From positions 186,001 through 250,000 of the forward strand of contig NZ_JAJIRP010000007.1 of NCBI RefSeq assembly GCF_025717555.1: a stretch of DNA of 64,000 bases. Reading direction: 5' to 3'. This DNA is from Paucibacter sp. B2R-40. Its GTDB lineage: Bacteria > Pseudomonadota > Gammaproteobacteria > Burkholderiales > Burkholderiaceae_C. Positions within the stretch are counted from its first letter, which is position 1. Each line of letters starts with the position of its first letter. Positions 1-64,000 of the stretch are shown piece by piece. The position numbers and the translations under genes were made by a program. The notes under the pieces are model-generated. The model was not told the origin of the DNA and did no database searches. It saw only the letters and a list, made by a program, of their open reading frames with translations.

Positions 1-293
1 TAGATGGGTGCATTGCTCAAAAAATGGAGTCCCCATCTCGACAGGCCTCAATTGGCTTGGAAAAACGGGGCTGCCCAGGCGAACGGCTGAAAACAGCTTC
101 TGAAAGCTCGAAGCTGCCCGCGCTTCCCGGTGGTCCACCACCTCGGGATGCCCCTGATTCGGCCGTAGATGCCCAAAAAGCAAAGACCGCTGCAGGACGC
201 AACCTTGATCGCCAGTCGCGCAGAATTTGGAGTGTAGCGCCTGCCGGGATCCCTCTGCTGATTGGGCATGCAGGCGGTTGGCGCGCCTATCAG
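1..293. other. left edge, no gene recognised
   Basis: Short open frames exist on both strands, but none has a family resemblance, a convincing ribosome binding site or plausible composition. The stretch lies downstream of the transglycosylase gene, which ends at 294 on the minus strand. I see no clear terminator or RNA gene here. Confidence 0.5.
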
Positions 294-1151
294 TCAGCGT
301 GCCAGTGCGACACGCTCATCGGTGACTCTGGCCTCGATCTCTGGAGGTGCACTCTTCGTCGGCAGGCTCTCGCGCAGCGGCTTGTCGATCGGCTTGCGGC
401 CTGCCGCAACGGCCTTCATTTGCTCATGCATGGCCAACACACGTTGTGCATATCCGCCGTCATCGGGCAAATTAGCCGCGCCTACATAGTGTTTCAGGCC
501 TTCGTCCACGCTGCCTGCTCTTTGAATGTTTTCCTTGAGCACTTGCACGCCAACTCGAAGATTGGTAATCGGGTCAAAAGCGGCGAGGTTGCCGCCAAAG
601 GCCTTGTATTTGTCGTTGTGCACGCTGGTCAGCACCTGCATCAGCCCCTGCGCTCCGACCGAGCTTTGTGCAAAAGGATTGAAACTGGATTCAATCGCCA
701 TGATGGCCAGGATCAAGGTGGGTTCAACCTGCGCACGCTGGCCCACGGACCAGGCTTCTTGTACCAACCGGCTGATAGGTTCGGGAGCCACTCTGTACTT
801 GCCGGCCAACCAATGCGCAATCGCTGCCTGCTGCCTTGGTAGATCCTTGGGGTCCGAGGCCGTGGCCCGGTTCACCGCATCGGGCTCATTGCTGGCGAAC
901 AGCGTGTTTCCTTCCGCCATTGCGCGAGCTTCTTCGCGGTCATGCAGCCAACCCAGGGCGTGGCCCTCGAGACGCTGCTGTAAGTCGACTTGGCTGGCGA
1001 AGGTGAAAACAAGCGCAACCACAGCCAAGCCAACGAGGGCAAGGGTGTTGTGGCTCACCACCAGCAATCCTTGGCCGATGTCGCGAGCAAACAAGGACAA
1101 GGCGGCACCGGTATTGCGTGCCAGGGACAAAATTTCTAGACGCGCTGTCAT
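294..1151 (-). CDS. membrane-anchored lytic transglycosylase (SLT domain)
   Basis: Predicted lytic transglycosylase that cleaves the MurNAc-GlcNAc bond of peptidoglycan in the periplasm. The 285-residue product has one N-terminal hydrophobic segment (about residues 26-52) that should anchor it in the inner membrane. An SLT domain follows, with the catalytic glutamate near residue 154 in the motif AIESSFNPFAQ and the family motif GAQGLMQV at about 166-173. The frame is open a further 58 codons upstream, but I chose the ATG at 1151 because AAAGGAG lies just before it and the membrane segment then sits normally. It is transcribed divergently from ubiD. The family is clear; the specific paralogue and its cellular role (remodelling or secretion-associated) cannot be told from sequence alone. 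Confidence 0.85.
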   Translation of the reverse strand: MTARLEILSLARNTGAALSLFARDIGQGLLVVSHNTLALVGLAVVALVFTFASQVDLQQRLEGHALGWLHDREEARAMAEGNTLFASNEPDAVNRATASDPKDLPRQQAAIAHWLAGKYRVAPEPISRLVQEAWSVGQRAQVEPTLILAIMAIESSFNPFAQSSVGAQGLMQVLTSVHNDKYKAFGGNLAAFDPITNLRVGVQVLKENIQRAGSVDEGLKHYVGAANLPDDGGYAQRVLAMHEQMKAVAAGRKPIDKPLRESLPTKSAPPEIEARVTDERVALAR

Positions 1152-1416
1152 GCGACTCCTTTGTTCTCTACCGCTCGCCTGCCTTGCGCTGTTGAGCGAT
1201 GGCTGACTTGCGGAAGTGATAATGGGCCGGACCGTATGCAGCTGAAACGACCCAGGTCGTAGCATTTGCATAGGATTGCCGTCCATCGGCAGCGGGGCGT
1301 CTTCGCCCTCCCTAGGCAAAGACACGGGTTTACCCTGAATAAACAGGACGAGCGGATTCTAAGGTCCAAAGATAACCCGTCAAGCTTATAAACCGTATTT
1401 ATAATTACCAAAAGTT

Positions 1417-2994
1417 ATGAAGTACCGTGATCTGCGTGAATTTATTGACGGTTTAGAAGCTGTAGGCCAGTTGCAGCGCATAACTGAGCCTGTCTCTCCA
1501 ATATTGGAAATGACGGCCCTGAGTGACCGCGTCTTGCGTGCTGGCGGCCCGGCTCTGCTGTTTGAGAATCCAGTCGGCCATAAAACTGCCGTGCTGACGA
1601 ATCTTTTCGGTACAACCGACCGAGTGGCGCTGGGCATGGGCGCGCGGAGCTTGCAGGACTTGCGCCAAGTCGGCCATGTGCTGGCTAACTTGAAGGAGCC
1701 CGAGCCTCCCAAAGGCATCAAAGATGCCGGGCGATTGCTGCAGATGCTCAAGTCATTGTGGGACATGAAGCCCGTCGTGGTTCGCAGGGCGGCGTGCCAG
1801 CAAGAGGTATTCGAGGGTTCGGAAGTCAATTTGAAGGCCTTGCCGATCCAGACTTGCTGGCCTGGCGATATTGGGCCCCTGATCACCTGGGGGCTGGTCG
1901 TCACCCGTGGCCCACAGAACATCGCGCAGCCGCGAGCAAGGCAGAACTTGGGCATCTATCGCCAGCAAGTCATCGCCCGCAATCAAGTGATCATGCGTTG
2001 GCTGGCGCACCGGGGTGGCGCCCTGGATTTTCGCGATTTCGCGCTGGCCAACCCAGGTCAGCCATTCCCCTTGGTGGTGGCGCTAGGTGCGGACCCCGCG
2101 ACGATTTTGGGGGCCGTCACGCCTGTGCCTGATGCACTGTCTGAATATCAATTTGCCGGCTTGTTGCGTGGATCGCGTACCGAGTTAGTGGACAGCGGCG
2201 CCGGTCAAAATGGACGCATGCTGCAGGTACCTGCCAGTGCCGAGATTGTCTTGGAGGGTTGCATACCGGCTGCGGCAATTGGCTATAGCGGGCTCAGTGA
2301 AGACGGCGTGCGCCTGAAAGAGAAGGGCGGTTACTTGCATGCGCTGGAAGGGCCGTTCGGTGACCACACCGGCTACTACAACGAGCAAGATTGGTTCCCG
2401 GTTTTTGAGGTGCGCCGCCTGACGCAGCGCAGCCAGCCGATCTATCACTCCACTTACACCGGCAAGCCGCCGGACGAACCCGCCATTTTGGGCGTGGCCT
2501 TGAATGAGGTGTTCGTACCAATTTTACAAAAGCAGTTCAGTGAAATCGTCGATTTCTACCTGCCGCCCGAGGGCTGCAGCTACCGCATGGCTGTGATCTC
2601 GATCAAGAAAGCCTATCCGGGTCATGCCAAACGGCTGATGTTTGGCTTGTGGAGTTATTTGCGCCAATTCATGTACACCAAATTCATTGTGGTGGTTGAC
2701 GATGACATCAATATTCGTGATTGGAAAGAAGTGGTCTGGGCCATCACGACACGCATGGATCCCGTCCGCGACACCACCTTGGTTGACAGCACGCCGATTG
2801 ATTACCTTGACTTTGCCTCTCCGGTCAGTGGCTTGGGCGGAAAAATGGGTCTGGACGCGACCAATAAATGGCCAGGCGAGTCCACGCGGGAGTGGGGTGT
2901 GCCCATCGCCATGACGGTGGAGGTACAAAAAAGTGCCGACCGCTTGTTTGAGCAACTGTTCGGAACTTCAGCATCGGGTTTGCCCGGGGCTTGA
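1417..2994 (+). CDS. ubiD: UbiD, 4-hydroxy-3-polyprenylbenzoate decarboxylase
   Basis: UbiD decarboxylates the polyprenylated 4-hydroxybenzoate ring in ubiquinone synthesis, using the prenylated FMN cofactor made by UbiX. The 525-residue product starts [11 protein letters not shown], typical of UbiD, and is close to the usual family length of about 490-520. Conserved blocks include the N-terminal alpha/beta domain ([12 protein letters not shown]-like core around residue 145) and the prFMN-binding region, with the family-typical segment [15 protein letters not shown] around residues 312-326. It stands alone: ubiX is not in the window. A candidate terminator hairpin follows about 125 bp after the stop. 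Other UbiD-family enzymes act on different aromatic acids, but the close resemblance to the ubiquinone enzyme of Betaproteobacteria makes this call firm. Confidence 0.95.
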
Positions 2995-3119
2995 AAGTCT
3001 GGAAGTTTTCGCCTAAATTTGTAATGCCTGTTTAAGGCACAACCTCTGGCGCAATCATTGCGCGCCAGGAGCCCTTCGGCAAATCGCCTTAGAGCCCCAA
3101 AGGTGGCGTAAGCCATCCA

Positions 3120-3158
3120 CCCTCCGCCGCCTTCTGGCCCCGGAGGGTTTCTCATTTT
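3120..3158 (+). terminator. candidate terminator after ubiD
   Basis: CCCTCCG at 3120-3126 pairs with CGGAGGG at 3141-3147, followed by TTTCTCATTTT. The loop is 14 bases and the T tract is interrupted, so this is a moderate candidate. It lies between the convergent ubiD and tpsB genes. Confidence 0.45.
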
Positions 3159-3227
3159 GGCTGACTGGTTTTAGTCGGTCTTTCTAGTACAAGCGGGGCA
3201 AGCATTGCATCGCGGCCAACCCTGCCA

Positions 3228-4946
3228 CTAGATTCGGTAGATCAGGCTGATCCAGGCAATCGGCTTCTTTTGCGTGCTGGTGTCTGCTTGCGGCGGACCG
3301 CCTTTGCCTCGCCAAGCCAAAGCGGCGTCCAACTCCCAAGTATTGATCTGCATCCTGGCCCCTAAGCCCGCACCACTCAGTTTGCGACTGTTCTGCAGTG
3401 TTTGCGGCGCTGGCACTTTGTTAATTTGCACCTTGCCTATGTCAAGAAAAGCATAGGGTGCCAAGGTGCCAAGGGCGTAGCGCAGTTCCATCTGAGTTAA
3501 CCAGGCTTGGTCGCCCGTTGCTTCGCCATTGGGGAAACTTCTAACGCCGCCTGCGCCGCCAAGGGTGATGCGCTCGCTCGAATCCAGGTTCTTGTCCGCC
3601 ATTTGAGCGCTGAGGCGGCCGAAGAAGCTCAGGCCTGTCGTCAAGTTTTGCATGCGCACAAGATCAAGGTTGATTTTGTTGAAGCGACCTGCCGTATGGT
3701 TGTCATCGACCGAACTGAGGGGTTCGGCCAACTTGAGCTTGCCCGGTGTCAAGCTAAGGCTGCCGAAGCTAACGCCCCCCAGTCCGAGCTTGTCTCGGCG
3801 GTCAAACTCGAACGCAAGCACAAGTGCATCGCTGGACTTGCCTTCGCTGATGCCTGCTTTGGAATCCTGCAGTCGTTTATGCTGATATCCGGCCGAGACT
3901 TTCAGATTTGCATTGTTGGTGCGCAGCAAGGGGTAGTTCAACCCCAGATTGCTGACTTTGGCAGTCCCCCTGGCATCGGCCGAGGCAAATTCCTTGCCCA
4001 GTTGATAGTCAGTGTGGGCGTAGCCGAAGGTGGCACGCAGGCCTTGGCTGCCCAGCGGTGTGTTGTAGGTCAGGCTACCCAGCCAAAGTTTTTCATCACT
4101 GACGAGGCTGCGCAGGCTGATCTGGTCGCCTAAGCGCAAGGGGCTGTTCCAGTCCAGATTGACTTGCAAGCGATTGCGGCCGCTATAGCGATTGCCATGG
4201 TTGTCCAGGCCGACGCTGCCTAGCAGGGTCGAAGCGCGAGTGACTTCCACCTCAAGATCGCCGCTGCCGACTTTGCTCCCTGGTTGCATCAAGGGAACGG
4301 CCAGGACTCCGGGCAGATCGCCCAAAATCAAAGTCACACGCTCAAGTGGTTCACTTGATATGACGACGCCGGTTTGGAGCGCGCTCAGGAACTGTTCTGC
4401 CTGTGCAGCCCAAGATGGGTTGCTGCTCTTCGTCCGGATCTGACCGAACTCCCCCTCCAGCACCTGGATGCGCAAAATACCGTCGCGTAGATCTTGCGGC
4501 GGCAAGTAGGCGCGAGCAAAAAGAAAACCCCGTTGCTGGTAGAACTCGCCGACCCGGTCGGCCAAGCCGCGCAGGCCGGCCATGTCAAACTTGTTGCCTT
4601 GAGCGTCGGCCAGCAGTGCGACCAGCGAGTCGTTGTCGATCACTGTATTGCCGCCAATTTGCACCGAGTTGATCAGCACCTGCGTGCCTCCGGGCAGCAC
4701 AATCTCCGTGCTTGGGGCAGGCATCGTGAGCCGCGGCGCTTGGCGCTGCGGTTCAGGCAGGCGTCTGAGTTCTTGCGATAGTTGCCCGGCATCCGGTGGG
4801 GTTTGTGCATTTGCGCTCAGACTCGCTATGCCGGTGATCAAGGTCAAACTGGCTAGGCTCACGAGGCGCAAGACATGGGTTTCAGATGGAGCCATGAATT
4901 GAGGACTGGTGGAGCAACGATACTGACGATTCATGGCTTGATTCAT
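3228..4946 (-). CDS. TpsB outer-membrane transporter (ShlB/FhaC family)
   Basis: Outer-membrane partner of a two-partner secretion system; it exports and activates the TpsA protein encoded just upstream. The 572-residue product has a signal peptide with likely cleavage after ANA (about residue 47). A ShlB-type POTRA region follows, roughly residues 85-165 (VLINSVQIGGNTVID onward), and then a long beta-barrel domain ending in an aromatic-rich tail (WISLIYRI), as expected for outer-membrane insertion. The start codon overlaps the tpsA stop in an ATGA, and AGGAGG lies 9 bases upstream, within the end of tpsA, so translation is probably coupled. This tpsA-tpsB order is standard. The family assignment is secure; the substrate is inferred from the neighbour. 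Confidence 0.92.
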   Translation of the reverse strand: MNQAMNRQYRCSTSPQFMAPSETHVLRLVSLASLTLITGIASLSANAQTPPDAGQLSQELRRLPEPQRQAPRLTMPAPSTEIVLPGGTQVLINSVQIGGNTVIDNDSLVALLADAQGNKFDMAGLRGLADRVGEFYQQRGFLFARAYLPPQDLRDGILRIQVLEGEFGQIRTKSSNPSWAAQAEQFLSALQTGVVISSEPLERVTLILGDLPGVLAVPLMQPGSKVGSGDLEVEVTRASTLLGSVGLDNHGNRYSGRNRLQVNLDWNSPLRLGDQISLRSLVSDEKLWLGSLTYNTPLGSQGLRATFGYAHTDYQLGKEFASADARGTAKVSNLGLNYPLLRTNNANLKVSAGYQHKRLQDSKAGISEGKSSDALVLAFEFDRRDKLGLGGVSFGSLSLTPGKLKLAEPLSSVDDNHTAGRFNKINLDLVRMQNLTTGLSFFGRLSAQMADKNLDSSERITLGGAGGVRSFPNGEATGDQAWLTQMELRYALGTLAPYAFLDIGKVQINKVPAPQTLQNSRKLSGAGLGARMQINTWELDAALAWRGKGGPPQADTSTQKKPIAWISLIYRI

Positions 4947-7900
4947 TGTTCTTTCCCTCCTTCTTGACCCGTAGTTGGCGCGGCGCGCAAGTCCGGCAAT
5001 CGAATGCCTCCTGCGAGTACCAACATTCGCAGGGCGCCGGTGGATCCGATCGAGTTCGATGTATCGCTCGTGAGTGGCGCGGCCGGCGCCGTTTGTTTGG
5101 AAGAGCCGGCGGCCTCATTGCTCGAGCTTGCGGCTGGCGTGGCCGATGCGTCGATCAAGACAAAGGCGCCGGTATCGAACTTGGGTACGCTTATCGACGG
5201 GGGAATGGCCACGACAGTTGTGGCGGACGGTGTGTTGCCGGCAATCACGTTGGCATTGACTGCCGGGGTGATGCTCAAGTCCCCGTTGATGGCAGTGATG
5301 GCGTAATTGCTATTGTTCAAGGCCTGAGCATTGATGACGTGATTGCCGATGCTCTCGCCGGCGGCACGACTGAGTGCCCCGCCGAGGCTGTCGCCAACGA
5401 CGAGGGTGCCGCCGCTGACCTGGTAGCTGAGGGTGGGATCGGCGTTGCCATAGGTCTTGGACTTGTTATCGGCCGTGACTGTGATGGGCCGCTGGGTAAT
5501 ACTGAAGATGCTGTTGACGGGCGTGATGGCGTAGTTGGCATTTGCCAGCGCCGATGGGTCAATGGCATAGCTGCCGACATTGTTGCCGCTCGCACGCGTC
5601 AGGCCCCCAGCCAGCGTGTCTTCTCCGACCAAATTCCCGCCGCTGACCTGCCAAGTGAGGGCTGGATCGGCGTTGCCGTAGACCTTGCCCTTGGCATCTG
5701 CCGTCACAGTGATGGGACGCGGGCTGATGCTCAAAACACCGCTTTTGGCGTTGACCACATAGTTGCCGTTCACCAAAGCCGAAGCATCGACCGCGTAGTT
5801 GCCGACATTGCTGCCCGGCGCACGTGTGAGAGTCCCCGAGAGCGTATCTTCACCGACCAGGTTTCCGCTGCTGACTTGCCATGTCAAGGCCGGGTCGGCG
5901 TTGCCATAGACCTTGTTCTTGGTGTCCGCCGTCACGGTGATGGGGCGCGGATTGATTGTCAGAGTGCCGTTGTTGGCTGTGATCAAGTAGTTGGCGTTCG
6001 CCAAGGCCGAAGCATCGATTGCGAAGTTGCCGGCGTTGCTGCCCACCGCACGTGTGAGTGACCCCGAGAGCGTATCTTCACCGATCAAATTGCCGCTGCT
6101 GACTTGCCAGGTCAGGGCCGGGTCGGCGTTGCCATAAACCTTGTTCTTGGCGTCCGCTGTCACCGTGATCGGCCTTGCGCTGATATTGGCGGTGGCCGAG
6201 GCGGTGGTGTTTTGCAGGGCGTAATTGGTCGCGTCGGCGCCACTGATACTGATGCCGCTGACCGTCACCGCTTTGGCATTGCCCGCATTGGCATTGGCAA
6301 AACTGGCGGTGCTGTGTGCGAAGCTCACCACATCGTCGGCAACGATGTCGGTCGAGCCGCCGACCGCGATAGCCACAGGGCTGCCGTCATAGACCTTGTT
6401 GCTGACCGTGTAGCTGGCCGTCAAGGGTTTGGCTGTGATGCTGCCCGTCACCGTGCCGCCACTTAAGCTGTAGTTGCTATTGGATAGAGCCAGACTGCTG
6501 CTGGCGAAGGCCGTGTAGGTACCGACGTTCTTGCTGCCCACCGCTGCCGAGCCCGTTACGGTAGGGCTGGCGTCGCCATTGAGCATGCCCGTCAGCGCGA
6601 AGCCTGACGCTATCGAACTGTTGCCGTCATAGGTCTTGCTGACGCTCAGGTTCAGCGAACGCGGGGTGATACTCCAATTGGCGGCAGCGCCGGCGTTCAA
6701 GGAGTAGGCTGCATTGCCCAAGGTGACGCCACTGGCATAGCTCAAGCTGTAGGTGCCGACATTGGATGTGCTGCTTGGCGCGCCCGTCCAGACCGCTGTG
6801 CCGGTGGCTGAAGCGTCTGAGATCAGGTTGCCTCCTGAATTGGCGTCGAAGAGCGAATAGCTGAAACTGGGCTGAGCGCCGTAGACGCTGCTGGCGGGGT
6901 TCAGGCGCAGATAAATGGGCGTGCTGCCACCGCCGGCGGCCTGTCCGACCGAAGTGATGGCGTTGTTGATCATGCTGACCGGCGCTCCGGCGTAATACCA
7001 AACAAAGCCGCCCGATTGGCCGCTGGCCAGATCGCTCAGGCGCTTGAACATGGCGTAGGAGCCGTCCACGCGGGCGCTGTTGATCAGCGAGGTTCGAGGG
7101 TCCTTGTTGGTGGAGTTGGACAGGCTACAGCAGCCAGCATGCGCCATGTCCACGCCGTCCGAAGTGGAATAGAACAACACGGCTCCGCCGGTAGTGCCGT
7201 CATTGTTTTCCGTAATCTTGAGCGCGTTCGAAGCGGTGTTTTGTGTGGGCAGGCTCACGAACGCATTGCTGACGATATTGCCCTTGGACTTGTAGCTGGA
7301 GTCACCCAGGCCCACATAGTCGTCGCGTGTCCCTATCCACAAACGTAGATTGCTGAGTGTGTTTGCGCCCAAATTGGTCAGCTGAGTTTCGGTCTTGGCG
7401 TATTGATTGCCTGTCAGCAACTCGAAACTGTTCTGTACGCGAATCAATTGGCCGGCACCCATATTTAAAGTGGCCATACTGACGATGGTGCCCAATCCCT
7501 CTCGATAGCCTGCAATGTTGATGGACTTGTTGCTCAGTGCAGCGTTGAAGCTGTCTTGCGTGGTTTTCACTGTCCCGTTGTAGTTCCAGCTATTGCTGCC
7601 GTCCCCACCCACAGCCACAGCCAGATCCAAGGGATTGCTGCTGTATGTCATCTGGTACCAGCCGTTACGGCCGGCGGTGACGTTGTCGAAATAGAAGGGC
7701 TGACGCAGCTGGCCACTGGTATCGATGGAGTCCTGGCTTCCATTGCCGAAGCGAAGTAGCCCGTTGTCCAGCACCAGGTTCTTGCTCACTCCGCCGCTGC
7801 CTTTTTGCCAGGTAAAGGCCGCCCCGTTTGGGATCAGGATCTTGACGCCATTGGCCACGTTGTATCCGGCACCAGTGCCGTTGCTGCTGGCCTGGCCATA

Positions 7901-9223
7901 GATAAAAGCAAGGCTTGCGCTGCCGCTGGCGTTGAGGTCGGCATTGATATTGATGTGTCGCTCTGCCGTCAAGGTCAGCTTGTTGGCAGCCCAGCTGACT
8001 GTGTCATTGACATGGATGTCGCCATTGCCGCCTGTGGTGCCCTGGCTGGCGGTGGCTATGGTCACGTTGCCACTGCCCAGATCGGTGCTCAGTTGTGCGC
8101 CGGTGATATTGCCGCCGCTGGCTGCGATCGTGTAGTCGTTAGGGTCGATCAACCAATTGCCGTTTTGACCATTGGCACTGAGCGTTGTGACGACCCGACC
8201 CGCATGGAATTCAAGCTGGGCTGCACTGGTCTCCACGAAGCCGCCGCGGCCGCCTTGGGGCGCACTTGCATCAAGCCGCCCACCCACAAGCACCCGGCCA
8301 TGTTCGGCGTCGCCCAGCAGAAAAATTTCACCGGCTTGCCCGTTTGCCAAGGTGTGCGCCTCTGAAACGCCGGTATGGTTAATCACCGTTCGGGTGAGTT
8401 CACCTGCAGCTTTCGCGCTCAAATAGATCAAACCGCCATCGGCACGCGCGCCGCCGCCTTGTTCAATCAAGGCATCTACTGCGGCCTGCTCGACCTTCAA
8501 CTTGACCGGGCCGCCCAGGTCCAGAATGACCTTGGAGCCCGCGCCCATCAGCACCTGGCCGCCGCTGGCGTTGATGCTGCCGCTATTGCTGATCTTGGCA
8601 GCAATCAACGCGACCGTGCCGCCCGCTGCGGCCGAAATCTGTCCCTGATTGATGATGGCGTTGGAACTGTCACCACTGAAACGGTAGGGGCCGGCGAGGA
8701 AGTCCTGCGTGTCCAGCTTCAAGGTACTGGCCACTAGCGAGCCGACATTGACCTGCGCTGTCGGCGTGAACAGTACGCCGTTGGGATTGAGTAAAAAGAC
8801 CTGCCCGTTTGCATTCAAAGCGCCTTGGATGCGCGATACCTCGTTGCCCACCACACGGTTCAGGGCTACCGAACTGCTTGAGGGCTGAACGAAATTGACC
8901 GTATGGCCTGCACCAATATTGAAGCTGCGCCAGTCGGTTGCCAGCAAGGCGCTGTTTTGCTGCACCGTCAGCACATTGCCTAGCGTACGAATCTGCGCCT
9001 GACCCGCAACCACTTGGGCGCCACTGGGCAGATTGGCCGTACTCGGCGTTTGGGCCACGACCAAGCCGGCGCTGAAACAGGCGCTGAGGCAAGCGACGAA
9101 TTGGCGTTTCCTCAGCGCTGAGCGGTACTTGTTGCGGCCATGGCTCGGAGGTGCAGAACAGTCAGTTGCTGTATGCCTCAGTAGGCTGGAGGAAGCCCAT
9201 ACAGGTTTTGATGGAAGACTCAT
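4943..9223 (-). CDS. TpsA exoprotein with FHA N-domain, YDG and MBG repeats
   Basis: Large secreted adhesin-like protein of 1426 residues, exported by the adjacent TpsB. It has a long N-terminal signal region (about 1-58, ending GLVVAQ). The filamentous-haemagglutinin secretion domain follows (about 65-175) with the diagnostic NPNGV motif at 146-150. The middle is beta-helix-like and polymorphic in composition. Two YDG-type repeats (SKTYDGNS, NKVYDGSP) and four tandem MBG-type repeats of about 76 residues (KVYGNADP) follow at about 1017-1321. The tail is alanine/serine/threonine-rich. I chose the ATG at 9223 (GGAG 7 bases upstream) over a longer open frame to 9376. Its role as a surface adhesin or biofilm factor is inferred from the family; no catalytic or toxin domain is visible, so a contact-dependent-inhibition toxin is unlikely. 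Confidence 0.88.
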   Translation of the reverse strand: MSLPSKPVWASSSLLRHTATDCSAPPSHGRNKYRSALRKRQFVACLSACFSAGLVVAQTPSTANLPSGAQVVAGQAQIRTLGNVLTVQQNSALLATDWRSFNIGAGHTVNFVQPSSSSVALNRVVGNEVSRIQGALNANGQVFLLNPNGVLFTPTAQVNVGSLVASTLKLDTQDFLAGPYRFSGDSSNAIINQGQISAAAGGTVALIAAKISNSGSINASGGQVLMGAGSKVILDLGGPVKLKVEQAAVDALIEQGGGARADGGLIYLSAKAAGELTRTVINHTGVSEAHTLANGQAGEIFLLGDAEHGRVLVGGRLDASAPQGGRGGFVETSAAQLEFHAGRVVTTLSANGQNGNWLIDPNDYTIAASGGNITGAQLSTDLGSGNVTIATASQGTTGGNGDIHVNDTVSWAANKLTLTAERHININADLNASGSASLAFIYGQASSNGTGAGYNVANGVKILIPNGAAFTWQKGSGGVSKNLVLDNGLLRFGNGSQDSIDTSGQLRQPFYFDNVTAGRNGWYQMTYSSNPLDLAVAVGGDGSNSWNYNGTVKTTQDSFNAALSNKSINIAGYREGLGTIVSMATLNMGAGQLIRVQNSFELLTGNQYAKTETQLTNLGANTLSNLRLWIGTRDDYVGLGDSSYKSKGNIVSNAFVSLPTQNTASNALKITENNDGTTGGAVLFYSTSDGVDMAHAGCCSLSNSTNKDPRTSLINSARVDGSYAMFKRLSDLASGQSGGFVWYYAGAPVSMINNAITSVGQAAGGGSTPIYLRLNPASSVYGAQPSFSYSLFDANSGGNLISDASATGTAVWTGAPSSTSNVGTYSLSYASGVTLGNAAYSLNAGAAANWSITPRSLNLSVSKTYDGNSSIASGFALTGMLNGDASPTVTGSAAVGSKNVGTYTAFASSSLALSNSNYSLSGGTVTGSITAKPLTASYTVSNKVYDGSPVAIAVGGSTDIVADDVVSFAHSTASFANANAGNAKAVTVSGISISGADATNYALQNTTASATANISARPITVTADAKNKVYGNADPALTWQVSSGNLIGEDTLSGSLTRAVGSNAGNFAIDASALANANYLITANNGTLTINPRPITVTADTKNKVYGNADPALTWQVSSGNLVGEDTLSGTLTRAPGSNVGNYAVDASALVNGNYVVNAKSGVLSISPRPITVTADAKGKVYGNADPALTWQVSGGNLVGEDTLAGGLTRASGNNVGSYAIDPSALANANYAITPVNSIFSITQRPITVTADNKSKTYGNADPTLSYQVSGGTLVVGDSLGGALSRAAGESIGNHVINAQALNNSNYAITAINGDLSITPAVNANVIAGNTPSATTVVAIPPSISVPKFDTGAFVLIDASATPAASSSNEAAGSSKQTAPAAPLTSDTSNSIGSTGALRMLVLAGGIRLPDLRAAPTTGQEGGKEQ
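5259..6174 (-). repeat. four tandem MBG-domain coding repeats, about 228 bp each
   Basis: Within tpsA a unit of about 76 codons is repeated four times. Each starts PITVTAD and carries KVYGNADP or KTYGNADP, then GEDTL or GDSL, then a conserved AxSALxNxNY block. The first three copies are close at the DNA level and the fourth (TYGNADPTLSYQ) is the most diverged, which fits duplication by recombination. Boundaries are approximate. Confidence 0.85.
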
Positions 9224-9422
9224 GAAAGGACTCCAAGGGGTGGCAAGGTCTTGCTTTGATCGCGCTCTCAGCGAGCCAAATCTGCCCGGGGGCAAACAGC
9301 CTGGTATCGACAAAGAAAACACCGGCTTGAGTATTAATTCACGGTTTTTGCTGGTCCCGCAATAAGCGCGGGCCACAGTTCACGGCTTTGGCTTGACCGA
9401 ACGATGCGTTAACCTCCCGGCC

Positions 9423-10868
9423 ATGAACGAAATCACATTCTTCTGGCACGACTACGAAACCTTTGGTCGCATCCCCCGGCGCGACCGTCCGGCGCAGTTC
9501 GCAGGCCTGCGTACCGATGCCGACCTGAACGAAATCGGCGAACCCTTGATGCTCTATTGCCAGCCAGCACCGGACTTCTTGCCCGACCCCGAAGCCTGTT
9601 TGTTGACTGGCATCCTGCCGCAGACTTGCCTCGAAAAGGGCGTTCTAGAGCATCAGTTTGCCGACGCGATCGAAGCTGCTTTGGCCGAGCCCGGTACGGT
9701 TGGTGTGGGCTATAACTCGATTCGTTTTGATGACGAAGTGACGCGCCATTTGTTCTGGCGTAACTTGATCGACCCCTACGCGCGCGAGTGGCAAAACGAA
9801 TGCGGTCGCTGGGACATTCTGGATGTCGTGCGCTGCGCCTACGCGCTGCGGCCGGACGGCATTCAGTGGCCCAAGCATGAGGACGGCCGACCTTCCTTCA
9901 AGCTTGAGCATCTGACGGTGGCCAACGGCTTGGTTCATGAGGCGGCACATGACGCGCTCAGCGATGTGCGCGCCACCATCGCGCTGGCAAGGCTGTTGAA
10001 GACGGCGCAGCCCAAGCTGTTCGAGTTTTGTCTTCGCTTGCGCAAGAAGGATGCGGTCTGGGCCGAAATTGGGGTGGGCCGACCCTTTTTGCACATCTCC
10101 GGCATGTATGGGCCTGAGCGCGGCTGCCTTGCTCTGGTCTGGCCCTTGGCGCCGCATCCGACCAATAAGAACGAGTTGATCGTCTGGGATTTGTCCACCG
10201 ATCCTGCCGAACTGCTGAGCTTGAGTGCGGCGGACATTCGCGGCCGTATGTTCGTCAAGCAAGAGGATCTTGCCGAGGGCCTGACGCGACTGCCAATCAA
10301 AACCATTCACATCAACAAATCTCCCATCGTAATTAGCAATTTGAAGACTTTGTCGCCAGCGCTGGCCGCCCAATGGGGCTTGGATATGGCGCAGTGCTTG
10401 GCCCATGCCGAAACCTTGATGGGCAAGCAGGGGCGAGCGCTGGATGGTCTGTGGGGCGATGTGTTTCAACGCGACAAAGCGAGCAGCGCGCCGGATGTGG
10501 ATGAGGATCTGTACGGTGGCTTTATCGGGCCGGATGATAGGCGCGCCCTGACACGCTTGCGCAGCCTGACGCCCGAGCAACTGACGCAGCGCGCCAGCGA
10601 AGGCAAGCTGAGCTTTGTAGATTCGCGATTGGACGAATTGGTGTTCCGCTTCCGCGCGCGCAACTGGCCCGCCAGCTTAAGCCCTGCTGAGCAAGAACGC
10701 TGGACCGCCCATTGCGCCGGGCGACTCCACGAAGGGCAGGGCGGCGCCCAGACCCTGTCAGCTCATTTCGAACAGATTGATCAGCTCAGCGAAGCGGCCG
10801 ATGAGCGGGGCCAGGAAATCCTGGGGGCGCTCTATGACTACGCCGAGCAAATCGCTCCTTTGGCTTAG
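9423..10868 (+). CDS. sbcB: exodeoxyribonuclease I
   Basis: ExoI degrades single-stranded DNA 3' to 5' and acts in mismatch repair and recombination. The 481-residue product matches the usual length of about 475. The N-terminal DEDD exonuclease domain starts with FFWHDYETFGRIPRRDRPAQF, holding the first catalytic Asp and Glu, and continues to HDALSDVRATIALARLL with a later catalytic Asp and His. The C-terminal SH3-like and helical extension domains typical of ExoI follow (motifs such as INKSPIVI). I chose the ATG at 9423 over a TTG ten codons upstream. It is divergent from tpsA and followed after about 20 bp by a small secreted protein gene. Confidence is high because motifs and length both fit. 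Confidence 0.95.
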   Translation: MNEITFFWHDYETFGRIPRRDRPAQFAGLRTDADLNEIGEPLMLYCQPAPDFLPDPEACLLTGILPQTCLEKGVLEHQFADAIEAALAEPGTVGVGYNSIRFDDEVTRHLFWRNLIDPYAREWQNECGRWDILDVVRCAYALRPDGIQWPKHEDGRPSFKLEHLTVANGLVHEAAHDALSDVRATIALARLLKTAQPKLFEFCLRLRKKDAVWAEIGVGRPFLHISGMYGPERGCLALVWPLAPHPTNKNELIVWDLSTDPAELLSLSAADIRGRMFVKQEDLAEGLTRLPIKTIHINKSPIVISNLKTLSPALAAQWGLDMAQCLAHAETLMGKQGRALDGLWGDVFQRDKASSAPDVDEDLYGGFIGPDDRRALTRLRSLTPEQLTQRASEGKLSFVDSRLDELVFRFRARNWPASLSPAEQERWTAHCAGRLHEGQGGAQTLSAHFEQIDQLSEAADERGQEILGALYDYAEQIAPLA

Positions 10869-10889
10869 TGGCAGATGAAAGGGCACAAA

Positions 10890-11375
10890 ATGAAGGCACT
10901 GTGTATTGGGGCCGCGTTCCCAATTGTGCTGAGCGTGCAGGCTGCGCCGTTGGAGCCTAGCCTTGCAAAAGGATGGCAGGCCGAGGTCGCCGCCGCCGAG
11001 TGCGCTTTCGCCGCCAGCATGGCGCAGCGCGACTTCGCGGCCTTCGAGCAGCGAGTGTCAGAGCAAGCTATTTTCTTTGGCGCTGCTGATCCCCTGCTCG
11101 GCAAGTCCGCCGTGCTGGCGGGGTGGAAGACCTATTTTGAGGCGCAGCTTGCGCCATTTTCCTGGGCACCGGATGAAGTGGTGGTGAGCCCGGACGGCAG
11201 CTTGGCGCATTCAAGCGGTTTGGTGCGAGACCCCAAGGGCGGCCTGCTGATGCGCTTTAACTCGGTTTGGCGTCAAGAATCGCCGGGCGTCTGGCGAGTG
11301 GTGGTCGACCGGGCCAGCCCTTTGACGGCGGCGGATCGAAGTGCGGCGTCAAAACCGAGCGCTACTGGGTGCTGA
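10890..11375 (+). CDS. secreted DUF4440/SnoaL-like protein
   Basis: A 161-residue protein with an N-terminal signal peptide (MKALCIGAAFPIVLSVQAA) and a fold-type resemblance to the NTF2/SnoaL-like DUF4440 family. The pattern is a helix with AAECAFAASMAQRDFAAF, then a beta strand with a conserved glycine (GKSAVLAGWKTYF), and later NSVWRQESPGVWRVVVD. Such proteins usually bind small ligands or act as isomerase-like enzymes, but the family gives no specific function. The ATG at 10890 was chosen because AAAGGG lies six bases before it; an ATG at 10875 is an alternative. It follows sbcB closely and may be co-transcribed. Its 3' end overlaps a possible small gene on the other strand. Confidence 0.7.
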   Translation: MKALCIGAAFPIVLSVQAAPLEPSLAKGWQAEVAAAECAFAASMAQRDFAAFEQRVSEQAIFFGAADPLLGKSAVLAGWKTYFEAQLAPFSWAPDEVVVSPDGSLAHSSGLVRDPKGGLLMRFNSVWRQESPGVWRVVVDRASPLTAADRSAASKPSATGC

Positions 11376-11548
11376 GCGCTTTGTGCACTTTGCCCTTGGG
11401 ACTTGGCCGAACTGGGGTTGGCGAACAGGCTGAGCATGGTGCCGATCGCAATGCCAATCAAAGCGCCGCCTGCCAGTGAGTTGAGCATCTGACGGCCAAA
11501 GGAAGGCACGCGTCTAGGCTTGTTCTTTAGATGCAACTGCTGACTCAT
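11273..11548 (-). CDS. possible small single-pass membrane protein
   Basis: A 91-residue open frame whose start ATG at 11548 is preceded by GGAGG three bases away. It encodes a basic N-terminus (LKNKPRRVPSFGRQM) and then one glycine-rich hydrophobic segment (GGALIGIAIGTMLSLF, about residues 27-42), followed by a polar tail. This is a normal small inner-membrane protein layout. The last 100 bases overlap the convergent DUF4440 gene, which weakens the call; the tail may be read-through of a shorter original gene. I recognise no family. It could be spurious. Confidence 0.4.
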   Translation of the reverse strand: MSQQLHLKNKPRRVPSFGRQMLNSLAGGALIGIAIGTMLSLFANPSSAKSQGQSAQSAQHPVALGFDAALRSAAVKGLARSTTTRQTPGDS

Positions 11549-11736
11549 GAGCCTCCGAGGCGCTGGGTTAATGGGCTCAGTTTGTCGGTGTTTTGTAGCC
11601 CACACCAGGGTAGATTCCCCTGGGTTTGGTCAAAAGAGCTTGAATCAAAGGCTTGTTCGGGGTTTTCTGCGTGGCCTAAATGCCTTACACCTGCGATAGT
11701 CGAGATTCGGTGAAGCCACCGTCATAGGAGTTGCAG

Positions 11737-12681
11737 ATGCATGAGGCAAATTCAAGGGAAGGTGCAGAGGGCGCACAAGAGCTCGGCGCGGCACGGATGC
11801 GGGCCTTATTGGTGCGTGCGCCAATGGCGGTGGGTTTCGTCAAGGACGGGACCTTTGCGCTGGTGAGCGAACATTTCAACCACTTATTTGGCCACGGCGA
11901 TGACACCGATTTGACCGGGCAATCGATACGCGGCGTCTATGTCTCGGACGCGGCCTTGCACTCGGTGCAAGAACGCATGACGGCGGCCTTTGTCAGCGGG
12001 CGTCCTTTGGATGACGAATTCGAATTTGTGCGCCGCGACGGCAGTCGTTTTTGGGGTCGCCTGCAGGCCACGCCGGTGCATTGGGATGCGCCGACAGGCG
12101 AGGCGCTTTGGCTGCTGGATGATGTCACTGCGGCGCGGGCCTTGCGCATGCAGCCGACCTGGACGGCCAAACATGACGCCTTGACCGAATTGGCGAATCG
12201 GCGTGAATTCGAGCGTCGATTGGCGGAGCATGTCGGGAGTCGCCGGCATGAGCCTGTGTCGGTGCTGTGGGTCGATGTGGATCACTTCTCCGAGGTCATC
12301 GCCGGCATGGGCGTTGAAGTGGGCGACCATTTCCTCTACGGTCTGGGGCAATTGTTGATCACCAAGGTGCGTGCTTCTGATTTGGTGGCGCGACTCGAGA
12401 ACGACTGTTTCGCGGTGCTGCTGCCCAATTGTGACCAGCATTACGCCGAGATCGTGGCCGAAAAAATGCGCTCTGGCATCGCCGGTTTCCGGTTGCGCTG
12501 GGGCTTGCACCGTACTCGCGTCAAGGCCTGTGTCGGTGTGGTGCAGTTGCAAGCGACGCTGGAAAGCGTTGATGCAGTCATTGGAGCGGCCGTATTGGCC
12601 TGCACCGAGGCCAAAGCGGCCGGGGGCGACAGTGTGCGCGTCTTCATTTCCGCCGGAGGCTACGAGGAACTGGCGGGATAG
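11737..12681 (+). CDS. PAS-GGDEF protein with degenerate active site
   Basis: A 314-residue protein with an N-terminal PAS-like domain (about residues 25-135; FEFVRRDGSRFWGR is typical) and a C-terminal GGDEF-type domain (about 145-300; DALTELANRREFERRL at its start). The canonical GGDEF signature is replaced by ENDCF in RLENDCFAVLLPNC, so both signature glycines and the catalytic Glu are lost. The product inhibition site RxxD is kept as RASD, and the metal Asp region WVDVDHF is also present. The protein is therefore probably not a diguanylate cyclase; it may sense c-di-GMP or serve as a scaffold. The ATG at 11737 has AGGAG six bases upstream. A strong terminator lies just downstream. Confidence 0.85.
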   Translation: MHEANSREGAEGAQELGAARMRALLVRAPMAVGFVKDGTFALVSEHFNHLFGHGDDTDLTGQSIRGVYVSDAALHSVQERMTAAFVSGRPLDDEFEFVRRDGSRFWGRLQATPVHWDAPTGEALWLLDDVTAARALRMQPTWTAKHDALTELANRREFERRLAEHVGSRRHEPVSVLWVDVDHFSEVIAGMGVEVGDHFLYGLGQLLITKVRASDLVARLENDCFAVLLPNCDQHYAEIVAEKMRSGIAGFRLRWGLHRTRVKACVGVVQLQATLESVDAVIGAAVLACTEAKAAGGDSVRVFISAGGYEELAG

Positions 12682-12705
12682 TTGGACTGGCCCTGTCTCT
12701 TGATC

Positions 12706-12734
12706 AGCCCACCCTTGCCCAGGTGGGCTTTTTT
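12706..12734 (+). terminator. rho-independent terminator after PAS-GGDEF gene
   Basis: AGCCCACC at 12706-12713 pairs perfectly with GGTGGGCT at 12722-12729, with an 8-base loop followed by a run of six T. It lies 25 bp after the stop codon of the PAS-GGDEF gene. Confidence 0.9.
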
Positions 12735-12868
12735 GCGACTGATCAAGGCTAGGGTTTGTACGGCGTGAAGAAATGACGGGAAATATCCCTTCTTTTCTAA
12801 AGTTCTGGCGCCGGCTGCCGATGATGTCTTCAGAATCCAGGCATTCACCAGCAGTACGGAGTTTCGCC

Positions 12869-13168
12869 ATGTCCATCGGTCTGTCCACCGCCCTGTCCGG
12901 CATCTCCGTCGCCAATGAGCGCCTGCGCGCGTCCGCCAACAATATCGCCAATACCCAGACCACGGATTTCCGCCGCCAGCAAGTGGAAGCACAAACTTTG
13001 GAATCGGGCGGCGTCAAAGGCCAACTGCGTCAAGTCAACTCGGTCGGCAATGCGGTCGAGGCCGATTTAATCACTCAAAAATCCGCCACCTACGCTTTTG
13101 TGGCCAATTTGCGGGTGCTGCAAACCCAGTTGGATGCTTCCGGCACCTTGCTGGACATTCACGCTTGA
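12869..13168 (+). CDS. orphan flagellar basal-body rod-domain protein
   Basis: A 99-residue protein whose N-terminal half matches the flagellar basal-body rod motif of FlgB/FlgC/FlgF/FlgG: SGISVANERLRASANNIANT then TDFRRQQV, which is the ANN(I/L)AN block used for axial assembly. There are no flagellar genes around it, and it is much shorter than FlgC (about 135) or FlgG (about 260). The C-terminus (FVANLRVLQTQLDASGTLLDI) also fits the helical C-terminal pairing motif of axial proteins. GGAG lies eight bases before the ATG at 12869. Similar stand-alone rod-domain proteins are found in other Betaproteobacteria, but I know of no assigned function. It may be an export-system axial component or a domesticated remnant. 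Confidence 0.75.
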   Translation: MSIGLSTALSGISVANERLRASANNIANTQTTDFRRQQVEAQTLESGGVKGQLRQVNSVGNAVEADLITQKSATYAFVANLRVLQTQLDASGTLLDIHA

Positions 13169-13189
13169 CTGCCTAGGTCCGGCTTGCCA

Positions 13190-15253
13190 TCAGCGCAAGG
13201 GCAAGCTCAAGGTGACACCGGTCCCCTGGCCGATTTGGCTATGCACTGAAATCTGACCTTGCAGCATCTCCTCCACCAGCATGCGCACAACGCTAAGCCC
13301 TAAGCCGGCTCCCGAGCGGCCCAATTGCCCACTGAAGAAGGGGTCAAAGATGCGCGGTAGTGCCTGGGCCGCTATGCCGCAACCGTTGTCCTGCAGGCGC
13401 AGTACCAGCCGGTCTTGCTGAACCTGCAAGCTCACACTGAGTTTGGGGTCTCTTGCCTGCTTCAAGCCATGCTCGACGGCGTTGTCCAGCAATTCCTTCA
13501 ACACATCGCTCAAGGCATGCATGGGGCCCCGCATAGGGAGTTGGGCCGGCATGTCGCACTCGCAGCGGACGCCGGCAGCGTCCAAGCGGGCTTGTTGCTG
13601 CGCCAAGGTGTCGCGCATCAGCCAGCAAACATCAAAATCTTGAGCGGTCTCTTGCGCACTGTCGCTGGAAAGGGCTTTCAAGCGTTGCACCAGCGCGGTG
13701 GCGCTTTCCAGCGAGCGATCCACGAGCGAAGAGCATTGCTGCAGCGAACTGGCGGTTTCAGTCAGCGCCTGGCGGCGCACCTGACCTTCGTTGAGCCAAT
13801 TCTCCAACTCGACGGCGCGGTCGTGGATCACCGACGCGCCCATTCGTGCATTGCCCAGCGGCGTGTTCAGCTCATGTGCCATGCCCACCACGACCCGGCC
13901 AAGTGCCAGCTGCTTCTCCTGCTGCATCAGGGCCTTTGAGGCCTGCGCCAACTCCAAGGTGCGGGCCGCAACGCGAGCCTCCAAATCTTCATTGGCTTGT
14001 TGCAAGGCTGCTTCGGCAGCTCGCCGGATGCTTGCTTCGGTTTGTAGTCGGGCCAAGGTCTGGCTCAGTTCTGCATTGCGGTTGGCTAAAGATTGTTCCA
14101 ACTGATTGCCTTGGCGGGTCAGTTGCTCGTTTTCGATGCGGCTGTGCTGCAAAGCCGCCACGTCTTGCACCGCGTTCGACAAGGTCGCCGAGATCGCCCG
14201 CATGCGCTGACGATAGACATCCAGCAAGCTGTGGCTGGCTTGCACGGCAGCAGCAGCGTCGCCAGCGGCTTGGCCGTGTCGGGCGATGGCCCTCAAGGCG
14301 TACTCACGGACAAACTTGGTGGCTTCACCCTGGCTGCGGAGTTCAAGCTCATAGTCCAACACCTGTTGCCATGCAGTGGCAGCGCCGCGCTCTCTCCATT
14401 CGATCAACCGGCGCGATAGCTCGACGCCCAAGCCTGCGCCAACAAACTGCGCTCTCATGTCTTGCATCGCAGGGTCGTTCAAGGCATCGAGATGCAGGCG
14501 TGCCTCGACCGTATCGCCGACCAAACTTTCCACAAAAGACAAATTGAGGTGGCTGGCCAAGGCATTGGCCGCCAGCCCGTGGCGCTGCGCCACACTCAAG
14601 CCATCTTGGTGCAAGGCCTTGCAGCGCAGCCACAACGGTGCGCCTGCCGGTGCCATCTGTTCGTCGGCTAATACGAAGCAGGCGGTCGCGCCGCTGACCA
14701 GCAGCCGGTGCAGATTGAGCGGTGTGATGCGTTCTCGTTGGCTCAAAACCTGATCGACCAAGGTCAGCAAGCCCTCATACATCTCACCTTGCGTCATGAC
14801 GGTTGACTGCGTGGCTTGAATGCTGTCGGCTACTTCATCTTCGCCCAGGCCCTGCAGCAGTTCGAGTGCGCGACTGAGTTGGGACAAGGCCCCATGGTGC
14901 ATGCGCATGCGGTTCTGCAATATTGCCAACACATGCAGCGCCGTAGCTTCGATCAGGGGCTCGGCTTTCAACTGGGAGGCCAGGCTCGCCAACTCCATCG
15001 CCCGGTTGAGATTGCCAATATCGGCCACATGCACATCAGAGCGCAATTCGGCCTGCAAGCCCAGGATCTGTGCAAACAGCGCGTCGGCAGGCGACAGCGC
15101 CGCTGCAGCGCCACTTGTGGCCAGCTCTGCCAGCGCAGCGTTGGCTTGGGGCAATTCCAAACGAGTCAAGTGCGTGAGGGCGGCCATCAGCGCGCGGCGA
15201 TGCGGGCCTTTGGCGGAGTGCGGATCCTGCGGTTCTTGCGAGCAATGCGCCAT
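13190..15253 (-). CDS. cytosolic sensor histidine kinase with helical-repeat N-terminus
   Basis: A 687-residue histidine kinase without an evident signal peptide or membrane segment. Residues about 20-340 look like an alpha-helical TPR-type repeat region, followed by a coiled coil (about 365-450). The dimerisation/phosphoacceptor segment has the phosphorylatable His at about 460 in GMAHELNTPLGN. The HATPase domain (about 565-687) holds the N box LLDNAVEHG, the G1 box DNGCGI and the G2 box GAGLGLSVV. No response regulator is encoded nearby. The phosphoacceptor motif HELNTPLGN is the same as that of the large kinase at 19.4-23.3 kb, so the two may share partners or ancestry. It is transcribed divergently from the bkd operon; its signal is unknown. 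Confidence 0.88.
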   Translation of the reverse strand: MAHCSQEPQDPHSAKGPHRRALMAALTHLTRLELPQANAALAELATSGAAAALSPADALFAQILGLQAELRSDVHVADIGNLNRAMELASLASQLKAEPLIEATALHVLAILQNRMRMHHGALSQLSRALELLQGLGEDEVADSIQATQSTVMTQGEMYEGLLTLVDQVLSQRERITPLNLHRLLVSGATACFVLADEQMAPAGAPLWLRCKALHQDGLSVAQRHGLAANALASHLNLSFVESLVGDTVEARLHLDALNDPAMQDMRAQFVGAGLGVELSRRLIEWRERGAATAWQQVLDYELELRSQGEATKFVREYALRAIARHGQAAGDAAAAVQASHSLLDVYRQRMRAISATLSNAVQDVAALQHSRIENEQLTRQGNQLEQSLANRNAELSQTLARLQTEASIRRAAEAALQQANEDLEARVAARTLELAQASKALMQQEKQLALGRVVVGMAHELNTPLGNARMGASVIHDRAVELENWLNEGQVRRQALTETASSLQQCSSLVDRSLESATALVQRLKALSSDSAQETAQDFDVCWLMRDTLAQQQARLDAAGVRCECDMPAQLPMRGPMHALSDVLKELLDNAVEHGLKQARDPKLSVSLQVQQDRLVLRLQDNGCGIAAQALPRIFDPFFSGQLGRSGAGLGLSVVRMLVEEMLQGQISVHSQIGQGTGVTLSLPLR

Positions 15254-17944
<2,691 letters not shown>

Positions 17945-17945
<1 letters not shown>

Positions 17946-19240
17946 TGGGACTGCATATCATCAAGATGCCCGACATCGGCGAAGGCATTGTGGAAGTGGA
18001 AGTGGTGGCCTGGCGGGTCAAGGTCGGCGACAACATTACCGAGGATCAGATCCTGGCCGATGTGATGACCGACAAGGCAACGGTGGAGATCCCTTCGCCA
18101 GTGCATGGCCGCGTCTTGGCGCTGGGCGGCGAGGCGGGCGAGGTGATGCGCGTGGGGTCGGACCTGGTGCGCATCGCGGTGGATGGGGAATTGGACGGGC
18201 AGGGCGCTGAACCGGCATCCGCGGCCGTGCCTGTTGCTACTTCCGTTTCAGCGCCTGCTCCCCTCTCGGCGATACCGACAGCGCAGGCGCCAGCACATCC
18301 CGCTGCGCCAGTGGCCCCACAGCCCGCGGCCATCCATCGTCCCCAGGATCTAAGCTCGAACGACAAGCCGATTGCCTCGCCCTCGGTGCGCCGGCGCGCC
18401 TGGGAGTTGGGCATCGATCTGGCTCAGGTTCGGCCCAGTGGTTCCGGCGGGCGCATCATGCATGCCGACTTGGAAGGCGTCAGCGCGCAGCCCAAGTCCA
18501 CCAACGCGTATGCGGCTGCTCCGGCGCTCAGCAAAGCTTTGGCCGCCGACGAGGTCATCAAGATCACCGGCCTGCGGCGCAAAATCGCGCAGAAGATGCA
18601 GGAATCCAAACGGCGGATCCCGCATTTCAGCTATGTCGAAGAGGTTGACGTCACCGAGTTGGAGGCCTTGCGCGAGCAACTCAATCAGCGCTGGGGCGCC
18701 ACACGTGGCAAGTTGACCGTGCTGCCGCTGCTGGTGCGGGCGATCACCCGGGCGGTACGCGATTTTCCGCAGGTCAATGCGCGGCTTGATGATGATGCCG
18801 GCGTGCTGACGCGTTATTCGTCCGTGCATCTGGGTGTGGCGGCGCAGACCGATGCGGGGCTGATGGTACCGGTCTTGCGCGATGCTCAGAACCTCGACCT
18901 ATGGTCAGCGGCGGCGCAGATCAAACGCCTGGCGGACGTTGCACGCACCGGCCGCGCTACCCGTGATGAGTTGACCGGCTCGACACTGACGTTGACCAGC
19001 CTGGGCGCCTTGGGCGGCATCGTCACCACGCCGGTGATCAACTACCCCGAGGTCGCAATTGTTGGGGTCAACAAAATCGTCGAGCGGCCGATGATGCGGG
19101 GCGGCGTGGTGGTGGGCCGCTTGATGATGAATCTGTCGTCGTCGTTTGATCACCGGGTGGTCGACGGCATGATTGCCGCGCAATTCATCCAGGCGATCCG
19201 GGCCCAATTGGAAAGCCCTGCGATGTTGTTTGTCGATTGA
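17945..19240 (+). CDS. bkdB: dihydrolipoyl acyltransferase E2 of branched-chain dehydrogenase
   Basis: E2 core enzyme that accepts the acyl group on a lipoyl arm and transfers it to CoA. The 431-residue protein has one lipoyl domain (about residues 3-78) with the lipoylated Lys in VMTDKATVEIPS. A Pro/Ala-rich linker follows, then a peripheral-subunit-binding domain (about 140-175; SPSVRRRAWELGIDLAQV). The C-terminal catalytic acyltransferase domain carries the HxxxDG motif in SSFDHRVVDGMIAAQF. Two adjacent ATG codons (17942 and 17945) are possible starts; I favour 17945 because GGAG then lies five bases upstream. It ends the operon; no E3 (lipoamide dehydrogenase) gene follows, so E3 must be supplied from elsewhere. 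Confidence 0.94.
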
Positions 19241-19265
19241 GCCGCCAGCCACAGGCTTGGCGGCT
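19240..19265 (+). terminator. weak hairpin at end of bkd operon
   Basis: AGCCGCCA at 19240-19247 pairs with TGGCGGCT at 19258-19265 with a 10-base loop. It begins at the last base of the bkdB stop codon, but no T run follows, so it may be only a mRNA-stabilising or Rho-dependent end. Confidence 0.4.
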
Positions 19266-19393
19266 TGAAGTGGCACTAAAGCCAGGGCTTGGGCTGGCAG
19301 TTGGGCCAATTCAGCGTGGTTTTGGGGCACGAAACATGCAGGTTTGATGAGAGACTTCGAGGCGTGAAGCCTCATCATTCATCCTTCATTGCA

Positions 19394-22300
19394 ATGTCTT
19401 GCTGGCTGTACTCGCTGACACTGGTGTTGGGTCTGCTGCAGATGCCGGTCCAGGCCGCAGGGGCAGTGGGTGCGGCGGGCGCCCGCAACTTTCATTTCGA
19501 AAGGTTGTCCGAAGCGCAAGGCTTGGCGCGCGACTCCGTCACCGCCATTGAGCAAGACAGCCTTGGCTTCATCTGGATAGGCAGCCAAGCCGGTCTGAGT
19601 CGCTTCGACGGCCTGCGAGTGCACAACTTCCGACACACAAGGAGTGATGCGCGCAGCTTGGCCGACAACTGGATACAGGCCTTGTTGACCGATCCGGCCG
19701 GCGGCTTATGGATCGGCACCAGGCACGGCCTGCAACGATTCAACCCTGGCGGCGACGACTTCGAGACCATCAAGCTGCCGTCCACTGGGCGTATCGGGCA
19801 GGCTTACGCGCAGATCAATGTATTGCTCAGTGATGGTCGCAGCGGCCTGTGGTTGGGCACCGATGATGGTTTGCTGCATTTTGAAACCAAAACTGGGGTC
19901 TTCAGGACCTTCTATCGCGGCCCAACGAATGGCCTGGCGCATGACAAGGTGCAGGCGCTGGCGCTCGATGCTGCCGGCAATTTGTGGGTCGGCACTGCCG
20001 CCGGCATCCAAACCCTGCTCATCGGCGCAAGGGAGTTCAGCAGCTTCACACCGAGTGGCGCTTTGCTCAGGTTTCCGCTCAACTTGGTGAAGAGCCTGGT
20101 GCTCGATAAGCAAGGCCTGCTGTGGGCGGTCAACGAGGCCGGCGTGCAAGCTTGGCGCTTGGATGCGCAGGGGCACGCCGTGCAGCGAATCTATGCCCAT
20201 GCGCGCAAGAGCAATGAAGGCTTTCTGCCGCTCTTGGTGGATCGCAACGGTCAACTGTGGCTGGGCACCGGCACCGACGGACTCTTGCAATGGCAGGCCG
20301 ACGAGCGGCAATTTCGCCACTACGCCCACCGGGCTAACGATCCGTTCAGTGTGCCCGAACATATCTCCAGCCTGTTTCATGATCGCAGCGGCTCGCTCTG
20401 GTTGGGCACCTGGGTGTCGGGGGTGTATCGCGCCGATCTGGCCAGCGGCGGCTTTAACAAGTTCGGTGCTGCGGGCTTTGGCAAGCAATACCTGAGCGAT
20501 CAGCGGGTCTTCAGCATCGCTGCCCAAACAACGGGCAAGCTCTGGCTGAGCACGACCGACGCTGTGGCCTTGCTGGACACACGCACCGGCGAAGCTCAGC
20601 AGTTCGAGTTTGGTCACAGTGAACAAGAGAGTATGAATTTCGCCGACGCGCGCGCGAGTGCGTCGGACAAAGCCGCGCTGGCGTGGCTGTACCGGCATAT
20701 GGACTCGCGCAGCAGCCAGTTGCGCTTGCCCTCGTTTGGTGCCGACAACCCGCTCGGCGACGTCATTCGTCACGTCGCCAGCGACACCAAGGGCTTGCTC
20801 TGGCTGGGCTCGCGCAGTGGCTTGCATCGGCTCGATCCCATCAGCGGGCGCAAGAAGACCTTCCGGCATGACGCGAATCAGGCCAGCAGCCTGAGCGATG
20901 ACATCATCAAGATGGTGTTGGCGGACCTGGACGGCGACATTTGGGTGGCCACTGAGCAAGGCCTGAATCGATTTGATGCCGCGACCGAGAGCTTCCGCCA
21001 TTTTCGTTCTGACGCCGCGCGTCCCGGCAGCTTGAGCAGCGATCGCGTTCAGTATCTGTTTCAAGACTCGCAGGCGCGCATTTGGGTGGGTACCGCGCAG
21101 GGGCTCAATCAGCTGAACAAGGCCGCCAATGGGGACATCAGCTTCAAGCAGTTCCCGGATTTGGCCAGTTTGGGCTCGGACCCCATTGGCGGCATCTTGG
21201 AGGACCGCAAGGGCCGCTTATGGGTCAGCACCACGGCCGGTATTTCGCGCTTCGATCCGGCCAATCGGGAACTGCGCAATTACACCGCCAAAGACGGCAT
21301 GATCGAGAGCTTCTATTTCGCCAATTCTGCTTTTCAGGATGCCGATGGGCGGATGTATTTTGGTGGCTTGAACGGATTGACCGGCTTTCATCCCGATGAG
21401 ATCCGCGACAACCCCATCCCGCCGCCACTGCAGATCACTGAAATCAGAGTCAATAACGAGGCTTTGCGACCCGGAAAATTAGTCCAGGGTTTGCAGCTCG
21501 AGGGAAGCATCGCGTCCTTGACTGAGCTTCAACTCAGGCACGAGCACAGTGCAGTTTCGATCGAGTTGGCGGCCCTGCATTACGCCGATCCTCAGCGCAA
21601 TCGCTATGCCTATCAATTGCAGGGCTTTGACGCCGATTGGGTCATGCCCGAGCCCGGCCAGCGCAAAGCGTCGTACACCAATCTGGCCCCAGGCAACTAC
21701 GTATTCCGCGCCAAGGCGGCCAACAAAGATGGAGTTTGGAACGAGCAGGGCACTTCATTGGCGCTGCGGGTGCTGCCCGCCTATTGGCAGACTTGGTGGT
21801 TCAGGCTGGGCGCATTGGCTCTTTTCGCGGCCGGCTTGTGGGGCTTGTTTTATGCCCGCGTGATGGTCTTGACCCGCCAACGCGTGCAGCTTGAAAGCCA
21901 AGTATTCGGGCGAACCGCTGAATTGCTGCACGAGAAGCAGGTGGTGGAGCAGACCCGTGACTTGCTGCTGGAGCAAAAGCTCGAGGTGGAGCGCCAAAAA
22001 GATATCGTCGAGCGGGCCCATGGCAATATCTCCACGCTCAGTGAGATGGGCCGGCACATCACCGCATCCTTGGACCGTGACTTGATACAGCGCAGCCTGT
22101 GCTTGCACGTACAGCAATTGATGCCAGTGGACGGCTTTGCGATTGGTTTTGTCAACAGCCCCCAGCGGCAACTCGAGTTTGCTTTCATCATCGGCGAAGG
22201 AAGTTCAGAGAACGGCTCCGTTGAAGCCTTGAGTTTGGATGCAAGCCAGCGGATCGAACTGCGCTGCCTGCGCAATCGCCAAGCGATGCTGCTGACGAGC

Positions 22301-23311
22301 ACGCCGGATTCCCCCTCGCTTGAGCCAATGGTCGGCCCGTTGGGCGAAGCGGTACGTTCGGCGATCTTGGCTCCGCTGCAAGTGGGTGAGCGTGTGCTGG
22401 GTCTGATGGTGGTGCAAAGCCGGCGAGAAAGAGCTTACGAACCCTGGCAGTGCGATATGTTGCTAACCTTGGCCGCCTACGGAGCGATCGCCTTGGAGAA
22501 TTCGGCCAGCTATTTGTTGTTGAAACAGACTCAAGAAGATTTGGTGCAGCAGCAAAAATTTGCCGCGCTGGGCTCCTTGGTGGCGGGTGTCGCGCACGAG
22601 TTGAACACGCCCTTGGGCAATAGCCTGATGGTGGCCAGCACTTTGCTGGAAAAATCAAGTGCCTTTGGCCTGCGCTTGGCTGAGCAACAGGGTTTGCGCA
22701 AGTCCGATCTGCAAGCCTTTGTGCGCGAGACCGAAGAGGCTGCTGTGCTGTTGATGCGGGGGCTGACGCGGTCGGCGGATTTGGTGCGCAGCTTCAAGGA
22801 GGTGGCGGTGGATCGCAGCAGCGAACAGCGGCGTGTGTTTGATCTCATGCATATCGTCCAGGAGGTCGCCGACACGCTCGCCAACGAGTTGCGCAACAAG
22901 GGCCACAGGCTCAGCCTGGATATCGCCAAAGGCTTAGAGTTGGATGCTTATCCGGGTCCCTTGGGTCAGGTTTTGACCAATCTGATCACGAACTCCATCT
23001 TGCATGGCTTTGATGGTCGGCGCGGCGGCGTGATGCACATCAGTGCTGTGCCGGTCGGGTCAGATGCGCTGCGCATCCGTTTCAGCGATGACGGTGTTGG
23101 CATCGCGCCCGAGAATCTTGAGCGCATCTTCGACCCCTTTTTCACCACCAAGATGGGGCAAGGCGGCAGCGGCTTGGGTCTGAGCATCAGCTACAACCTC
23201 GTCCATTCGATTCTGGGCGGGGAGATTTCTGTCGCCAGTGAGCTCGGCGCCGGTGTGGTGTTTACCCTGGATCTGCCGCTCAAGGCCCCGCTGCCGAGTG
23301 AGGGGGCTTAG
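19394..23311 (+). CDS. propeller-GAF hybrid membrane histidine kinase
   Basis: A 1305-residue sensor kinase. A signal peptide is followed by a periplasmic two-component-regulator propeller built of repeats with the signature (I/L)W(I/V)GT, as in FIWIGSQAGLSRFDG and LWLGTDDGLLHFE, spanning about residues 30-690. A Y_Y_Y domain (about 700-790) precedes one membrane segment (about 800-822). Then come a coiled coil, a GAF domain (about 870-1040) and the kinase core with the phosphoacceptor His at about 1068 in GVAHELNTPLGN. The HATPase boxes are NLITNSILHG, DDGVGI and GGSGLGLSIS. It lacks the receiver and AraC parts of classical hybrid propeller sensors. The start is uncertain: ATG 19394 gives a clean signal peptide, while GTG 19364 and TTG 19289 are also in frame. 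Confidence 0.88.
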   Translation: MSCWLYSLTLVLGLLQMPVQAAGAVGAAGARNFHFERLSEAQGLARDSVTAIEQDSLGFIWIGSQAGLSRFDGLRVHNFRHTRSDARSLADNWIQALLTDPAGGLWIGTRHGLQRFNPGGDDFETIKLPSTGRIGQAYAQINVLLSDGRSGLWLGTDDGLLHFETKTGVFRTFYRGPTNGLAHDKVQALALDAAGNLWVGTAAGIQTLLIGAREFSSFTPSGALLRFPLNLVKSLVLDKQGLLWAVNEAGVQAWRLDAQGHAVQRIYAHARKSNEGFLPLLVDRNGQLWLGTGTDGLLQWQADERQFRHYAHRANDPFSVPEHISSLFHDRSGSLWLGTWVSGVYRADLASGGFNKFGAAGFGKQYLSDQRVFSIAAQTTGKLWLSTTDAVALLDTRTGEAQQFEFGHSEQESMNFADARASASDKAALAWLYRHMDSRSSQLRLPSFGADNPLGDVIRHVASDTKGLLWLGSRSGLHRLDPISGRKKTFRHDANQASSLSDDIIKMVLADLDGDIWVATEQGLNRFDAATESFRHFRSDAARPGSLSSDRVQYLFQDSQARIWVGTAQGLNQLNKAANGDISFKQFPDLASLGSDPIGGILEDRKGRLWVSTTAGISRFDPANRELRNYTAKDGMIESFYFANSAFQDADGRMYFGGLNGLTGFHPDEIRDNPIPPPLQITEIRVNNEALRPGKLVQGLQLEGSIASLTELQLRHEHSAVSIELAALHYADPQRNRYAYQLQGFDADWVMPEPGQRKASYTNLAPGNYVFRAKAANKDGVWNEQGTSLALRVLPAYWQTWWFRLGALALFAAGLWGLFYARVMVLTRQRVQLESQVFGRTAELLHEKQVVEQTRDLLLEQKLEVERQKDIVERAHGNISTLSEMGRHITASLDRDLIQRSLCLHVQQLMPVDGFAIGFVNSPQRQLEFAFIIGEGSSENGSVEALSLDASQRIELRCLRNRQAMLLTSTPDSPSLEPMVGPLGEAVRSAILAPLQVGERVLGLMVVQSRRERAYEPWQCDMLLTLAAYGAIALENSASYLLLKQTQEDLVQQQKFAALGSLVAGVAHELNTPLGNSLMVASTLLEKSSAFGLRLAEQQGLRKSDLQAFVRETEEAAVLLMRGLTRSADLVRSFKEVAVDRSSEQRRVFDLMHIVQEVADTLANELRNKGHRLSLDIAKGLELDAYPGPLGQVLTNLITNSILHGFDGRRGGVMHISAVPVGSDALRIRFSDDGVGIAPENLERIFDPFFTTKMGQGGSGLGLSISYNLVHSILGGEISVASELGAGVVFTLDLPLKAPLPSEGA

Positions 23312-23351
23312 GGGCCAATGCACTTTCAGACTTTCATTTAGTCCCGCCTAT

Positions 23352-23804
23352 CTAGACCCGCTTGTTGTAGGTCAGAAAGATCTGGTCTTGCACCCAGCCC
23401 AAGGATTCATACAGCGCTTGCGCCGCCAAATTGGTTTTGGCGGTGGTGAGGTCAAGCCTGGCTACACCTGCGGCTTTCGCATAGTCATGCGCCGCCAGCA
23501 GCAGCGCTTTGCCGGCGCCGCTGCGCCTAGCCTCGGGACGCACATACAGGTCGTAAAGTGTGCAGATGGACTTGGCCTCGACCGAGCAAAAGCTCGGATA
23601 GAGTTGGCAAAAACCCAGCGCCTGTCCGCTTGAATTGACGGCTAGAAAAAGCAGCGATTCACTTCGTTGCAGGCGCAATGCAATGAAATTTCTGGCCAAC
23701 TCCAAGTCAGCCACCTGTTCATAGAATTGCCGGTAAGCGTCGAACATCGGAGCGAGGACATCAAGGTCGGACAAGTCGGCTCGGCGGGTCGTGAGGGTGT
23801 TCAT
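23352..23804 (-). CDS. GNAT family N-acetyltransferase
   Basis: A 150-residue GCN5-related N-acetyltransferase that transfers acetyl from acetyl-CoA to an amine. The acetyl-CoA binding motif is visible as YVRPEARRSGAGKALLLAA, and the C-terminal ALYESLGW segment is typical. The start ATG at 23804 overlaps the stop of the PaiB-like gene (ATGA), so the two are probably translated together. In Bacillus subtilis the PaiA acetyltransferase and PaiB are also encoded side by side, and PaiA acetylates polyamines; by analogy a polyamine or small-amine substrate is possible, but the sequence does not prove it. Confidence 0.85.
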   Translation of the reverse strand: MNTLTTRRADLSDLDVLAPMFDAYRQFYEQVADLELARNFIALRLQRSESLLFLAVNSSGQALGFCQLYPSFCSVEAKSICTLYDLYVRPEARRSGAGKALLLAAHDYAKAAGVARLDLTTAKTNLAAQALYESLGWVQDQIFLTYNKRV

Positions 23805-24454
23805 AGGCCTTGTTTGCTGTGATTGATTTGTTCCGTGACCAAGCCTGCCAACGCGACCGAATTCGCATCGCCCAGCGCCAGCAATTTGTCGGCCGTGCCC
23901 AGCCGATCCGGCATCGCCTCGTCTTGGCTGAGCTTCCACTTGCCTTGCAATTTGCTGATGGGGATTTCAATCCCAACCACGGCCCGGGCCAGCCGGGAGA
24001 TGAAGTCTAGCGGCGCATCTTCAATTTTCCAAGGCAGCGCCTGCTGGGCCTCGCTGTGCTCGGTCAAGTCACGAAGCAGTTGCAAAATCCAGCGCGGATC
24101 TTCGACCGCCCTGGCTTTGCCATGCGCATGTGCGACGACATAGTTCCAGGTTGGCACGACCTTGCCCTCGGTCAGCCGGGTCGGGTACCAGGACGGCGTG
24201 ATGTAGGACTGCGGCCCTTGAAACATCACCAAGGAGTCCGTCGAGGCCGCAAGCTGCTGCCAAACCGGGTTGGCGCGGGAGACATGCGCGCGCAAAGTTC
24301 CAAACTCACCGCGGCTGCGGTCGAGAATGAAAGGGATGTGATTGGCGATCAAGCCCTCTGCACCCGAGATGACCCAGGCACCCAGCGGCTGCGCCTCGAT
24401 CAAGGACTGCACTGAGTTGAGCTCGGTTTGAGCATGATAGGGTGGGACGTACAT
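23801..24454 (-). CDS. PaiB-like FMN-binding negative regulator
   Basis: A 217-residue protein of the PaiB / FMN-binding split-barrel family. It starts MYVPPYH and carries LIANHIPFILD, VMFQGPQSYITPSWYP and VVPTWNYVVAHAHG, all family hallmarks. In Bacillus the member PaiB is described as a negative regulator of sporulation and protease genes, while the structure suggests a flavin-dependent oxidoreductase fold. The molecular function is therefore unsettled. The gene is first in a two-gene unit, overlapping the GNAT acetyltransferase. Length and motifs match the family fully. Confidence 0.9.
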   Translation of the reverse strand: MYVPPYHAQTELNSVQSLIEAQPLGAWVISGAEGLIANHIPFILDRSRGEFGTLRAHVSRANPVWQQLAASTDSLVMFQGPQSYITPSWYPTRLTEGKVVPTWNYVVAHAHGKARAVEDPRWILQLLRDLTEHSEAQQALPWKIEDAPLDFISRLARAVVGIEIPISKLQGKWKLSQDEAMPDRLGTADKLLALGDANSVALAGLVTEQINHSKQGL

Positions 24455-24572
24455 GGCAATGTGTTTGCGAGCTAAGGCGGGCTAAGGCGGAGTGAGGTCG
24501 CAATGTAGTCAATTCGTGGTTCATCGAAAAGGCCCACCGGCTAGAAATTTTGGGCCCGATGCCCGAGCAGGT

Positions 24573-25286
24573 TCAGAGCTGATGTAGCTCGGACTTCAAA
24601 TACCAGTCCCCGATACGTTCACCATTCCAGCGCAGCGTGACATGCTCGGCCTGACGCGCCGGCGGCAGGGTGGCTTGCGGCGTGAACAGCGCCACGCATT
24701 GACCCCCAGCGCGACGCACGCTGTCATAGACCAAGCCGGCACTGCCAGCCGTGCGCTGTGCGGCCGCAAAGGGCCGCGAGTGGGTGTAGGAATTCGGCTC
24801 ATACAAAGCCGCAAAGGCCGGCGCCTGCTGCAGGCCGCGCAAGTCGCCCAAGCTCGCACTCACGCTGACCCGGTAGCAGCGCAAATCGACATCGATGGCG
24901 GCCTCGGCCGTGCGGGCCAGAAAGAGCGCGCGGTGATGACTGACTTCGGCCACCGCCGTTTCCAACTCGCTGGCCGCGTAATAGACGCCGTAGCTGCCGT
25001 CGGAAAAGCGGCTGCCCTCCGGGTTCAGGTGGGTGAAGGCCGCCATGATGGGGCTGCAGCCGGGGCCGCTGATGCGTTGATCGGGAGGCACCAAGCTCAG
25101 CTCGCCGATTTCGTCGCGCAGGCGCGGGTTGCCCAGCGATTCGATCGCGAAAATAACCTCTAGGTCCGCCGCGTCGGCGACCCGTTCGAACAACGAAATC
25201 GGCGGATAGCGGCTCGGCAGCAGGCGGCAGGAATCCACCCAGAAGAGGGCGGTGCTGGGCAAGGCGTCCCGCTTCGCTGCGCTCAT
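24573..25286 (-). CDS. RES-domain toxin
   Basis: Toxin of a RES/Xre toxin-antitoxin pair. RES-domain toxins deplete NAD+ or modify a target using NAD+, halting growth. The 237-residue product has the family core GSRFSDGSYGVYYAASELETAVAEV in outline: the Arg in GSRFSDGS, the Tyr in YGVYYA and the Glu in ETAVAEVSHHR. A later conserved Ser lies near VYDSVRRAGG. The ATG at 25286 starts 11 bp after the antitoxin stop; a TTG one codon before is possible. The length is a little above the usual 150-230. All motif regions are intact, so the toxin is probably functional. Confidence 0.9.
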   Translation of the reverse strand: MSAAKRDALPSTALFWVDSCRLLPSRYPPISLFERVADAADLEVIFAIESLGNPRLRDEIGELSLVPPDQRISGPGCSPIMAAFTHLNPEGSRFSDGSYGVYYAASELETAVAEVSHHRALFLARTAEAAIDVDLRCYRVSVSASLGDLRGLQQAPAFAALYEPNSYTHSRPFAAAQRTAGSAGLVYDSVRRAGGQCVALFTPQATLPPARQAEHVTLRWNGERIGDWYLKSELHQL

Positions 25287-25297
25287 CAATTGCGGCT

Positions 25298-25768
25298 TCA
25301 GGCCCAGCCGCCGCGCTGGGCATCCAGGTATTGGCGCACCACGAATAGATCGGACACCTGGCCGCCCAGCATCCTTGCCAGGGCGCTGCTGCCGCCAAAC
25401 AGCGGCGCGCTATTGGGCTTCTTGATCCAGGCGTCCGCACGTTCGGGCACGGGCAGCAGTATTTGCAGGCCGGCGTAGATGCCGAACAGATGCGAGAGCC
25501 GCTCCAGCGTGGCCGCGTCCAAGCCGTTCTTGATGCGCCCGGCCTTCCAGTCAAAAAACGTGGTGCGCCCGCAGCCCAGCAGGCGCTGCTGCTCGTCATT
25601 GCTCAAGCCCCAGGCCTGCGCAATGCGAAAGAAGCCGCGCAAAGCGGCCGCCGCGGCCTCTGGCGATTGAAGCTCCGGTCCGCCATTGGCGCTCCGTTTG
25701 AAGCGGCCCTGTTCGCTCCCGAATCCAGCCTCGCGCGTCAGCGATGGTGAAGCAGCATAAGCAACCAT
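25298..25768 (-). CDS. Xre/MbcA/ParS-type antitoxin
   Basis: Antitoxin of 156 residues that should neutralise the downstream RES toxin and repress the operon. The central part is an Xre-like helix-turn-helix (about residues 45-85; WGLSNDEQQRLLGCGRTTFF, then DWKAGRI), and the C-terminal part is the MbcA/ParS/Xre toxin-binding domain with the typical WIKKPNSAPLFGGSSALARM and GG..SDLFVVRQYLDAQRGGW-like end. The ATG at 25768 has GGAGG eight bases upstream. A near-consensus sigma-70 promoter lies 50 bp upstream. Antitoxin-first order with an 11 bp gap is usual for these modules. Confidence 0.92.
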   Translation of the reverse strand: MVAYAASPSLTREAGFGSEQGRFKRSANGGPELQSPEAAAAALRGFFRIAQAWGLSNDEQQRLLGCGRTTFFDWKAGRIKNGLDAATLERLSHLFGIYAGLQILLPVPERADAWIKKPNSAPLFGGSSALARMLGGQVSDLFVVRQYLDAQRGGWA

Positions 25769-25817
25769 GGCACGGCCCTCCAAAGATCTTGGCCAGCGGG
25801 GGGCTGGCGATGATGGA

Positions 25818-25846
25818 AGTATAAGTTCGCCGTCGAATTAAATCAA
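25818..25846 (-). promoter_or_regulatory. sigma-70 promoter of the RES/Xre module
   Basis: On the minus strand TTGATT (25846-25841) and TATACT (25823-25818) are separated by exactly 17 bases, close to consensus. It sits about 50 bp before the antitoxin ATG. The sequence AATTCGA occurs twice in direct orientation (minus strand of 25833-25839 and 25856-25862), overlapping and preceding the promoter; these are candidate binding sites for the antitoxin. The region is visibly more A/T-rich than its surroundings. Confidence 0.75.
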
Positions 25847-25883
25847 TAAACTAGTTCGAATTTGGATTTTGGAGTCGCGGGGC

Positions 25884-28800
25884 TCAATCCTCGCCGTGGC
25901 TGGCCCCTAGCCCTTCGGCATCAATCGGCATGCTGCGGCCGTCGGCGCCGTCGAAGAAGAAGGGCTTGCGTGCCTTCTGACGCGGCAGCAACTCATTCAT
26001 CGTACCGACCTCGAACAGGCGGCCGTTTTGCATCACATGGCTGATGCGGTCACTCTGGCGAATGTCCTTCAAGACGTCGCCGTCAATGATCACCAGATCG
26101 GCCAATTTGCCCACCTCCAAGGAGCCCAGATCCTTGTCCAGCCCCAGGTAATGGGCCGGGTTGGCGGTAGCGGTACGGATGGCTTCCAGCGAAGTCATGC
26201 CGCCCAGGCCAAACATCCACATCTCCCAATGCGCACCCAGGCCTTCGCGCTGGCCATGGGCGCCGATATTGGCTTTCACGCCGGCGCGCTGCAAGGCGGT
26301 CGCGGTGCTGGCCACGCGCAGGATGTTGAAGTCTTCGTCCGGCGCGGTCGGCCGCCTCACCGCGCGGGCCTCCAACATCGCCCGTGGCACGTACTTGGTC
26401 AGCAGTGGGTGTTTCCAGACCTCGGTGCGGGCATACCAGTAATGCTCGCCGTCGAGGCCGCCATAGCCGACGTTCAAGGTCGGCGTGTAGCCGACCTGCG
26501 TCTGCGTCCAAAGCTGGTGCACATCGTCGTAAACCGAGGCCAAGGGGATCGCATGTTCGATGCCGGTGTGGCCGTCGACGATCATGCTCATATTGAGCTG
26601 AAACAGTGAGCCGCCCTCGGGCACCACCATCATGCCGGTCTGGCGTGCCGCTTCGATCACTTGCTGGCGTTGCTCACGGCGCGGTTGCTGATAGCTCTTG
26701 ACGCTGATGGCGCCGGCCGACTGCTGGCGCTTCAAGTGGCTGATGGCATCGTCGAGGCTGTTCACCACCGCCGTCACGCCGGCCTTGGCGCCATACAGGA
26801 TCGATCCGGTCGAATAAATGCGCGGGCCGGTGACGAGGCCGGCGCGCTGCATCTCGGCCTGCGTGAAGATGTCGCCATTGCGATTCGACGGGTCATGGAT
26901 CGTGGTCAGGCCAAAGGCCAGCGAGGCATAGTTGATCCAGCTTTGCTGCGGAATGATTTCGTTCTCGCCCATGCCGCCATGCCAGTGCGCATCGATCAAG
27001 CCGGGAATGATGGTCTTGCCCTTGGCATCCACGCGCTTGGCGTCAAGCGGAATGCTCACCTGCGCAGCCGCACCGATGGTGGCAATACGGTTGCCCTCGA
27101 CGACGATCACGCCGTCCTCGATCACCTCATCCCCCTTCATCGTGGCGATGCGCGCACCGGTGATGGCAATGCGCCCTTGCGGCTTGTCGCTGGCCTGGCT
27201 GAAGCCGATCTTGCGGCCGGCTTTTTGCACCTCCGCCGCTTTGAAGCTGCCCGGCAGCGGCTTGCCCTCGGCATCGAGTGTCGGCGGCGGGAAAGCCTCG
27301 GCCAAGCTGGTGCTGAACAACTCATCGGCATAGCTGAACAGCACGCGCTGGCTGTCACCGCTCCACTGCATATTGTCACCAGCGACCACATCAAGTTGGC
27401 GCACCGGCAGCGCGTCCATCTTGGGCCCCACTGTGATGGTCTTGCCGGCCAGCGGCAGTGGGCTCACATAAGCATGCGAGCGCTCGACAAAGCCCAGCCA
27501 TTGCCCGTCGGGCGAGAGGCTGAAGTCGCTGACGAACTCGCCGCGCGCGACCTCGGTCTCGCTGCGATCCTTCAGCTCGATGCGCCACAGCGCGCGGCGC
27601 GAGTCGACCTCATTGCTCATGCTGAAGCGGCTCACAAACACCGCGTCATTGCGGGCGCCAAACTGCGGCGATTCGCCGTCTTTGGCAATGCGTTGCGGCT
27701 CGCCGCGGCCGTCCGCGGCGGCCAGGAAAATGCCGTTGTCCAAGCCATGCCACGGCGTGGTCAGGTAGCCGCCCTTGACCTTGCTGTAGGCAATGCTCTT
27801 GCCATCGGGCGAGAACTTGGGCGACAGGTACTTGCCCGGCGCTTTGGTGATCAAAGTCTCGCGCCCGCTGGCCAGATCGAGCTTGCGCACGCTGCCAAGC
27901 TTCTCGTCGTGCCATGTCACATAAACCAGCTCGCGGCCGTCGCGCGAAAAGCTGGGGAAGAATTCAAAGCCGTCGGCTTGCTGAGTTAGACGGCGCGGCG
28001 CAGCCTCTTTGCCGGCGCGCAGATCCTTCAGATAGAGATGGCCCAGCGCCGAGTAGACGGCATTGCTGCCATCGGGCGCCACCGTGACCCAGCGCAGTTG
28101 CTTGACGTCGAACTGATCCGGCGCCACCACCTGCGGCTGGCGCAGCGCTTCGCGCACCTCGCGCTGGTCTTTCACATGAAACGGGATCTCGGCCGCACTT
28201 TGCTTGAAGGGGTCGACCCGCCACAGCTTGCCCTGGGCCCAGAGCACCACGCTCTTGGCGTCGGGCGTCCAGGCAAAAGCCGGGTAGACGCCGTTGACCG
28301 ACCAGCTCTCTTGCAGGTCGCGCTCCAGATGGCCCCAGACAGGGCTTTCACGCCCGGTCTGCAGGTCTTTCAAAAACAGCGTGCTTTGCATACGCACGCG
28401 GCGCACAAAGGCCAGGTATTTCCCGTCCGGCGACGGCGTAGGGCGGATCGCTCCACCGGGGCCCTGCACAAAGGGCTCGACGCTGCCGTCGCTGAGGTCC
28501 TGGCGGAAGATCTTGAAGATCTCGCCATTGGCGTCCTTGTTGTATTCAAAATATCGGCCGGGCGTCGTGTCTTGCGAGTAGTAGAGGAACTTGCCGTCCG
28601 GCGACAGCGCGGGCTCGCCCAGGTCTTTTTGCCAGTTGGGTTTCTCGTTCAACTGCACGCCTTTATTGCCAGCCGCCGCGCCGTCGACGTGATAGAGCCA
28701 GATCTCGCCCGAGCCGGCCGAGCGGGTGCCGGTGTAATGCTTGCGGGCGGCAATGTATTTGCCGCTCGGATGCCAGACCGGATTGTTGAGCAGGCGGTAG

Positions 28801-29270
28801 TCTTCCTTGGTGACGGCGCGCGCACCCGTGCCGTCGACATTCATCACCCAGATGTTGTCGCCGCCGCCGGCGTCGCTCTGAAAGGCCAGCTGCTTGCCGT
28901 CGGGCGAAAAGCGCGCTTGCTGCTCCCAGGCAATCGAATGCGTCAAGGCGCGAGCTTCGCCGCCTTCAATCGGCATCACATAGAGATCGCCCAGCAGGTC
29001 AAAGACGATTTGTTTGCCGTCCGGGCTGACGTCCACACTCATCCAGGTACCGCTGCGGGTGTCGATATTGACTAGCTTGGCCTGGCCTGGCGGCTGATTG
29101 ACATTCCAGACTTTTTTGTCCGCTGCGGCTACGGTGGCTGTTGTATTCGCCGTGGACCCAGCTGACGCTGCCGGTGCCACCTCGGCCGCGTGAGTGAAGG
29201 CAGCGTTTGAGCACAGGCTCAAGCCCGTGAGCGCTGCGGCCAGATGGCGCAGCAGAATATTCTTTTGCAT
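25884..29270 (-). CDS. secreted beta-propeller (TolB/PD40) - amidohydrolase fusion
   Basis: A 1128-residue exported protein with a signal peptide (about 1-28). The N-terminal half holds several WD40-like PD40 repeats of the TolB type with SPDGK(Q/Y/S) signatures, for example FSPDGKQLAFQSDAGG. The C-terminal half (about 700-1110) is an amidohydrolase barrel with the metal motif DAHWHGG (about residue 760), a Lys in ISVKSYQ that could be the bridging carbamate, and later His residues in GIEHAIP and GAHGQ. The domain pair resembles secreted imidazolonepropionase-like or dipeptidase-like amidohydrolases. Substrate unknown; a role in peptide or amide scavenging in the periplasm is inferred. No strong ribosome binding site is visible at the ATG. 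Confidence 0.88.
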   Translation of the reverse strand: MQKNILLRHLAAALTGLSLCSNAAFTHAAEVAPAASAGSTANTTATVAAADKKVWNVNQPPGQAKLVNIDTRSGTWMSVDVSPDGKQIVFDLLGDLYVMPIEGGEARALTHSIAWEQQARFSPDGKQLAFQSDAGGGDNIWVMNVDGTGARAVTKEDYRLLNNPVWHPSGKYIAARKHYTGTRSAGSGEIWLYHVDGAAAGNKGVQLNEKPNWQKDLGEPALSPDGKFLYYSQDTTPGRYFEYNKDANGEIFKIFRQDLSDGSVEPFVQGPGGAIRPTPSPDGKYLAFVRRVRMQSTLFLKDLQTGRESPVWGHLERDLQESWSVNGVYPAFAWTPDAKSVVLWAQGKLWRVDPFKQSAAEIPFHVKDQREVREALRQPQVVAPDQFDVKQLRWVTVAPDGSNAVYSALGHLYLKDLRAGKEAAPRRLTQQADGFEFFPSFSRDGRELVYVTWHDEKLGSVRKLDLASGRETLITKAPGKYLSPKFSPDGKSIAYSKVKGGYLTTPWHGLDNGIFLAAADGRGEPQRIAKDGESPQFGARNDAVFVSRFSMSNEVDSRRALWRIELKDRSETEVARGEFVSDFSLSPDGQWLGFVERSHAYVSPLPLAGKTITVGPKMDALPVRQLDVVAGDNMQWSGDSQRVLFSYADELFSTSLAEAFPPPTLDAEGKPLPGSFKAAEVQKAGRKIGFSQASDKPQGRIAITGARIATMKGDEVIEDGVIVVEGNRIATIGAAAQVSIPLDAKRVDAKGKTIIPGLIDAHWHGGMGENEIIPQQSWINYASLAFGLTTIHDPSNRNGDIFTQAEMQRAGLVTGPRIYSTGSILYGAKAGVTAVVNSLDDAISHLKRQQSAGAISVKSYQQPRREQRQQVIEAARQTGMMVVPEGGSLFQLNMSMIVDGHTGIEHAIPLASVYDDVHQLWTQTQVGYTPTLNVGYGGLDGEHYWYARTEVWKHPLLTKYVPRAMLEARAVRRPTAPDEDFNILRVASTATALQRAGVKANIGAHGQREGLGAHWEMWMFGLGGMTSLEAIRTATANPAHYLGLDKDLGSLEVGKLADLVIIDGDVLKDIRQSDRISHVMQNGRLFEVGTMNELLPRQKARKPFFFDGADGRSMPIDAEGLGASHGED

Positions 29271-29716
29271 GGAATGAGTGAGCCCAGGGTAAGGGCCGAA
29301 TTGAGGGTGCGTGGATGTGCAGGACGAAAAGGCTGGCGTAGCTTAGCGAGTGTTCCCAGCCCTGACCATTGGCAAATGTCCCAGCATGGGTTGCCTGTCG
29401 CACGCCGATGGTGTTGAGGCGATGGTGATGCAGCGGCGCCGTGCCTTCGGTGGCGTGAATTTCGGCCCTTGGTGGCTCTTGCCGGCCCTTTGCGAGCTCA
29501 GGGAGGCCCTTGCCTGTCCATCGCAAGTGCTACCCCTCCAGCAGCAAGCTTCGAGTAGCCTGGCCCTTGGCGCGGTGCCGTCCTACGCCGGCAAAGCCTC
29601 CTTTCCCACGGGCGCGAAGCTTGGCTGGGGGCAAGATGGCAGCATGACAATGCCAATCAAATGCCCACGCCGGCAGCCGCTGTACGGGCGCAAAACTGCA
29701 GCTTTGCCAGGGCTGC
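29271..29716. other. divergent intergenic region, nothing recognised
   Basis: About 446 bp between the propeller-amidohydrolase and the AsmA-family gene. Open frames occur on both strands, but they lack family resemblance and have unlikely composition. No tRNA-like or repeated structure was noticed. Promoters for both flanking genes should lie here. Confidence 0.45.
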
Positions 29717-31672
29717 ATGGCTGAGCCGGCAGGCATGGCCGCGCGCGGCGCGAGGCGGATGCGATGGCCGCTGGTGGTGGGTTTGATATTCGCCAGCTTG
29801 TTGGGCGGCATTGCCCTGGCGGAATGGGCGGGTTGGCCCGGTTTGGCGCCTTGGCTGGCTCAGCGCTTCAATTCGCAAGACAGCGCTGGCCCCCAGGTCG
29901 CGCTAGGGGAGGGCAGCCGCATCCATTTGATCCTCAGACCCCGCTTGATTGCGATCGGCCTGACCCTTGCACGGCCCGGCGAGGCAGGCACTTTGGCCGT
30001 CGCCGAGGCGCTTGAGCTGGAGTGGCTCTGGACGGATGTGTGGCGCTGGAAAAAGCACGGGCAAGCGCTGCGTTTGCAGGCCGTCGAGGTTGACCATTTG
30101 CAGCTGAGCTGGACGCGCGACGCTGCCTTGCGCGGCAATTGGCAAGGGCACAGCCAAGGGAACAGGCCGCAGCAGGGCGCGGGCAGTGAAGATGCTCCCT
30201 TGGCCCTGCCAGAGATTGGACATTTGCGCATTGCCAATGGCAGTCTGACCGTCGACGATCAACCGCTCCAACTGAAGGCGACGGCCAAGTTCCATACCAG
30301 CACCGAGGGCGGCTGGCATGCCGATGTGCAGGGCAGTTTGCGCCAACAAGTGCTGAGCCTGCAGGCGAGCGCCAGTGCCAATTTGCCGCTGCTGAGCCAT
30401 CAGGGCGGCCCGCCGGTTCAGCTCAAAGCGAGCCTGAGGCAGGGCAGCAGCACGCTGGAATTCGACGGTACCGCAGCTTCGCTGCTCGATGCCCAAGAGC
30501 TCAACGGACAGATACGGGTCTCCGGGGCGTCGCTGGCGGCTGTGGGCAAACCCTTGGGGCTGAGTCTGCCGCGGAGCCAGGCTTTTGAGCTCCAAGGCGG
30601 CTTGCTGCACCGAGCCGGGGTTTGGCGTCTCACCGCTGCGCAGGCCCGCGTGGGCCGCAGCCGTCTGGCAGGAGATTTTGCTTTCATGCCGGGCCTTGCC
30701 CGCCCCAAACTCACCGGCACCTTGCGCGGCGGACCCTTGATGCTGGCCGATCTGGGCTCGGCCATTGGCACCGACGAAAAACCCAAACGAGCCGATCGGG
30801 TCCTGCCCGATCGCCCCTTCGATATTCCGGCGCTCTCCGCCATGGATGCGCAGCTGAGTGTCAGCTTGACATCGCTGGATTCGGGCACTGCGGCGGTTGC
30901 TCCCTTGACGCCGGTCGACGCGGTGCTGGTGCTTGACGACGGCGTGCTTCGCATCAGCCAACTCCGTGCCGGTGTGGGCGGCGGCGTGCTGACCGGGGAA
31001 ACGACGCTTGACTCCAAGACCAGCCCGCCCCAGTGGACGGCCAAATTGATGATGCAAGGCTTGGCCATTGACCGCTGGTTGCCGGTGCTGCAACACAGCC
31101 AGGCGGGGCCAGGCATGGCCAAAAGCTATCTCACGGGTCAGTTGGAGGCCAATGCCCAGATGCGCGGCCGGGGCCGTAGTGTGGCGGAATTATTGGCCAC
31201 GCTGGACGGGGAATTCGATGCGGTGCTCCGCAAAGGGTCTCTGTCACATCTGATCACCGAGGGGATGGGCTTGGATATCGCTCAAGGCCTGGGTATCTGG
31301 TTGCGCGGCGACGACAACTTGGCCTTGAACTGCGCCGTCGTCAAGGGGCGTGTGCGTGCCGGTGTTGTGCATCCCAAGTGGGCGGTGATTGACAGCAATG
31401 ACAGCCGCATCGATATGAGCGGCAATATCAACCTGGCGACCGAACAAATCCATTTGCGCGTCGTCGCTCAACCCAAGGATTTTTCGCCGCTGAGTTTGCG
31501 CGCTCCTTTGCGCGTGGAAGGGTCGCTGGCTATGCCGCACCTGGCCTTGGAAGGAAGCGCTCTGGGCGCAAAGCTGATTGCTGCCATTGCACTGGGCGCC
31601 TTGGCAGCACCCGCAGCGCTGATTCCTTTCATCGACACCGGCGGCGACGTACCGCCCTTGGCTTGCCCATGA
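29717..31672 (+). CDS. AsmA-family inner-membrane/periplasmic protein
   Basis: A 651-residue protein with one N-terminal membrane segment (about residues 16-36; WPLVVGLIFASLLGGIAL) and a large periplasmic domain rich in beta strands. AsmA-family members are bridge-like proteins linked to phospholipid transport to the outer membrane and outer-membrane assembly. The C-terminal block with LDGEFDAVLRKGSLSHLITE, then VKGRVRAGVVHP and MSGNINLATEQIHL, is a clear AsmA-like signature. It ends with a short Ala-rich hydrophobic stretch. ATG codons at residues 7 and 15 are alternative starts. It stands alone; no operon partner is close. Confidence 0.85.
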   Translation: MAEPAGMAARGARRMRWPLVVGLIFASLLGGIALAEWAGWPGLAPWLAQRFNSQDSAGPQVALGEGSRIHLILRPRLIAIGLTLARPGEAGTLAVAEALELEWLWTDVWRWKKHGQALRLQAVEVDHLQLSWTRDAALRGNWQGHSQGNRPQQGAGSEDAPLALPEIGHLRIANGSLTVDDQPLQLKATAKFHTSTEGGWHADVQGSLRQQVLSLQASASANLPLLSHQGGPPVQLKASLRQGSSTLEFDGTAASLLDAQELNGQIRVSGASLAAVGKPLGLSLPRSQAFELQGGLLHRAGVWRLTAAQARVGRSRLAGDFAFMPGLARPKLTGTLRGGPLMLADLGSAIGTDEKPKRADRVLPDRPFDIPALSAMDAQLSVSLTSLDSGTAAVAPLTPVDAVLVLDDGVLRISQLRAGVGGGVLTGETTLDSKTSPPQWTAKLMMQGLAIDRWLPVLQHSQAGPGMAKSYLTGQLEANAQMRGRGRSVAELLATLDGEFDAVLRKGSLSHLITEGMGLDIAQGLGIWLRGDDNLALNCAVVKGRVRAGVVHPKWAVIDSNDSRIDMSGNINLATEQIHLRVVAQPKDFSPLSLRAPLRVEGSLAMPHLALEGSALGAKLIAAIALGALAAPAALIPFIDTGGDVPPLACP

Positions 31673-32360
31673 GCGCGTATGCACCGCTTGCTGCTTAATC
31701 CAATAGCTTCAGCATCAGGTGATTCAGCGTTTCCACAAGTGGCCATATCGGCGAAGCCCGGTACTTGGGGTTCACTGCTGCGTTGGCCGCCTCAGAAGAA
31801 ACGGTGAAATCTGCGCCAAGTCCGTGGCATTTCGCGACACCAGCTCTGCGTTGCGTTGCGTTGCGTTTGGTTTTGCTGAATGCTTAGCAAGCTCCTCATT
31901 CGTTTGATCCGGCTCTGCGCTTGTTTCGGCTTGGCACGACCTCGGTGGTCTCCCCGCGTAGCTAACGCGGGCGCTTCTTGCCCCGCAAGGAACGCAGTTT
32001 GGCTTTACGAATCAGGCGTGCCACACGTTTGACGCTGCAACGACCGCCAACCTCTTTGAGATCATGGAGCACGCGCGGACCGAACTGCAATGAGGCCGTC
32101 GATTGCGCCGCATGGAAATCTGGCACCAGAGCCGTAGGTTGGCCCTTCGGCGGTCAACTCCATAGGCTTCCACAGCCTGCTACCTTTGTAATTTGGCGGT
32201 TCAGACAATGGGCTAGCTTGTCGGATTTATCAAATACTAGATAGAGCAATCGCCTCTTGGACCGATGAGGCCCCATTGCAATGCTGGCGCCACAGCGTTG
32301 ACTACAGCACCCAGTCATCGGTCTTCAACTTTACAGAGCAGCCTACGCTGTTGGCCCTTT
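31673..32360. other. gene-poor region with a transposase remnant
   Basis: About 690 bp between the AsmA-like gene and the terminator of the encapsulin operon. It contains the IS3-type orfB remnant listed separately, a short GCGTT tandem run near 31850-31870 and a perfect hairpin CCCGCGT/ACGCGGG at 31953-31971 overlapping the remnant's stop codon. No intact gene is supported. Confidence 0.5.
31962..32090 (-). pseudogene. IS3-family transposase orfB remnant
   Basis: Reading the minus strand from about 32088 to the stop at 31962 gives about 42 codons. They include FGPRVLHDLKEVGGRC, then SVKRVARLIRKAKLRS and a basic tail. This is the helical helix-turn-helix block of IS3-type OrfB (pattern GSPRV..L...G...S..RVARLMR...LR). 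The DDE catalytic core that should follow is absent, and nothing in frame precedes it, so this is a decayed fragment. It shares orientation with the orfA-like remnant at 39.1 kb. Confidence 0.6.
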
Positions 32361-32397
32361 AAAAAGAAAAGGACGGCTGAGTTCGCACTCGCCGTCC
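32361..32397 (-). terminator. rho-independent terminator of the encapsulin operon
   Basis: On the minus strand GGACGGC (32397-32391) pairs with GCCGTCC (32377-32371), with an internal GAG/CTC pairing in the loop, followed by a TTTTCTTTTT tract (32370-32361). It lies 48 bp after the desulfurase stop codon, the expected place for the operon's end. Confidence 0.85.
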
Positions 32398-32444
32398 TGT
32401 AGGGTTTTGCTGCTTTTGGCTTTTGGCTTTGGGCTTAGCTGGGC

Positions 32445-34295
32445 CTATCGCCCTGCGACTCTTCGCACCACCGCCGCGAGATGGTCGATCTCCTCGCTGG
32501 TGTTGTAGAAAGCAAGCGAAGGCCGCACCGTGGCTTCAAGGCCGAAGCGGCGCAGAATCGGCTGGGCGCAGTGGTGGCCGGAGCGCACCGCGATGCCTTC
32601 CTCGTTCAGCGCACGGCCAATGTCTTCGGTCTTGTGACCGGGGATCACGAAGGACAAGACGCTGGTTTTACGCAAGGCCGTGCCCACCAAGCGCACTTTC
32701 GGGATCTGCAGCAGTTGGTGAGTCGCGTAGTCCAGCAGGTCATGCTCATACTTGGCGACGTTTTCCAGGCCCAGCTTTAGCAGATAGTCCAAGGCAGCTC
32801 CCAGACCCACCGCGTCGGCGATATTGCCTGTTCCGGCCTCGAAGCGCGAGGGTGGTGGGTTGAATACCGTGCGCTCAAAAGTGACGTCAGCAATCATATT
32901 GCCGCCGCCCTGCCAAGGCGGTGTCTCCTCCAGCACTTCGCGTCGACCGTAGACGACGCCGATGCCGGTCGGCGCGAAGACCTTGTGGCCCGAGAAGACA
33001 AGGAAGTCTGCGCCCAAGCTCTGCACATTGACACGCAGATGCGAGACCGACTGCGCCGCGTCCACCAGCGTGCGAACTCCGGCGGCCTTGGCCAGTGCCA
33101 CGATCTCGTGGATCGGCGTGATCGTGCCCAAAGCGTTGGAGACATGCGTCACCGCCGCCAACTTCGTGCGCGGATTGAGCAGTTTGCGGTACTCGTCCAG
33201 CAGGATCTGGCCCGTGTCATCGACCGGAATCACCCGCAGCTTGGCGCCTTTTTCGGCCGCCAACTGCTGCCAGGGCACGATATTGGCGTGATGCTCCAGG
33301 TGCGAGACGATGATCTCGTCGCCGGCACCGATGTACTTGGCGCCCCAGCTCTTGGCGACCAGATTGATGCCTTCGGTGGCGCCGCGCACGAAGATGATTT
33401 CTTCGCTCGAGGCGGCCCCCAGAAAGCGCGCCACGGTGTCGCGCGCGCCTTCATAGGCGTCGGTAGCTCGTGCCGCCAGTTCATGCGCCGCGCGGTGGAT
33501 ATTGCTGTTCTCGTGTTCGTAGAAATACGAGAGCCGCTCAATCACCTGGCGGGGCTTTTGCGTGGTCGCCGCGTTGTCCAGCCAGACCAGTTGCTTGCCT
33601 TTGACTCGCTCTTGCAAGATGGGGAAGTCCCGCCTCACTGCCTGCACATCGAAGCCGCCTGGGGCGCTGCGAGGCTGTGTCTGCGGGGCACCGGCGCGAG
33701 ACTCGTGCGCCTGCACCTGACCGGGCTGCACAAAGTAGTAGCCGCCGGACTCATCCCGCTTGCCGCTCAGTTCGGTAGTACCAGGCTGGCTGCTGTGCAC
33801 GTTGCCAAGCAGGGCCCTCAGCGTATCCTGGCCCGGCAGACCAAAAGCTTGGGCACTGATGCGGTCTTCCGGCTCCGGCAAGGGAGCCGCCGCAGCCGTG
33901 ATCGGATGCGTGGCCTCGTTGACGAAGTAGTAGCCGCCCGGCGATGAACTCGCCGGTGCGCCCCCCGCTTGCGGCTCCTTGGGGTGCGAGGTCGAAGGCA
34001 GTATGGACGGCAGCGCCGCTGCATAGGCCTCGGGCACGCCCTGCGCCACGCCGCCCTGACGCGGCGCCTGAGCGGCATGGGCCTGGCCGGCCGGCGCTGC
34101 TTCAAGCTGCGGCGTCAGGTCCTCGCGCAAGTCCAGGTCCTGATCGGGTTTGCTAGGCGAGGTTTTCGCAGCGAAGTTCGGCCCCGGTTCGCCATTCGGC
34201 AAAGCGGAGAAGAACTCACCGGCCAGGCGGCTTAGCAGACCCACATCCGGCAAGTTGAGACTTGCGCTGTCACTTGTAGGTATCTGGATACTCAT
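32445..34295 (-). CDS. encapsulated cysteine desulfurase (family 2A encapsulin cargo)
   Basis: A 616-residue PLP enzyme that converts cysteine to alanine plus enzyme-bound persulfide. The C-terminal 400 residues (from about 215, FDVQAVRRDFPIL) are a SufS-type desulfurase: PLP Lys at about 438 in FSGHKVFAPTG and catalytic Cys at about 576 in VRSGHHCAQP. The first 215 residues are a low-complexity Pro/Ala/Gln-rich extension absent from housekeeping SufS. It carries a conserved helix (LPDVGLLSRLAGEFFSALP, residues 15-33) and the motif GGYYFV twice (about 120-125 and 184-189). Such an extension is known to load the desulfurase into family 2A encapsulin shells. The ATG at 34295 lies inside the shell gene (26-base overlap), so the two are co-expressed. 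Confidence 0.93.
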   Translation of the reverse strand: MSIQIPTSDSASLNLPDVGLLSRLAGEFFSALPNGEPGPNFAAKTSPSKPDQDLDLREDLTPQLEAAPAGQAHAAQAPRQGGVAQGVPEAYAAALPSILPSTSHPKEPQAGGAPASSSPGGYYFVNEATHPITAAAAPLPEPEDRISAQAFGLPGQDTLRALLGNVHSSQPGTTELSGKRDESGGYYFVQPGQVQAHESRAGAPQTQPRSAPGGFDVQAVRRDFPILQERVKGKQLVWLDNAATTQKPRQVIERLSYFYEHENSNIHRAAHELAARATDAYEGARDTVARFLGAASSEEIIFVRGATEGINLVAKSWGAKYIGAGDEIIVSHLEHHANIVPWQQLAAEKGAKLRVIPVDDTGQILLDEYRKLLNPRTKLAAVTHVSNALGTITPIHEIVALAKAAGVRTLVDAAQSVSHLRVNVQSLGADFLVFSGHKVFAPTGIGVVYGRREVLEETPPWQGGGNMIADVTFERTVFNPPPSRFEAGTGNIADAVGLGAALDYLLKLGLENVAKYEHDLLDYATHQLLQIPKVRLVGTALRKTSVLSFVIPGHKTEDIGRALNEEGIAVRSGHHCAQPILRRFGLEATVRPSLAFYNTSEEIDHLAAVVRRVAGR

Positions 34296-35199
34296 GGTAT
34301 TTGCCGATCTCCACATCATCCAAGAGGGCCAGTGCGTCATCGCTCTGCACGGCCAGCGAGCAATACAGCGAGATCAGGTAGGAGGCGATCGCGTTGCGGT
34401 TGATGCCCATGAAGCGGACCGACAGGCCCGGGCTTTGCTCGCCGGCCAGGCCAGGCTGGAACAGACCGACCACACCTTGGCGCTTTTCGCCGACGCGGAT
34501 CAACAAAATCTTGCTCTTGCCGTCGGCCACAGGCACCTTGTCCGAAGGCACCAGCGGCACGCCGCGCCAGGTCAGGAATTGCGAGCCGAACAAGCTGACA
34601 GTCGGCGGCGGCACACCGCGGCGGGTGCATTCGCGGCCAAAGGCTGCGATCACCAACGGGTGGGTCAGGAAGAAGGCCGGCTCTTTCCAGACCTTGGTCA
34701 GCAGCTCGTCCAGATCATCGGGTGTGGGCGCGCCGGTCAGCGGATAGATGATCTGATCCGGTGCGACGGACGACAGCAGGCCGTAATCGGGGTTGTTGAT
34801 CAGCTCGGACTCCTGGCGCTCCTTGATGATCTCGATGGTCAGGCGCAGTTGTTCCTTGATTTGATCATGCGGGCTGCTGTAGAGATCGGACACGCGGGTG
34901 TGCACGTCCAAGACCGTGGAGACGGCATTGAGGAAATACTCGCGCGGCCTGTCTTCGTAGTCGACAAAGGTCTGCGGCAGCTCGCTCTCGTCGCGCTTGG
35001 CGCAAGTAACGCGGATGTCCTTGGCGTTCTTAACCTTGTTGAGGCGGTAGATGCCGGCCTCGACCGGCAGCCATTGCAGCAGATGCACCAGCCAGCGTGG
35101 GCTGATGGTCTCCAGCTGCGGAACGGTCTTGGTGGCATTGGCTAACTGACGCGCAGCGGAATCGCTGAGCGCCAATTGGGCTTCTTGGCTTTCGGCCAT
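34270..35199 (-). CDS. family 2A encapsulin shell protein (SrpI-like)
   Basis: A 309-residue major-capsid-like (HK97 fold) protein that self-assembles into an icosahedral protein compartment. It matches the family 2A type (SrpI of cyanobacteria) by length, by the N-terminal block LSDSAARQLANATKTVPQ and LETISPRWLVHLLQWLPVE, by FLTHPLVIAAFGRECTRRG, by RVGEKRQGVVGLFQPGL and by the end HEYPDTYK. No cyclic-nucleotide-binding insertion (family 2B) is present. AGGAG lies seven bases before the ATG at 35199. The neighbours are its desulfurase cargo, a serine acetyltransferase and a rhodanese, the usual partners of this family. The family call is strong; its cellular role in sulfur storage or cysteine-dependent sulfur transfer is inferred from characterised relatives. 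Confidence 0.95.
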   Translation of the reverse strand: MAESQEAQLALSDSAARQLANATKTVPQLETISPRWLVHLLQWLPVEAGIYRLNKVKNAKDIRVTCAKRDESELPQTFVDYEDRPREYFLNAVSTVLDVHTRVSDLYSSPHDQIKEQLRLTIEIIKERQESELINNPDYGLLSSVAPDQIIYPLTGAPTPDDLDELLTKVWKEPAFFLTHPLVIAAFGRECTRRGVPPPTVSLFGSQFLTWRGVPLVPSDKVPVADGKSKILLIRVGEKRQGVVGLFQPGLAGEQSPGLSVRFMGINRNAIASYLISLYCSLAVQSDDALALLDDVEIGKYHEYPDTYK

Positions 35200-35269
35200 G
35201 GGGCTTCTCCTGGGGTGGTGGTAGGTAAATGGTTAACTAAACGTCTATTGAAAGGGCAAGCAGGCGATT

Positions 35270-36256
35270 TCAGGCTTGGGCCTCACTTTGCGAGTTGGCT
35301 TGACTGATGTGGCTGCCGGCCGGCACGCTGCGCGTGACCCAGACATTGCCGCCAATGGTGGCGCCGCGCCCAATGGTGATGCGGCCAAGAATCGTGGCGC
35401 CCGCGTAAATCACCACTTCGTCTTCGACGACCGGATGGCGTGGCAAACCCTTTTGCACATGGCCCTCGGCGTCGACGGGGAAGCTGCGTGCGCCCAAGGT
35501 CACCGCTTGGTAGATGCGCACGCGCTCGCCGATCACGGCGGTCTCACCGATCACGACGCCCGTGCCATGGTCGATGAAAAGCCCCGCGCCGATGCGAGCG
35601 CCGGGATGGATGTCGATGCCGGTGCTGGCATGGGCCAACTCAGCCACGATGCGTGCCAGCAGCGGCACGCCCAGCCCGTAAAGCGCGTGCGCTAGCCGGT
35701 GATGAATCATCGCGGTGATGCCGGGATAGCAAAGCAGCACCTCGTCGACGCTGCGGGCGGCCGGGTCACCGTCAAAGGCGGCCATCACATCGCTGTCGAG
35801 CAAGCGCCGGATCGGCGCCAGCTTCTGGCCAAACTCGCGCGTCAGCGCCGAGGCCAAATGCTCCAAATCGGCTTCCGGCTTGCCCGGGCCGGCCCGCCCT
35901 GAATGGCGGTCGACATAGCGCAGCTCCAGCAAGATCTGAGCGCGCAATGCATGCAATTGGGTGTGCAGGGTATGGCCGACGAAAAAGTCCTCGCCGTCCT
36001 GCCGCAAATCAGGTGGCCCCAGGCGCATCGGGAACAGCGCGCCGCGCAGGCCTTCAACGATGGTGCCCAATGCCTGCGCAGAAGGCAGTTCGCGGCCGCC
36101 CGGTTCGCGTGGGCGCAGCTGCTGTTCGCGCCAATCATGGCGGGCGCGGCGCAGCGCGGCGACCACGCCGCCGAGTTGCAAATCGCCGTCGGCGGGCGCT
36201 CTTGGCGTGGCCTGCAGGTCTTGCACGTTTTGCACGTTATGCAATTGCGCGCCCAT
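35270..36256 (-). CDS. serine O-acetyltransferase (EpsC/CysE type)
   Basis: A 328-residue enzyme that acetylates L-serine with acetyl-CoA to O-acetylserine, the first step of cysteine synthesis. The N-terminal helical domain is followed by a C-terminal left-handed beta-helix of hexapeptide repeats (IDIHPGARIGAGLFIDHGTG, VVIGETAVIGE, GATILGRITIGRGATIGG). Active-site His-type residues are in FIDHGTGVVIGE and RHPVVEDEVV. The length and HPGA..G pattern fit the EpsC subtype often found with family 2A encapsulins. Its ATG shares one base with the rhodanese stop (TGATG). No O-acetylserine sulfhydrylase gene is nearby, so the next step is encoded elsewhere. Confidence 0.93.
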   Translation of the reverse strand: MGAQLHNVQNVQDLQATPRAPADGDLQLGGVVAALRRARHDWREQQLRPREPGGRELPSAQALGTIVEGLRGALFPMRLGPPDLRQDGEDFFVGHTLHTQLHALRAQILLELRYVDRHSGRAGPGKPEADLEHLASALTREFGQKLAPIRRLLDSDVMAAFDGDPAARSVDEVLLCYPGITAMIHHRLAHALYGLGVPLLARIVAELAHASTGIDIHPGARIGAGLFIDHGTGVVIGETAVIGERVRIYQAVTLGARSFPVDAEGHVQKGLPRHPVVEDEVVIYAGATILGRITIGRGATIGGNVWVTRSVPAGSHISQANSQSEAQA

Positions 36257-36738
36257 CAGTCTTGGCTCCAAGGCAGGCCACGAACGCGCCAGCCGTCGCT
36301 ATGGCCGCGCTGGCCGGCTTCGTTGAGCTCGCCCTCGAAGCCTTCTTGCACATTGAAGACCCGGGTGAAGCCGGCCTTTGCTGCGGCTTCGGCTGCCAGC
36401 GCCGAGCGCTTGCCGCTGCGGCACAGCAGCAAGACCAGCGATTGCTTGCCGCCGAGCTTGGCTTCCAGCTCCCGCGTGAAACGCGGGTTACGGGTCAGAC
36501 TGGTGCCGCTGGCCCAGGGCACGGCCAAGCTGCCCGGCACATGGCCGACAAATTTGAATTCTTCGGGCGAGCGCACATCCACCAGCGTGGCCGCACCGGC
36601 TTGCACCAGCGCCCAGGCTTGCTGGGGCGGCAGGCTGCCTGCAAAGGCCAGGCCCTCAGCGCCTGCTTGTTGCTCGGCGGCTTCCAAGACTTGACGCAGT
36701 TCGGGGCTGAGCAAGGGACTTTCGAGTACGGCTGACAT
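36256..36738 (-). CDS. rhodanese-like sulfurtransferase
   Basis: A 160-residue single-domain rhodanese. The core contains ATLVDVRSPEEFKFVGHVPG, and the active-site loop has the sulfur-carrying Cys in LLLCRSGKRSALAAEA. The final RVFNVQEGFEGEL is also typical. A helix-rich N-terminal part precedes the rhodanese fold. It is the first gene of the encapsulin operon and overlaps the serine acetyltransferase start. A role as persulfide acceptor or donor for the encapsulated desulfurase is plausible but inferred. The start at 36738 was chosen from the longer open frame because the preceding residues look non-coding; its ribosome binding site is weak. Confidence 0.9.
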   Translation of the reverse strand: MSAVLESPLLSPELRQVLEAAEQQAGAEGLAFAGSLPPQQAWALVQAGAATLVDVRSPEEFKFVGHVPGSLAVPWASGTSLTRNPRFTRELEAKLGGKQSLVLLLCRSGKRSALAAEAAAKAGFTRVFNVQEGFEGELNEAGQRGHSDGWRVRGLPWSQD

Positions 36739-37014
36739 GATGTGACAGAACCTTCCCACGCCGGCCAGCAAGCTTTCGGCGGGCGCTTTGAATTGAAGTG
36801 AGAGTGTCGTCAGCTTAAGAACTTGAGGGCATGCCTGGAACTGCCGATTGCGCCCATTCATAGTTGAAAAGCGAATATCAAACCGCTGCCGGCCGGCCGC
36901 CGTGGTTCACAAGATTTCCGCACATGCTTGCGCGCTTTGCTTCCTTGTGGAGAGGCGGGCGCGCTGCCAGCATCCAGGTTTTCCCACTATCGATTTATTG
37001 AAGGAGCCTCAAGC
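36739..37014. promoter_or_regulatory. divergent promoter region, encapsulin operon / groESL
   Basis: This 276 bp region must drive both the encapsulin operon (minus) and groESL (plus). I found no CIRCE element (TTAGCACTC-N9-GAGTGCTAA) and no convincing sigma-32 promoter with correct spacing. AAGGAG at 37000-37005 is the groES ribosome binding site. Shared control of the two units is possible but unproven. Confidence 0.4.
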
Positions 37015-37302
37015 ATGTCCATCCGTCCCTTGAATGACCGAGTGCTGATCAAGCGCCGGGACGCCGAAACCAAGACCGCCTCTGGCATCTTCATTCCCGA
37101 CAGTGCCGGCGAGAAGCCCGAACAGGGCGAAGTGCTGGCCGTCGGCCCTGGCAAATTGCTCGACAACGGCGTACGCCAGGCCTTGAGCCTGAAGGCCGGC
37201 GATCAAGTCTTGTTCGGCAAGTACGCCGGCCAAACTATCAAACTGGACGGCGACGAGTTGCTGGTGCTGCGCGAAGAAGACGTCTTTGCTGTGATCGAGT
37301 AA
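37015..37302 (+). CDS. groES: co-chaperonin GroES
   Basis: A 95-residue GroES that caps the GroEL chamber. The full sequence pattern is present: [18 protein letters not shown] at the start, the mobile loop with [28 protein letters not shown], and [23 protein letters not shown] near the end. The ATG at 37015 has AAGGAG nine bases upstream; a longer open frame is non-coding. groEL follows after 36 bp. The Burkholderiales main groESL is normally similar, so whether this is the primary or an additional copy cannot be decided from the window. Confidence 0.97.
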
Positions 37303-37311
37303 GTGACTTAA

Positions 37312-38979
<1,668 letters not shown>

Positions 38980-39001
38980 GCTAGGTCATCCCTTCAGCAA
39001 G

Positions 39002-39038
39002 AAAAGGCCGAACCAAGGGTCGGCCTTTTCTTCTTTTT
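39002..39038 (+). terminator. rho-independent terminator of groESL
   Basis: AAAAGGCCGA at 39002-39011 pairs perfectly over ten bases with TCGGCCTTTT at 39020-39029, with an 8-base loop, followed by CTTCTTTTT. It lies 23 bp after the groEL stop. The A-run at its left side means it could also terminate from the other direction. Confidence 0.9.
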
Positions 39039-39041
39039 CGG

Positions 39042-39224
39042 TCAGCAGGCTGCCTTGAGCTTGGCCATTTCGCTGCGCAGCGATGTCGCCTCAGTGGCCG
39101 CAGGACCGAAGTCCTGTTCCTTGGGCTGCTTGATCCACATATCCAAACTCTTATCCGAAATCCCCAAGCGCTTGACCAGCCAAGGAAATTGTCGCGAACC
39201 ATGCCGATGTGCACAATGCAGCAC
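39042..39224 (-). pseudogene. IS3-family transposase orfA remnant
   Basis: A minus-strand frame of 60 codons contains LVKRLGISDKSLDMWIKQ and then ATEATSLRSEMAKLKA. This matches the helix-turn-helix and leucine-zipper region of IS3-type OrfA (VA..LG...SL..W.K.... then E...LR.E.A.LK). The N-terminal start of OrfA is lost and a stop follows directly, so the gene is broken. It lies directly after the groEL terminator, in the same orientation as the orfB remnant at 32.0 kb. Confidence 0.55.
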
Positions 39225-39608
39225 ACCCGATGACCTAGTAAGTTGTGGCGGTTCAAGGCTGGTTGCTGTCGCTCGGATTCGTCAGTCGTGAGGCGGCAAT
39301 GTGCCCAAAGCCGAAATTCAACTCCAGCGTTCACGGTCGCTGCAGCATTCGGTGCAGTCCTTCGTGGCTAAGAATCGGACTCACTGTGCCCGCCCTGTAG
39401 CAGTCACTGACTCGCAAAGAGTTGGCAGCGCCAATGTCGGGTACCGGGTGTGCAGCTGTCATAGGGGCCGGCGGCTCACGAGGCCCAGATACATCGAGGT
39501 CAAAAGGCTGCAGCTTGATCAGACGAATAGTCGCTGTCGACCCATCGGCGCCCGTCGAATATAGCGACTCGTTGCCATGCAACCCACCCTGTGTCGGCGC
39601 TGACTGTT
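39225..39608. other. no gene recognised between IS remnant and hydrolase
   Basis: About 384 bp with small open frames on both strands and no family resemblance. Possibly further decayed mobile-element sequence, but I cannot support a specific identity. Confidence 0.4.
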
Positions 39609-40676
39609 CTATCGGATACACCTTTCGCAGGGCTTGGTGAAATGCCGCGCCGCCGCAAATGCAGGTGCGGTGCAAGGCTCCTCGCGGTATGCATCGCTGC
39701 CCGCATGCGCGGAGATGTGCTCGACAACCAGGCGCTGCAGCTTCGGTTGCTCCACCGCCAGCAGCAGGTGGCCGCCACGCTCAAAGGCGACCAAGCGCGA
39801 GTTCACGATATGCCGGCTCGCGAACTCGGCGTTGTGGAACAGCTGCAAGCCATCGTCCTTGGCGTGCAGGATGAGCGTAGGCGCACGGACCCCAGCAATA
39901 CGTTCATTGGGCATCGCGGCACGGTTGTCGAATACCGTGCCCGCAGCGCGGCGCGACACCGGGTTCATGAAGTCAATCACTTCGTCGGCAAGGCGGCGCT
40001 GCTCTGTGGTGAGGCTCTGGCTCACGGCCGGGCTTGCGCCCATCAGTTCCATGAACTGGCGCCGCAGCGCCTTCGTCATTGCCCAGTAGCGGAAGTCCTG
40101 CTGGAAGATTGCGGTCAGCATGCAGCCCTTATCGCTCGCCGCCGACTGTTCGGCCGCAGCAGACGCCGCGACCCCAGCAGACACCAGCGTCAGCGACGAC
40201 ACCCGCTCCGGGTGCAGCGCGGCGAAAAGCAAGGCAGAAGGGCCACCGTGCGACAGCGCCACCACGGCTACGCGCTTGATGCCGAGGTGATCGAGCAGAT
40301 GCACATAGGCGTGGGCTTGGTCGTCGAAGGTGGCGGCAGGCTTGAACGTTGAGCGCAGGTAGCCGAATCGGGATGGGGCAATCCAGCGCAGGATGGTGTC
40401 CTCGCCGAGTGCTGCGCGCGCCAGCAACTCGCCCTGGTCCCAGCCGCCACCACTGCCATGTACCAGCAGTACGGCTGTGGCGGCGTCCTGCCGGCCTCCT
40501 TGCACGAACTCGATGTCGCCCAACGGTGACGCGACTACTTGGCCCCGCGCGCCGATGCGTTCGTAGGCGTGACGCATGTCGCGCTGATAGGCGAACGTGA
40601 CCACCCCGGTGCAGAGGCACAGTAGCAAGGCCAAGCCAAACCAAGCAAGCATCGCCGGACGGTCGGTCATTGCCAT
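39609..40676 (-). CDS. alpha/beta hydrolase with N-terminal membrane anchor
   Basis: A 355-residue alpha/beta-fold hydrolase. An N-terminal hydrophobic segment (about residues 8-28; LAWFGLALLLCLCTGVVTFA) is followed by the hydrolase domain with the oxyanion motif LLVHGSGGGW and the nucleophile elbow VALSHGGPS, in which the first Gly of GxSxG is Ala. A later Asp (HAKDDGLQL) and His (RGGHLLLAVEQP) complete a catalytic triad. The substrate is unknown. Starts at 40676 and 40670 are both possible; a longer open frame runs into a short tandem repeat and is not favoured. Its context among mobile-element remnants suggests accessory DNA. Confidence 0.8.
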   Translation of the reverse strand: MAMTDRPAMLAWFGLALLLCLCTGVVTFAYQRDMRHAYERIGARGQVVASPLGDIEFVQGGRQDAATAVLLVHGSGGGWDQGELLARAALGEDTILRWIAPSRFGYLRSTFKPAATFDDQAHAYVHLLDHLGIKRVAVVALSHGGPSALLFAALHPERVSSLTLVSAGVAASAAAEQSAASDKGCMLTAIFQQDFRYWAMTKALRRQFMELMGASPAVSQSLTTEQRRLADEVIDFMNPVSRRAAGTVFDNRAAMPNERIAGVRAPTLILHAKDDGLQLFHNAEFASRHIVNSRLVAFERGGHLLLAVEQPKLQRLVVEHISAHAGSDAYREEPCTAPAFAAARHFTKPCERCIR

Positions 40677-40702
40677 ATCCCCGCATTTGCAATGACTGAA
40701 TC

Positions 40703-40750
40703 CTCGCATGCCCGCATACCCGCATACCCGCATGACCGCGTACCCGCGTG
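40703..40750. repeat. six 8-bp tandem repeats (CCCGCATA-like)
   Basis: Six consecutive 8-base units: CTCGCATG, CCCGCATA twice, CCCGCATG, ACCGCGTA and CCCGCGTG. They lie just upstream of the alpha/beta hydrolase start. A period of 8 cannot keep reading frame, so the array is not coding. Its position suggests that copy-number change could alter the upstream region. Confidence 0.75.
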
Positions 40751-41058
40751 CTGATCTGCGTCAACGGTGCACCTTCGATCTCGGCCGCACCTGGTCCCTT
40801 GGGTGCCTGTGCAACTTCACTGCGCGACCCTCCCACGCTTCTTGCCCAAGCGCTGGAGCATGGCTGGGCGAGATGTCCGGCGGCTACTCGAAGGCAGCGA
40901 TGGCTGATGGCCGAGAGCGTGAGTCACCCCGTCGCCTCCAACGCTTGCTTGACCTTGCAGTCCTACAGTCCGCTATGAGGCAGGATCAACCGATAAGAAG
41001 GATGCGGCCAGCGCACCGGCGCATCTTGATCAGCCCTCAAGTAGATAGGAGGTCAAAC

Positions 41059-41250
41059 AAGTGCAAGATCACCGGCCAAGAGGGAAGGTTCAAGCTCAAG
41101 GACATTTGGGCACTTCGTGTTCGACTTCAGATGGAGAACCTAGTGCTTGAATTCGCTCACTTCAATGTGGGCATCGACAGCAAGCTGCCCGGCTGCGGCC
41201 TCGCCAATTTGAAGGCCCGGGATGTTTTCCTCGGGGCTCAAGTTGCATAG
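41059..41250 (+). pseudogene. tyrosine-recombinase (integrase) remnant
   Basis: A plus-strand frame ends with GRFKLKDIWALRVRLQME, then LVLEFAHFNVGIDSKLPGC and GLANLKARDVFLGAQVA before a stop at 41250. This matches the N-terminal part of a common small tyrosine integrase (pattern KP.DIWA.R.RLQ....DLA.F..AIDSKLR.CDLV.L...DV). The catalytic C-terminal domain with the R-H-R-Y residues is missing, so it is a truncated, inactive copy. Codons before about 41059 in the same frame are not recognisable. Confidence 0.65.
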
Positions 41251-41477
41251 CAAACCATGGTGTTGCCGCCCAATACTCAGCACTAGCGCTTTGGCCCTGA
41301 TGCAACAGCAAGCATGGCTACTGGCTGGGTCGCCGAGCCCTGTGTTGCCCAAAGTCTACTTAAACAGTCAGCTTCCCGGGTCGGCTAGACTTTCCGCTGC
41401 TGCCGACGGTAGCCTGGAGTTTCGACTCATCTGTTTCGTGCCCTGCGGGACGCGATGTCGTGGCGCCCCGGCAGCAA
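41251..41477. other. short gap after integrase remnant
   Basis: No gene is supported between the integrase remnant and the membrane hydrolase; 40751-41058 is also without a recognisable gene. The stretch may be residual integrated DNA. Confidence 0.4.
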
Positions 41478-43361
41478 CTACTCCAACACCGAAGGGTGGA
41501 GACGCTCCGGCGCATAGGCGGCGAGCGGGCGCTGGAAGGGCAGGTGCAAGGCGGCACGTACCTGCAATACAGCCTCCGGGTCTAGGTCTCGGTCCGTATA
41601 CCGGCTGTGCGCGAAGCCCTTGGTTTCATCGAGCCGGATATCCCGGACCCAGGTACCAAATTGATGAGCGAGCGGTCCGCCGATAGGGTCGCCATCGATC
41701 AGTCCAGAATAAGGGAAATACAAATTCGTCCAGCGCGTGAGCGCGAACAGTCCGGCGTGATGGGGCACTTGGACCGAACGCTTTGCCGCCGGGTTTTGTT
41801 CGTCCACATAGGCATGGGTGAAGGTAAAGGCCCGGCGCTGCTCATCTGGCACCGGGCTCTTGATGGCCTCGGTTTGCGGCGGGCAGCTCGGGAATGAGCG
41901 ATCGCGAACGAGTTCCGCAAACTGGGTCTTCTCGTCCAGATTGAGTAGCCATTGCGCGTGGGTGAGTGGAGATCCTGCGCTCACGAAGTCGCTGACCAGC
42001 CAGTCGAAACCGTTGCGCCGATACTCGTTCCATGCGGCATGCTGCATAGGCTGCACGTTATCGGCGCTGACAGCAGCGGCAGCCCCGGCGCGCGGATTGA
42101 GCAGGTCTTCGAGCGCCCTCAGGGCGCGGCTGCTCGTTTTCGACTGCGCACCGTGGCGCCGTGAGCGCTGCGCCCAGGCATAGCTCAAGATGTCGTAGGC
42201 GATAACGCTGCCGAGGCTGTGCCCATAGACCATGATCCGCGAGTAGCGATGCTTGTCGTGCAAAGCGTCAAGCAACTGCATGCCGGCCTCTCGTATCTCC
42301 TGTCGCCGTGCGATGTTTTCTGGCCTGGGCTCGAGATAGCGTGCCGCATCGCCCGCATAGCCTACGATGAAATGGTCCCGCAAGGCCTTCAGACCGAGAG
42401 CGAGCAAAGCCGGCAAGGCGGCCAGCGAACCCAGGCCCAGTCCCGTGAGCCAGCCGGGCAGATCTTGCGTCATCAGCCAAGCGAAGGCCAGCAGCGCAGC
42501 CACGATGCTGGCCCTCAGCGCCCAGACCCAGTTGATCAAGGTGCGCGGGATTTTGTCCTTAGGCGAAGTCGCCAGTCGGAATATCCATCCGTACACCTGC
42601 GCCACTGTGGTGTCGCGGATCAGGTGGGCCCAATAGAGTTCGTAGACGTCCGTTGTCGGCCGCGTGCCTTCATTGCGGGGCACGGTCGCCATGCGCATTT
42701 CGAACAGCGTGGAGACGTAGTCGGGCTTGACGTGATGCAGTTCGCCGCCGTCTCGGTCGAACACGTTCAAGACGAATTGCCGAAGCAACTGGCCCGGGCG
42801 CTGCTCGCCAATTCCGTGCACGACGATCACGGCCTGGCGTTCGCGGCGGCGAACTTGCTCTGCCCGCGCCATCAATCGGGCTATCCGATTCAAAGCACTC
42901 TGCCAGGCTTTGACGCCGGCATGTGCTTCAGCGCAGTTGGCAAGCCCGCTAAGTACGATGCTGATTCGTGTGGATTGTCTGGACCGGGGCGTCAAGCTGA
43001 ACCTGATGCGCCTGTTTGCGAAGGGCGGGTCCAGCGTGACGAGCAACTCGAAGCGCGCGCCGGAGCTTGTTTGGCCCTTGCCGGTGGCACTTTCCTTGGC
43101 TGCGTCCTTCTCCACAGCCGGCCAAGCGAGAGAAGACACCTTGCCGCTCAGCGGCTCGCTGTATTCAATGCCTCTGCCGACAACGGTAGCGTGCGGCAAT
43201 CGAGCGAGCGCGGCCGGTTCGGGCTGCAACACCGAATCTTTGCCCAGCCAGTAAACCAGCACCTCGGGTCTAAACAGGTAATCGGCCACCTCGACGGAGC
43301 GGAAGGGCACAGTCAGTGAAACGCGAATCGATGAACGTTGAGGGGCATCGGATGGATTCAT
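41478..43361 (-). CDS. predicted membrane alpha/beta hydrolase with N-terminal SRPBCC-like domain
   Basis: A 627-residue protein of unclear family. Residues about 1-165 look like an SRPBCC/START-type domain (VPFRSVEVADYLFRPEVLVYWLG). A serine-hydrolase region follows: VIVVHGIGEQRPGQLLRQFV gives the oxyanion side, then two membrane segments (about 290-310 and 315-335, ASIVAALLAFAWLM and GLGSLAALPALLALGLKAL), then the nucleophile elbow VYGHSLGSVIAYDIL. The C-terminal part is large and unassigned. The enzyme could be a lipase-like or thioesterase-like protein of the inner membrane; no substrate is indicated. The ATG at 43361 is preferred over 43376, but neither has a good ribosome binding site. 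Confidence 0.7.
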   Translation of the reverse strand: MNPSDAPQRSSIRVSLTVPFRSVEVADYLFRPEVLVYWLGKDSVLQPEPAALARLPHATVVGRGIEYSEPLSGKVSSLAWPAVEKDAAKESATGKGQTSSGARFELLVTLDPPFANRRIRFSLTPRSRQSTRISIVLSGLANCAEAHAGVKAWQSALNRIARLMARAEQVRRRERQAVIVVHGIGEQRPGQLLRQFVLNVFDRDGGELHHVKPDYVSTLFEMRMATVPRNEGTRPTTDVYELYWAHLIRDTTVAQVYGWIFRLATSPKDKIPRTLINWVWALRASIVAALLAFAWLMTQDLPGWLTGLGLGSLAALPALLALGLKALRDHFIVGYAGDAARYLEPRPENIARRQEIREAGMQLLDALHDKHRYSRIMVYGHSLGSVIAYDILSYAWAQRSRRHGAQSKTSSRALRALEDLLNPRAGAAAAVSADNVQPMQHAAWNEYRRNGFDWLVSDFVSAGSPLTHAQWLLNLDEKTQFAELVRDRSFPSCPPQTEAIKSPVPDEQRRAFTFTHAYVDEQNPAAKRSVQVPHHAGLFALTRWTNLYFPYSGLIDGDPIGGPLAHQFGTWVRDIRLDETKGFAHSRYTDRDLDPEAVLQVRAALHLPFQRPLAAYAPERLHPSVLE

Positions 43362-43501
43362 GGCGCCTGCCTGCATTCGTGGACGCTGAAATGTTCGACA
43401 TCGGCAAATGTACAGACCCGGAACCCGAGACTGCCTGCTTGATCCAACTCAAACCATTTTGATGCCCGCCCGCTTGTGCCGTCCGTAGGGTCCAACGTCG
43501 C

Positions 43502-45400
43502 TCAGCGTGTCGAAAACACGTCGCTGAACCAGTCCCTGCCGCAGGGCTGGTTGATATCGGCTGTGCACTTCATCGTGCATTCGTTCGGCGCTGACGTACC
43601 GCTGAGCTTGTCACCGCCCCAGCACTGCCCCCCGAATTGCGTGCCAGCGTAGGCCAGCCCGGCTGCACGGGCCGCAGCCACGCAGGTGGCCGGGGTAGCG
43701 CCCGAGGGCATCAACATCACCGGTAGCATTCGGTTAGAGGCATCGGGGTCAGCGTAACAGCCAACTTTGCTGCTTGGGGCCGGCGCAGGCGGCAGCGTAG
43801 CGCCGGTGGCCCAAACGCTGTTGTGCCATTCGCCGCCGCAGGACTGCTGCTGGTTGGCGCTGCACACCGTGTTGCACAGCTTGTCGTCTTTTTCCTTCAG
43901 GTATTGCGCCGTGTTGCCCCCAAAACACTGGCCTTTGTACTGCAGACCGGCATAACGCAGGCCGCGGGCCCGGGCTGCGGCGACGCAACTGTCGCGGGTG
44001 GCGTTGGCCTGTTGGAGCATCACCGGCAAGGCGCGCTGCGGCTTGTCGGTGAAGCATCCCATGTACTGTGGAGCGGGCGAGGGAGTGGGTGTTAGACCGG
44101 TGGCATGGACGCCGTTCAGCCAGTCGCCGCCACACCATTCGCCGGCGGCAGCGGTACAAGCCTTCTTGCACAAACTGTCGTCCTTTTTGACATGGCCCAG
44201 CGTATTGCCTGCAAAACATTGCCTGCCAGCCTGCACGCCGGCATAGGCAAAGCCGCGCGCCTTGGCCGCTGCGATGCAACTGGCCGGGGTGGCGCCGCTG
44301 CTCATCAGCTGCACCGGCAGAGCGCGGGCTTCGTCGTCGGTGTAGCAGCCCACCCAGGTGTTGGCTACGCCGCCGGCTGATTGCACGATGGAGCCTCGCC
44401 CGCCCACTGCCACAAAGCTGCCGTTGCCATAGGCCACCGCGTGCAAATCGGCGTTGTTGGGCGCGCTGATCGCCGTCCAACTACTGATGCTGTTCTGAGC
44501 GCTGTACTGAATACTGCCGTAGCCCACTGCCACGCCGTAGCCGTCGCCGAAAGTGATGCCGGCTATGGGTGCATTGGCTGCTGCGGCGGCGGTGCTGCAG
44601 GCGCTGCCCGAGACGGTGACGCGCTTGCTGGTTAAGCCGCCGGCCCCGCTCTGCTCACCAGCGGCCACGGCGTTCTGGCCCAATTGGCGCCCCACTGCAG
44701 TGATGTTGCCGGTATAGCCGCAGGCCAACTTGGTCCAAGTCATGGCGTCAGTGGAACTGAGTACCAGTCCGGCCGAGCCCGTGATGACGAAGAACGGTGT
44801 GCTGCTGCCGTTCTGATCCAGCCCGGCCACGGCAAATAAGCTGGCGGAGGCTGGCACCGTCCCGGGCAAGGCCTGTTCAGTGAAAGGCAGCACCGGGCTG
44901 TTGGCCATCAGTACCTTGCGGCTGCTGCCTATGGCCACGAAGCGGGTACCGCCGTTGACCACCGGCCCGGCCGCGATGCCCTGCAGATCGGTGCCGGCCG
45001 AGACATTGTTGGCCGTCCAGGTGAGGCCGCGGTCGGTCGAGTGCAGCACGGTGCCGCCAAAGCCCACGGCGGCAAAGATGCGGCCGGCGCTGCCGTAAGT
45101 GATGCCGCGCAGCCTTTGCGTAATGCCCGAGGCCCGCTGCGTCCATGCCGTGCCGTCAGGCGAAGTCAGGATCGTGCCTTTGTTGCCCACCGCCACGAAC
45201 ATACCGTCGCCGAAGGCCACGCCGTCCAGATCTTCGACCGTGGGCGCGCTGCGGGTGCTCCAGCTTTGCGGTGGGCCACCGGCGTCGGCCAGCGTGGGTA
45301 GCGTCAAGACCAGCGCCAGAGCCAGTGCTCGCCGGCAAGTCCAAACCAAAGCGGCATCGTCAGCGGTGGCGGCGCAAGGATTGCCGAATCTGAATTGCAT
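43502..45400 (-). CDS. secreted protein with BNR-like propeller and three WSC domains
   Basis: A 632-residue exported protein. A signal peptide (about 1-40) is followed by a propeller-like region of repeats such as DGVAFGDGMFVAVGNKGTI and GVAYG..FVAVGGRGSI (about 50-345). Three WSC domains then follow (about 348-440, 446-537, 546-632), each with the Cys pattern VGC(Y/F)TD...ALPV, TPASC..AAxxxG, Q.GGQCF.GN and C...C....CGG(D/E)W. WSC domains bind carbohydrate and are commonest in fungi, so their bacterial use in surface or polysaccharide binding is inferred. Nine or more conserved Cys pairs imply disulfides. GAGG lies eight bases before the ATG. No anchor or PEP-CTERM is present. Confidence 0.85.
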   Translation of the reverse strand: MQFRFGNPCAATADDAALVWTCRRALALALVLTLPTLADAGGPPQSWSTRSAPTVEDLDGVAFGDGMFVAVGNKGTILTSPDGTAWTQRASGITQRLRGITYGSAGRIFAAVGFGGTVLHSTDRGLTWTANNVSAGTDLQGIAAGPVVNGGTRFVAIGSSRKVLMANSPVLPFTEQALPGTVPASASLFAVAGLDQNGSSTPFFVITGSAGLVLSSTDAMTWTKLACGYTGNITAVGRQLGQNAVAAGEQSGAGGLTSKRVTVSGSACSTAAAAANAPIAGITFGDGYGVAVGYGSIQYSAQNSISSWTAISAPNNADLHAVAYGNGSFVAVGGRGSIVQSAGGVANTWVGCYTDDEARALPVQLMSSGATPASCIAAAKARGFAYAGVQAGRQCFAGNTLGHVKKDDSLCKKACTAAAGEWCGGDWLNGVHATGLTPTPSPAPQYMGCFTDKPQRALPVMLQQANATRDSCVAAARARGLRYAGLQYKGQCFGGNTAQYLKEKDDKLCNTVCSANQQQSCGGEWHNSVWATGATLPPAPAPSSKVGCYADPDASNRMLPVMLMPSGATPATCVAAARAAGLAYAGTQFGGQCWGGDKLSGTSAPNECTMKCTADINQPCGRDWFSDVFSTR

Positions 45401-45934
45401 GTTGGAGTCCTCGAATATGCCTTTTGGTCGCCTGGTACCCGCAGCAATTGCGGCGCGGACCCGCTGCCCGGGGTATGAATTCGTTCATGTTCGGTTGCGC
45501 ATCAGCCGGCGACATTGACGCAACGCAATGCGCTGGAAAGCTCTCCTTGTTCACGCCGTAGCAGTGGGGCTTCGAATGCGAAAGCACAAGTTGACTTGGC
45601 AAGAGTCGTCAGCGGCCTGCCGAGCCGCAGGCGCGTGCCGGGCCGCATCGCTGTGTTCCTGCGCATAGTTGCCTTCGCATCGATGGCGCGTGTCTTCACC
45701 TTGGTCGCCCATGGCTGCGCAGACTTCGGTCCGGTCACCCTGCAAAAGCGCGTTGTCTCGGTGACATCATTGACGCTACCCATTCATCGCCGCCAGCCGG
45801 GCCCGCGAAGTCGCGGAATAAGTTCATGTCGTGCAGCGCTTCGGCCATGCCTGTTCACTTAGATTGAACTACTGCTGCATGCAGTGATGCCGCAGCATCA
45901 CCTCCAGCTCATACGGCTGCAAGCTGCCTACTCA
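45401..45934. other. intergenic, no recognisable gene
   Basis: About 534 bp between the WSC-domain gene and the flavodoxin gene. Frames on both strands are open but not convincing. A perfect hairpin GTGATGC/GCATCAC at 45884-45901 lies just past the flavodoxin stop and could be a weak terminator without a T run. Confidence 0.4.
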
Positions 45935-46498
45935 TTAGGCAGAGTGAGCCTTGGGCCCCAGCCCTGCAGTCTTCAGAAACTGATCGACATCTGCTTCCAG
46001 TTGCTGCCAATCGGTGTATTCGTGGTCATGGCTGCTGTCGCTGGACTGCCCATGGTGGCTCGCGATCAAGCGCATCATCGCGCGCTTGAAGTAGTCGTAT
46101 TGCGTGTATCTCAGCGCGCCGGCAACGCAGCGCGTCAGCAGTGGCTGCAAGTCGCACTGCTGCATGAAGTGAGCGGCGGCCTGTTGGGCTTCCTTGCGGC
46201 TCTCGGCATCGGGCATAGCAGCGCTCAGGGAGACAGAGAAGAAGGCGATCGGCAGCGTCTTCAACCATGCCTGATTCGATTTCAGGAAATGCGCCAGCGA
46301 ACTCTGATGCCGGTCGAGGTGCAAAGATCCGCAGGCAATCACGGCCATTTGAAAAGGCTGTACCTGATCGGCGGCAGCGCTGGCCGTGTCAAGCAGGTCA
46401 GCCTGATGGCCGCGAATGCGCACGCGCTCAGCGATGAATTCGGCCACTTTGCGGGTCTGGCCTTCGGTGGTGCCATAGGCGATCAGGATGGGCAGCAT
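45935..46498 (-). CDS. flavodoxin-domain protein (HemG-like)
   Basis: A 187-residue flavodoxin-fold protein. The FMN phosphate loop is at the start (ILIAYGTTEGQTRKVAEFIA). Other blocks match the HemG/protoporphyrinogen-oxidase-like flavodoxin group: ACGSLHLDRHQSSLAHFL, and ALRYTQYDYFKRAMMRLIA. True HemG oxidises protoporphyrinogen IX with a quinone; this one carries a longer His-rich end and may instead be a stress or electron-transfer flavoprotein. The ATG at 46498 has AAAGGAA eight bases upstream; a long upstream extension of the frame is non-coding. It lies just downstream of the AmmeMemoRadiSam genes on the same strand. Confidence 0.82.
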   Translation of the reverse strand: MLPILIAYGTTEGQTRKVAEFIAERVRIRGHQADLLDTASAAADQVQPFQMAVIACGSLHLDRHQSSLAHFLKSNQAWLKTLPIAFFSVSLSAAMPDAESRKEAQQAAAHFMQQCDLQPLLTRCVAGALRYTQYDYFKRAMMRLIASHHGQSSDSSHDHEYTDWQQLEADVDQFLKTAGLGPKAHSA

Positions 46499-46670
46499 GT
46501 CAGTTTTCCTTTCAGTGAGTCGGTGATAAAGGGATTCAACTTTGCGGCCAGGCATCGCCCGACCCCCTATGGGCAAACAAGAAAAATTCGACCGTGCGGC
46601 CAGCACTTGATCTCCTGTTTGCCTCGTAACAGCTAGGCGCCAAGCCGCGATGGCCAGCCACAACCCAGGC

Positions 46671-47809
<1,139 letters not shown>

Positions 47810-47813
<4 letters not shown>

Positions 47814-49249
47814 GATGCGACACCGTCGGCATGGGCTAACTGTTTGAAACAGCGCACCTGGTAGCGCGACAGTCGCAGATCAGCGGCCCAGAAGTCTGGT
47901 GGCAGACCGGCCTTGTGTTTGAGTGCGGCCAGAAACTGCGCGGGTTGCGGGCATTGCTCCCAGACTTGCGGTAACAAGGTCGCTTGTCTGCCTTGCCAGG
48001 CCAGAATCAAGCCGTCAACGCCGGGACGCAAGGCGGCCACGGCCTCGGCTTCGCTCTGGACCCGCATCGGCTCGGCCGCTCCCAGCAGCGACACCTCCAC
48101 CTGCAAGCCTGGCCATTCCTCGGCTTGCAGCGGCGCGAAGCGGCGGTCGCAAAACGCGGCGGCAATAGCATTGGCGCGCACATCCTCAATCAAGGGTCGT
48201 CGCGCCTGCAAGCTGCCCACGCAGCCGCGCAGATGGCCCTGAGCATCATGCAGGCTGACGAAGCTCGCACCTGGGCGAGCAAGCGCCGGGTGAGCGTCAT
48301 CATCCAGCGCTGGCAGGCTCGGCAGGCCCAGGCCAACGCCAAGACGGTGCGCGATGGTCTGGCGCGCAACGGCCAACAGCAGCTTGCCCAAGCCCTGATC
48401 GTTGGACCGCATTTGCTCGCCTTCCAGCAAGTCGCCAGCGACGGGGGCGGCTTCGAAAACGATCGACGCGTAGCCGACCACGCGTCGATGGTCGCCGCCC
48501 TGGATATCGCCGGAATTGCGCTGCCGCAGCAGACGCGCTTGCAGACCATGCCTTGCCGCCACTGCCAGCGCGCCATTGAGTGGCGCCGCGCCGCAGGCCT
48601 CCTCGCCGCTCAAATCGGTGGCGAAATGAAGAATGCGCTCGACCGTGACCTGATCTCGCGCCTGAGCCTCCCCGTATGTCAAGAAATGCGACAGGTCGCT
48701 GCTGATCAGGATCAGCGTTTCGTCCCCGCCCCAGACGCGCTCCAGCACCTCGGCCACTTGCGCCGGGCCGGCGCCGCCAACCAGCAAGGGCAGCAACTCG
48801 AAGCCATCTCCGAGCACGCTTTGCAAAAAGGGCAGCTGCACCTCCAGTGAGTGCTCCTGAGCATGCGGCAGGTCTAGCCATTCGACTTGCGGCAAGTCCT
48901 TCAGCCCTGCCATAACTTCCAGATCAAGAGGTATGCGACCGAGCGGTGTCTCGAATGCGCCGACCGTCGGCGCGGCCAAGCCGCGGACCGGCACACGATG
49001 CGCGGGGCCAAGCAATACCACCCGCTCGATTTGCTTGCGCCAGCGGCGCAAGCAGGCAAATGCCGCTGCCGCCACCTCGCCAGAATAGACATAGCCGGCA
49101 TGCGGCACCAGCAGCATTTTGGGGCACCGTTGCGAGCTGTTCGACGGGCTGGCAGCGACCAACTGGCGATCCAGCAGGCCACGCAAGTCTTGCGGCTCGG
49201 CGGGATAGAAATAGCCGCTTTGGGTCGCAGGACGAGTGCTTGTGTTCAT
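47810..49249 (-). CDS. AmmeMemoRadiSam MEMO-AMMECR1 fusion protein
   Basis: A 479-residue fusion of a MEMO1-family domain (about 8-275) and an AMMECR1 domain (about 300-470). The MEMO part has the metal-site signature LLVPHAGYVYSGEVAAAAF, the Cys/His-rich relatives of class III extradiol dioxygenases, and SSDLSHFLTY. The AMMECR1 part has FVSLHDAQGHLRGCVGSLQA and FCDRRFAPLQAEEWPGLQVE. Its partner AmrS overlaps at the 3' end. The reaction of either domain is not known; the fold suggests a metal-dependent enzyme acting with the radical SAM protein. GAGGAG lies five bases before the ATG at 49249. It is divergent from the universal stress protein gene. Confidence 0.92.
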
Positions 49250-49491
49250 CGCAGCTCCTCGGCAGTAGGTGGTCTTCAATGCTAGGCCGAAGCGCAGCGC
49301 CGAACTTGAGCGAGCGCAACTGTTCTGTGTGCGTGACTGCGCCTTGTGTTCGTCGGCGTGCGGCGGGCTAGGTCGAGGCAGTCAGCCGAACTGCCCAACG
49401 TTGCGCCGGCTCAATGCAGACAAACCTTTTTTGGGCAAGCTGCTTGCAGTGTTGGTCGATGGGCTATTGGCAGGCTGTGAAGGAGATCGTT

Positions 49492-49920
49492 ATGTTGAAA
49501 CTATTGATTGCGATAGATGGCTCTGAAACATCGATGCACGCCATTGATGCCGTAGGCAAGCTGGCGCAGGCTACGGTGTCCTTGGAAGTTCTGCTGCTCA
49601 ATGTGCGAGACGGCCCGGTCTATTACGGCGAGCTGACGGCCTTGAGTGCCGACGATATCGAGGCGGCTCAGCTCAAGCGCCAAGACCAACTGCTGACGCA
49701 AGCGAAGGATAGGGCCAAGGAATGTGGTCTGGTGGTGCGCGACTGTCTGCGTTCGGAGGGACTGCCTGCCCCGGAGATCGTTCGATTTGCTGAAGAACAT
49801 CAGGTTGACCAGATCGTGCTGGGTACACGCGGCATGAGCGCAATCGGCAGCCTGTTGATCGGCTCGGTCGCACAGCGCGTTGTTCACTTGGCGACCGTGC
49901 CGGTCCTGTTGATCAAGTGA
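49492..49920 (+). CDS. universal stress protein (UspA family)
   Basis: A 142-residue UspA-family protein with the N-terminal ILIDGS-like start (LLIAIDGSETSMHAIDAV) and the ATP-binding motif G-x2-G-x9-GS in LGTRGMSAIGSLLIGSVAQR. It ends VPVLLIK, which is typical. UspA proteins bind ATP or other nucleotides and help survival under stress, low oxygen or growth arrest. AGGAG lies six bases before the ATG at 49492. It is followed after 69 bp by a CBS-domain protein on the same strand, with which it probably shares a transcript. A decayed second Usp fragment lies 1.8 kb further on. Confidence 0.92.
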   Translation: MLKLLIAIDGSETSMHAIDAVGKLAQATVSLEVLLLNVRDGPVYYGELTALSADDIEAAQLKRQDQLLTQAKDRAKECGLVVRDCLRSEGLPAPEIVRFAEEHQVDQIVLGTRGMSAIGSLLIGSVAQRVVHLATVPVLLIK

Positions 49921-49989
49921 GCGTCATTGATTGGCCGATCGTCCTAGTTAAGACCATCAATTGGAGCTAGCTCTGCAGGGCTGAAAAAT

Positions 49990-50451
49990 ATGGACAAAAA
50001 GAAAGCGTGCTTGAAGGACATCGCGACCTCAATCGTGGCGGTGGTTGAACCCGAAACGCCAGCTTTGGTGGCGGCGCAGCTGATGCGCAGACACCATATC
50101 GGCTCCCTGGTCGTGGTTGATGCAAGCGAGCAGACCCGGCCAATCGGTATCGTCACCGACCGTGATCTGGTGCTGGCTTTGATGGCTGAAGGGCTTGACC
50201 CCGAGCTGTTCACTGCAGGTGACATCATGTCGGTGGACTTGGTACTCGGCCACCCTGAAATGGACCTGATGGAGGCCGTGTTCCTGATGCGTCAGCATCG
50301 TCTGCGGCGCCTCGTCATTGCCGACAAGGCTGAACGTTTGGTCGGTATCGTGGCAATGGAGGATGTACTGGAGTTTTTGGCGCGCGAGCTGAGTGACTTG
50401 GCTGAAGCTCTGCGGGGCGGGCGCGATCGCGAGTTCATGCAACGAGCTTAG
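49990..50451 (+). CDS. tandem CBS-domain protein
   Basis: A 153-residue protein made of two CBS domains (about 8-70 and 78-140). Each carries the expected motif: GSLVVVD...GIVTDRDLV in the first and RRLVIADKAERLVGIVAMEDV in the second. CBS pairs bind adenine nucleotides and act as energy sensors. A stand-alone CBS protein next to a Usp gene is common in low-oxygen stress clusters of Betaproteobacteria. No strong ribosome binding site is visible. After it the plus strand enters a region of decayed genes. Confidence 0.9.
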   Translation: MDKKKACLKDIATSIVAVVEPETPALVAAQLMRRHHIGSLVVVDASEQTRPIGIVTDRDLVLALMAEGLDPELFTAGDIMSVDLVLGHPEMDLMEAVFLMRQHRLRRLVIADKAERLVGIVAMEDVLEFLARELSDLAEALRGGRDREFMQRA

Positions 50452-50483
50452 CGTGCGGTTTGTAGGTTAGCGGCCTGCTGGGC

Positions 50484-50723
50484 ATGTCAAGCGTCTTCCG
50501 CGCCAAAGGCACCTGCAAGGTTTCCGGCGGAGACAATTTGGAGGTATCCGCATCCGCCGGGGTCGGCCTGGAAATTGCGACGGGTGGATCAATTGTGCTG
50601 CTCGGCGTGTCGCACAGCGGCAATTCGACGCAGTTGAAAATTCTGGGCGATTTCGACATTCCGCACATCAGTGTTTTTACTGCGCTGACCACCGACCCAG
50701 CTGCGTCTCCGAGACCGAAATGA
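50484..50723 (+). pseudogene. ABC-transporter ATPase N-terminal remnant
   Basis: A 79-codon frame holds VSASAGVGLEIATGGSIVLL then GVSHSGNSTQLKILGDFDIP. This aligns with the start of an ABC ATPase of the lipoprotein-release or macrolide type (pattern V.AL.GVSLEI..GE.V.LLG.SGSGKSTLL.ILG.LD.P). The Walker A is degenerate: GSGKST has become HSGNST, with the essential Lys lost. The rest of the ATPase (Q-loop, signature, Walker B) is absent. It is a fragment of a once longer gene. Confidence 0.6.
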
Positions 50724-51689
50724 CTCTCCAGCCGCGCGAACATGGCAGCATCGACTTCCCGTCCTACAAACGGATTCCAGGCCTGAACGATGACGAGTCA
50801 ATTTGCGCTGATGACCGAAATCCCCTGTCATCCAGTGACGGTGGCCGAGGCGATCGTCATGGTCAGGCCGCGGCCCTTGTATGGGAGGGTCAGCTAGGTC
50901 GACGAGGGGGCCTCTATTAAGGCTTCTGCCTTGAGGGTGGAGGAACCCCGGGTGTCCGCCATTGTCGAATTGACTGCCATCCGGTAAACGTCGTCAGCGG
51001 CTCAGCGACGTTACCGGAGGGCGCTGAAAAAAATCGCGAGCGGCCTGCCTGAGGTGCTGCAGCTGCCAGTCAGTTCTGTCATCCCCTCGTTCGGCAGCGG
51101 GACCGAGCAGCGCGCGCTGTTCGACATCGAAGTCGGTTGAATGTAGGAGCTGCATCACAGGGGTCGAATTGGAGCGGGCAATAGCCGCGTGGCGCGGCTA
51201 CGCACTGGCACTACGGTCGGCCGAATCGTCATCGACTTCCCGCCGCCGGACGGCAGGGGCGGTGACGAGCGCGGGTGCAGCAGCTTGGTCTTGACTGCTT
51301 GCACCTAGCGGAATCTTGATGATTGAGTGCAATCAGCCCAGGCGGTCGCTTGCGCTGAAACATACCAAATTCAGCGAGCTCCAATGCGAGCCAATCATCA
51401 GGTTCGCCGTCGAAGGATCCAACCAAGCCAAAACTTGCCAGAGCGGCCGTTGGCAAACTCGCCGATGCCTCGATTCACCTGCTCTGGACCTTGTTGAATG
51501 ATCGACCCGCTCTGACCTTCTAAGGAGAAATGGCGCTACATTCCTTTGACCATACAGAAGCCACCGTTCACCTCAAACAGTTAAATGCTTTTGAGGAAGA
51601 CCTGGCATTGTCTAAATGCGGCGAGCCTCACGATGCAGGATCGCGTGCGCACGGCCCGACCTGGTCGCGCCCGAGATCGACGTGTGGCC
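50724..51689. other. decayed region without intact genes
   Basis: About 970 bp of short, interrupted frames. One plus-strand frame at about 51012-51140 reads like the end of a real protein (SVIPSFGSGTEQRALFDIEV before a stop), but I cannot name it. A strong ribosome binding site (AAGGAG) precedes an ATG at 51530 that opens only about 53 codons. The pattern fits gene decay, not intergenic control DNA. Confidence 0.45.
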
Positions 51690-51815
51690 GCGCCAGCGGA
51701 GGTTGTTGAAATCGTACTTGGCACCGATGGCCGTGGCGCGGCGGGGAGCATCGTTCGGAGCTCTGTTGCGTCGCGCGTCGTCAACATTGATGAGATGCAG
51801 TCGCTACTGGTGAGG
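51690..51815 (+). pseudogene. universal stress protein C-terminal remnant
   Basis: The frame contains EVVEIVLGTDGRGAAGSIVR then SSVASRVVNIDEMQSLLVR. This matches the C-terminal ATP-binding block of UspA proteins (VLGTHGRG.LGSLLLGSVA.RV....PVLLVR). The N-terminal half is not found in any frame, so only the tail remains. An intact Usp gene lies at 49.5 kb; this copy diverges from it and is probably a second, older gene. Confidence 0.6.
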
Positions 51816-52046
51816 CAATGCACTAAACAGGTTGATGATTTTCAGGTCAGCCTGCCTGGCCGAAGGTAGGCCTTCGCAGCTCGGGCCGTCGGCGTCGTGG
51901 CAGATGCGGCATTGATTTTGCGTGGAAACCGGAGCGCCTTCGGATTTATCCCGAATCAGCAAGGCGCCATGGCGCAGCACATATTCATCTATGAAGGCCA
52001 CAACGGTAATGTTTTTGGAGTTCGACTTGACAGCCATGACTTCCAT
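51804..52046 (-). CDS. possible small protein with a CxxCH motif
   Basis: An 80-residue minus-strand frame with a fairly natural composition (NITVVAFIDEYVLRHGAL) and the sequence QCRICHDADGPSCEG, in which CRICH would be a c-type heme-binding motif. There is no signal peptide, so heme attachment in the periplasm is unlikely as it stands. It overlaps the Usp remnant slightly. It may be the end of a decayed cytochrome gene, a real small gene or chance. Confidence 0.25.
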   Translation of the reverse strand: MEVMAVKSNSKNITVVAFIDEYVLRHGALLIRDKSEGAPVSTQNQCRICHDADGPSCEGLPSARQADLKIINLFSALPHQ

Positions 52047-52202
52047 CACGGCGATGGAGAGGGGCGGGGTGCGTCGCCGCGTCTGCGTATCTGTGGACCC
52101 ATTTGAGCAATGCCGCCCGACGCGCGCCCGGCGGCGGGTTGTACATGCCATTTGGCGGGCCGCCGGGCAAGACGCAAGGAAAAAAAGGATTGCTGGCCGG
52201 GA

Positions 52203-52960
52203 TCAAACCATTGTGGGTGTAGAAACCGGGCAATCTGCGATGCCGGTGAAGGCGATGAAGCGTACGGGCAGTGGGTGGCCGACCAACTTGTCCTGCAGCA
52301 GCATCTGATAGCCCCATGCCGCTTGATTGTCGAGTTTGCTTTCGCCTTGTTGGCGGTTGCGGAATTGATAGGCAATCTCTACAAGGCGCAGCGGTTCTCG
52401 ACCAGACGCGCACGGATCAACCAAGATATTGAAGCCCGTTGACAATAGAGTTCGCGCCTTGGCCAGGAAGACCTCGCGCCGCATCATGAAGAAGCAGCTC
52501 ATTGGATCTTTCAAGGCGGGTGGCGAAGCGGATGATCATGGCCCGGCTGCCGTCCCAATGCCCGATGCTACCGCCCTCAACATAACGCCTTCCGATGGCG
52601 ACATCGGCCTCGCCGCTGATCAGCGCCTGCATCATGCGCAGTGGATAGACTTGTCATGCAGCAATTCTTCGCCCATGATCAGATCGCATAGGGGCGCTGC
52701 CAGACCTCACCCCTTCGACGCAGGCCGAAGAAAGGCGGCGCCGTCCCAGTCGGGGCAGCCAACGCACATGCGAGTCGGCGCAAGCCACCAAGCGCGCCAG
52801 TTTAGCCGTGCCGTCAGGCGAGTCGACATCGACGAAGAAGACGTCCGGGGCTAACTCCCGCAACTCAAAGGTGAGCCTGCGACCAACTTGGAAACACTGC
52901 CTCGCGCGTTGAAGGTCGATACGACAACGGATAACAAGGGCGCACCGTTCGTTGGAGCAG
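52203..52960 (-). pseudogene. family 2 glycosyltransferase (DPM1/GtrB-like), frameshifted
   Basis: Three minus-strand pieces in different frames together trace a dolichol-phosphate-mannose-synthase-like glycosyltransferase. At about 52950-52860 it has PLLSVVVSTFNARGSVSKLV, the nucleotide-sugar start. At 52863-52654 it has PDVFFVDVDSPDGTAKLARL and RLGRRRLSSACVEG, the metal/DxD side. At 52635-52417 it has SGEADVAIGRRYVEGGSIG. At 52514-52203 it has DPMSCFFMMRREVF and ESKLDNQAAWGYQMLLQDKL. Order and spacing match an intact gene, so at least two frameshifts have broken it. The C-terminal GtrA-like part is lost. Confidence 0.7.
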
Positions 52961-53198
52961 GCCTGCAGTAATCAGGCACCGAGAGGGCGCAACGCTGCTC
53001 CAACTGAACAGCTATCTTTTGACCCCGCAGCCAGAGATTGCCATGTAACAGCAGACATGCTCGATCCATCATCATCCACGGGGTTGCCGTGCGCCGGCGC
53101 GGGCTGAAGCCAGCGCTCCGCCAGGATCGGTGCAGTATGGAGTCGAACAGTTGAGCATGCTCAGGGTCGCCGCCGACTTCAAGGCCCGGCACCTCAAG
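52961..53198. other. end of decayed region before prsT
   Basis: About 240 bp between the broken glycosyltransferase and the 3' end of prsT. No recognisable gene or terminator is seen. Confidence 0.4.
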
Positions 53199-56081
53199 TC
53201 ACAGCGATTTGCGCAGTTCGTCGACCTGATTTTGGCCAGCAAAAAGATTGCCCAAAGCGGCCAATTGATCCAGTTGCGCCTTGGCCATAGGTTTGTTGCC
53301 AGCCTTCAGATAGAGGCGAGCCAAACTCAGCTTAATTATTGGGTTGTCCGGTTGCAACTCAAGAGCTTGCGCCTGCACCGCCACGGCCTTGGCGAATTGC
53401 TTTTCTTCGGCCAAGGCCTGAGCCCAGGTATCTAAGAAGGCAGGCTGCTTAGGCCTCAAACTGTTGGCTTTCTCAGCGTGAGCGGCGGCACCGGGCTTCT
53501 TCAGTTGCATCAGCACCCACGCAAGGTTGTTTTGCACGGCCGCGTTGTCGGGGTCAAGGCGCGCCACTTCCAGCAGCCTGGTTTCCGCCGAGGGGTAGTC
53601 TTGCCGTGTCATTGCCAATTCGCCCAAATAGAGCAAGAAGAATCCGTCTTGGGGATAGCTTTTCAACCAGTCAGCCGCGAATTTTTCGGCTTCGCTGGTC
53701 TTGCCGCCGGCCACCAAGACTGTGTGCAGCTTGATAGCCAAGCCATTGGCGAACTTGGCCCTGAGCAGCGCCATACGGTAGGTGGCTGCGGCGGCGTCCC
53801 ATTGTTTTAAATTGGTCTGCACAGCGGCCTCGGCCGCGTAGCCCACAGCCTCCTGAGGCTGCAATTTTTGAATTTCGCGGGCAAGCTTTAATGCCTGTTC
53901 TGCATGGCCAGAAGCAAGCTGCAAGTCAATCAATCCCTGCATCGCGGGCAAGAAGCCGGGACGCAATGCCAAGGCGCGGTTCAGGTGGTTAATCGCAGCG
54001 GGCAGATCTTTCATTGCTACGCTGACTTGAGCCAAACTCATCAGCGGCAGCGGCGATTTGGCTTGCAAAGCCGCCAACTGCTTGAAGGCCACGGCGGCTT
54101 GGTTGAAGTCACGGGCGGCCAGTTGCACTCGGCCCAAGGCGTCGATCATAATTGCCTCGTTGGGCAATGCGGCAACGCCGTCTTGCGCTGCTGCCAAGGC
54201 GAGCTTGAGATCTTGGTTTTGAAGGTGTTGATTGATCAGCAGCAGCCTGGTCTCGGGCTTGGTGGGGTCGGCGCTGACCGCGCCGGCGAGCAGCTTGTTT
54301 ACATCTTCCTTGCTGCCGGAGTCGCGTGCGCGAAAGCCTGCCAAAGCCACCAACGCGCGCGGGCTTTGCGCGTCATGTTTCAACAATGCTTCGAAACGCT
54401 TGCGCGCATGGTCGACATCCTGGTCTTGTAAGTCCAGCGCCGCCAGCGCTGCATAGGCTGGGAAGTCGCTCGGCGCGATCACAATTGCGCGCTCAAAATT
54501 TGTGCGTGCCGCGGCGATGTCGCCGCGAGCCAGTGCCAGCTGACCGCGTAGCAAAGAGGCCAGCGCCTTGTCGGGCTGCTTCTTTTCAAGCGCATCTAAC
54601 GCCCGCAGGGCCGTCTCGAACTTTCGGCGTTGCAGCAGCGCGGTAATCAAAGCCTGGTCGGACTCGCCGCCGGCCTTGTCGGCCGCAGCGAGGACCTGCA
54701 AGTCTTTGATCGCCTGACTCGCCTCGTCCTCACCTTCGCCCAAGCGACTGTAGGCGAGGACGCCACGCAGTCGCGAATCATCGGGTTTGAGTTTGGCCGC
54801 TGCGGCGAATAATTTTTTGGCTTGTTGCGGCTGCCCGGACTGCTGATGAGCCAGGCCAGAGAGAGTCAAAAGCTCCGCATCCGCATCGCCCTTCAGTAGC
54901 AGTGGCTGCAAGGTTGCCAGCGCTAAGGCCGGTTGCGATGAGCGCAGATAGCTGCGGGCCAGCAGGCGGCGCAATACCGGATTGCCCGGCGTGATCTGCA
55001 GCGCGTTGGCGAACAGCGCCGCTGCCTTGTTCAAGTTGCCCGCCTGCAGAGCCACCGTGCCGGCTAATTGCATCGAGGTCGGATTGGATGGCTCCGTGCT
55101 CAACACTTTGTCGGCCAGTTGTTGGGCGCCGCGCAAGTCACCGTTGTGCAGCGCTAGAAGGGCTTCATAGTGCAGCGTCTGCCTGTGCGCGGGCAAGACC
55201 TTCGCCATGGCCTTGAAAGCGGTCTGCGCGGCGGCATAGTCTTGTTGTGCCATCCGGGTCGAGATGATGCCGGTATGCGCCCCCACCAGATCAGCTTTCA
55301 GTCGCAAGGCCTGCTGGAAGGATTCAATCGCCTTGGCCACTGCCACTTGGCTGGCGACGGCTTGGGTGGTGGCCAGCAATTCGCCTTGTAACAGCCAAGC
55401 GTCGGCATCCTCTTGCACGGATTTGATCAACTCGGCTACCACGGCCAAGGCGGCCTCGTTTTGTCCGTTGGCGGCCAGATGATGGGCTTGCAACATGCGT
55501 GCCGGTGCGTGCCGGGGCGCCAACTTCAGCGCTGCGGTCAGCGCTGCTTCCCCGCGCAGTCTGTCGCCCTTGTTGAAATAGGCCTTGGCCAGCGAGGTTT
55601 GTAGGTCGGCGCTTGCAGTCGGCTGGGTCAGTTCAGTTGACGCATATGACTCAATCACTCTGAGGCTGGCGCCTTGCATCAACATGGCCCTGGCCAATGG
55701 TGGCAGCGTCAAGTCTCGTGGGTGTTTGAGCTCAAGCGCCTTGCGAAGCTCTACCTCCGCCACAGCTGCGTCACCATTGTTCAGCAAGATCTGCCCCAAC
55801 AAAAATCGCGCCTCGGCCAATTCGGGGTTCTTTTGCAGCAGCCGCTTGAGTTGAATGACGGCGGCCTTTGGATCCTTCCTTTCGATGTAGGACTTGGCCG
55901 AGACCAACAGGCCGGCGCTACTGTCGTCACTCGACTGACCACAGCCGCCCAAAAGCATCAAAGTAAGCAGGAAAAGCGGGGAGAAATTGCTTTTGAACCA
56001 TCGCCCTCCTTTCGACCATGTGAAGCAAGCCACAGCCACAGCCGCAGCTGTGCTGGTACAAGTACTGGGTTTGGAACTCAT
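53199..56081 (-). CDS. prsT: PEP-CTERM system TPR-repeat lipoprotein PrsT
   Basis: A 960-residue TPR protein of the XrtA/PEP-CTERM type. The N-terminus has a lipobox (LMLLGGC, with Cys at about residue 47), so it is probably a lipoprotein. The rest is built of about twenty tetratricopeptide helix pairs, for example DAAVAEVELRKALELKHPRD and NLAWVLMQLKKPGAAAHAEK. PrsT is a conserved companion of exosortase XrtA and is thought to help exopolysaccharide or PEP-CTERM export, but the precise role is unknown. The exosortase and the EPS genes are not in this window. The start is uncertain because the predicted ribosome binding site is weak. Two PEP-CTERM proteins lie within 6 kb. Confidence 0.88.
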   Translation of the reverse strand: MSSKPSTCTSTAAAVAVACFTWSKGGRWFKSNFSPLFLLTLMLLGGCGQSSDDSSAGLLVSAKSYIERKDPKAAVIQLKRLLQKNPELAEARFLLGQILLNNGDAAVAEVELRKALELKHPRDLTLPPLARAMLMQGASLRVIESYASTELTQPTASADLQTSLAKAYFNKGDRLRGEAALTAALKLAPRHAPARMLQAHHLAANGQNEAALAVVAELIKSVQEDADAWLLQGELLATTQAVASQVAVAKAIESFQQALRLKADLVGAHTGIISTRMAQQDYAAAQTAFKAMAKVLPAHRQTLHYEALLALHNGDLRGAQQLADKVLSTEPSNPTSMQLAGTVALQAGNLNKAAALFANALQITPGNPVLRRLLARSYLRSSQPALALATLQPLLLKGDADAELLTLSGLAHQQSGQPQQAKKLFAAAAKLKPDDSRLRGVLAYSRLGEGEDEASQAIKDLQVLAAADKAGGESDQALITALLQRRKFETALRALDALEKKQPDKALASLLRGQLALARGDIAAARTNFERAIVIAPSDFPAYAALAALDLQDQDVDHARKRFEALLKHDAQSPRALVALAGFRARDSGSKEDVNKLLAGAVSADPTKPETRLLLINQHLQNQDLKLALAAAQDGVAALPNEAIMIDALGRVQLAARDFNQAAVAFKQLAALQAKSPLPLMSLAQVSVAMKDLPAAINHLNRALALRPGFLPAMQGLIDLQLASGHAEQALKLAREIQKLQPQEAVGYAAEAAVQTNLKQWDAAAATYRMALLRAKFANGLAIKLHTVLVAGGKTSEAEKFAADWLKSYPQDGFFLLYLGELAMTRQDYPSAETRLLEVARLDPDNAAVQNNLAWVLMQLKKPGAAAHAEKANSLRPKQPAFLDTWAQALAEEKQFAKAVAVQAQALELQPDNPIIKLSLARLYLKAGNKPMAKAQLDQLAALGNLFAGQNQVDELRKSL

Positions 56082-56131
56082 TGTTCATGATTGCAGACTG
56101 ACCGCGCCGGTCAACCGCTTTTGCTGAGAGG

Positions 56132-56147
56132 ATTGAGCGAACTCAAT
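56132..56147. promoter_or_regulatory. inverted repeat ATTGAG-CGAA-CTCAAT
   Basis: A perfect 6-4-6 palindrome between the divergent prsT and PEP-CTERM genes, 51 bp upstream of prsT. The outer half-sites resemble the Crp/Fnr-type TTGAN-N4-NTCAA. A nearly identical copy (14 of 16 bases) is found at 59826-59841, the other divergent promoter region that borders this block. Confidence 0.6.
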
Positions 56148-56356
56148 TTTCGATTCCGATGCGCAGCTGCGCCTCCAGCCACCGAATGCATGCCTTTTCT
56201 GCCCCCTCGTTCAAGGGGGGGCGACTCTAAGTGCAGCGGCAGCGTTGAGCCTGCGCAATATTTGACCGGATGTCGCTTCTAGAGTGATTTTGGTCGCGTC
56301 CGATGGCCGGGGCCTAAATCATTATTTACCAACCTAGTCCTAAAAAGGAATTCTTC

Positions 56357-57238
56357 ATGAAGCCACTGAAATTCAAACTAACCATGGCGGCTGGCACTAT
56401 GCTGGGCTTGATGACCATGTCCGGCATGGGCATGGGCGGAGCGGTCATGGCGGCACCGATACTGACGATCGTTGACGCCGCCAATAATCCGGCCTCGAAT
56501 CCGGCGCACAAGGAAGTGACGGGAGATCCAGGCGGTACCAACTATGGAGTGGGTTATGGTACTTTCAACGGTCCTGGCCTGCCCTCAGCCGGTGCGGGGT
56601 GGCCCGGCGGCCCAGGATTCGCACCGGATCCTTCTTTCGGCGGATCCATGGGAACGACGGGTTGGCACGCTTCCTATCTGAACGTGAGCAAGGATGCCGA
56701 TGTGACCTTCCAATTTATGGGAAAAGGGGATGCGACATCGACCAACCATTTCTATGTTGATGCAACGGATGACAACATTGTTAACTATGTAGAACTGTTC
56801 CGCGGCGGCGTAACCACCTCCTGCGCCATGTTCGGTGGCACCACGCCCTCTTGCGACAAAAAGAATGTGGCAGGTGGAAACGAGTTCACCTTCAGCCTGA
56901 AAGCTGGGCGGATCTCGTTTGCCTATATGACCGGCTCCGGAGTATTGCTGGAAAACTCCGGTGCCGGCAACGGCAACCCGGACACTGCGCCGGGGCAATT
57001 GCCTGGCTACTTCCTCGGCGTCGACCCCTACCAAGCCGCCGGGCAATATCAGACGTCAGGAAGCTCAGTCTATGCCGGCCTGACCGACGCGCCTGCTGCC
57101 AGCGATCATGACTTCCAGGACATGGGTGTGCGCATCAGCGTTGTGCCCGAGCCCAGCGGCATTGCGCTGGCCTTTGCCGGCTTAGCTGGTTTGGCCTATA
57201 GCCGGCGCTGCATCAGCGGCAACAAGAAGAAGGCCTGA
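56357..57238 (+). CDS. PEP-CTERM sorting-domain protein, Gly-rich
   Basis: A 293-residue secreted protein with a signal peptide (about residues 1-33, ending VMAAP). The body is rich in Gly, Asn and Ser with a Cys pair, and carries no recognised catalytic domain. The C-terminus is the PEP-CTERM sorting signal: VPEPSGIALAFAGLAGLAYS followed by the basic RRC end. Such proteins are anchored or released by an exosortase and often belong to biofilm matrix or floc formation. AAGGA lies near the ATG at 56357. No partner enzyme is obvious beyond the adjacent PrsT. Confidence 0.88.
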   Translation: MKPLKFKLTMAAGTMLGLMTMSGMGMGGAVMAAPILTIVDAANNPASNPAHKEVTGDPGGTNYGVGYGTFNGPGLPSAGAGWPGGPGFAPDPSFGGSMGTTGWHASYLNVSKDADVTFQFMGKGDATSTNHFYVDATDDNIVNYVELFRGGVTTSCAMFGGTTPSCDKKNVAGGNEFTFSLKAGRISFAYMTGSGVLLENSGAGNGNPDTAPGQLPGYFLGVDPYQAAGQYQTSGSSVYAGLTDAPAASDHDFQDMGVRISVVPEPSGIALAFAGLAGLAYSRRCISGNKKKA

Positions 57239-57331
57239 GACCGGCCGGGCTGAATAGCAAGAGGCGCAATGTGACGGGCTGTTGCCCGCTCGCCTAGCGC
57301 CTCGCCATTTCATCGAAGTGAGGGCTTGCCG

Positions 57332-57976
57332 ATGAACACCTTGACCAAATTGGCTCTCGGCCTGATGGGGCAGAGCGTGGCCAGAGCAGCCGCCGGCGAG
57401 GCGCTTGAAACGTTGACTCTGCTACCGCCGCAACTCGACGGTGGCCTGCCCTTGATGCAGGCCTTGCAGCGGCGTCAATCGCAGCGTGAATTTTCGCCTA
57501 GCGCCTTGCCGGCTCAAAGCTTAAGCAACCTGCTCTGGGCCACTGCGGGCGTCAACCGACCCAAGCTCGGCGGGCGGACCGCACCGAGTGCTATGAATGC
57601 GCAAGAGGTCGATCTGTATGTGGCCTTGCCCGAGGGGCTGTACCGTTATGAGGCCGTAGCGCACCAATTGCAATTGCAGCAGGCCAAGGATGTCCGGACT
57701 GTCACTGGCTATCAAGACTTTGTCGATACGGCGCCGCTCGATCTGATCTTCGTGGCTGACCATAGACGCATGAAACTGGTGCCGGCCAAGCAGCGCAGTG
57801 CCTATGCCAGTGCGGCCGCCGGTGCGATGGCGCAGAACGCCTATTTGTATTGCGCCTCAGCGGGCTTGGCCACGGTGATCCGGGCCTGGATAGATCGCGA
57901 CGCTTTGGCCAAGGCAATGGGTTTGACGCAAGACGAAGAGTTGCTGCTGGCGCAGACCGTCGGCATGCCTGCTTAA
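57332..57976 (+). CDS. SagB/ThcOx-type nitroreductase-family protein
   Basis: A 214-residue protein of the FMN-dependent nitroreductase superfamily, SagB/ThcOx group. The FMN-phosphate motif is at QRRQSQREFSPSALPAQSLS, and AAAGAMAQNAYLYCASAGLAT with the C-terminal LLLAQTVGMPA is typical. SagB-type enzymes oxidise azoline rings in peptide maturation, but a stand-alone copy like this is often of unknown substrate. An N-terminal stretch (MNTLTKLALGLMG) might be a weak signal or membrane helix. It lies in the PEP-CTERM block and ends before a shared terminator hairpin. Confidence 0.8.
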   Translation: MNTLTKLALGLMGQSVARAAAGEALETLTLLPPQLDGGLPLMQALQRRQSQREFSPSALPAQSLSNLLWATAGVNRPKLGGRTAPSAMNAQEVDLYVALPEGLYRYEAVAHQLQLQQAKDVRTVTGYQDFVDTAPLDLIFVADHRRMKLVPAKQRSAYASAAAGAMAQNAYLYCASAGLATVIRAWIDRDALAKAMGLTQDEELLLAQTVGMPA

Positions 57977-58042
57977 GGATGGCCCTGCCTTAGGCTCTTG
58001 CATTGAAGCGCAGGGGCGAACAGAGCCTGAACTTTGCCTATG

Positions 58043-58072
58043 AATGGCCCCGTGATTTTTCATGGGGCCATT
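58043..58072. terminator. bidirectional terminator hairpin between convergent genes
   Basis: AATGGCCCC at 58043-58051 pairs with GGGGCCATT at 58064-58072; the inner GTGA/TCAT extends the stem to about 13 bp with a TTTT loop. It sits between the nitroreductase stop (57976) and the end of the minus-strand beta-helix gene (58117), so it can serve both. Confidence 0.65.
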
Positions 58073-58116
58073 TCATTTGCTTGCTTGCGCTGACCTGGCT
58101 GCAAGTGAACGCTGTC

Positions 58117-58944
58117 TTAACAGGGGCCGGCTCCACAGACATTGGTGGCGGTCTGGATATTGCCCGCGCTGACCTGAGGCAGGCCATCGCCGCCGTTGTT
58201 GAAAGTGAAGACATTGGCACCGTAGCCATTGCCGGTGCCAGCCAAGCCGAGCCCGCCATTGCCGCTGATCAAATTGTTCAACAGCGCGCTGTTATTCGCT
58301 TCGATCGCATTGCCAAGATTGAACTCCAGGACATTGCTCTGGACAAGGCCTCGGCTACCCGAAATGCCGGTGCGATTCAATAAGACCGTACTGCGGGTTA
58401 GGGTGAAGCTGGCGGCACCTGGGCCTGAAGCCGCCATGCCGCTGCCGCCATTGTTGGCAATAGTCATACCGTCCACCTTGCATGCGCCCAAACAAAATAT
58501 GCCGTGCAGGCCCATGCCGCGAATGCCCCCGTTACTGATAGTGACACTCGCGCCGTTCTCAACCCGGATACCCACACCGGTACCGCTCGGAAAGCAGGTG
58601 TTGTCGCTCTGCCCGTTGAAGTCGCAGTAGGGATGACCAGAAATCATGAATCCATTCAGATCAAGGGTTACGTTCAAGGCGCTGCCGGCCGGAGACCGAA
58701 TTTCGATCGCTGTGGTGTTGCCCCCGCCTATACCCAAGTTGAGGTTGCTCGCCAGGCGATAGCTGCCCGAAGTACCGATCGTTACTGGGAAGCCTGGTGC
58801 GTCGTCTGTTGTCACGCCTCCCGCCATCGCGCGAGCTTGGTCAATCAGGATGACCCCGTCAACAGCCAGAGCCTGACTTGTCACTGTTAGCCCCATCGTG
58901 GCGCCCAAAAGCGTAAAGATGGTCTTCAAACGCAATGTATTCAT
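58117..58944 (-). CDS. secreted right-handed beta-helix protein
   Basis: A 275-residue exported protein with a signal peptide (about residues 1-28, ending ALAVDG). The body shows the regular Asn/Gly pattern of parallel beta-helix repeats (GIRVENGASVTISNGGIRGM, GLVQSNVLEFNLGNAIEANN), the fold of pectate lyases and many surface proteins. Conserved Cys residues (CDFNGQSDNTC, FCLGACK) probably form disulfides. There is no PEP-CTERM signal at its end (CGAGPC), in contrast to its neighbours. It may bind or cleave polysaccharide; no active-site set is obvious. The ATG at 58944 has AAAGGAG eight bases upstream. Confidence 0.78.
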   Translation of the reverse strand: MNTLRLKTIFTLLGATMGLTVTSQALAVDGVILIDQARAMAGGVTTDDAPGFPVTIGTSGSYRLASNLNLGIGGGNTTAIEIRSPAGSALNVTLDLNGFMISGHPYCDFNGQSDNTCFPSGTGVGIRVENGASVTISNGGIRGMGLHGIFCLGACKVDGMTIANNGGSGMAASGPGAASFTLTRSTVLLNRTGISGSRGLVQSNVLEFNLGNAIEANNSALLNNLISGNGGLGLAGTGNGYGANVFTFNNGGDGLPQVSAGNIQTATNVCGAGPC

Positions 58945-59023
58945 TTTCAAAACTCCTTTGGTAAATAGTTGAACGATTCAAGCGAGCAGCTCGCCTTCCC
59001 GGATTCCTGCTGGCCGACTGCCC

Positions 59024-59701
59024 TTATTGCAACTTCTTCCCCTGCCGGCTGAAACCGACGCAGCCCAACAAGGCCAAACCGGCCAGCGCAAGCGTGGTGG
59101 GTTCAGGCACCAGATTGCCCTGAACTTCATACTGGATGAAGTTGTTATTCAGATCGGTGTATTGGCCGCTCATGACAAAAGAACGCACTGAAAATTTGCC
59201 AGGATCCGGCCGCGTTGTGGGCAAGGCGTCGCTGCTGAAGGCCGTGCCGGTGTCGTCTTGCAGCGTCATTGAAATACTGAAATAGTCGTTCAAGCCGCCT
59301 TGCGTTCCCTCCCACGCGTAGACCAAGCACTGATCAATCCCGCCGGGTGCGCCGTCAACGACGGAAATGCTCAGCGAATGCATGACCGGGAATAGGACAG
59401 AGCCGAGCAAGGCGGCAAAGCCGTAGGTGCCGCCACTCCATTCGTATGTTCCTATGTTGGCTGCTGGATTGATGTCGGTTGCCGACGTATCGAAGTTCAT
59501 ATATGAATACATCGGGCTACCGACTTGAACCGCTCCACCCAAAGGGTCGAAGGGATCGAATACGGTTTGAGTGACCTGGCCGGCAAAGTTGAAGGTCACA
59601 GGCGCTGACTGGGCTTCGTGATTGAAGCCCGCCAAACTGAGCAAGAGCAGGCCAGCTCCAATCATGCGGGTGGCTTGTGGGCGTAAAAGCTTGGTGGACA
59701 T
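59024..59701 (-). CDS. PEP-CTERM sorting-domain protein
   Basis: A 225-residue secreted protein with a signal peptide (about 1-32, ending AQSAP) and a beta-rich body (VTFNFAGQVTQTVFDPFDPL). Its C-terminus is a clear PEP-CTERM motif: VPEPTTLALAGLALLGCVGF followed by SRQGKK. Upstream AAGGAAGG lies five bases before the ATG at 59701. It is unrelated in its body to the PEP-CTERM protein at 56.4 kb. The gap to the beta-helix gene downstream is only 79 bp, so the two may be co-transcribed. Confidence 0.88.
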   Translation of the reverse strand: MSTKLLRPQATRMIGAGLLLLSLAGFNHEAQSAPVTFNFAGQVTQTVFDPFDPLGGAVQVGSPMYSYMNFDTSATDINPAANIGTYEWSGGTYGFAALLGSVLFPVMHSLSISVVDGAPGGIDQCLVYAWEGTQGGLNDYFSISMTLQDDTGTAFSSDALPTTRPDPGKFSVRSFVMSGQYTDLNNNFIQYEVQGNLVPEPTTLALAGLALLGCVGFSRQGKKLQ

Positions 59702-60004
59702 GGTTTCCTTCCTTTTGCAAAAACTGGACCCGAGCTAAGACTCCTAGCCAAAGTCACCTGAGCGCTGAAAGTGCGCTCTCGTGCAAAGCTGCAAGCCAAA
59801 TGTTGATGGCCCGGCGCGCCAGAAAATTGATTGAACTCAATGCCCTGGCAGAGGCAGGTAGTTCAAGGTAGGTGGCATAACCTTGCAGCGCAGTGCATAC
59901 CTACCCAAGAGTTGCGCCCGCTCAAGTCCTTGCTGGACTTCTCGCCTATCTTCAAGTTGGACGCGCAATTGGCGCGCCTGCTTTTTTGGTGAAAAGGACT
60001 CAAC
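59702..60004. other. divergent intergenic region, PEP-CTERM / BON genes
   Basis: About 303 bp. It holds the inverted repeat listed at 59826-59841. No gene is supported; a 64-codon plus-strand frame lacks any resemblance. A sigma-54-like string on the minus strand (TGGCTTG...TTTGCA, near 59790-59810) has the two key dinucleotides one base too far apart to accept. Confidence 0.5.
59826..59841. promoter_or_regulatory. inverted repeat ATTGAT-TGAA-CTCAAT
   Basis: A near-perfect 6-4-6 palindrome between the divergent PEP-CTERM and BON genes, about 125 bp from the first and 164 bp from the second. It differs at two of 16 bases from the palindrome at 56132-56147. It resembles an Fnr-type site (TTGAT-N4-ATCAA) with one mismatch. 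Confidence 0.55.
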
Positions 60005-60661
60005 ATGAAAACAGATGCAGTACTGAAGCAGGATGTGCAGGCCGAGTTGGCTTGGGATCCGAATGTGGATGAAACGCGGATCGGCGTTGCCGTCAAGGAC
60101 AGCGTTGTAACCCTAACCGGCCATCTGGACAGCTTCGCTGAAAAAATTGCGGCTGAACGGGCCGCGAAGCGGGTCTTTGGCGTCAAGGCCTTGGCTATGG
60201 AGGTCGAGGTGACGCCAACAGGGCCGCACCGGCGCAGCGACACCGAGATCGCCAGCGCTGCGCGCAGCGCCTTGAGTTGGAATACACAAGTGCCGGATGA
60301 CCGGGTGACCGTCAAAGTGGAGGGCGGCCATGTCACCTTGGAGGGCGAGCTGGACTGGGGCTTTCAGCGCCGCAGCGCCGAGACGGTCATCCGGCCCTTG
60401 CTCGGCGTGACCAGCATCAGCAATCGCATCACCATCCGGCCACGTGCTTTGCCCAGCGACCTGTCTGAACGGATTCAGGGCGCGCTGACCCGGCAGGCGA
60501 TGCGCGAGGCCAAACGTGTGCAGTTGACGGTCGGTCAAGGAGGCTTGGTGACCCTGGAAGGTCCGGTGCATTCCTGGGCCGAGCGCAACGCAGTGGAGGG
60601 CGCTGTCTGGTCCGCACCCGGTGTAACCGGGGTGATCAATCGGATCTCGGTCGAAACATGA
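60005..60661 (+). CDS. BON-domain protein (three BON repeats)
   Basis: A 218-residue protein of three BON domains (about residues 5-70, 78-145 and 150-216). Each has a central glycine and hydrophobic pattern, such as VTLTGHLDSFAEKIAAERAA, VTLEGELDWGFQRRSAE and LVTLEGPVHSWAERNAVEGA. There is no signal peptide, so it is a cytosolic BON protein of the type linked to stress survival rather than the outer-membrane OsmY type. AAAGGA lies close to the ATG. The stop overlaps the start of the cyclopropane fatty acid synthase gene, so both come from one transcript. Confidence 0.9.
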   Translation: MKTDAVLKQDVQAELAWDPNVDETRIGVAVKDSVVTLTGHLDSFAEKIAAERAAKRVFGVKALAMEVEVTPTGPHRRSDTEIASAARSALSWNTQVPDDRVTVKVEGGHVTLEGELDWGFQRRSAETVIRPLLGVTSISNRITIRPRALPSDLSERIQGALTRQAMREAKRVQLTVGQGGLVTLEGPVHSWAERNAVEGAVWSAPGVTGVINRISVET

Positions 60662-61965
60662 GCGAGCGCCGAAGCCTTGGCCTGCGCTTGGGTCCGCGCA
60701 GCATTGCGGGCATGGTCGACACGCGAATCTTCGAATCGCTACCCTGCAAGTTGGCGCTGGCTTGGCCGGGTGGCGGTCTGGGGGCCAAGGCCGCCGATGT
60801 TCGCCTGACCTTGCATGACCGACCATTGCTGCTGGGCTTGGCTCGTGGGCAAATCGGTCACTTGGCCGATGCCTATGTGCGCGGCCGTATGGATATTGAG
60901 GGCTCGCTTGCCGATGTGATGAAGGTCGCCGCACATTTGGTCGGCAATCCGGTCAAGCGCGGCGAGCGCGGCCTGTGGCCGGCGCCGATCCGGCAATGGC
61001 GTTCACGCTGGCGCCACCACCAGTTGCGCGACGCGCGTTCGGTGCAGTCACATTACGACCTGTCTGACGAATTCTTTGCACTCTGGCTGGATCCGCGCAG
61101 GGTCTATTCCTGTGCCTATTTCAGCGACCCTGCCATGGACTTGGCGCAGGCGCAGGAGGCCAAGCTTGAGCACATCTGCCGCAAATTGCAGTTGGCTCCG
61201 GGTCAGCGCTTTCTGGACGTGGGCGCCGGGTGGGGCGGCCTGCTGCTTTGGGCGGCCGAACATTACGGCGTGCACGCGACCGGCATCACCTTGTCGAAAA
61301 ACCAGCACCGCTACGTCTCCCGCCTGATTGACGAGCGTGGCTTGAGCGGGCGTGTCGAGGTGCAATTACTCGACTATCGGCAGTTGCCCGAGGCGCAGAC
61401 TTTTGACCGTATCGCCTCCGTCGGCATGTTCGAGCATGTCGGTCATGCTCATCTGCCCAGCTATTTCGCCCGCCTTTGCCGCCATCTTCGCCCGGGCGGT
61501 TTGGTGCTAAATCACGGCATCACGGCGGGTGGTTTAAGCAATGAAAGCCTGGGTGCGGGCATAGGCGATTACATCGAGCGGCACATCTTCCCGGGCGGAG
61601 AATTGGTCCATGTGGCAGCGGTGACGCAGAGCTTGGCGCAAGGCGGCCTGGAACTGCTGGATGTCGAGAACCTGCGTCCGCATTACGCTCGCACCCTGTG
61701 GGCCTGGTCGGATGGTTTGGAGCGTCAGCTGGACGCAGCGCGTCGGTTGACGGACGAGGCCAAAGTGCGCGCCTACCGTCTGTATCTGGCCGGCTCGGCC
61801 ATGAGTTTCGAGCAGGGTTGGCTATCGCTTTACCAATTGCTGGCGGCCAAAGCGGACGGTAAGGTGATGGTCGAGTCCGACTCAAGCGCCGCCGCCGCGC
61901 TGCCCGGTGCGCAGTCCGATTACCACTTCAATCGGGCTCATATGTACGCCGATCCACGGCCGTGA
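60658..61965 (+). CDS. cfa: cyclopropane-fatty-acyl-phospholipid synthase
   Basis: A 435-residue enzyme that adds a methylene from S-adenosylmethionine to unsaturated acyl chains of membrane phospholipids, a stationary-phase and acid-stress response. The SAM-binding motif LDVGAGWGGLLLWAAEHYG and the post-motif GITLSKNQ are intact, as are QSHYDLSDEFFALWLD and MFEHVGHAHLPSYFARL. The N-terminal lipid-binding part is present too. The length is usual for the family (380-430). The start overlaps the BON gene by four bases, and the 3' end overlaps the convergent patatin gene by 38 bases. Co-expression with a BON protein points to a membrane-stress role. Confidence 0.93.
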   Translation: MSERRSLGLRLGPRSIAGMVDTRIFESLPCKLALAWPGGGLGAKAADVRLTLHDRPLLLGLARGQIGHLADAYVRGRMDIEGSLADVMKVAAHLVGNPVKRGERGLWPAPIRQWRSRWRHHQLRDARSVQSHYDLSDEFFALWLDPRRVYSCAYFSDPAMDLAQAQEAKLEHICRKLQLAPGQRFLDVGAGWGGLLLWAAEHYGVHATGITLSKNQHRYVSRLIDERGLSGRVEVQLLDYRQLPEAQTFDRIASVGMFEHVGHAHLPSYFARLCRHLRPGGLVLNHGITAGGLSNESLGAGIGDYIERHIFPGGELVHVAAVTQSLAQGGLELLDVENLRPHYARTLWAWSDGLERQLDAARRLTDEAKVRAYRLYLAGSAMSFEQGWLSLYQLLAAKADGKVMVESDSSAAAALPGAQSDYHFNRAHMYADPRP

Positions 61966-62959
61966 ACGGCGTCGAATCACTAAGGTGGGCATAGAAACGG
62001 TCCAGTTGCAACAGCAGTTCGGGCTGCAAGGTTTCGCGCGCCAGCTTCGTCAGAAGCTTGCTGGCTGCCGGCGTGGCCACGTCGATGCCCAAGCCGGCGT
62101 CGCTTGGCCAGTCAGCGTCCAAATGCAGATAGCGCTCGCCAAGCCTGTCTTCCATCATCGCTTTGACATGTTGCTGTTGCACGCTGATCAAGGTCATCAG
62201 CAAGCGGCCATCGGTCAGCCAACCCACAGCCCCGGCAGCTTCATCCAGACCCTCGCTGGGCTGGTAATGCGCGGCCGCCGTGCCGATCGACAACATGGAC
62301 ACGCGTGCCGGATCGATGCCGACGAAATATTCGATCTCATGCAAAGCGACTTGGTCGGGCGCGACGGCAAACAAGCCACCATCGGCATACAAGCGCGTGC
62401 CAATGCGTACCGAGGGGAAGTAGGCTGGTGCGGCGCATGCGGCCATCGCCACATCCACTGCGCGCAACTCACCATCGCCTAGCGAGCCTGGCGCATGCGG
62501 CGTTTTGAAGATCTTGGCATGGCAACTGCCAATGTCGACCGCGGGCACCACCACCGGATGCAGGGCCTCGCCCAGCCTCAAGTCGCCGAATTCAGCTTGA
62601 AGTGCCTCGCGCAGGCGAGCACCGCTGTACTTCGGCCCGAGCACAGAGCGGCTCATGTCGAGCAGGCGACTGACCGTACTTGCCGGCAATGGGCGGCTTG
62701 AGAACACCTCCGGGCCATGATCTCTGATCAGCCTGACGAGCCGATTCATCGGCAGCTCAAATGCCAGCGCCAGAGCCAGCACTGCGCCGATTGAGCTGCC
62801 GGCCAGCAGGTCGAAATGGCGCGCCAGCGGGCGCTCAGCGCCTGCCTCCAGCGCATCCAGCAGCGTTGCGGTATAGAGCCCGAGAAAGCCCCCGCCGGCA
62901 AGGGCCAGCAGATGACGAGGGGAGTCGTCCGCAGACATATTCGGTACTACGCTTGGCAT
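61928..62959 (-). CDS. patatin-like phospholipase
   Basis: A 343-residue patatin-family lipid acyl hydrolase. The oxyanion loop is LALAGGGFLGLYTATLL, the catalytic Ser is in FDLLAGSSIGAVLALALA, and the catalytic Asp is in YADGGLFAVAPDQVALHE. The whole patatin fold is intact. Some patatins act as effectors of CBASS defence, but no cyclase or other CBASS gene is next to it, so I treat it as a housekeeping or stress phospholipase. GGGAG lies seven bases before the ATG at 62959. It converges with the cyclopropane fatty acid synthase gene. Confidence 0.85.
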   Translation of the reverse strand: MPSVVPNMSADDSPRHLLALAGGGFLGLYTATLLDALEAGAERPLARHFDLLAGSSIGAVLALALAFELPMNRLVRLIRDHGPEVFSSRPLPASTVSRLLDMSRSVLGPKYSGARLREALQAEFGDLRLGEALHPVVVPAVDIGSCHAKIFKTPHAPGSLGDGELRAVDVAMAACAAPAYFPSVRIGTRLYADGGLFAVAPDQVALHEIEYFVGIDPARVSMLSIGTAAAHYQPSEGLDEAAGAVGWLTDGRLLMTLISVQQQHVKAMMEDRLGERYLHLDADWPSDAGLGIDVATPAASKLLTKLARETLQPELLLQLDRFYAHLSDSTPFTAVDRRTYEPD

Positions 62960-63145
62960 GGGGGCTGCTCCCTGGCTTGTTTTAAGAGCGGTGCTGGTAC
63001 GGCGCTAGGCCTGGTGCACAGTCTGCGGCCAAGGCCTGGCTCGCAGATTGAGGCTGCTCATTTGTGGGCGCGATTGATTCTGCTCATTGGCAAGCCCAAG
63101 TCCTGCTTTAGATTTGAAACCGAGATTCACATCAGGAGCCTTGCC

Positions 63146-63457
63146 ATGCCCCAAGTTCATGAAATCCATACCGACAAATTGAAAAACGATTTGCGTGTCT
63201 TGATCGCCGACGCCGAGGAGGTCTTGCGCGCTACCTCTGGACAGGCCGGTGAAGAGATGCACGAATTGCGTCTGCGCATGCAGGGCAATTTGCAACGCGC
63301 CAAGACCAGCCTGGCGCAATTGCCGCATCTCGCGCTTGAGCAAGCGCGCGCCGCCGGTCAAGCGACCGATGGCTATGTGCATGAAAATCCCTGGAAGGCC
63401 ATTACCGCCACGGCCGGCATCGGCTTGCTATTGGGCATGCTGATCAGTCGCCGCTGA
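63146..63457 (+). CDS. DUF883 (ElaB/YqjD-type) membrane protein
   Basis: A 103-residue protein of the DUF883/ElaB family. An N-terminal amphipathic helical part (LKNDLRVLIADAEEVLRATS) is followed by a conserved linker (GYVHENPWKAITATAGIG) and a single C-terminal membrane segment (GLLLGMLISRR). Family members in E. coli anchor ribosomes or support stress resistance in stationary phase. AGGAG lies nine bases before the ATG at 63146. A longer upstream frame is not coding. It ends 14 bp before the alcohol dehydrogenase frame, with which it may be co-transcribed. Confidence 0.92.
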   Translation: MPQVHEIHTDKLKNDLRVLIADAEEVLRATSGQAGEEMHELRLRMQGNLQRAKTSLAQLPHLALEQARAAGQATDGYVHENPWKAITATAGIGLLLGMLISRR

Positions 63458-63471
63458 GGTCGATAGCCGAT

Positions 63472-63507
63472 ATGGCTGATATGGCTGATATGGCCGATAT
63501 GGCCGAC
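63472..63507 (+). repeat. four 9-bp repeats of ATGGCYGAY at a start codon
   Basis: Four consecutive units, ATGGCTGAT twice, ATGGCCGAT and ATGGCCGAC, then another ATG at 63508. They encode Met-Ala-Asp four times. Each unit offers an in-frame start codon, so repeat loss or gain changes the N-terminus but not the frame. Confidence 0.8.
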
Positions 63508-64000
63508 ATGCCCACCAAGGCGGATCAAGCTGCACGGCGCTGGCTTTCCATGGCCATGCAGGCCCCAGGTCGCGGCTTGGTCGAAGTCTGGCAGCAGGGC
63601 TTGCCGCAGCCCGCGGCCGGGCAGTTGCGTATCAAGGTGTCGGCTTGCGGGGTCTGCCGCACCGACCTGCACATCCTCGATGGGGAATTGCCTTTTCCTG
63701 CGGACTTGGGCGCCAAGGGGGTAGTTCCCGGCCATGAGGTGGTCGGGCGCGTCGATGCGCTGGGCCTAGGCGTGGGTGGTTTCGAAATGGGTGCGCGCGT
63801 CGGCGTACCTTGGCTGGGCTGGACATGCGGTGCATGCTCGCATTGCCTGCAGGGCCGCGAGAACCTCTGTGAGATGGCTCGTTTCACCGGTTGGCAAGTT
63901 GCCGGGGGCTACGCCGAGTACATGCTGGCCGATGCGCGCTATGTGTTCGAGCTGCCACCCGCGTATGACGATGAGCATGCGGCCCCCTTGCTCTGCGCCG
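63472..64000 (+). CDS. zinc-dependent alcohol dehydrogenase (partial, runs off the edge)
   Basis: The frame is open from the ATG repeat at 63472-63507 to the end of the window. It encodes an MDR-family zinc alcohol dehydrogenase: SACGVCRTDLHILDGELP with the catalytic zinc ligand Cys, GHEVVGRVDALGLGVGGFE with the zinc-ligand His-Glu pair, and the structural-zinc Cys set CGACSHCLQGRENLCEMA. The Rossmann NAD-binding domain lies beyond the edge. Any of five in-frame ATG codons could be the start; 63508 has no repeat before its product. GAGG lies upstream of the first. Such enzymes oxidise or reduce alcohols or aldehydes, often in low-oxygen stress regulons. Confidence 0.9.
   Translation, partial: MADMADMADMADMPTKADQAARRWLSMAMQAPGRGLVEVWQQGLPQPAAGQLRIKVSACGVCRTDLHILDGELPFPADLGAKGVVPGHEVVGRVDALGLGVGGFEMGARVGVPWLGWTCGACSHCLQGRENLCEMARFTGWQVAGGYAEYMLADARYVFELPPAYDDEHAAPLLCA

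Follow-up and report, generated by a model that had tools for sequence, protein, structure and literature searches.

A family 2A encapsulin operon of Paucibacter sp. B2R-40 and its divergent groES-groEL pair without internal methionine or cysteine

The purpose of family 2A encapsulins is still argued, with the storing, the supplying and the hiding of sulfur all under discussion. A widespread bacterial compartment is said, in the title of a 2024 study by Benisch, Andreas and Giessen, to store elemental sulfur; we take this compartment to be a family 2A shell, and to our knowledge that study describes no sulfur-free chaperonin. According to the accessible part of their text, Andreas and Giessen (2021; PMC8346489) assembled 1281 family 2A desulfurase operons, in which serine O-acetyltransferases and rhodaneses are the most enriched accessories, and an exit of sulfur from the shell via the rhodanese was proposed. 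For the SrpI/CyD system of Synechococcus elongatus, two loading motifs, LARLANEFFS and AASPYYFLDG, are given in the available excerpts of Nichols et al. (2021; PMC8049743). The portions of the literature at hand also report that the SrpI shell of Synechococcus rises during sulfur starvation, and that knockout of either SrpI or the desulfurase causes no growth defect in sulfur starvation.

In the 64,000-nt stretch of Paucibacter sp. B2R-40 DNA analyzed here (the window), four intact minus-strand open reading frames encode a rhodanese, an EpsC-type serine acetyltransferase, an encapsulin and a cysteine desulfurase (Table 1). A preliminary description had reported four minus-strand genes whose first and last pairs overlap, and this layout is borne out by a one-base overlap (TGATG) of the rhodanese and acetyltransferase genes and a 26-base overlap of the encapsulin and desulfurase genes. 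The clear terminator that it placed at the end of the operon is likewise present as a hairpin with a T run behind it; when the 91-nt stretch was shuffled 200 times, none of the shuffles folded as well, and the structure is absent from the hits of a simple consensus terminator scan. The length of the desulfurase is counted from the ATG at 34295, and further in-frame starts exist upstream. A tRNA-Glu call within the encapsulin gene was judged to be spurious.

Table 1. Features of the encapsulin locus and its surroundings, in positions of the window
Feature	Position	Strand	Remarks
Block common to the window and sister species G001	31760..39275	.	93.3% over 7520 columns
Intrinsic terminator of the encapsulin operon	32361..32398 (about)	-	hairpin then T run, behind the desulfurase
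Cargo cysteine desulfurase, SufS type	32445..34295	-	616 aa; NF041166; PF00266 residues 237-606
N-terminal loading extension of the desulfurase	33657..34295	-	about 213 aa; one LLSRLAGEFFSALP motif, two GGYYFV motifs
Family 2A encapsulin shell protein (SrpI-like)	34270..35199	-	309 aa; NF041162, PF19307, PDB 8t6r, 6x8m
EpsC-type serine O-acetyltransferase	35270..36256	-	328 aa; NF041874
Rhodanese, single-domain	36256..36738	-	160 aa; active-site loop CRSGKRS; 1 Met + 1 Cys
Divergent intergenic region, rhodanese to groES2	36739..37014	.	both promoters probably inside
groES2	37015..37302	+	95 aa; initiator Met only, no Cys
groEL2	37339..38979	+	546 aa; initiator Met only, no Cys; tail HHHEGGGF in place of GGM
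Terminator-like hairpin with T run, after groEL2	38999..39040	+	inverted pair I5

The shell protein scores 532.9 bits against the NCBIfam model encap_f2a (cut-off 380; profile positions 1-295 of 295) and 340.7 bits against the Pfam SrpI-like family (cut-off 22.8). With 309 residues, a single Pfam domain and no cNMP-binding domain, it is of the 2A and not the 2B type; it also passes the 2B cut-off (415.6 versus 400 bits), with a lower score that covers only positions 209-449 of a 450-position model. Among solved structures it is closest to 8t6r (570.8 bits) and SrpI, 6x8m (520.9 bits), a similarity of sequence that makes an HK97 fold probable; an AlphaFold model built from 16 close sequences reached a mean pLDDT of 33 and was discarded. 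The adjacent cysteine desulfurase scores 886 bits against f2_encap_cargo1 (cut-off 800) and carries a loading extension, the gene arrangement that marks a family 2A system. Both of its GGYYFV motifs are encoded by a 17-nt direct repeat (D9), and the motifs of the extension resemble both of those published (PMC8049743, in the excerpts available). The SrpI-like family 2A shell and the desulfurase with a long extension, as the preliminary description had named them, thus hold up against curated models and solved relatives, and the locus is identified as an encapsulin operon of family 2A that includes the putative desulfurase cargo. The cargo motif YYF is absent from the rhodanese and the acetyltransferase of the window; across the loci compared, the window included, one of 75 rhodanese reading frames contains it and none of the 70 for the acetyltransferase does. 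These two companions match the Pfam model Rhodanese (59.9 bits, cut-off 22.2) and the NCBIfam model EPS_EpsC (165.2 bits, cut-off 150), respectively. The desulfurase (SGHK, GHHC), the rhodanese (CRSGKRS) and the acetyltransferase (IHPGA, DHGTG) all have the residues that we take to be catalytic, and CRSGKRS is found in 75/75 of the rhodaneses counted, that of the window among them.

By itself, such a four-gene operon is a known kind of system. Gene content and order are identical in 64 of 80 near relatives, and the operon, compact and intact as had been claimed, is hence not distinctive as a model. Its content matches that of the family 2A desulfurase operons in the accessible part of PMC8346489, which confirms the earlier remark that rhodaneses and serine acetyltransferases are usual companions; GroEL has 0 occurrences in that part of the text, unlike the chaperonin-flanked operon of the window. 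With SrpI/CyD of S. elongatus the window shares the shell family, the SufS-type cargo and the N-terminal loading extension, whereas rhodanese, serine acetyltransferase and groEL, all three of which are present here, each have 0 occurrences in the available excerpts of PMC8049743.

The unusual part of the locus is the divergent, sulfur-free groES2-groEL2 pair, which lies beyond the coordinates of the preliminary description; its account of the four genes was correct but omitted this pair. GroEL2 matches TIGR02348 with 811.4 bits (cut-off 582.1), and its full-length core is that of a group I chaperonin GroEL, in which an alignment to 8wuc over residues 2-529 shows a single inserted residue. The conserved GroEL motifs that were checked, whose functional roles are known, are all kept. 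The housekeeping GroEL of the same genome (C4:171719-173314) is 80.4% identical over 541 aligned residues and has the checked motifs in common with GroEL2; it contains 21 Met and 1 Cys, while GroEL2 has its initiator Met alone (1 versus 22 Met+Cys, a marked deficit relative to the paralogue that it would replace, as expected of a sulfur-sparing isoform) and has lost the GGM tail. A binomial estimate puts the chance of finding no internal Met or Cys in 545 residues at 1.2e-7 at the window's background of 2.88%. A GGM-repeat tail, which is not a condition of membership, is present in nearly all other GroELs listed and not in GroEL2; the other sulfur-free GroELs have Gly-rich tails with Phe at the end. 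At the Met columns of the housekeeping GroEL, all ten sulfur-free copies aligned carry other residues, and the checked motifs are kept.

Cyanobacterial phycocyanin is an example of a sulfur-sparing response. In the part of PMC8557817 available, Rhodococcus qingshengii is described as using proteins with fewer Met and Cys at low sulfate, low-sulfur isoforms like the proposed role of GroESL2; "groel" and "chaperon" have 0 occurrences there, whereas the isoform of the window is a chaperonin. Two passing mentions, a groEL mRNA level of 0.18-fold in sulfur-limited Pelagibacter and groES among the responding genes of Synechocystis under sulfur limitation, do not settle the matter. No description of a sulfur-free GroEL was found in the literature searched (listings and open-licence papers).

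The chaperonin pair and the four-gene operon together form the contents of a block shared with the sister species G001, whose setting differs: comparison of the window with 30 kb of G001 gave no match outside it. No terminal repeats that would mark the block as a transposon were recognized among 11 direct families and 7 inverted pairs. Within the genus of the window, an encapsulin is present in 2 of 18 genomes and a near-identical GroEL2 in the same two (in G008 and G011, GroEL was fragmentary or not found). The chaperonin is adjacent and divergent to the encapsulin operon in G000, G001 and G272, and CAGCTTAAGAA and GGAACTGC of the intergenic region are conserved in G001 and G272. When 75 upstream stretches, that of the window included, were searched for k-mers, no clear operator emerged (the commonest 8-mer occurred in 15/75), and CTTAAG is found in four of these stretches. 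A GroEL is present in only 1 of 80 near-relative encapsulin loci; in G198, G209 and G190 the sulfur-free GroEL and the encapsulin lie on different contigs, and no chaperonin is annotated within about 15 kb of the encapsulins on Variovorax, Azospirillum and Methylosinus plasmids.

Sulfur-free GroELs were found in 13 genomes, each of which carries a family 2A encapsulin, and seven of them lie less than 7 kb from the encapsulin operon, in two different layouts. Among 61 encapsulin-positive genomes, nine have a GroEL with at most two Met+Cys, against none among 49 encapsulin-negative ones. This census was not random, since its GroELs were picked for their similarity to GroEL2 and, in most genomes, reading was confined to the best match; its genomes include related ones, which are not independent. 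G165 (2 Met) belongs to the low-sulfur group of this census and stands outside the 13 sulfur-free genomes. The census leaves out G507 and G541, whose encapsulin matches are weak and were not taken as positive, as well as five named Zoogloea, Burkholderia and Paraburkholderia records. The Zoogloea GroEL (L032) was found only through its place beside an encapsulin; it sits at a contig end with groES beyond the contig, and it has an unsure start codon and no internal Met or Cys. GroEL-like genes of G003, G015 and G017 (61-64% identity) were part of the first table and tree and were excluded from the census and later trees. By eye, the encapsulin-positive genomes look larger than average, a possible confounder. 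The presence of a GroEL in one of the 80 near-relative loci, together with the failure to see a sulfur-free copy in 52 of the 61 encapsulin-positive genomes, makes the chaperonin an optional partner.

In a tree built on columns without Met or Cys, the sulfur-free GroELs fall into three groups and a single origin is rejected (p 0.0018). In an earlier tree, which kept the Met columns, lacked the Burkholderia-family housekeeping rows, omitted 17 rows besides the three GroEL-like genes and had the tails cut, one origin was not rejected (p 0.24); a paired test on the GroEL tree comprised three pairs and had no power. On this phylogenetic evidence, GroEL lost its sulfur residues independently more than once in encapsulin-bearing genomes.

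An ordinary family 2A operon might simply neighbor an unrelated accessory groESL copy whose lack of sulfur stems from general drift or selection. The rarity of the linkage, the three genomes with separate contigs and the many encapsulin-positive genomes in which no such GroEL was seen speak for this explanation, which we nevertheless regard as unlikely: six other extra or secondary-replicon GroELs that were read retain 9-18 Met+Cys, complete loss occurred more than once with all 13 examples in encapsulin-bearing genomes, and the block is common to a sister species with otherwise unlike surroundings. Slightly less probable still is an oxidation-resistant chaperonin that withstands hypochlorous acid, peroxide or any reactive sulfur species escaping from a desulfurase shell. 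No residues are oxidized more easily than Met and Cys, and the partner operon would handle persulfide sulfur; yet the genes near several sulfur-free GroEL loci (TauD, luciferase-like monooxygenase, FMN reductase and a CysB-family regulator, all of broad families) fit organosulfur use and not oxidant defense, and the desulfurase (three Met+Cys in total) and the rhodanese of the window are sulfur-poor as well, which economy explains better. The outer neighbors of the window's locus and the neighbors of the Methylosinus encapsulin locus show no sulfur link. GroEL is required by certain phage capsid proteins with the HK97 fold, and the divergent adjacency in three genomes and the constant presence of an encapsulin in the 13 sulfur-free cases would suit a folding machine dedicated to the shell or its cargo; this we consider the least plausible of the three, as it leaves the absence of Met and Cys unexplained, 52 of 61 encapsulin-positive genomes showed no such copy, and the GroEL is on another contig in three genomes.

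The joint occurrence of the operon and a nearly Met- and Cys-free chaperonin suggests that the pair helps cells to survive sulfur shortage. We favor, with some reservation, the interpretation that two divergent operons, a sulfur store and a chaperonin that costs no sulfur, make up a low-sulfur module that can be transferred; gene content, family membership, the absent sulfur residues, the shared block and the repeated sulfur loss are its observed part. In such a module, the N-terminal extension would draw the SufS-type desulfurase into the shell, where it would take sulfur off cysteine; the released sulfur may stay in the shell or be passed on, possibly via the rhodanese as the preliminary description supposed, and O-acetylserine for re-making cysteine would come from EpsC. 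The plus-strand operon would supply GroES and GroEL free of internal Met and Cys, presumably as a working chaperonin. When sulfur is short, this abundant chaperonin could be built without sulfur cost, with the shell managing the remainder, if the locus is induced by starvation; the block may have been transferred as one unit. The fuller scenario, that Betaproteobacteria repeatedly evolved a sulfur-free chaperonin paired with an encapsulin store, swapped in during starvation while the shell banks cysteine sulfur, on a movable 7.5-kb block, has in our judgment an even chance of being correct.

For the debate on family 2A encapsulins, a physically linked chaperonin without internal Met or Cys provides independent evidence that these loci, at the least, serve a life at very low sulfur. 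If true, two amino acids would have been removed convergently from a cellular machine that is among the most conserved, and biochemistry would gain a natural Met- and Cys-free GroESL.

All genes of the minus-strand operon, which the preliminary description had presented as a complete family 2A encapsulin operon for sulfur metabolism, are intact. They follow the order rhodanese, EpsC-type serine acetyltransferase, encapsulin and cysteine desulfurase; the first two and the last two genes overlap slightly, as described, and a terminator hairpin lies behind the operon. The family assignment is borne out for shell and cargo alike: the shell protein reaches 532.9 bits against the curated family 2A model (cut-off 380), and a lower, though passing, score against the 2B model (415.6; cut-off 400) that concerns the shared shell part only, while the desulfurase scores 886 against the curated family 2A cargo model (cut-off 800). 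Among solved structures, 8t6r and SrpI (6x8m) are closest to the shell. In its N-terminal extension the desulfurase has one LLSRLAGEFFSALP motif and two GGYYFV motifs, which resemble the LARLANEFFS and AASPYYFLDG motifs given in PMC8049743.

Coordinates of the features in the window
Feature	Position	Strand	Remark
Encapsulin operon	32445-36738	-	four genes
Rhodanese/groES2 intergenic region	36739-37014		
groES2	37015-37302	+	divergent from rhodanese
groEL2	37339-38979	+	divergent from rhodanese
Block shared with the sister species	31760-39275		operon and groESL2
ZMP/ZTP riboswitch	66-229	-	45.8 bits, gathering score 39

Taken alone, the four-gene operon is not unusual and is already known. A desulfurase match is present in 77 of 80 near-relative loci, and in 64 of the 80 the four-gene set is complete with the gene order unchanged. 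The other 16 comprise five loci truncated by a contig end close to the shell (L006, L028, L034, L065, L071), seven with a rhodanese but no acetyltransferase, three from Rubrivivax (L023, L042, L077) with shell and desulfurase but neither accessory gene in the stretch, and one with the rhodanese and acetyltransferase genes downstream. Andreas & Giessen 2021 (PMC8346489) count 1281 family 2A desulfurase operons, with serine O-acetyltransferases and rhodaneses as their most enriched accessories. In seven loci (L005, L021, L035, L039, L061, L073, L078), the rhodanese and acetyltransferase genes are separated by a further gene of roughly 1 kb, a cysteine synthase as read by eye only; a gap of the same size occurs in L071 and L079.

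The preliminary description overlooked a groES-groEL pair that adjoins the operon. GroEL2 is a second chaperonin, 80.4% identical to the GroEL encoded on contig C4 of the same genome. Its 546 residues include the initiator Met, no other Met and no Cys, while the C4 protein has 21 Met and one Cys; GroES2 (95 residues) has one Met and no Cys. By a simple binomial estimate from the window background (2.88% Met+Cys), the absence of both residues from 545 positions has a chance of about 1.2e-7. Initiator Met clipping usually depends on residue 2; since this is alanine in GroEL2, the initiator is probably removed, which would leave the mature protein without any sulfur. Wherever the housekeeping core has an internal Met (14 columns) or a Cys (one column), 10 of 10 aligned sulfur-free copies (no internal Met or Cys) have another residue, mostly Ile or Leu, and the GDGTTTA, VTKDGV and TLGPKGRN motifs are kept. 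The desulfurase (three Met+Cys in 616 residues) and the rhodanese (two in 160) of the window are also sulfur-poor. The intergenic region contains CAGCTTAAGAA and GGAACTGC, both conserved in the sister species (G001) and in a genome of another genus (G272); they are a possible operator.

In an initial set of 83 GroELs, the 13 members with the fewest Met+Cys (1 to 12) derive without exception from encapsulin-positive genomes. A GroEL without internal Met or Cys was found in 13 genomes (G000, G001, G190, G198, G209, G272, G428, G688, Zoogloea sp. STD2_161, Burkholderia arboris, B. cenocepacia, B. stagnalis and Paraburkholderia caribensis MBA4), and all 13 possess a family 2A encapsulin. GroEL similarity led to twelve of them; the Zoogloea copy, at a contig end and with an unsure start codon, came to light because it lies beside an encapsulin. 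In seven of the 13, the gene lies within 7 kb of the encapsulin operon, either divergently with groES adjoining the rhodanese (G000, G001, G272) or convergently with groEL pointing towards the desulfurase end (the Zoogloea genome and all three of Burkholderia). The distance is about 31 kb in P. caribensis, 136 kb in G428 and 2.3 Mb in G688, and the two lie on different contigs in G190, G198 and G209. A neighboring groES could be sought in 12 of the 13 and was read in 11 (G428 not included); all 11 products have one Met and no Cys, as do those of the window-like G165 and G038, versus two to four Met in the 10 housekeeping GroES proteins read. The plasmid collection has 1762 records with a GroEL match; four of them, B. 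arboris itself included, share at least 90% identity with the B. arboris copy, and all four bear an encapsulin on the same replicon. As controls, three of the next four Burkholderiaceae replicons encode GroELs with 9-10 Met and no Cys; none of these three appears in the list covering 30 of the 32 encapsulin records, a comparison of the replicon itself only.

GroELs were read from 110 genomes; one with no more than two Met+Cys occurs in nine of 61 encapsulin-positive versus none of 49 encapsulin-negative genomes. The p values (Fisher 0.004; rank test 1e-4) are only a guide, because the set was chosen by similarity to GroEL2, mostly only the best match per genome was read, and related genomes are included; a pair test on the tree had three pairs and no power. 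The converse is weak, as 52 of the 61 encapsulin-positive genomes showed no such GroEL, and any GroEL is present in only one of the 80 near-relative loci (55 of which extend 9 kb or more to each side).

Six GroELs from encapsulin-positive genomes (L212, L213, L216, L220, L269, L277) show a partial reduction, to 8-13 Met+Cys, four of them ending in Phe instead of Met, and are possible intermediate stages. The sister GroELs L174 (G165) and L173 (G038) have two and eight Met+Cys; each is the sole GroEL match reported in its genome, so that the nearly sulfur-free protein may be the housekeeping one there. A third GroEL type, 61-64% identical, is represented by L107, L108 and L109 (G003, G015, G017); no GroES was found beside it in the fetched stretch.

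In a first careful tree (68 rows, Met columns kept), two changes were needed and a single origin was not rejected (p 0.24). Because shared Met losses draw such sequences together, every Met- or Cys-holding column was dropped from a second tree (71 rows, 492 columns), to which further housekeeping copies, including those of the Burkholderia family, were added. Here, well-supported branches force the sulfur-free copies into three groups: the Burkholderia copies within the GroELs of their own family, the window group next to the housekeeping GroELs of its family (a join without strong support, 92/74), and G688 together with Zoogloea, which is a long branch of less sure placement. The copies are united in none of 200 bootstrap trees, and one clade is rejected (p 0.0018). 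Of the 15 positions with Met or Cys in the housekeeping protein, eight have different replacements in the window and B. arboris copies and seven have the same.

The groESL2 pair probably moves with the operon. Only two of 18 genomes of the genus have the encapsulin, and the same two have GroEL2 at 99-100% identity; GroEL matches in the other 16 are lower, and fragmentary or absent in G008 and G011. Comparison of the entire window with 30 kb of the sister species gave a single match (7520 columns, 93.3%) and no further one; G272 has the same divergent arrangement. No terminal repeats of the shared block were recognised.

Several related loci have neighbors consistent with sulfur scavenging. The encapsulin locus of a Variovorax plasmid lies near genes for a CysB-family regulator, a TauD-type dioxygenase and a flavin-dependent oxidoreductase; the encapsulin neighborhoods contain TauD and a luciferase-like monooxygenase in G209 and an FMN reductase in G198, and the GroEL2 neighborhoods of G190 and G209 a luciferase-like monooxygenase and FMN reductase, these calls being to broad Pfam families for eight proteins chosen by eye. 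Neither the outer neighbors in the window nor the Methylosinus encapsulin locus showed a sulfur link. Of 1462 ORFs taken from the surroundings of encapsulin and GroEL2 loci, 100 (a raw count) are long and very Met/Cys-poor, and several in these flanks (L002-L081 and other fetched loci) look by eye like sulfate/sulfonate binding proteins. According to published work, the SrpI shell and its cargo go up under sulfur starvation in Synechococcus, and knockouts there had no growth defect.

We found no account of a sulfur-free GroEL in the open-licence papers searched. Three other readings are less probable: the lack of sulfur in GroESL2 could confer resistance to oxidation, the pair could have a dedicated role in folding the shell, or its position beside the operon could be a coincidence. 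The simplest account is that operon and groESL2 together form a sulfur-starvation module, in which the desulfurase shell would store sulfur or hand it on, and the chaperonin beside it would be made at no sulfur cost.
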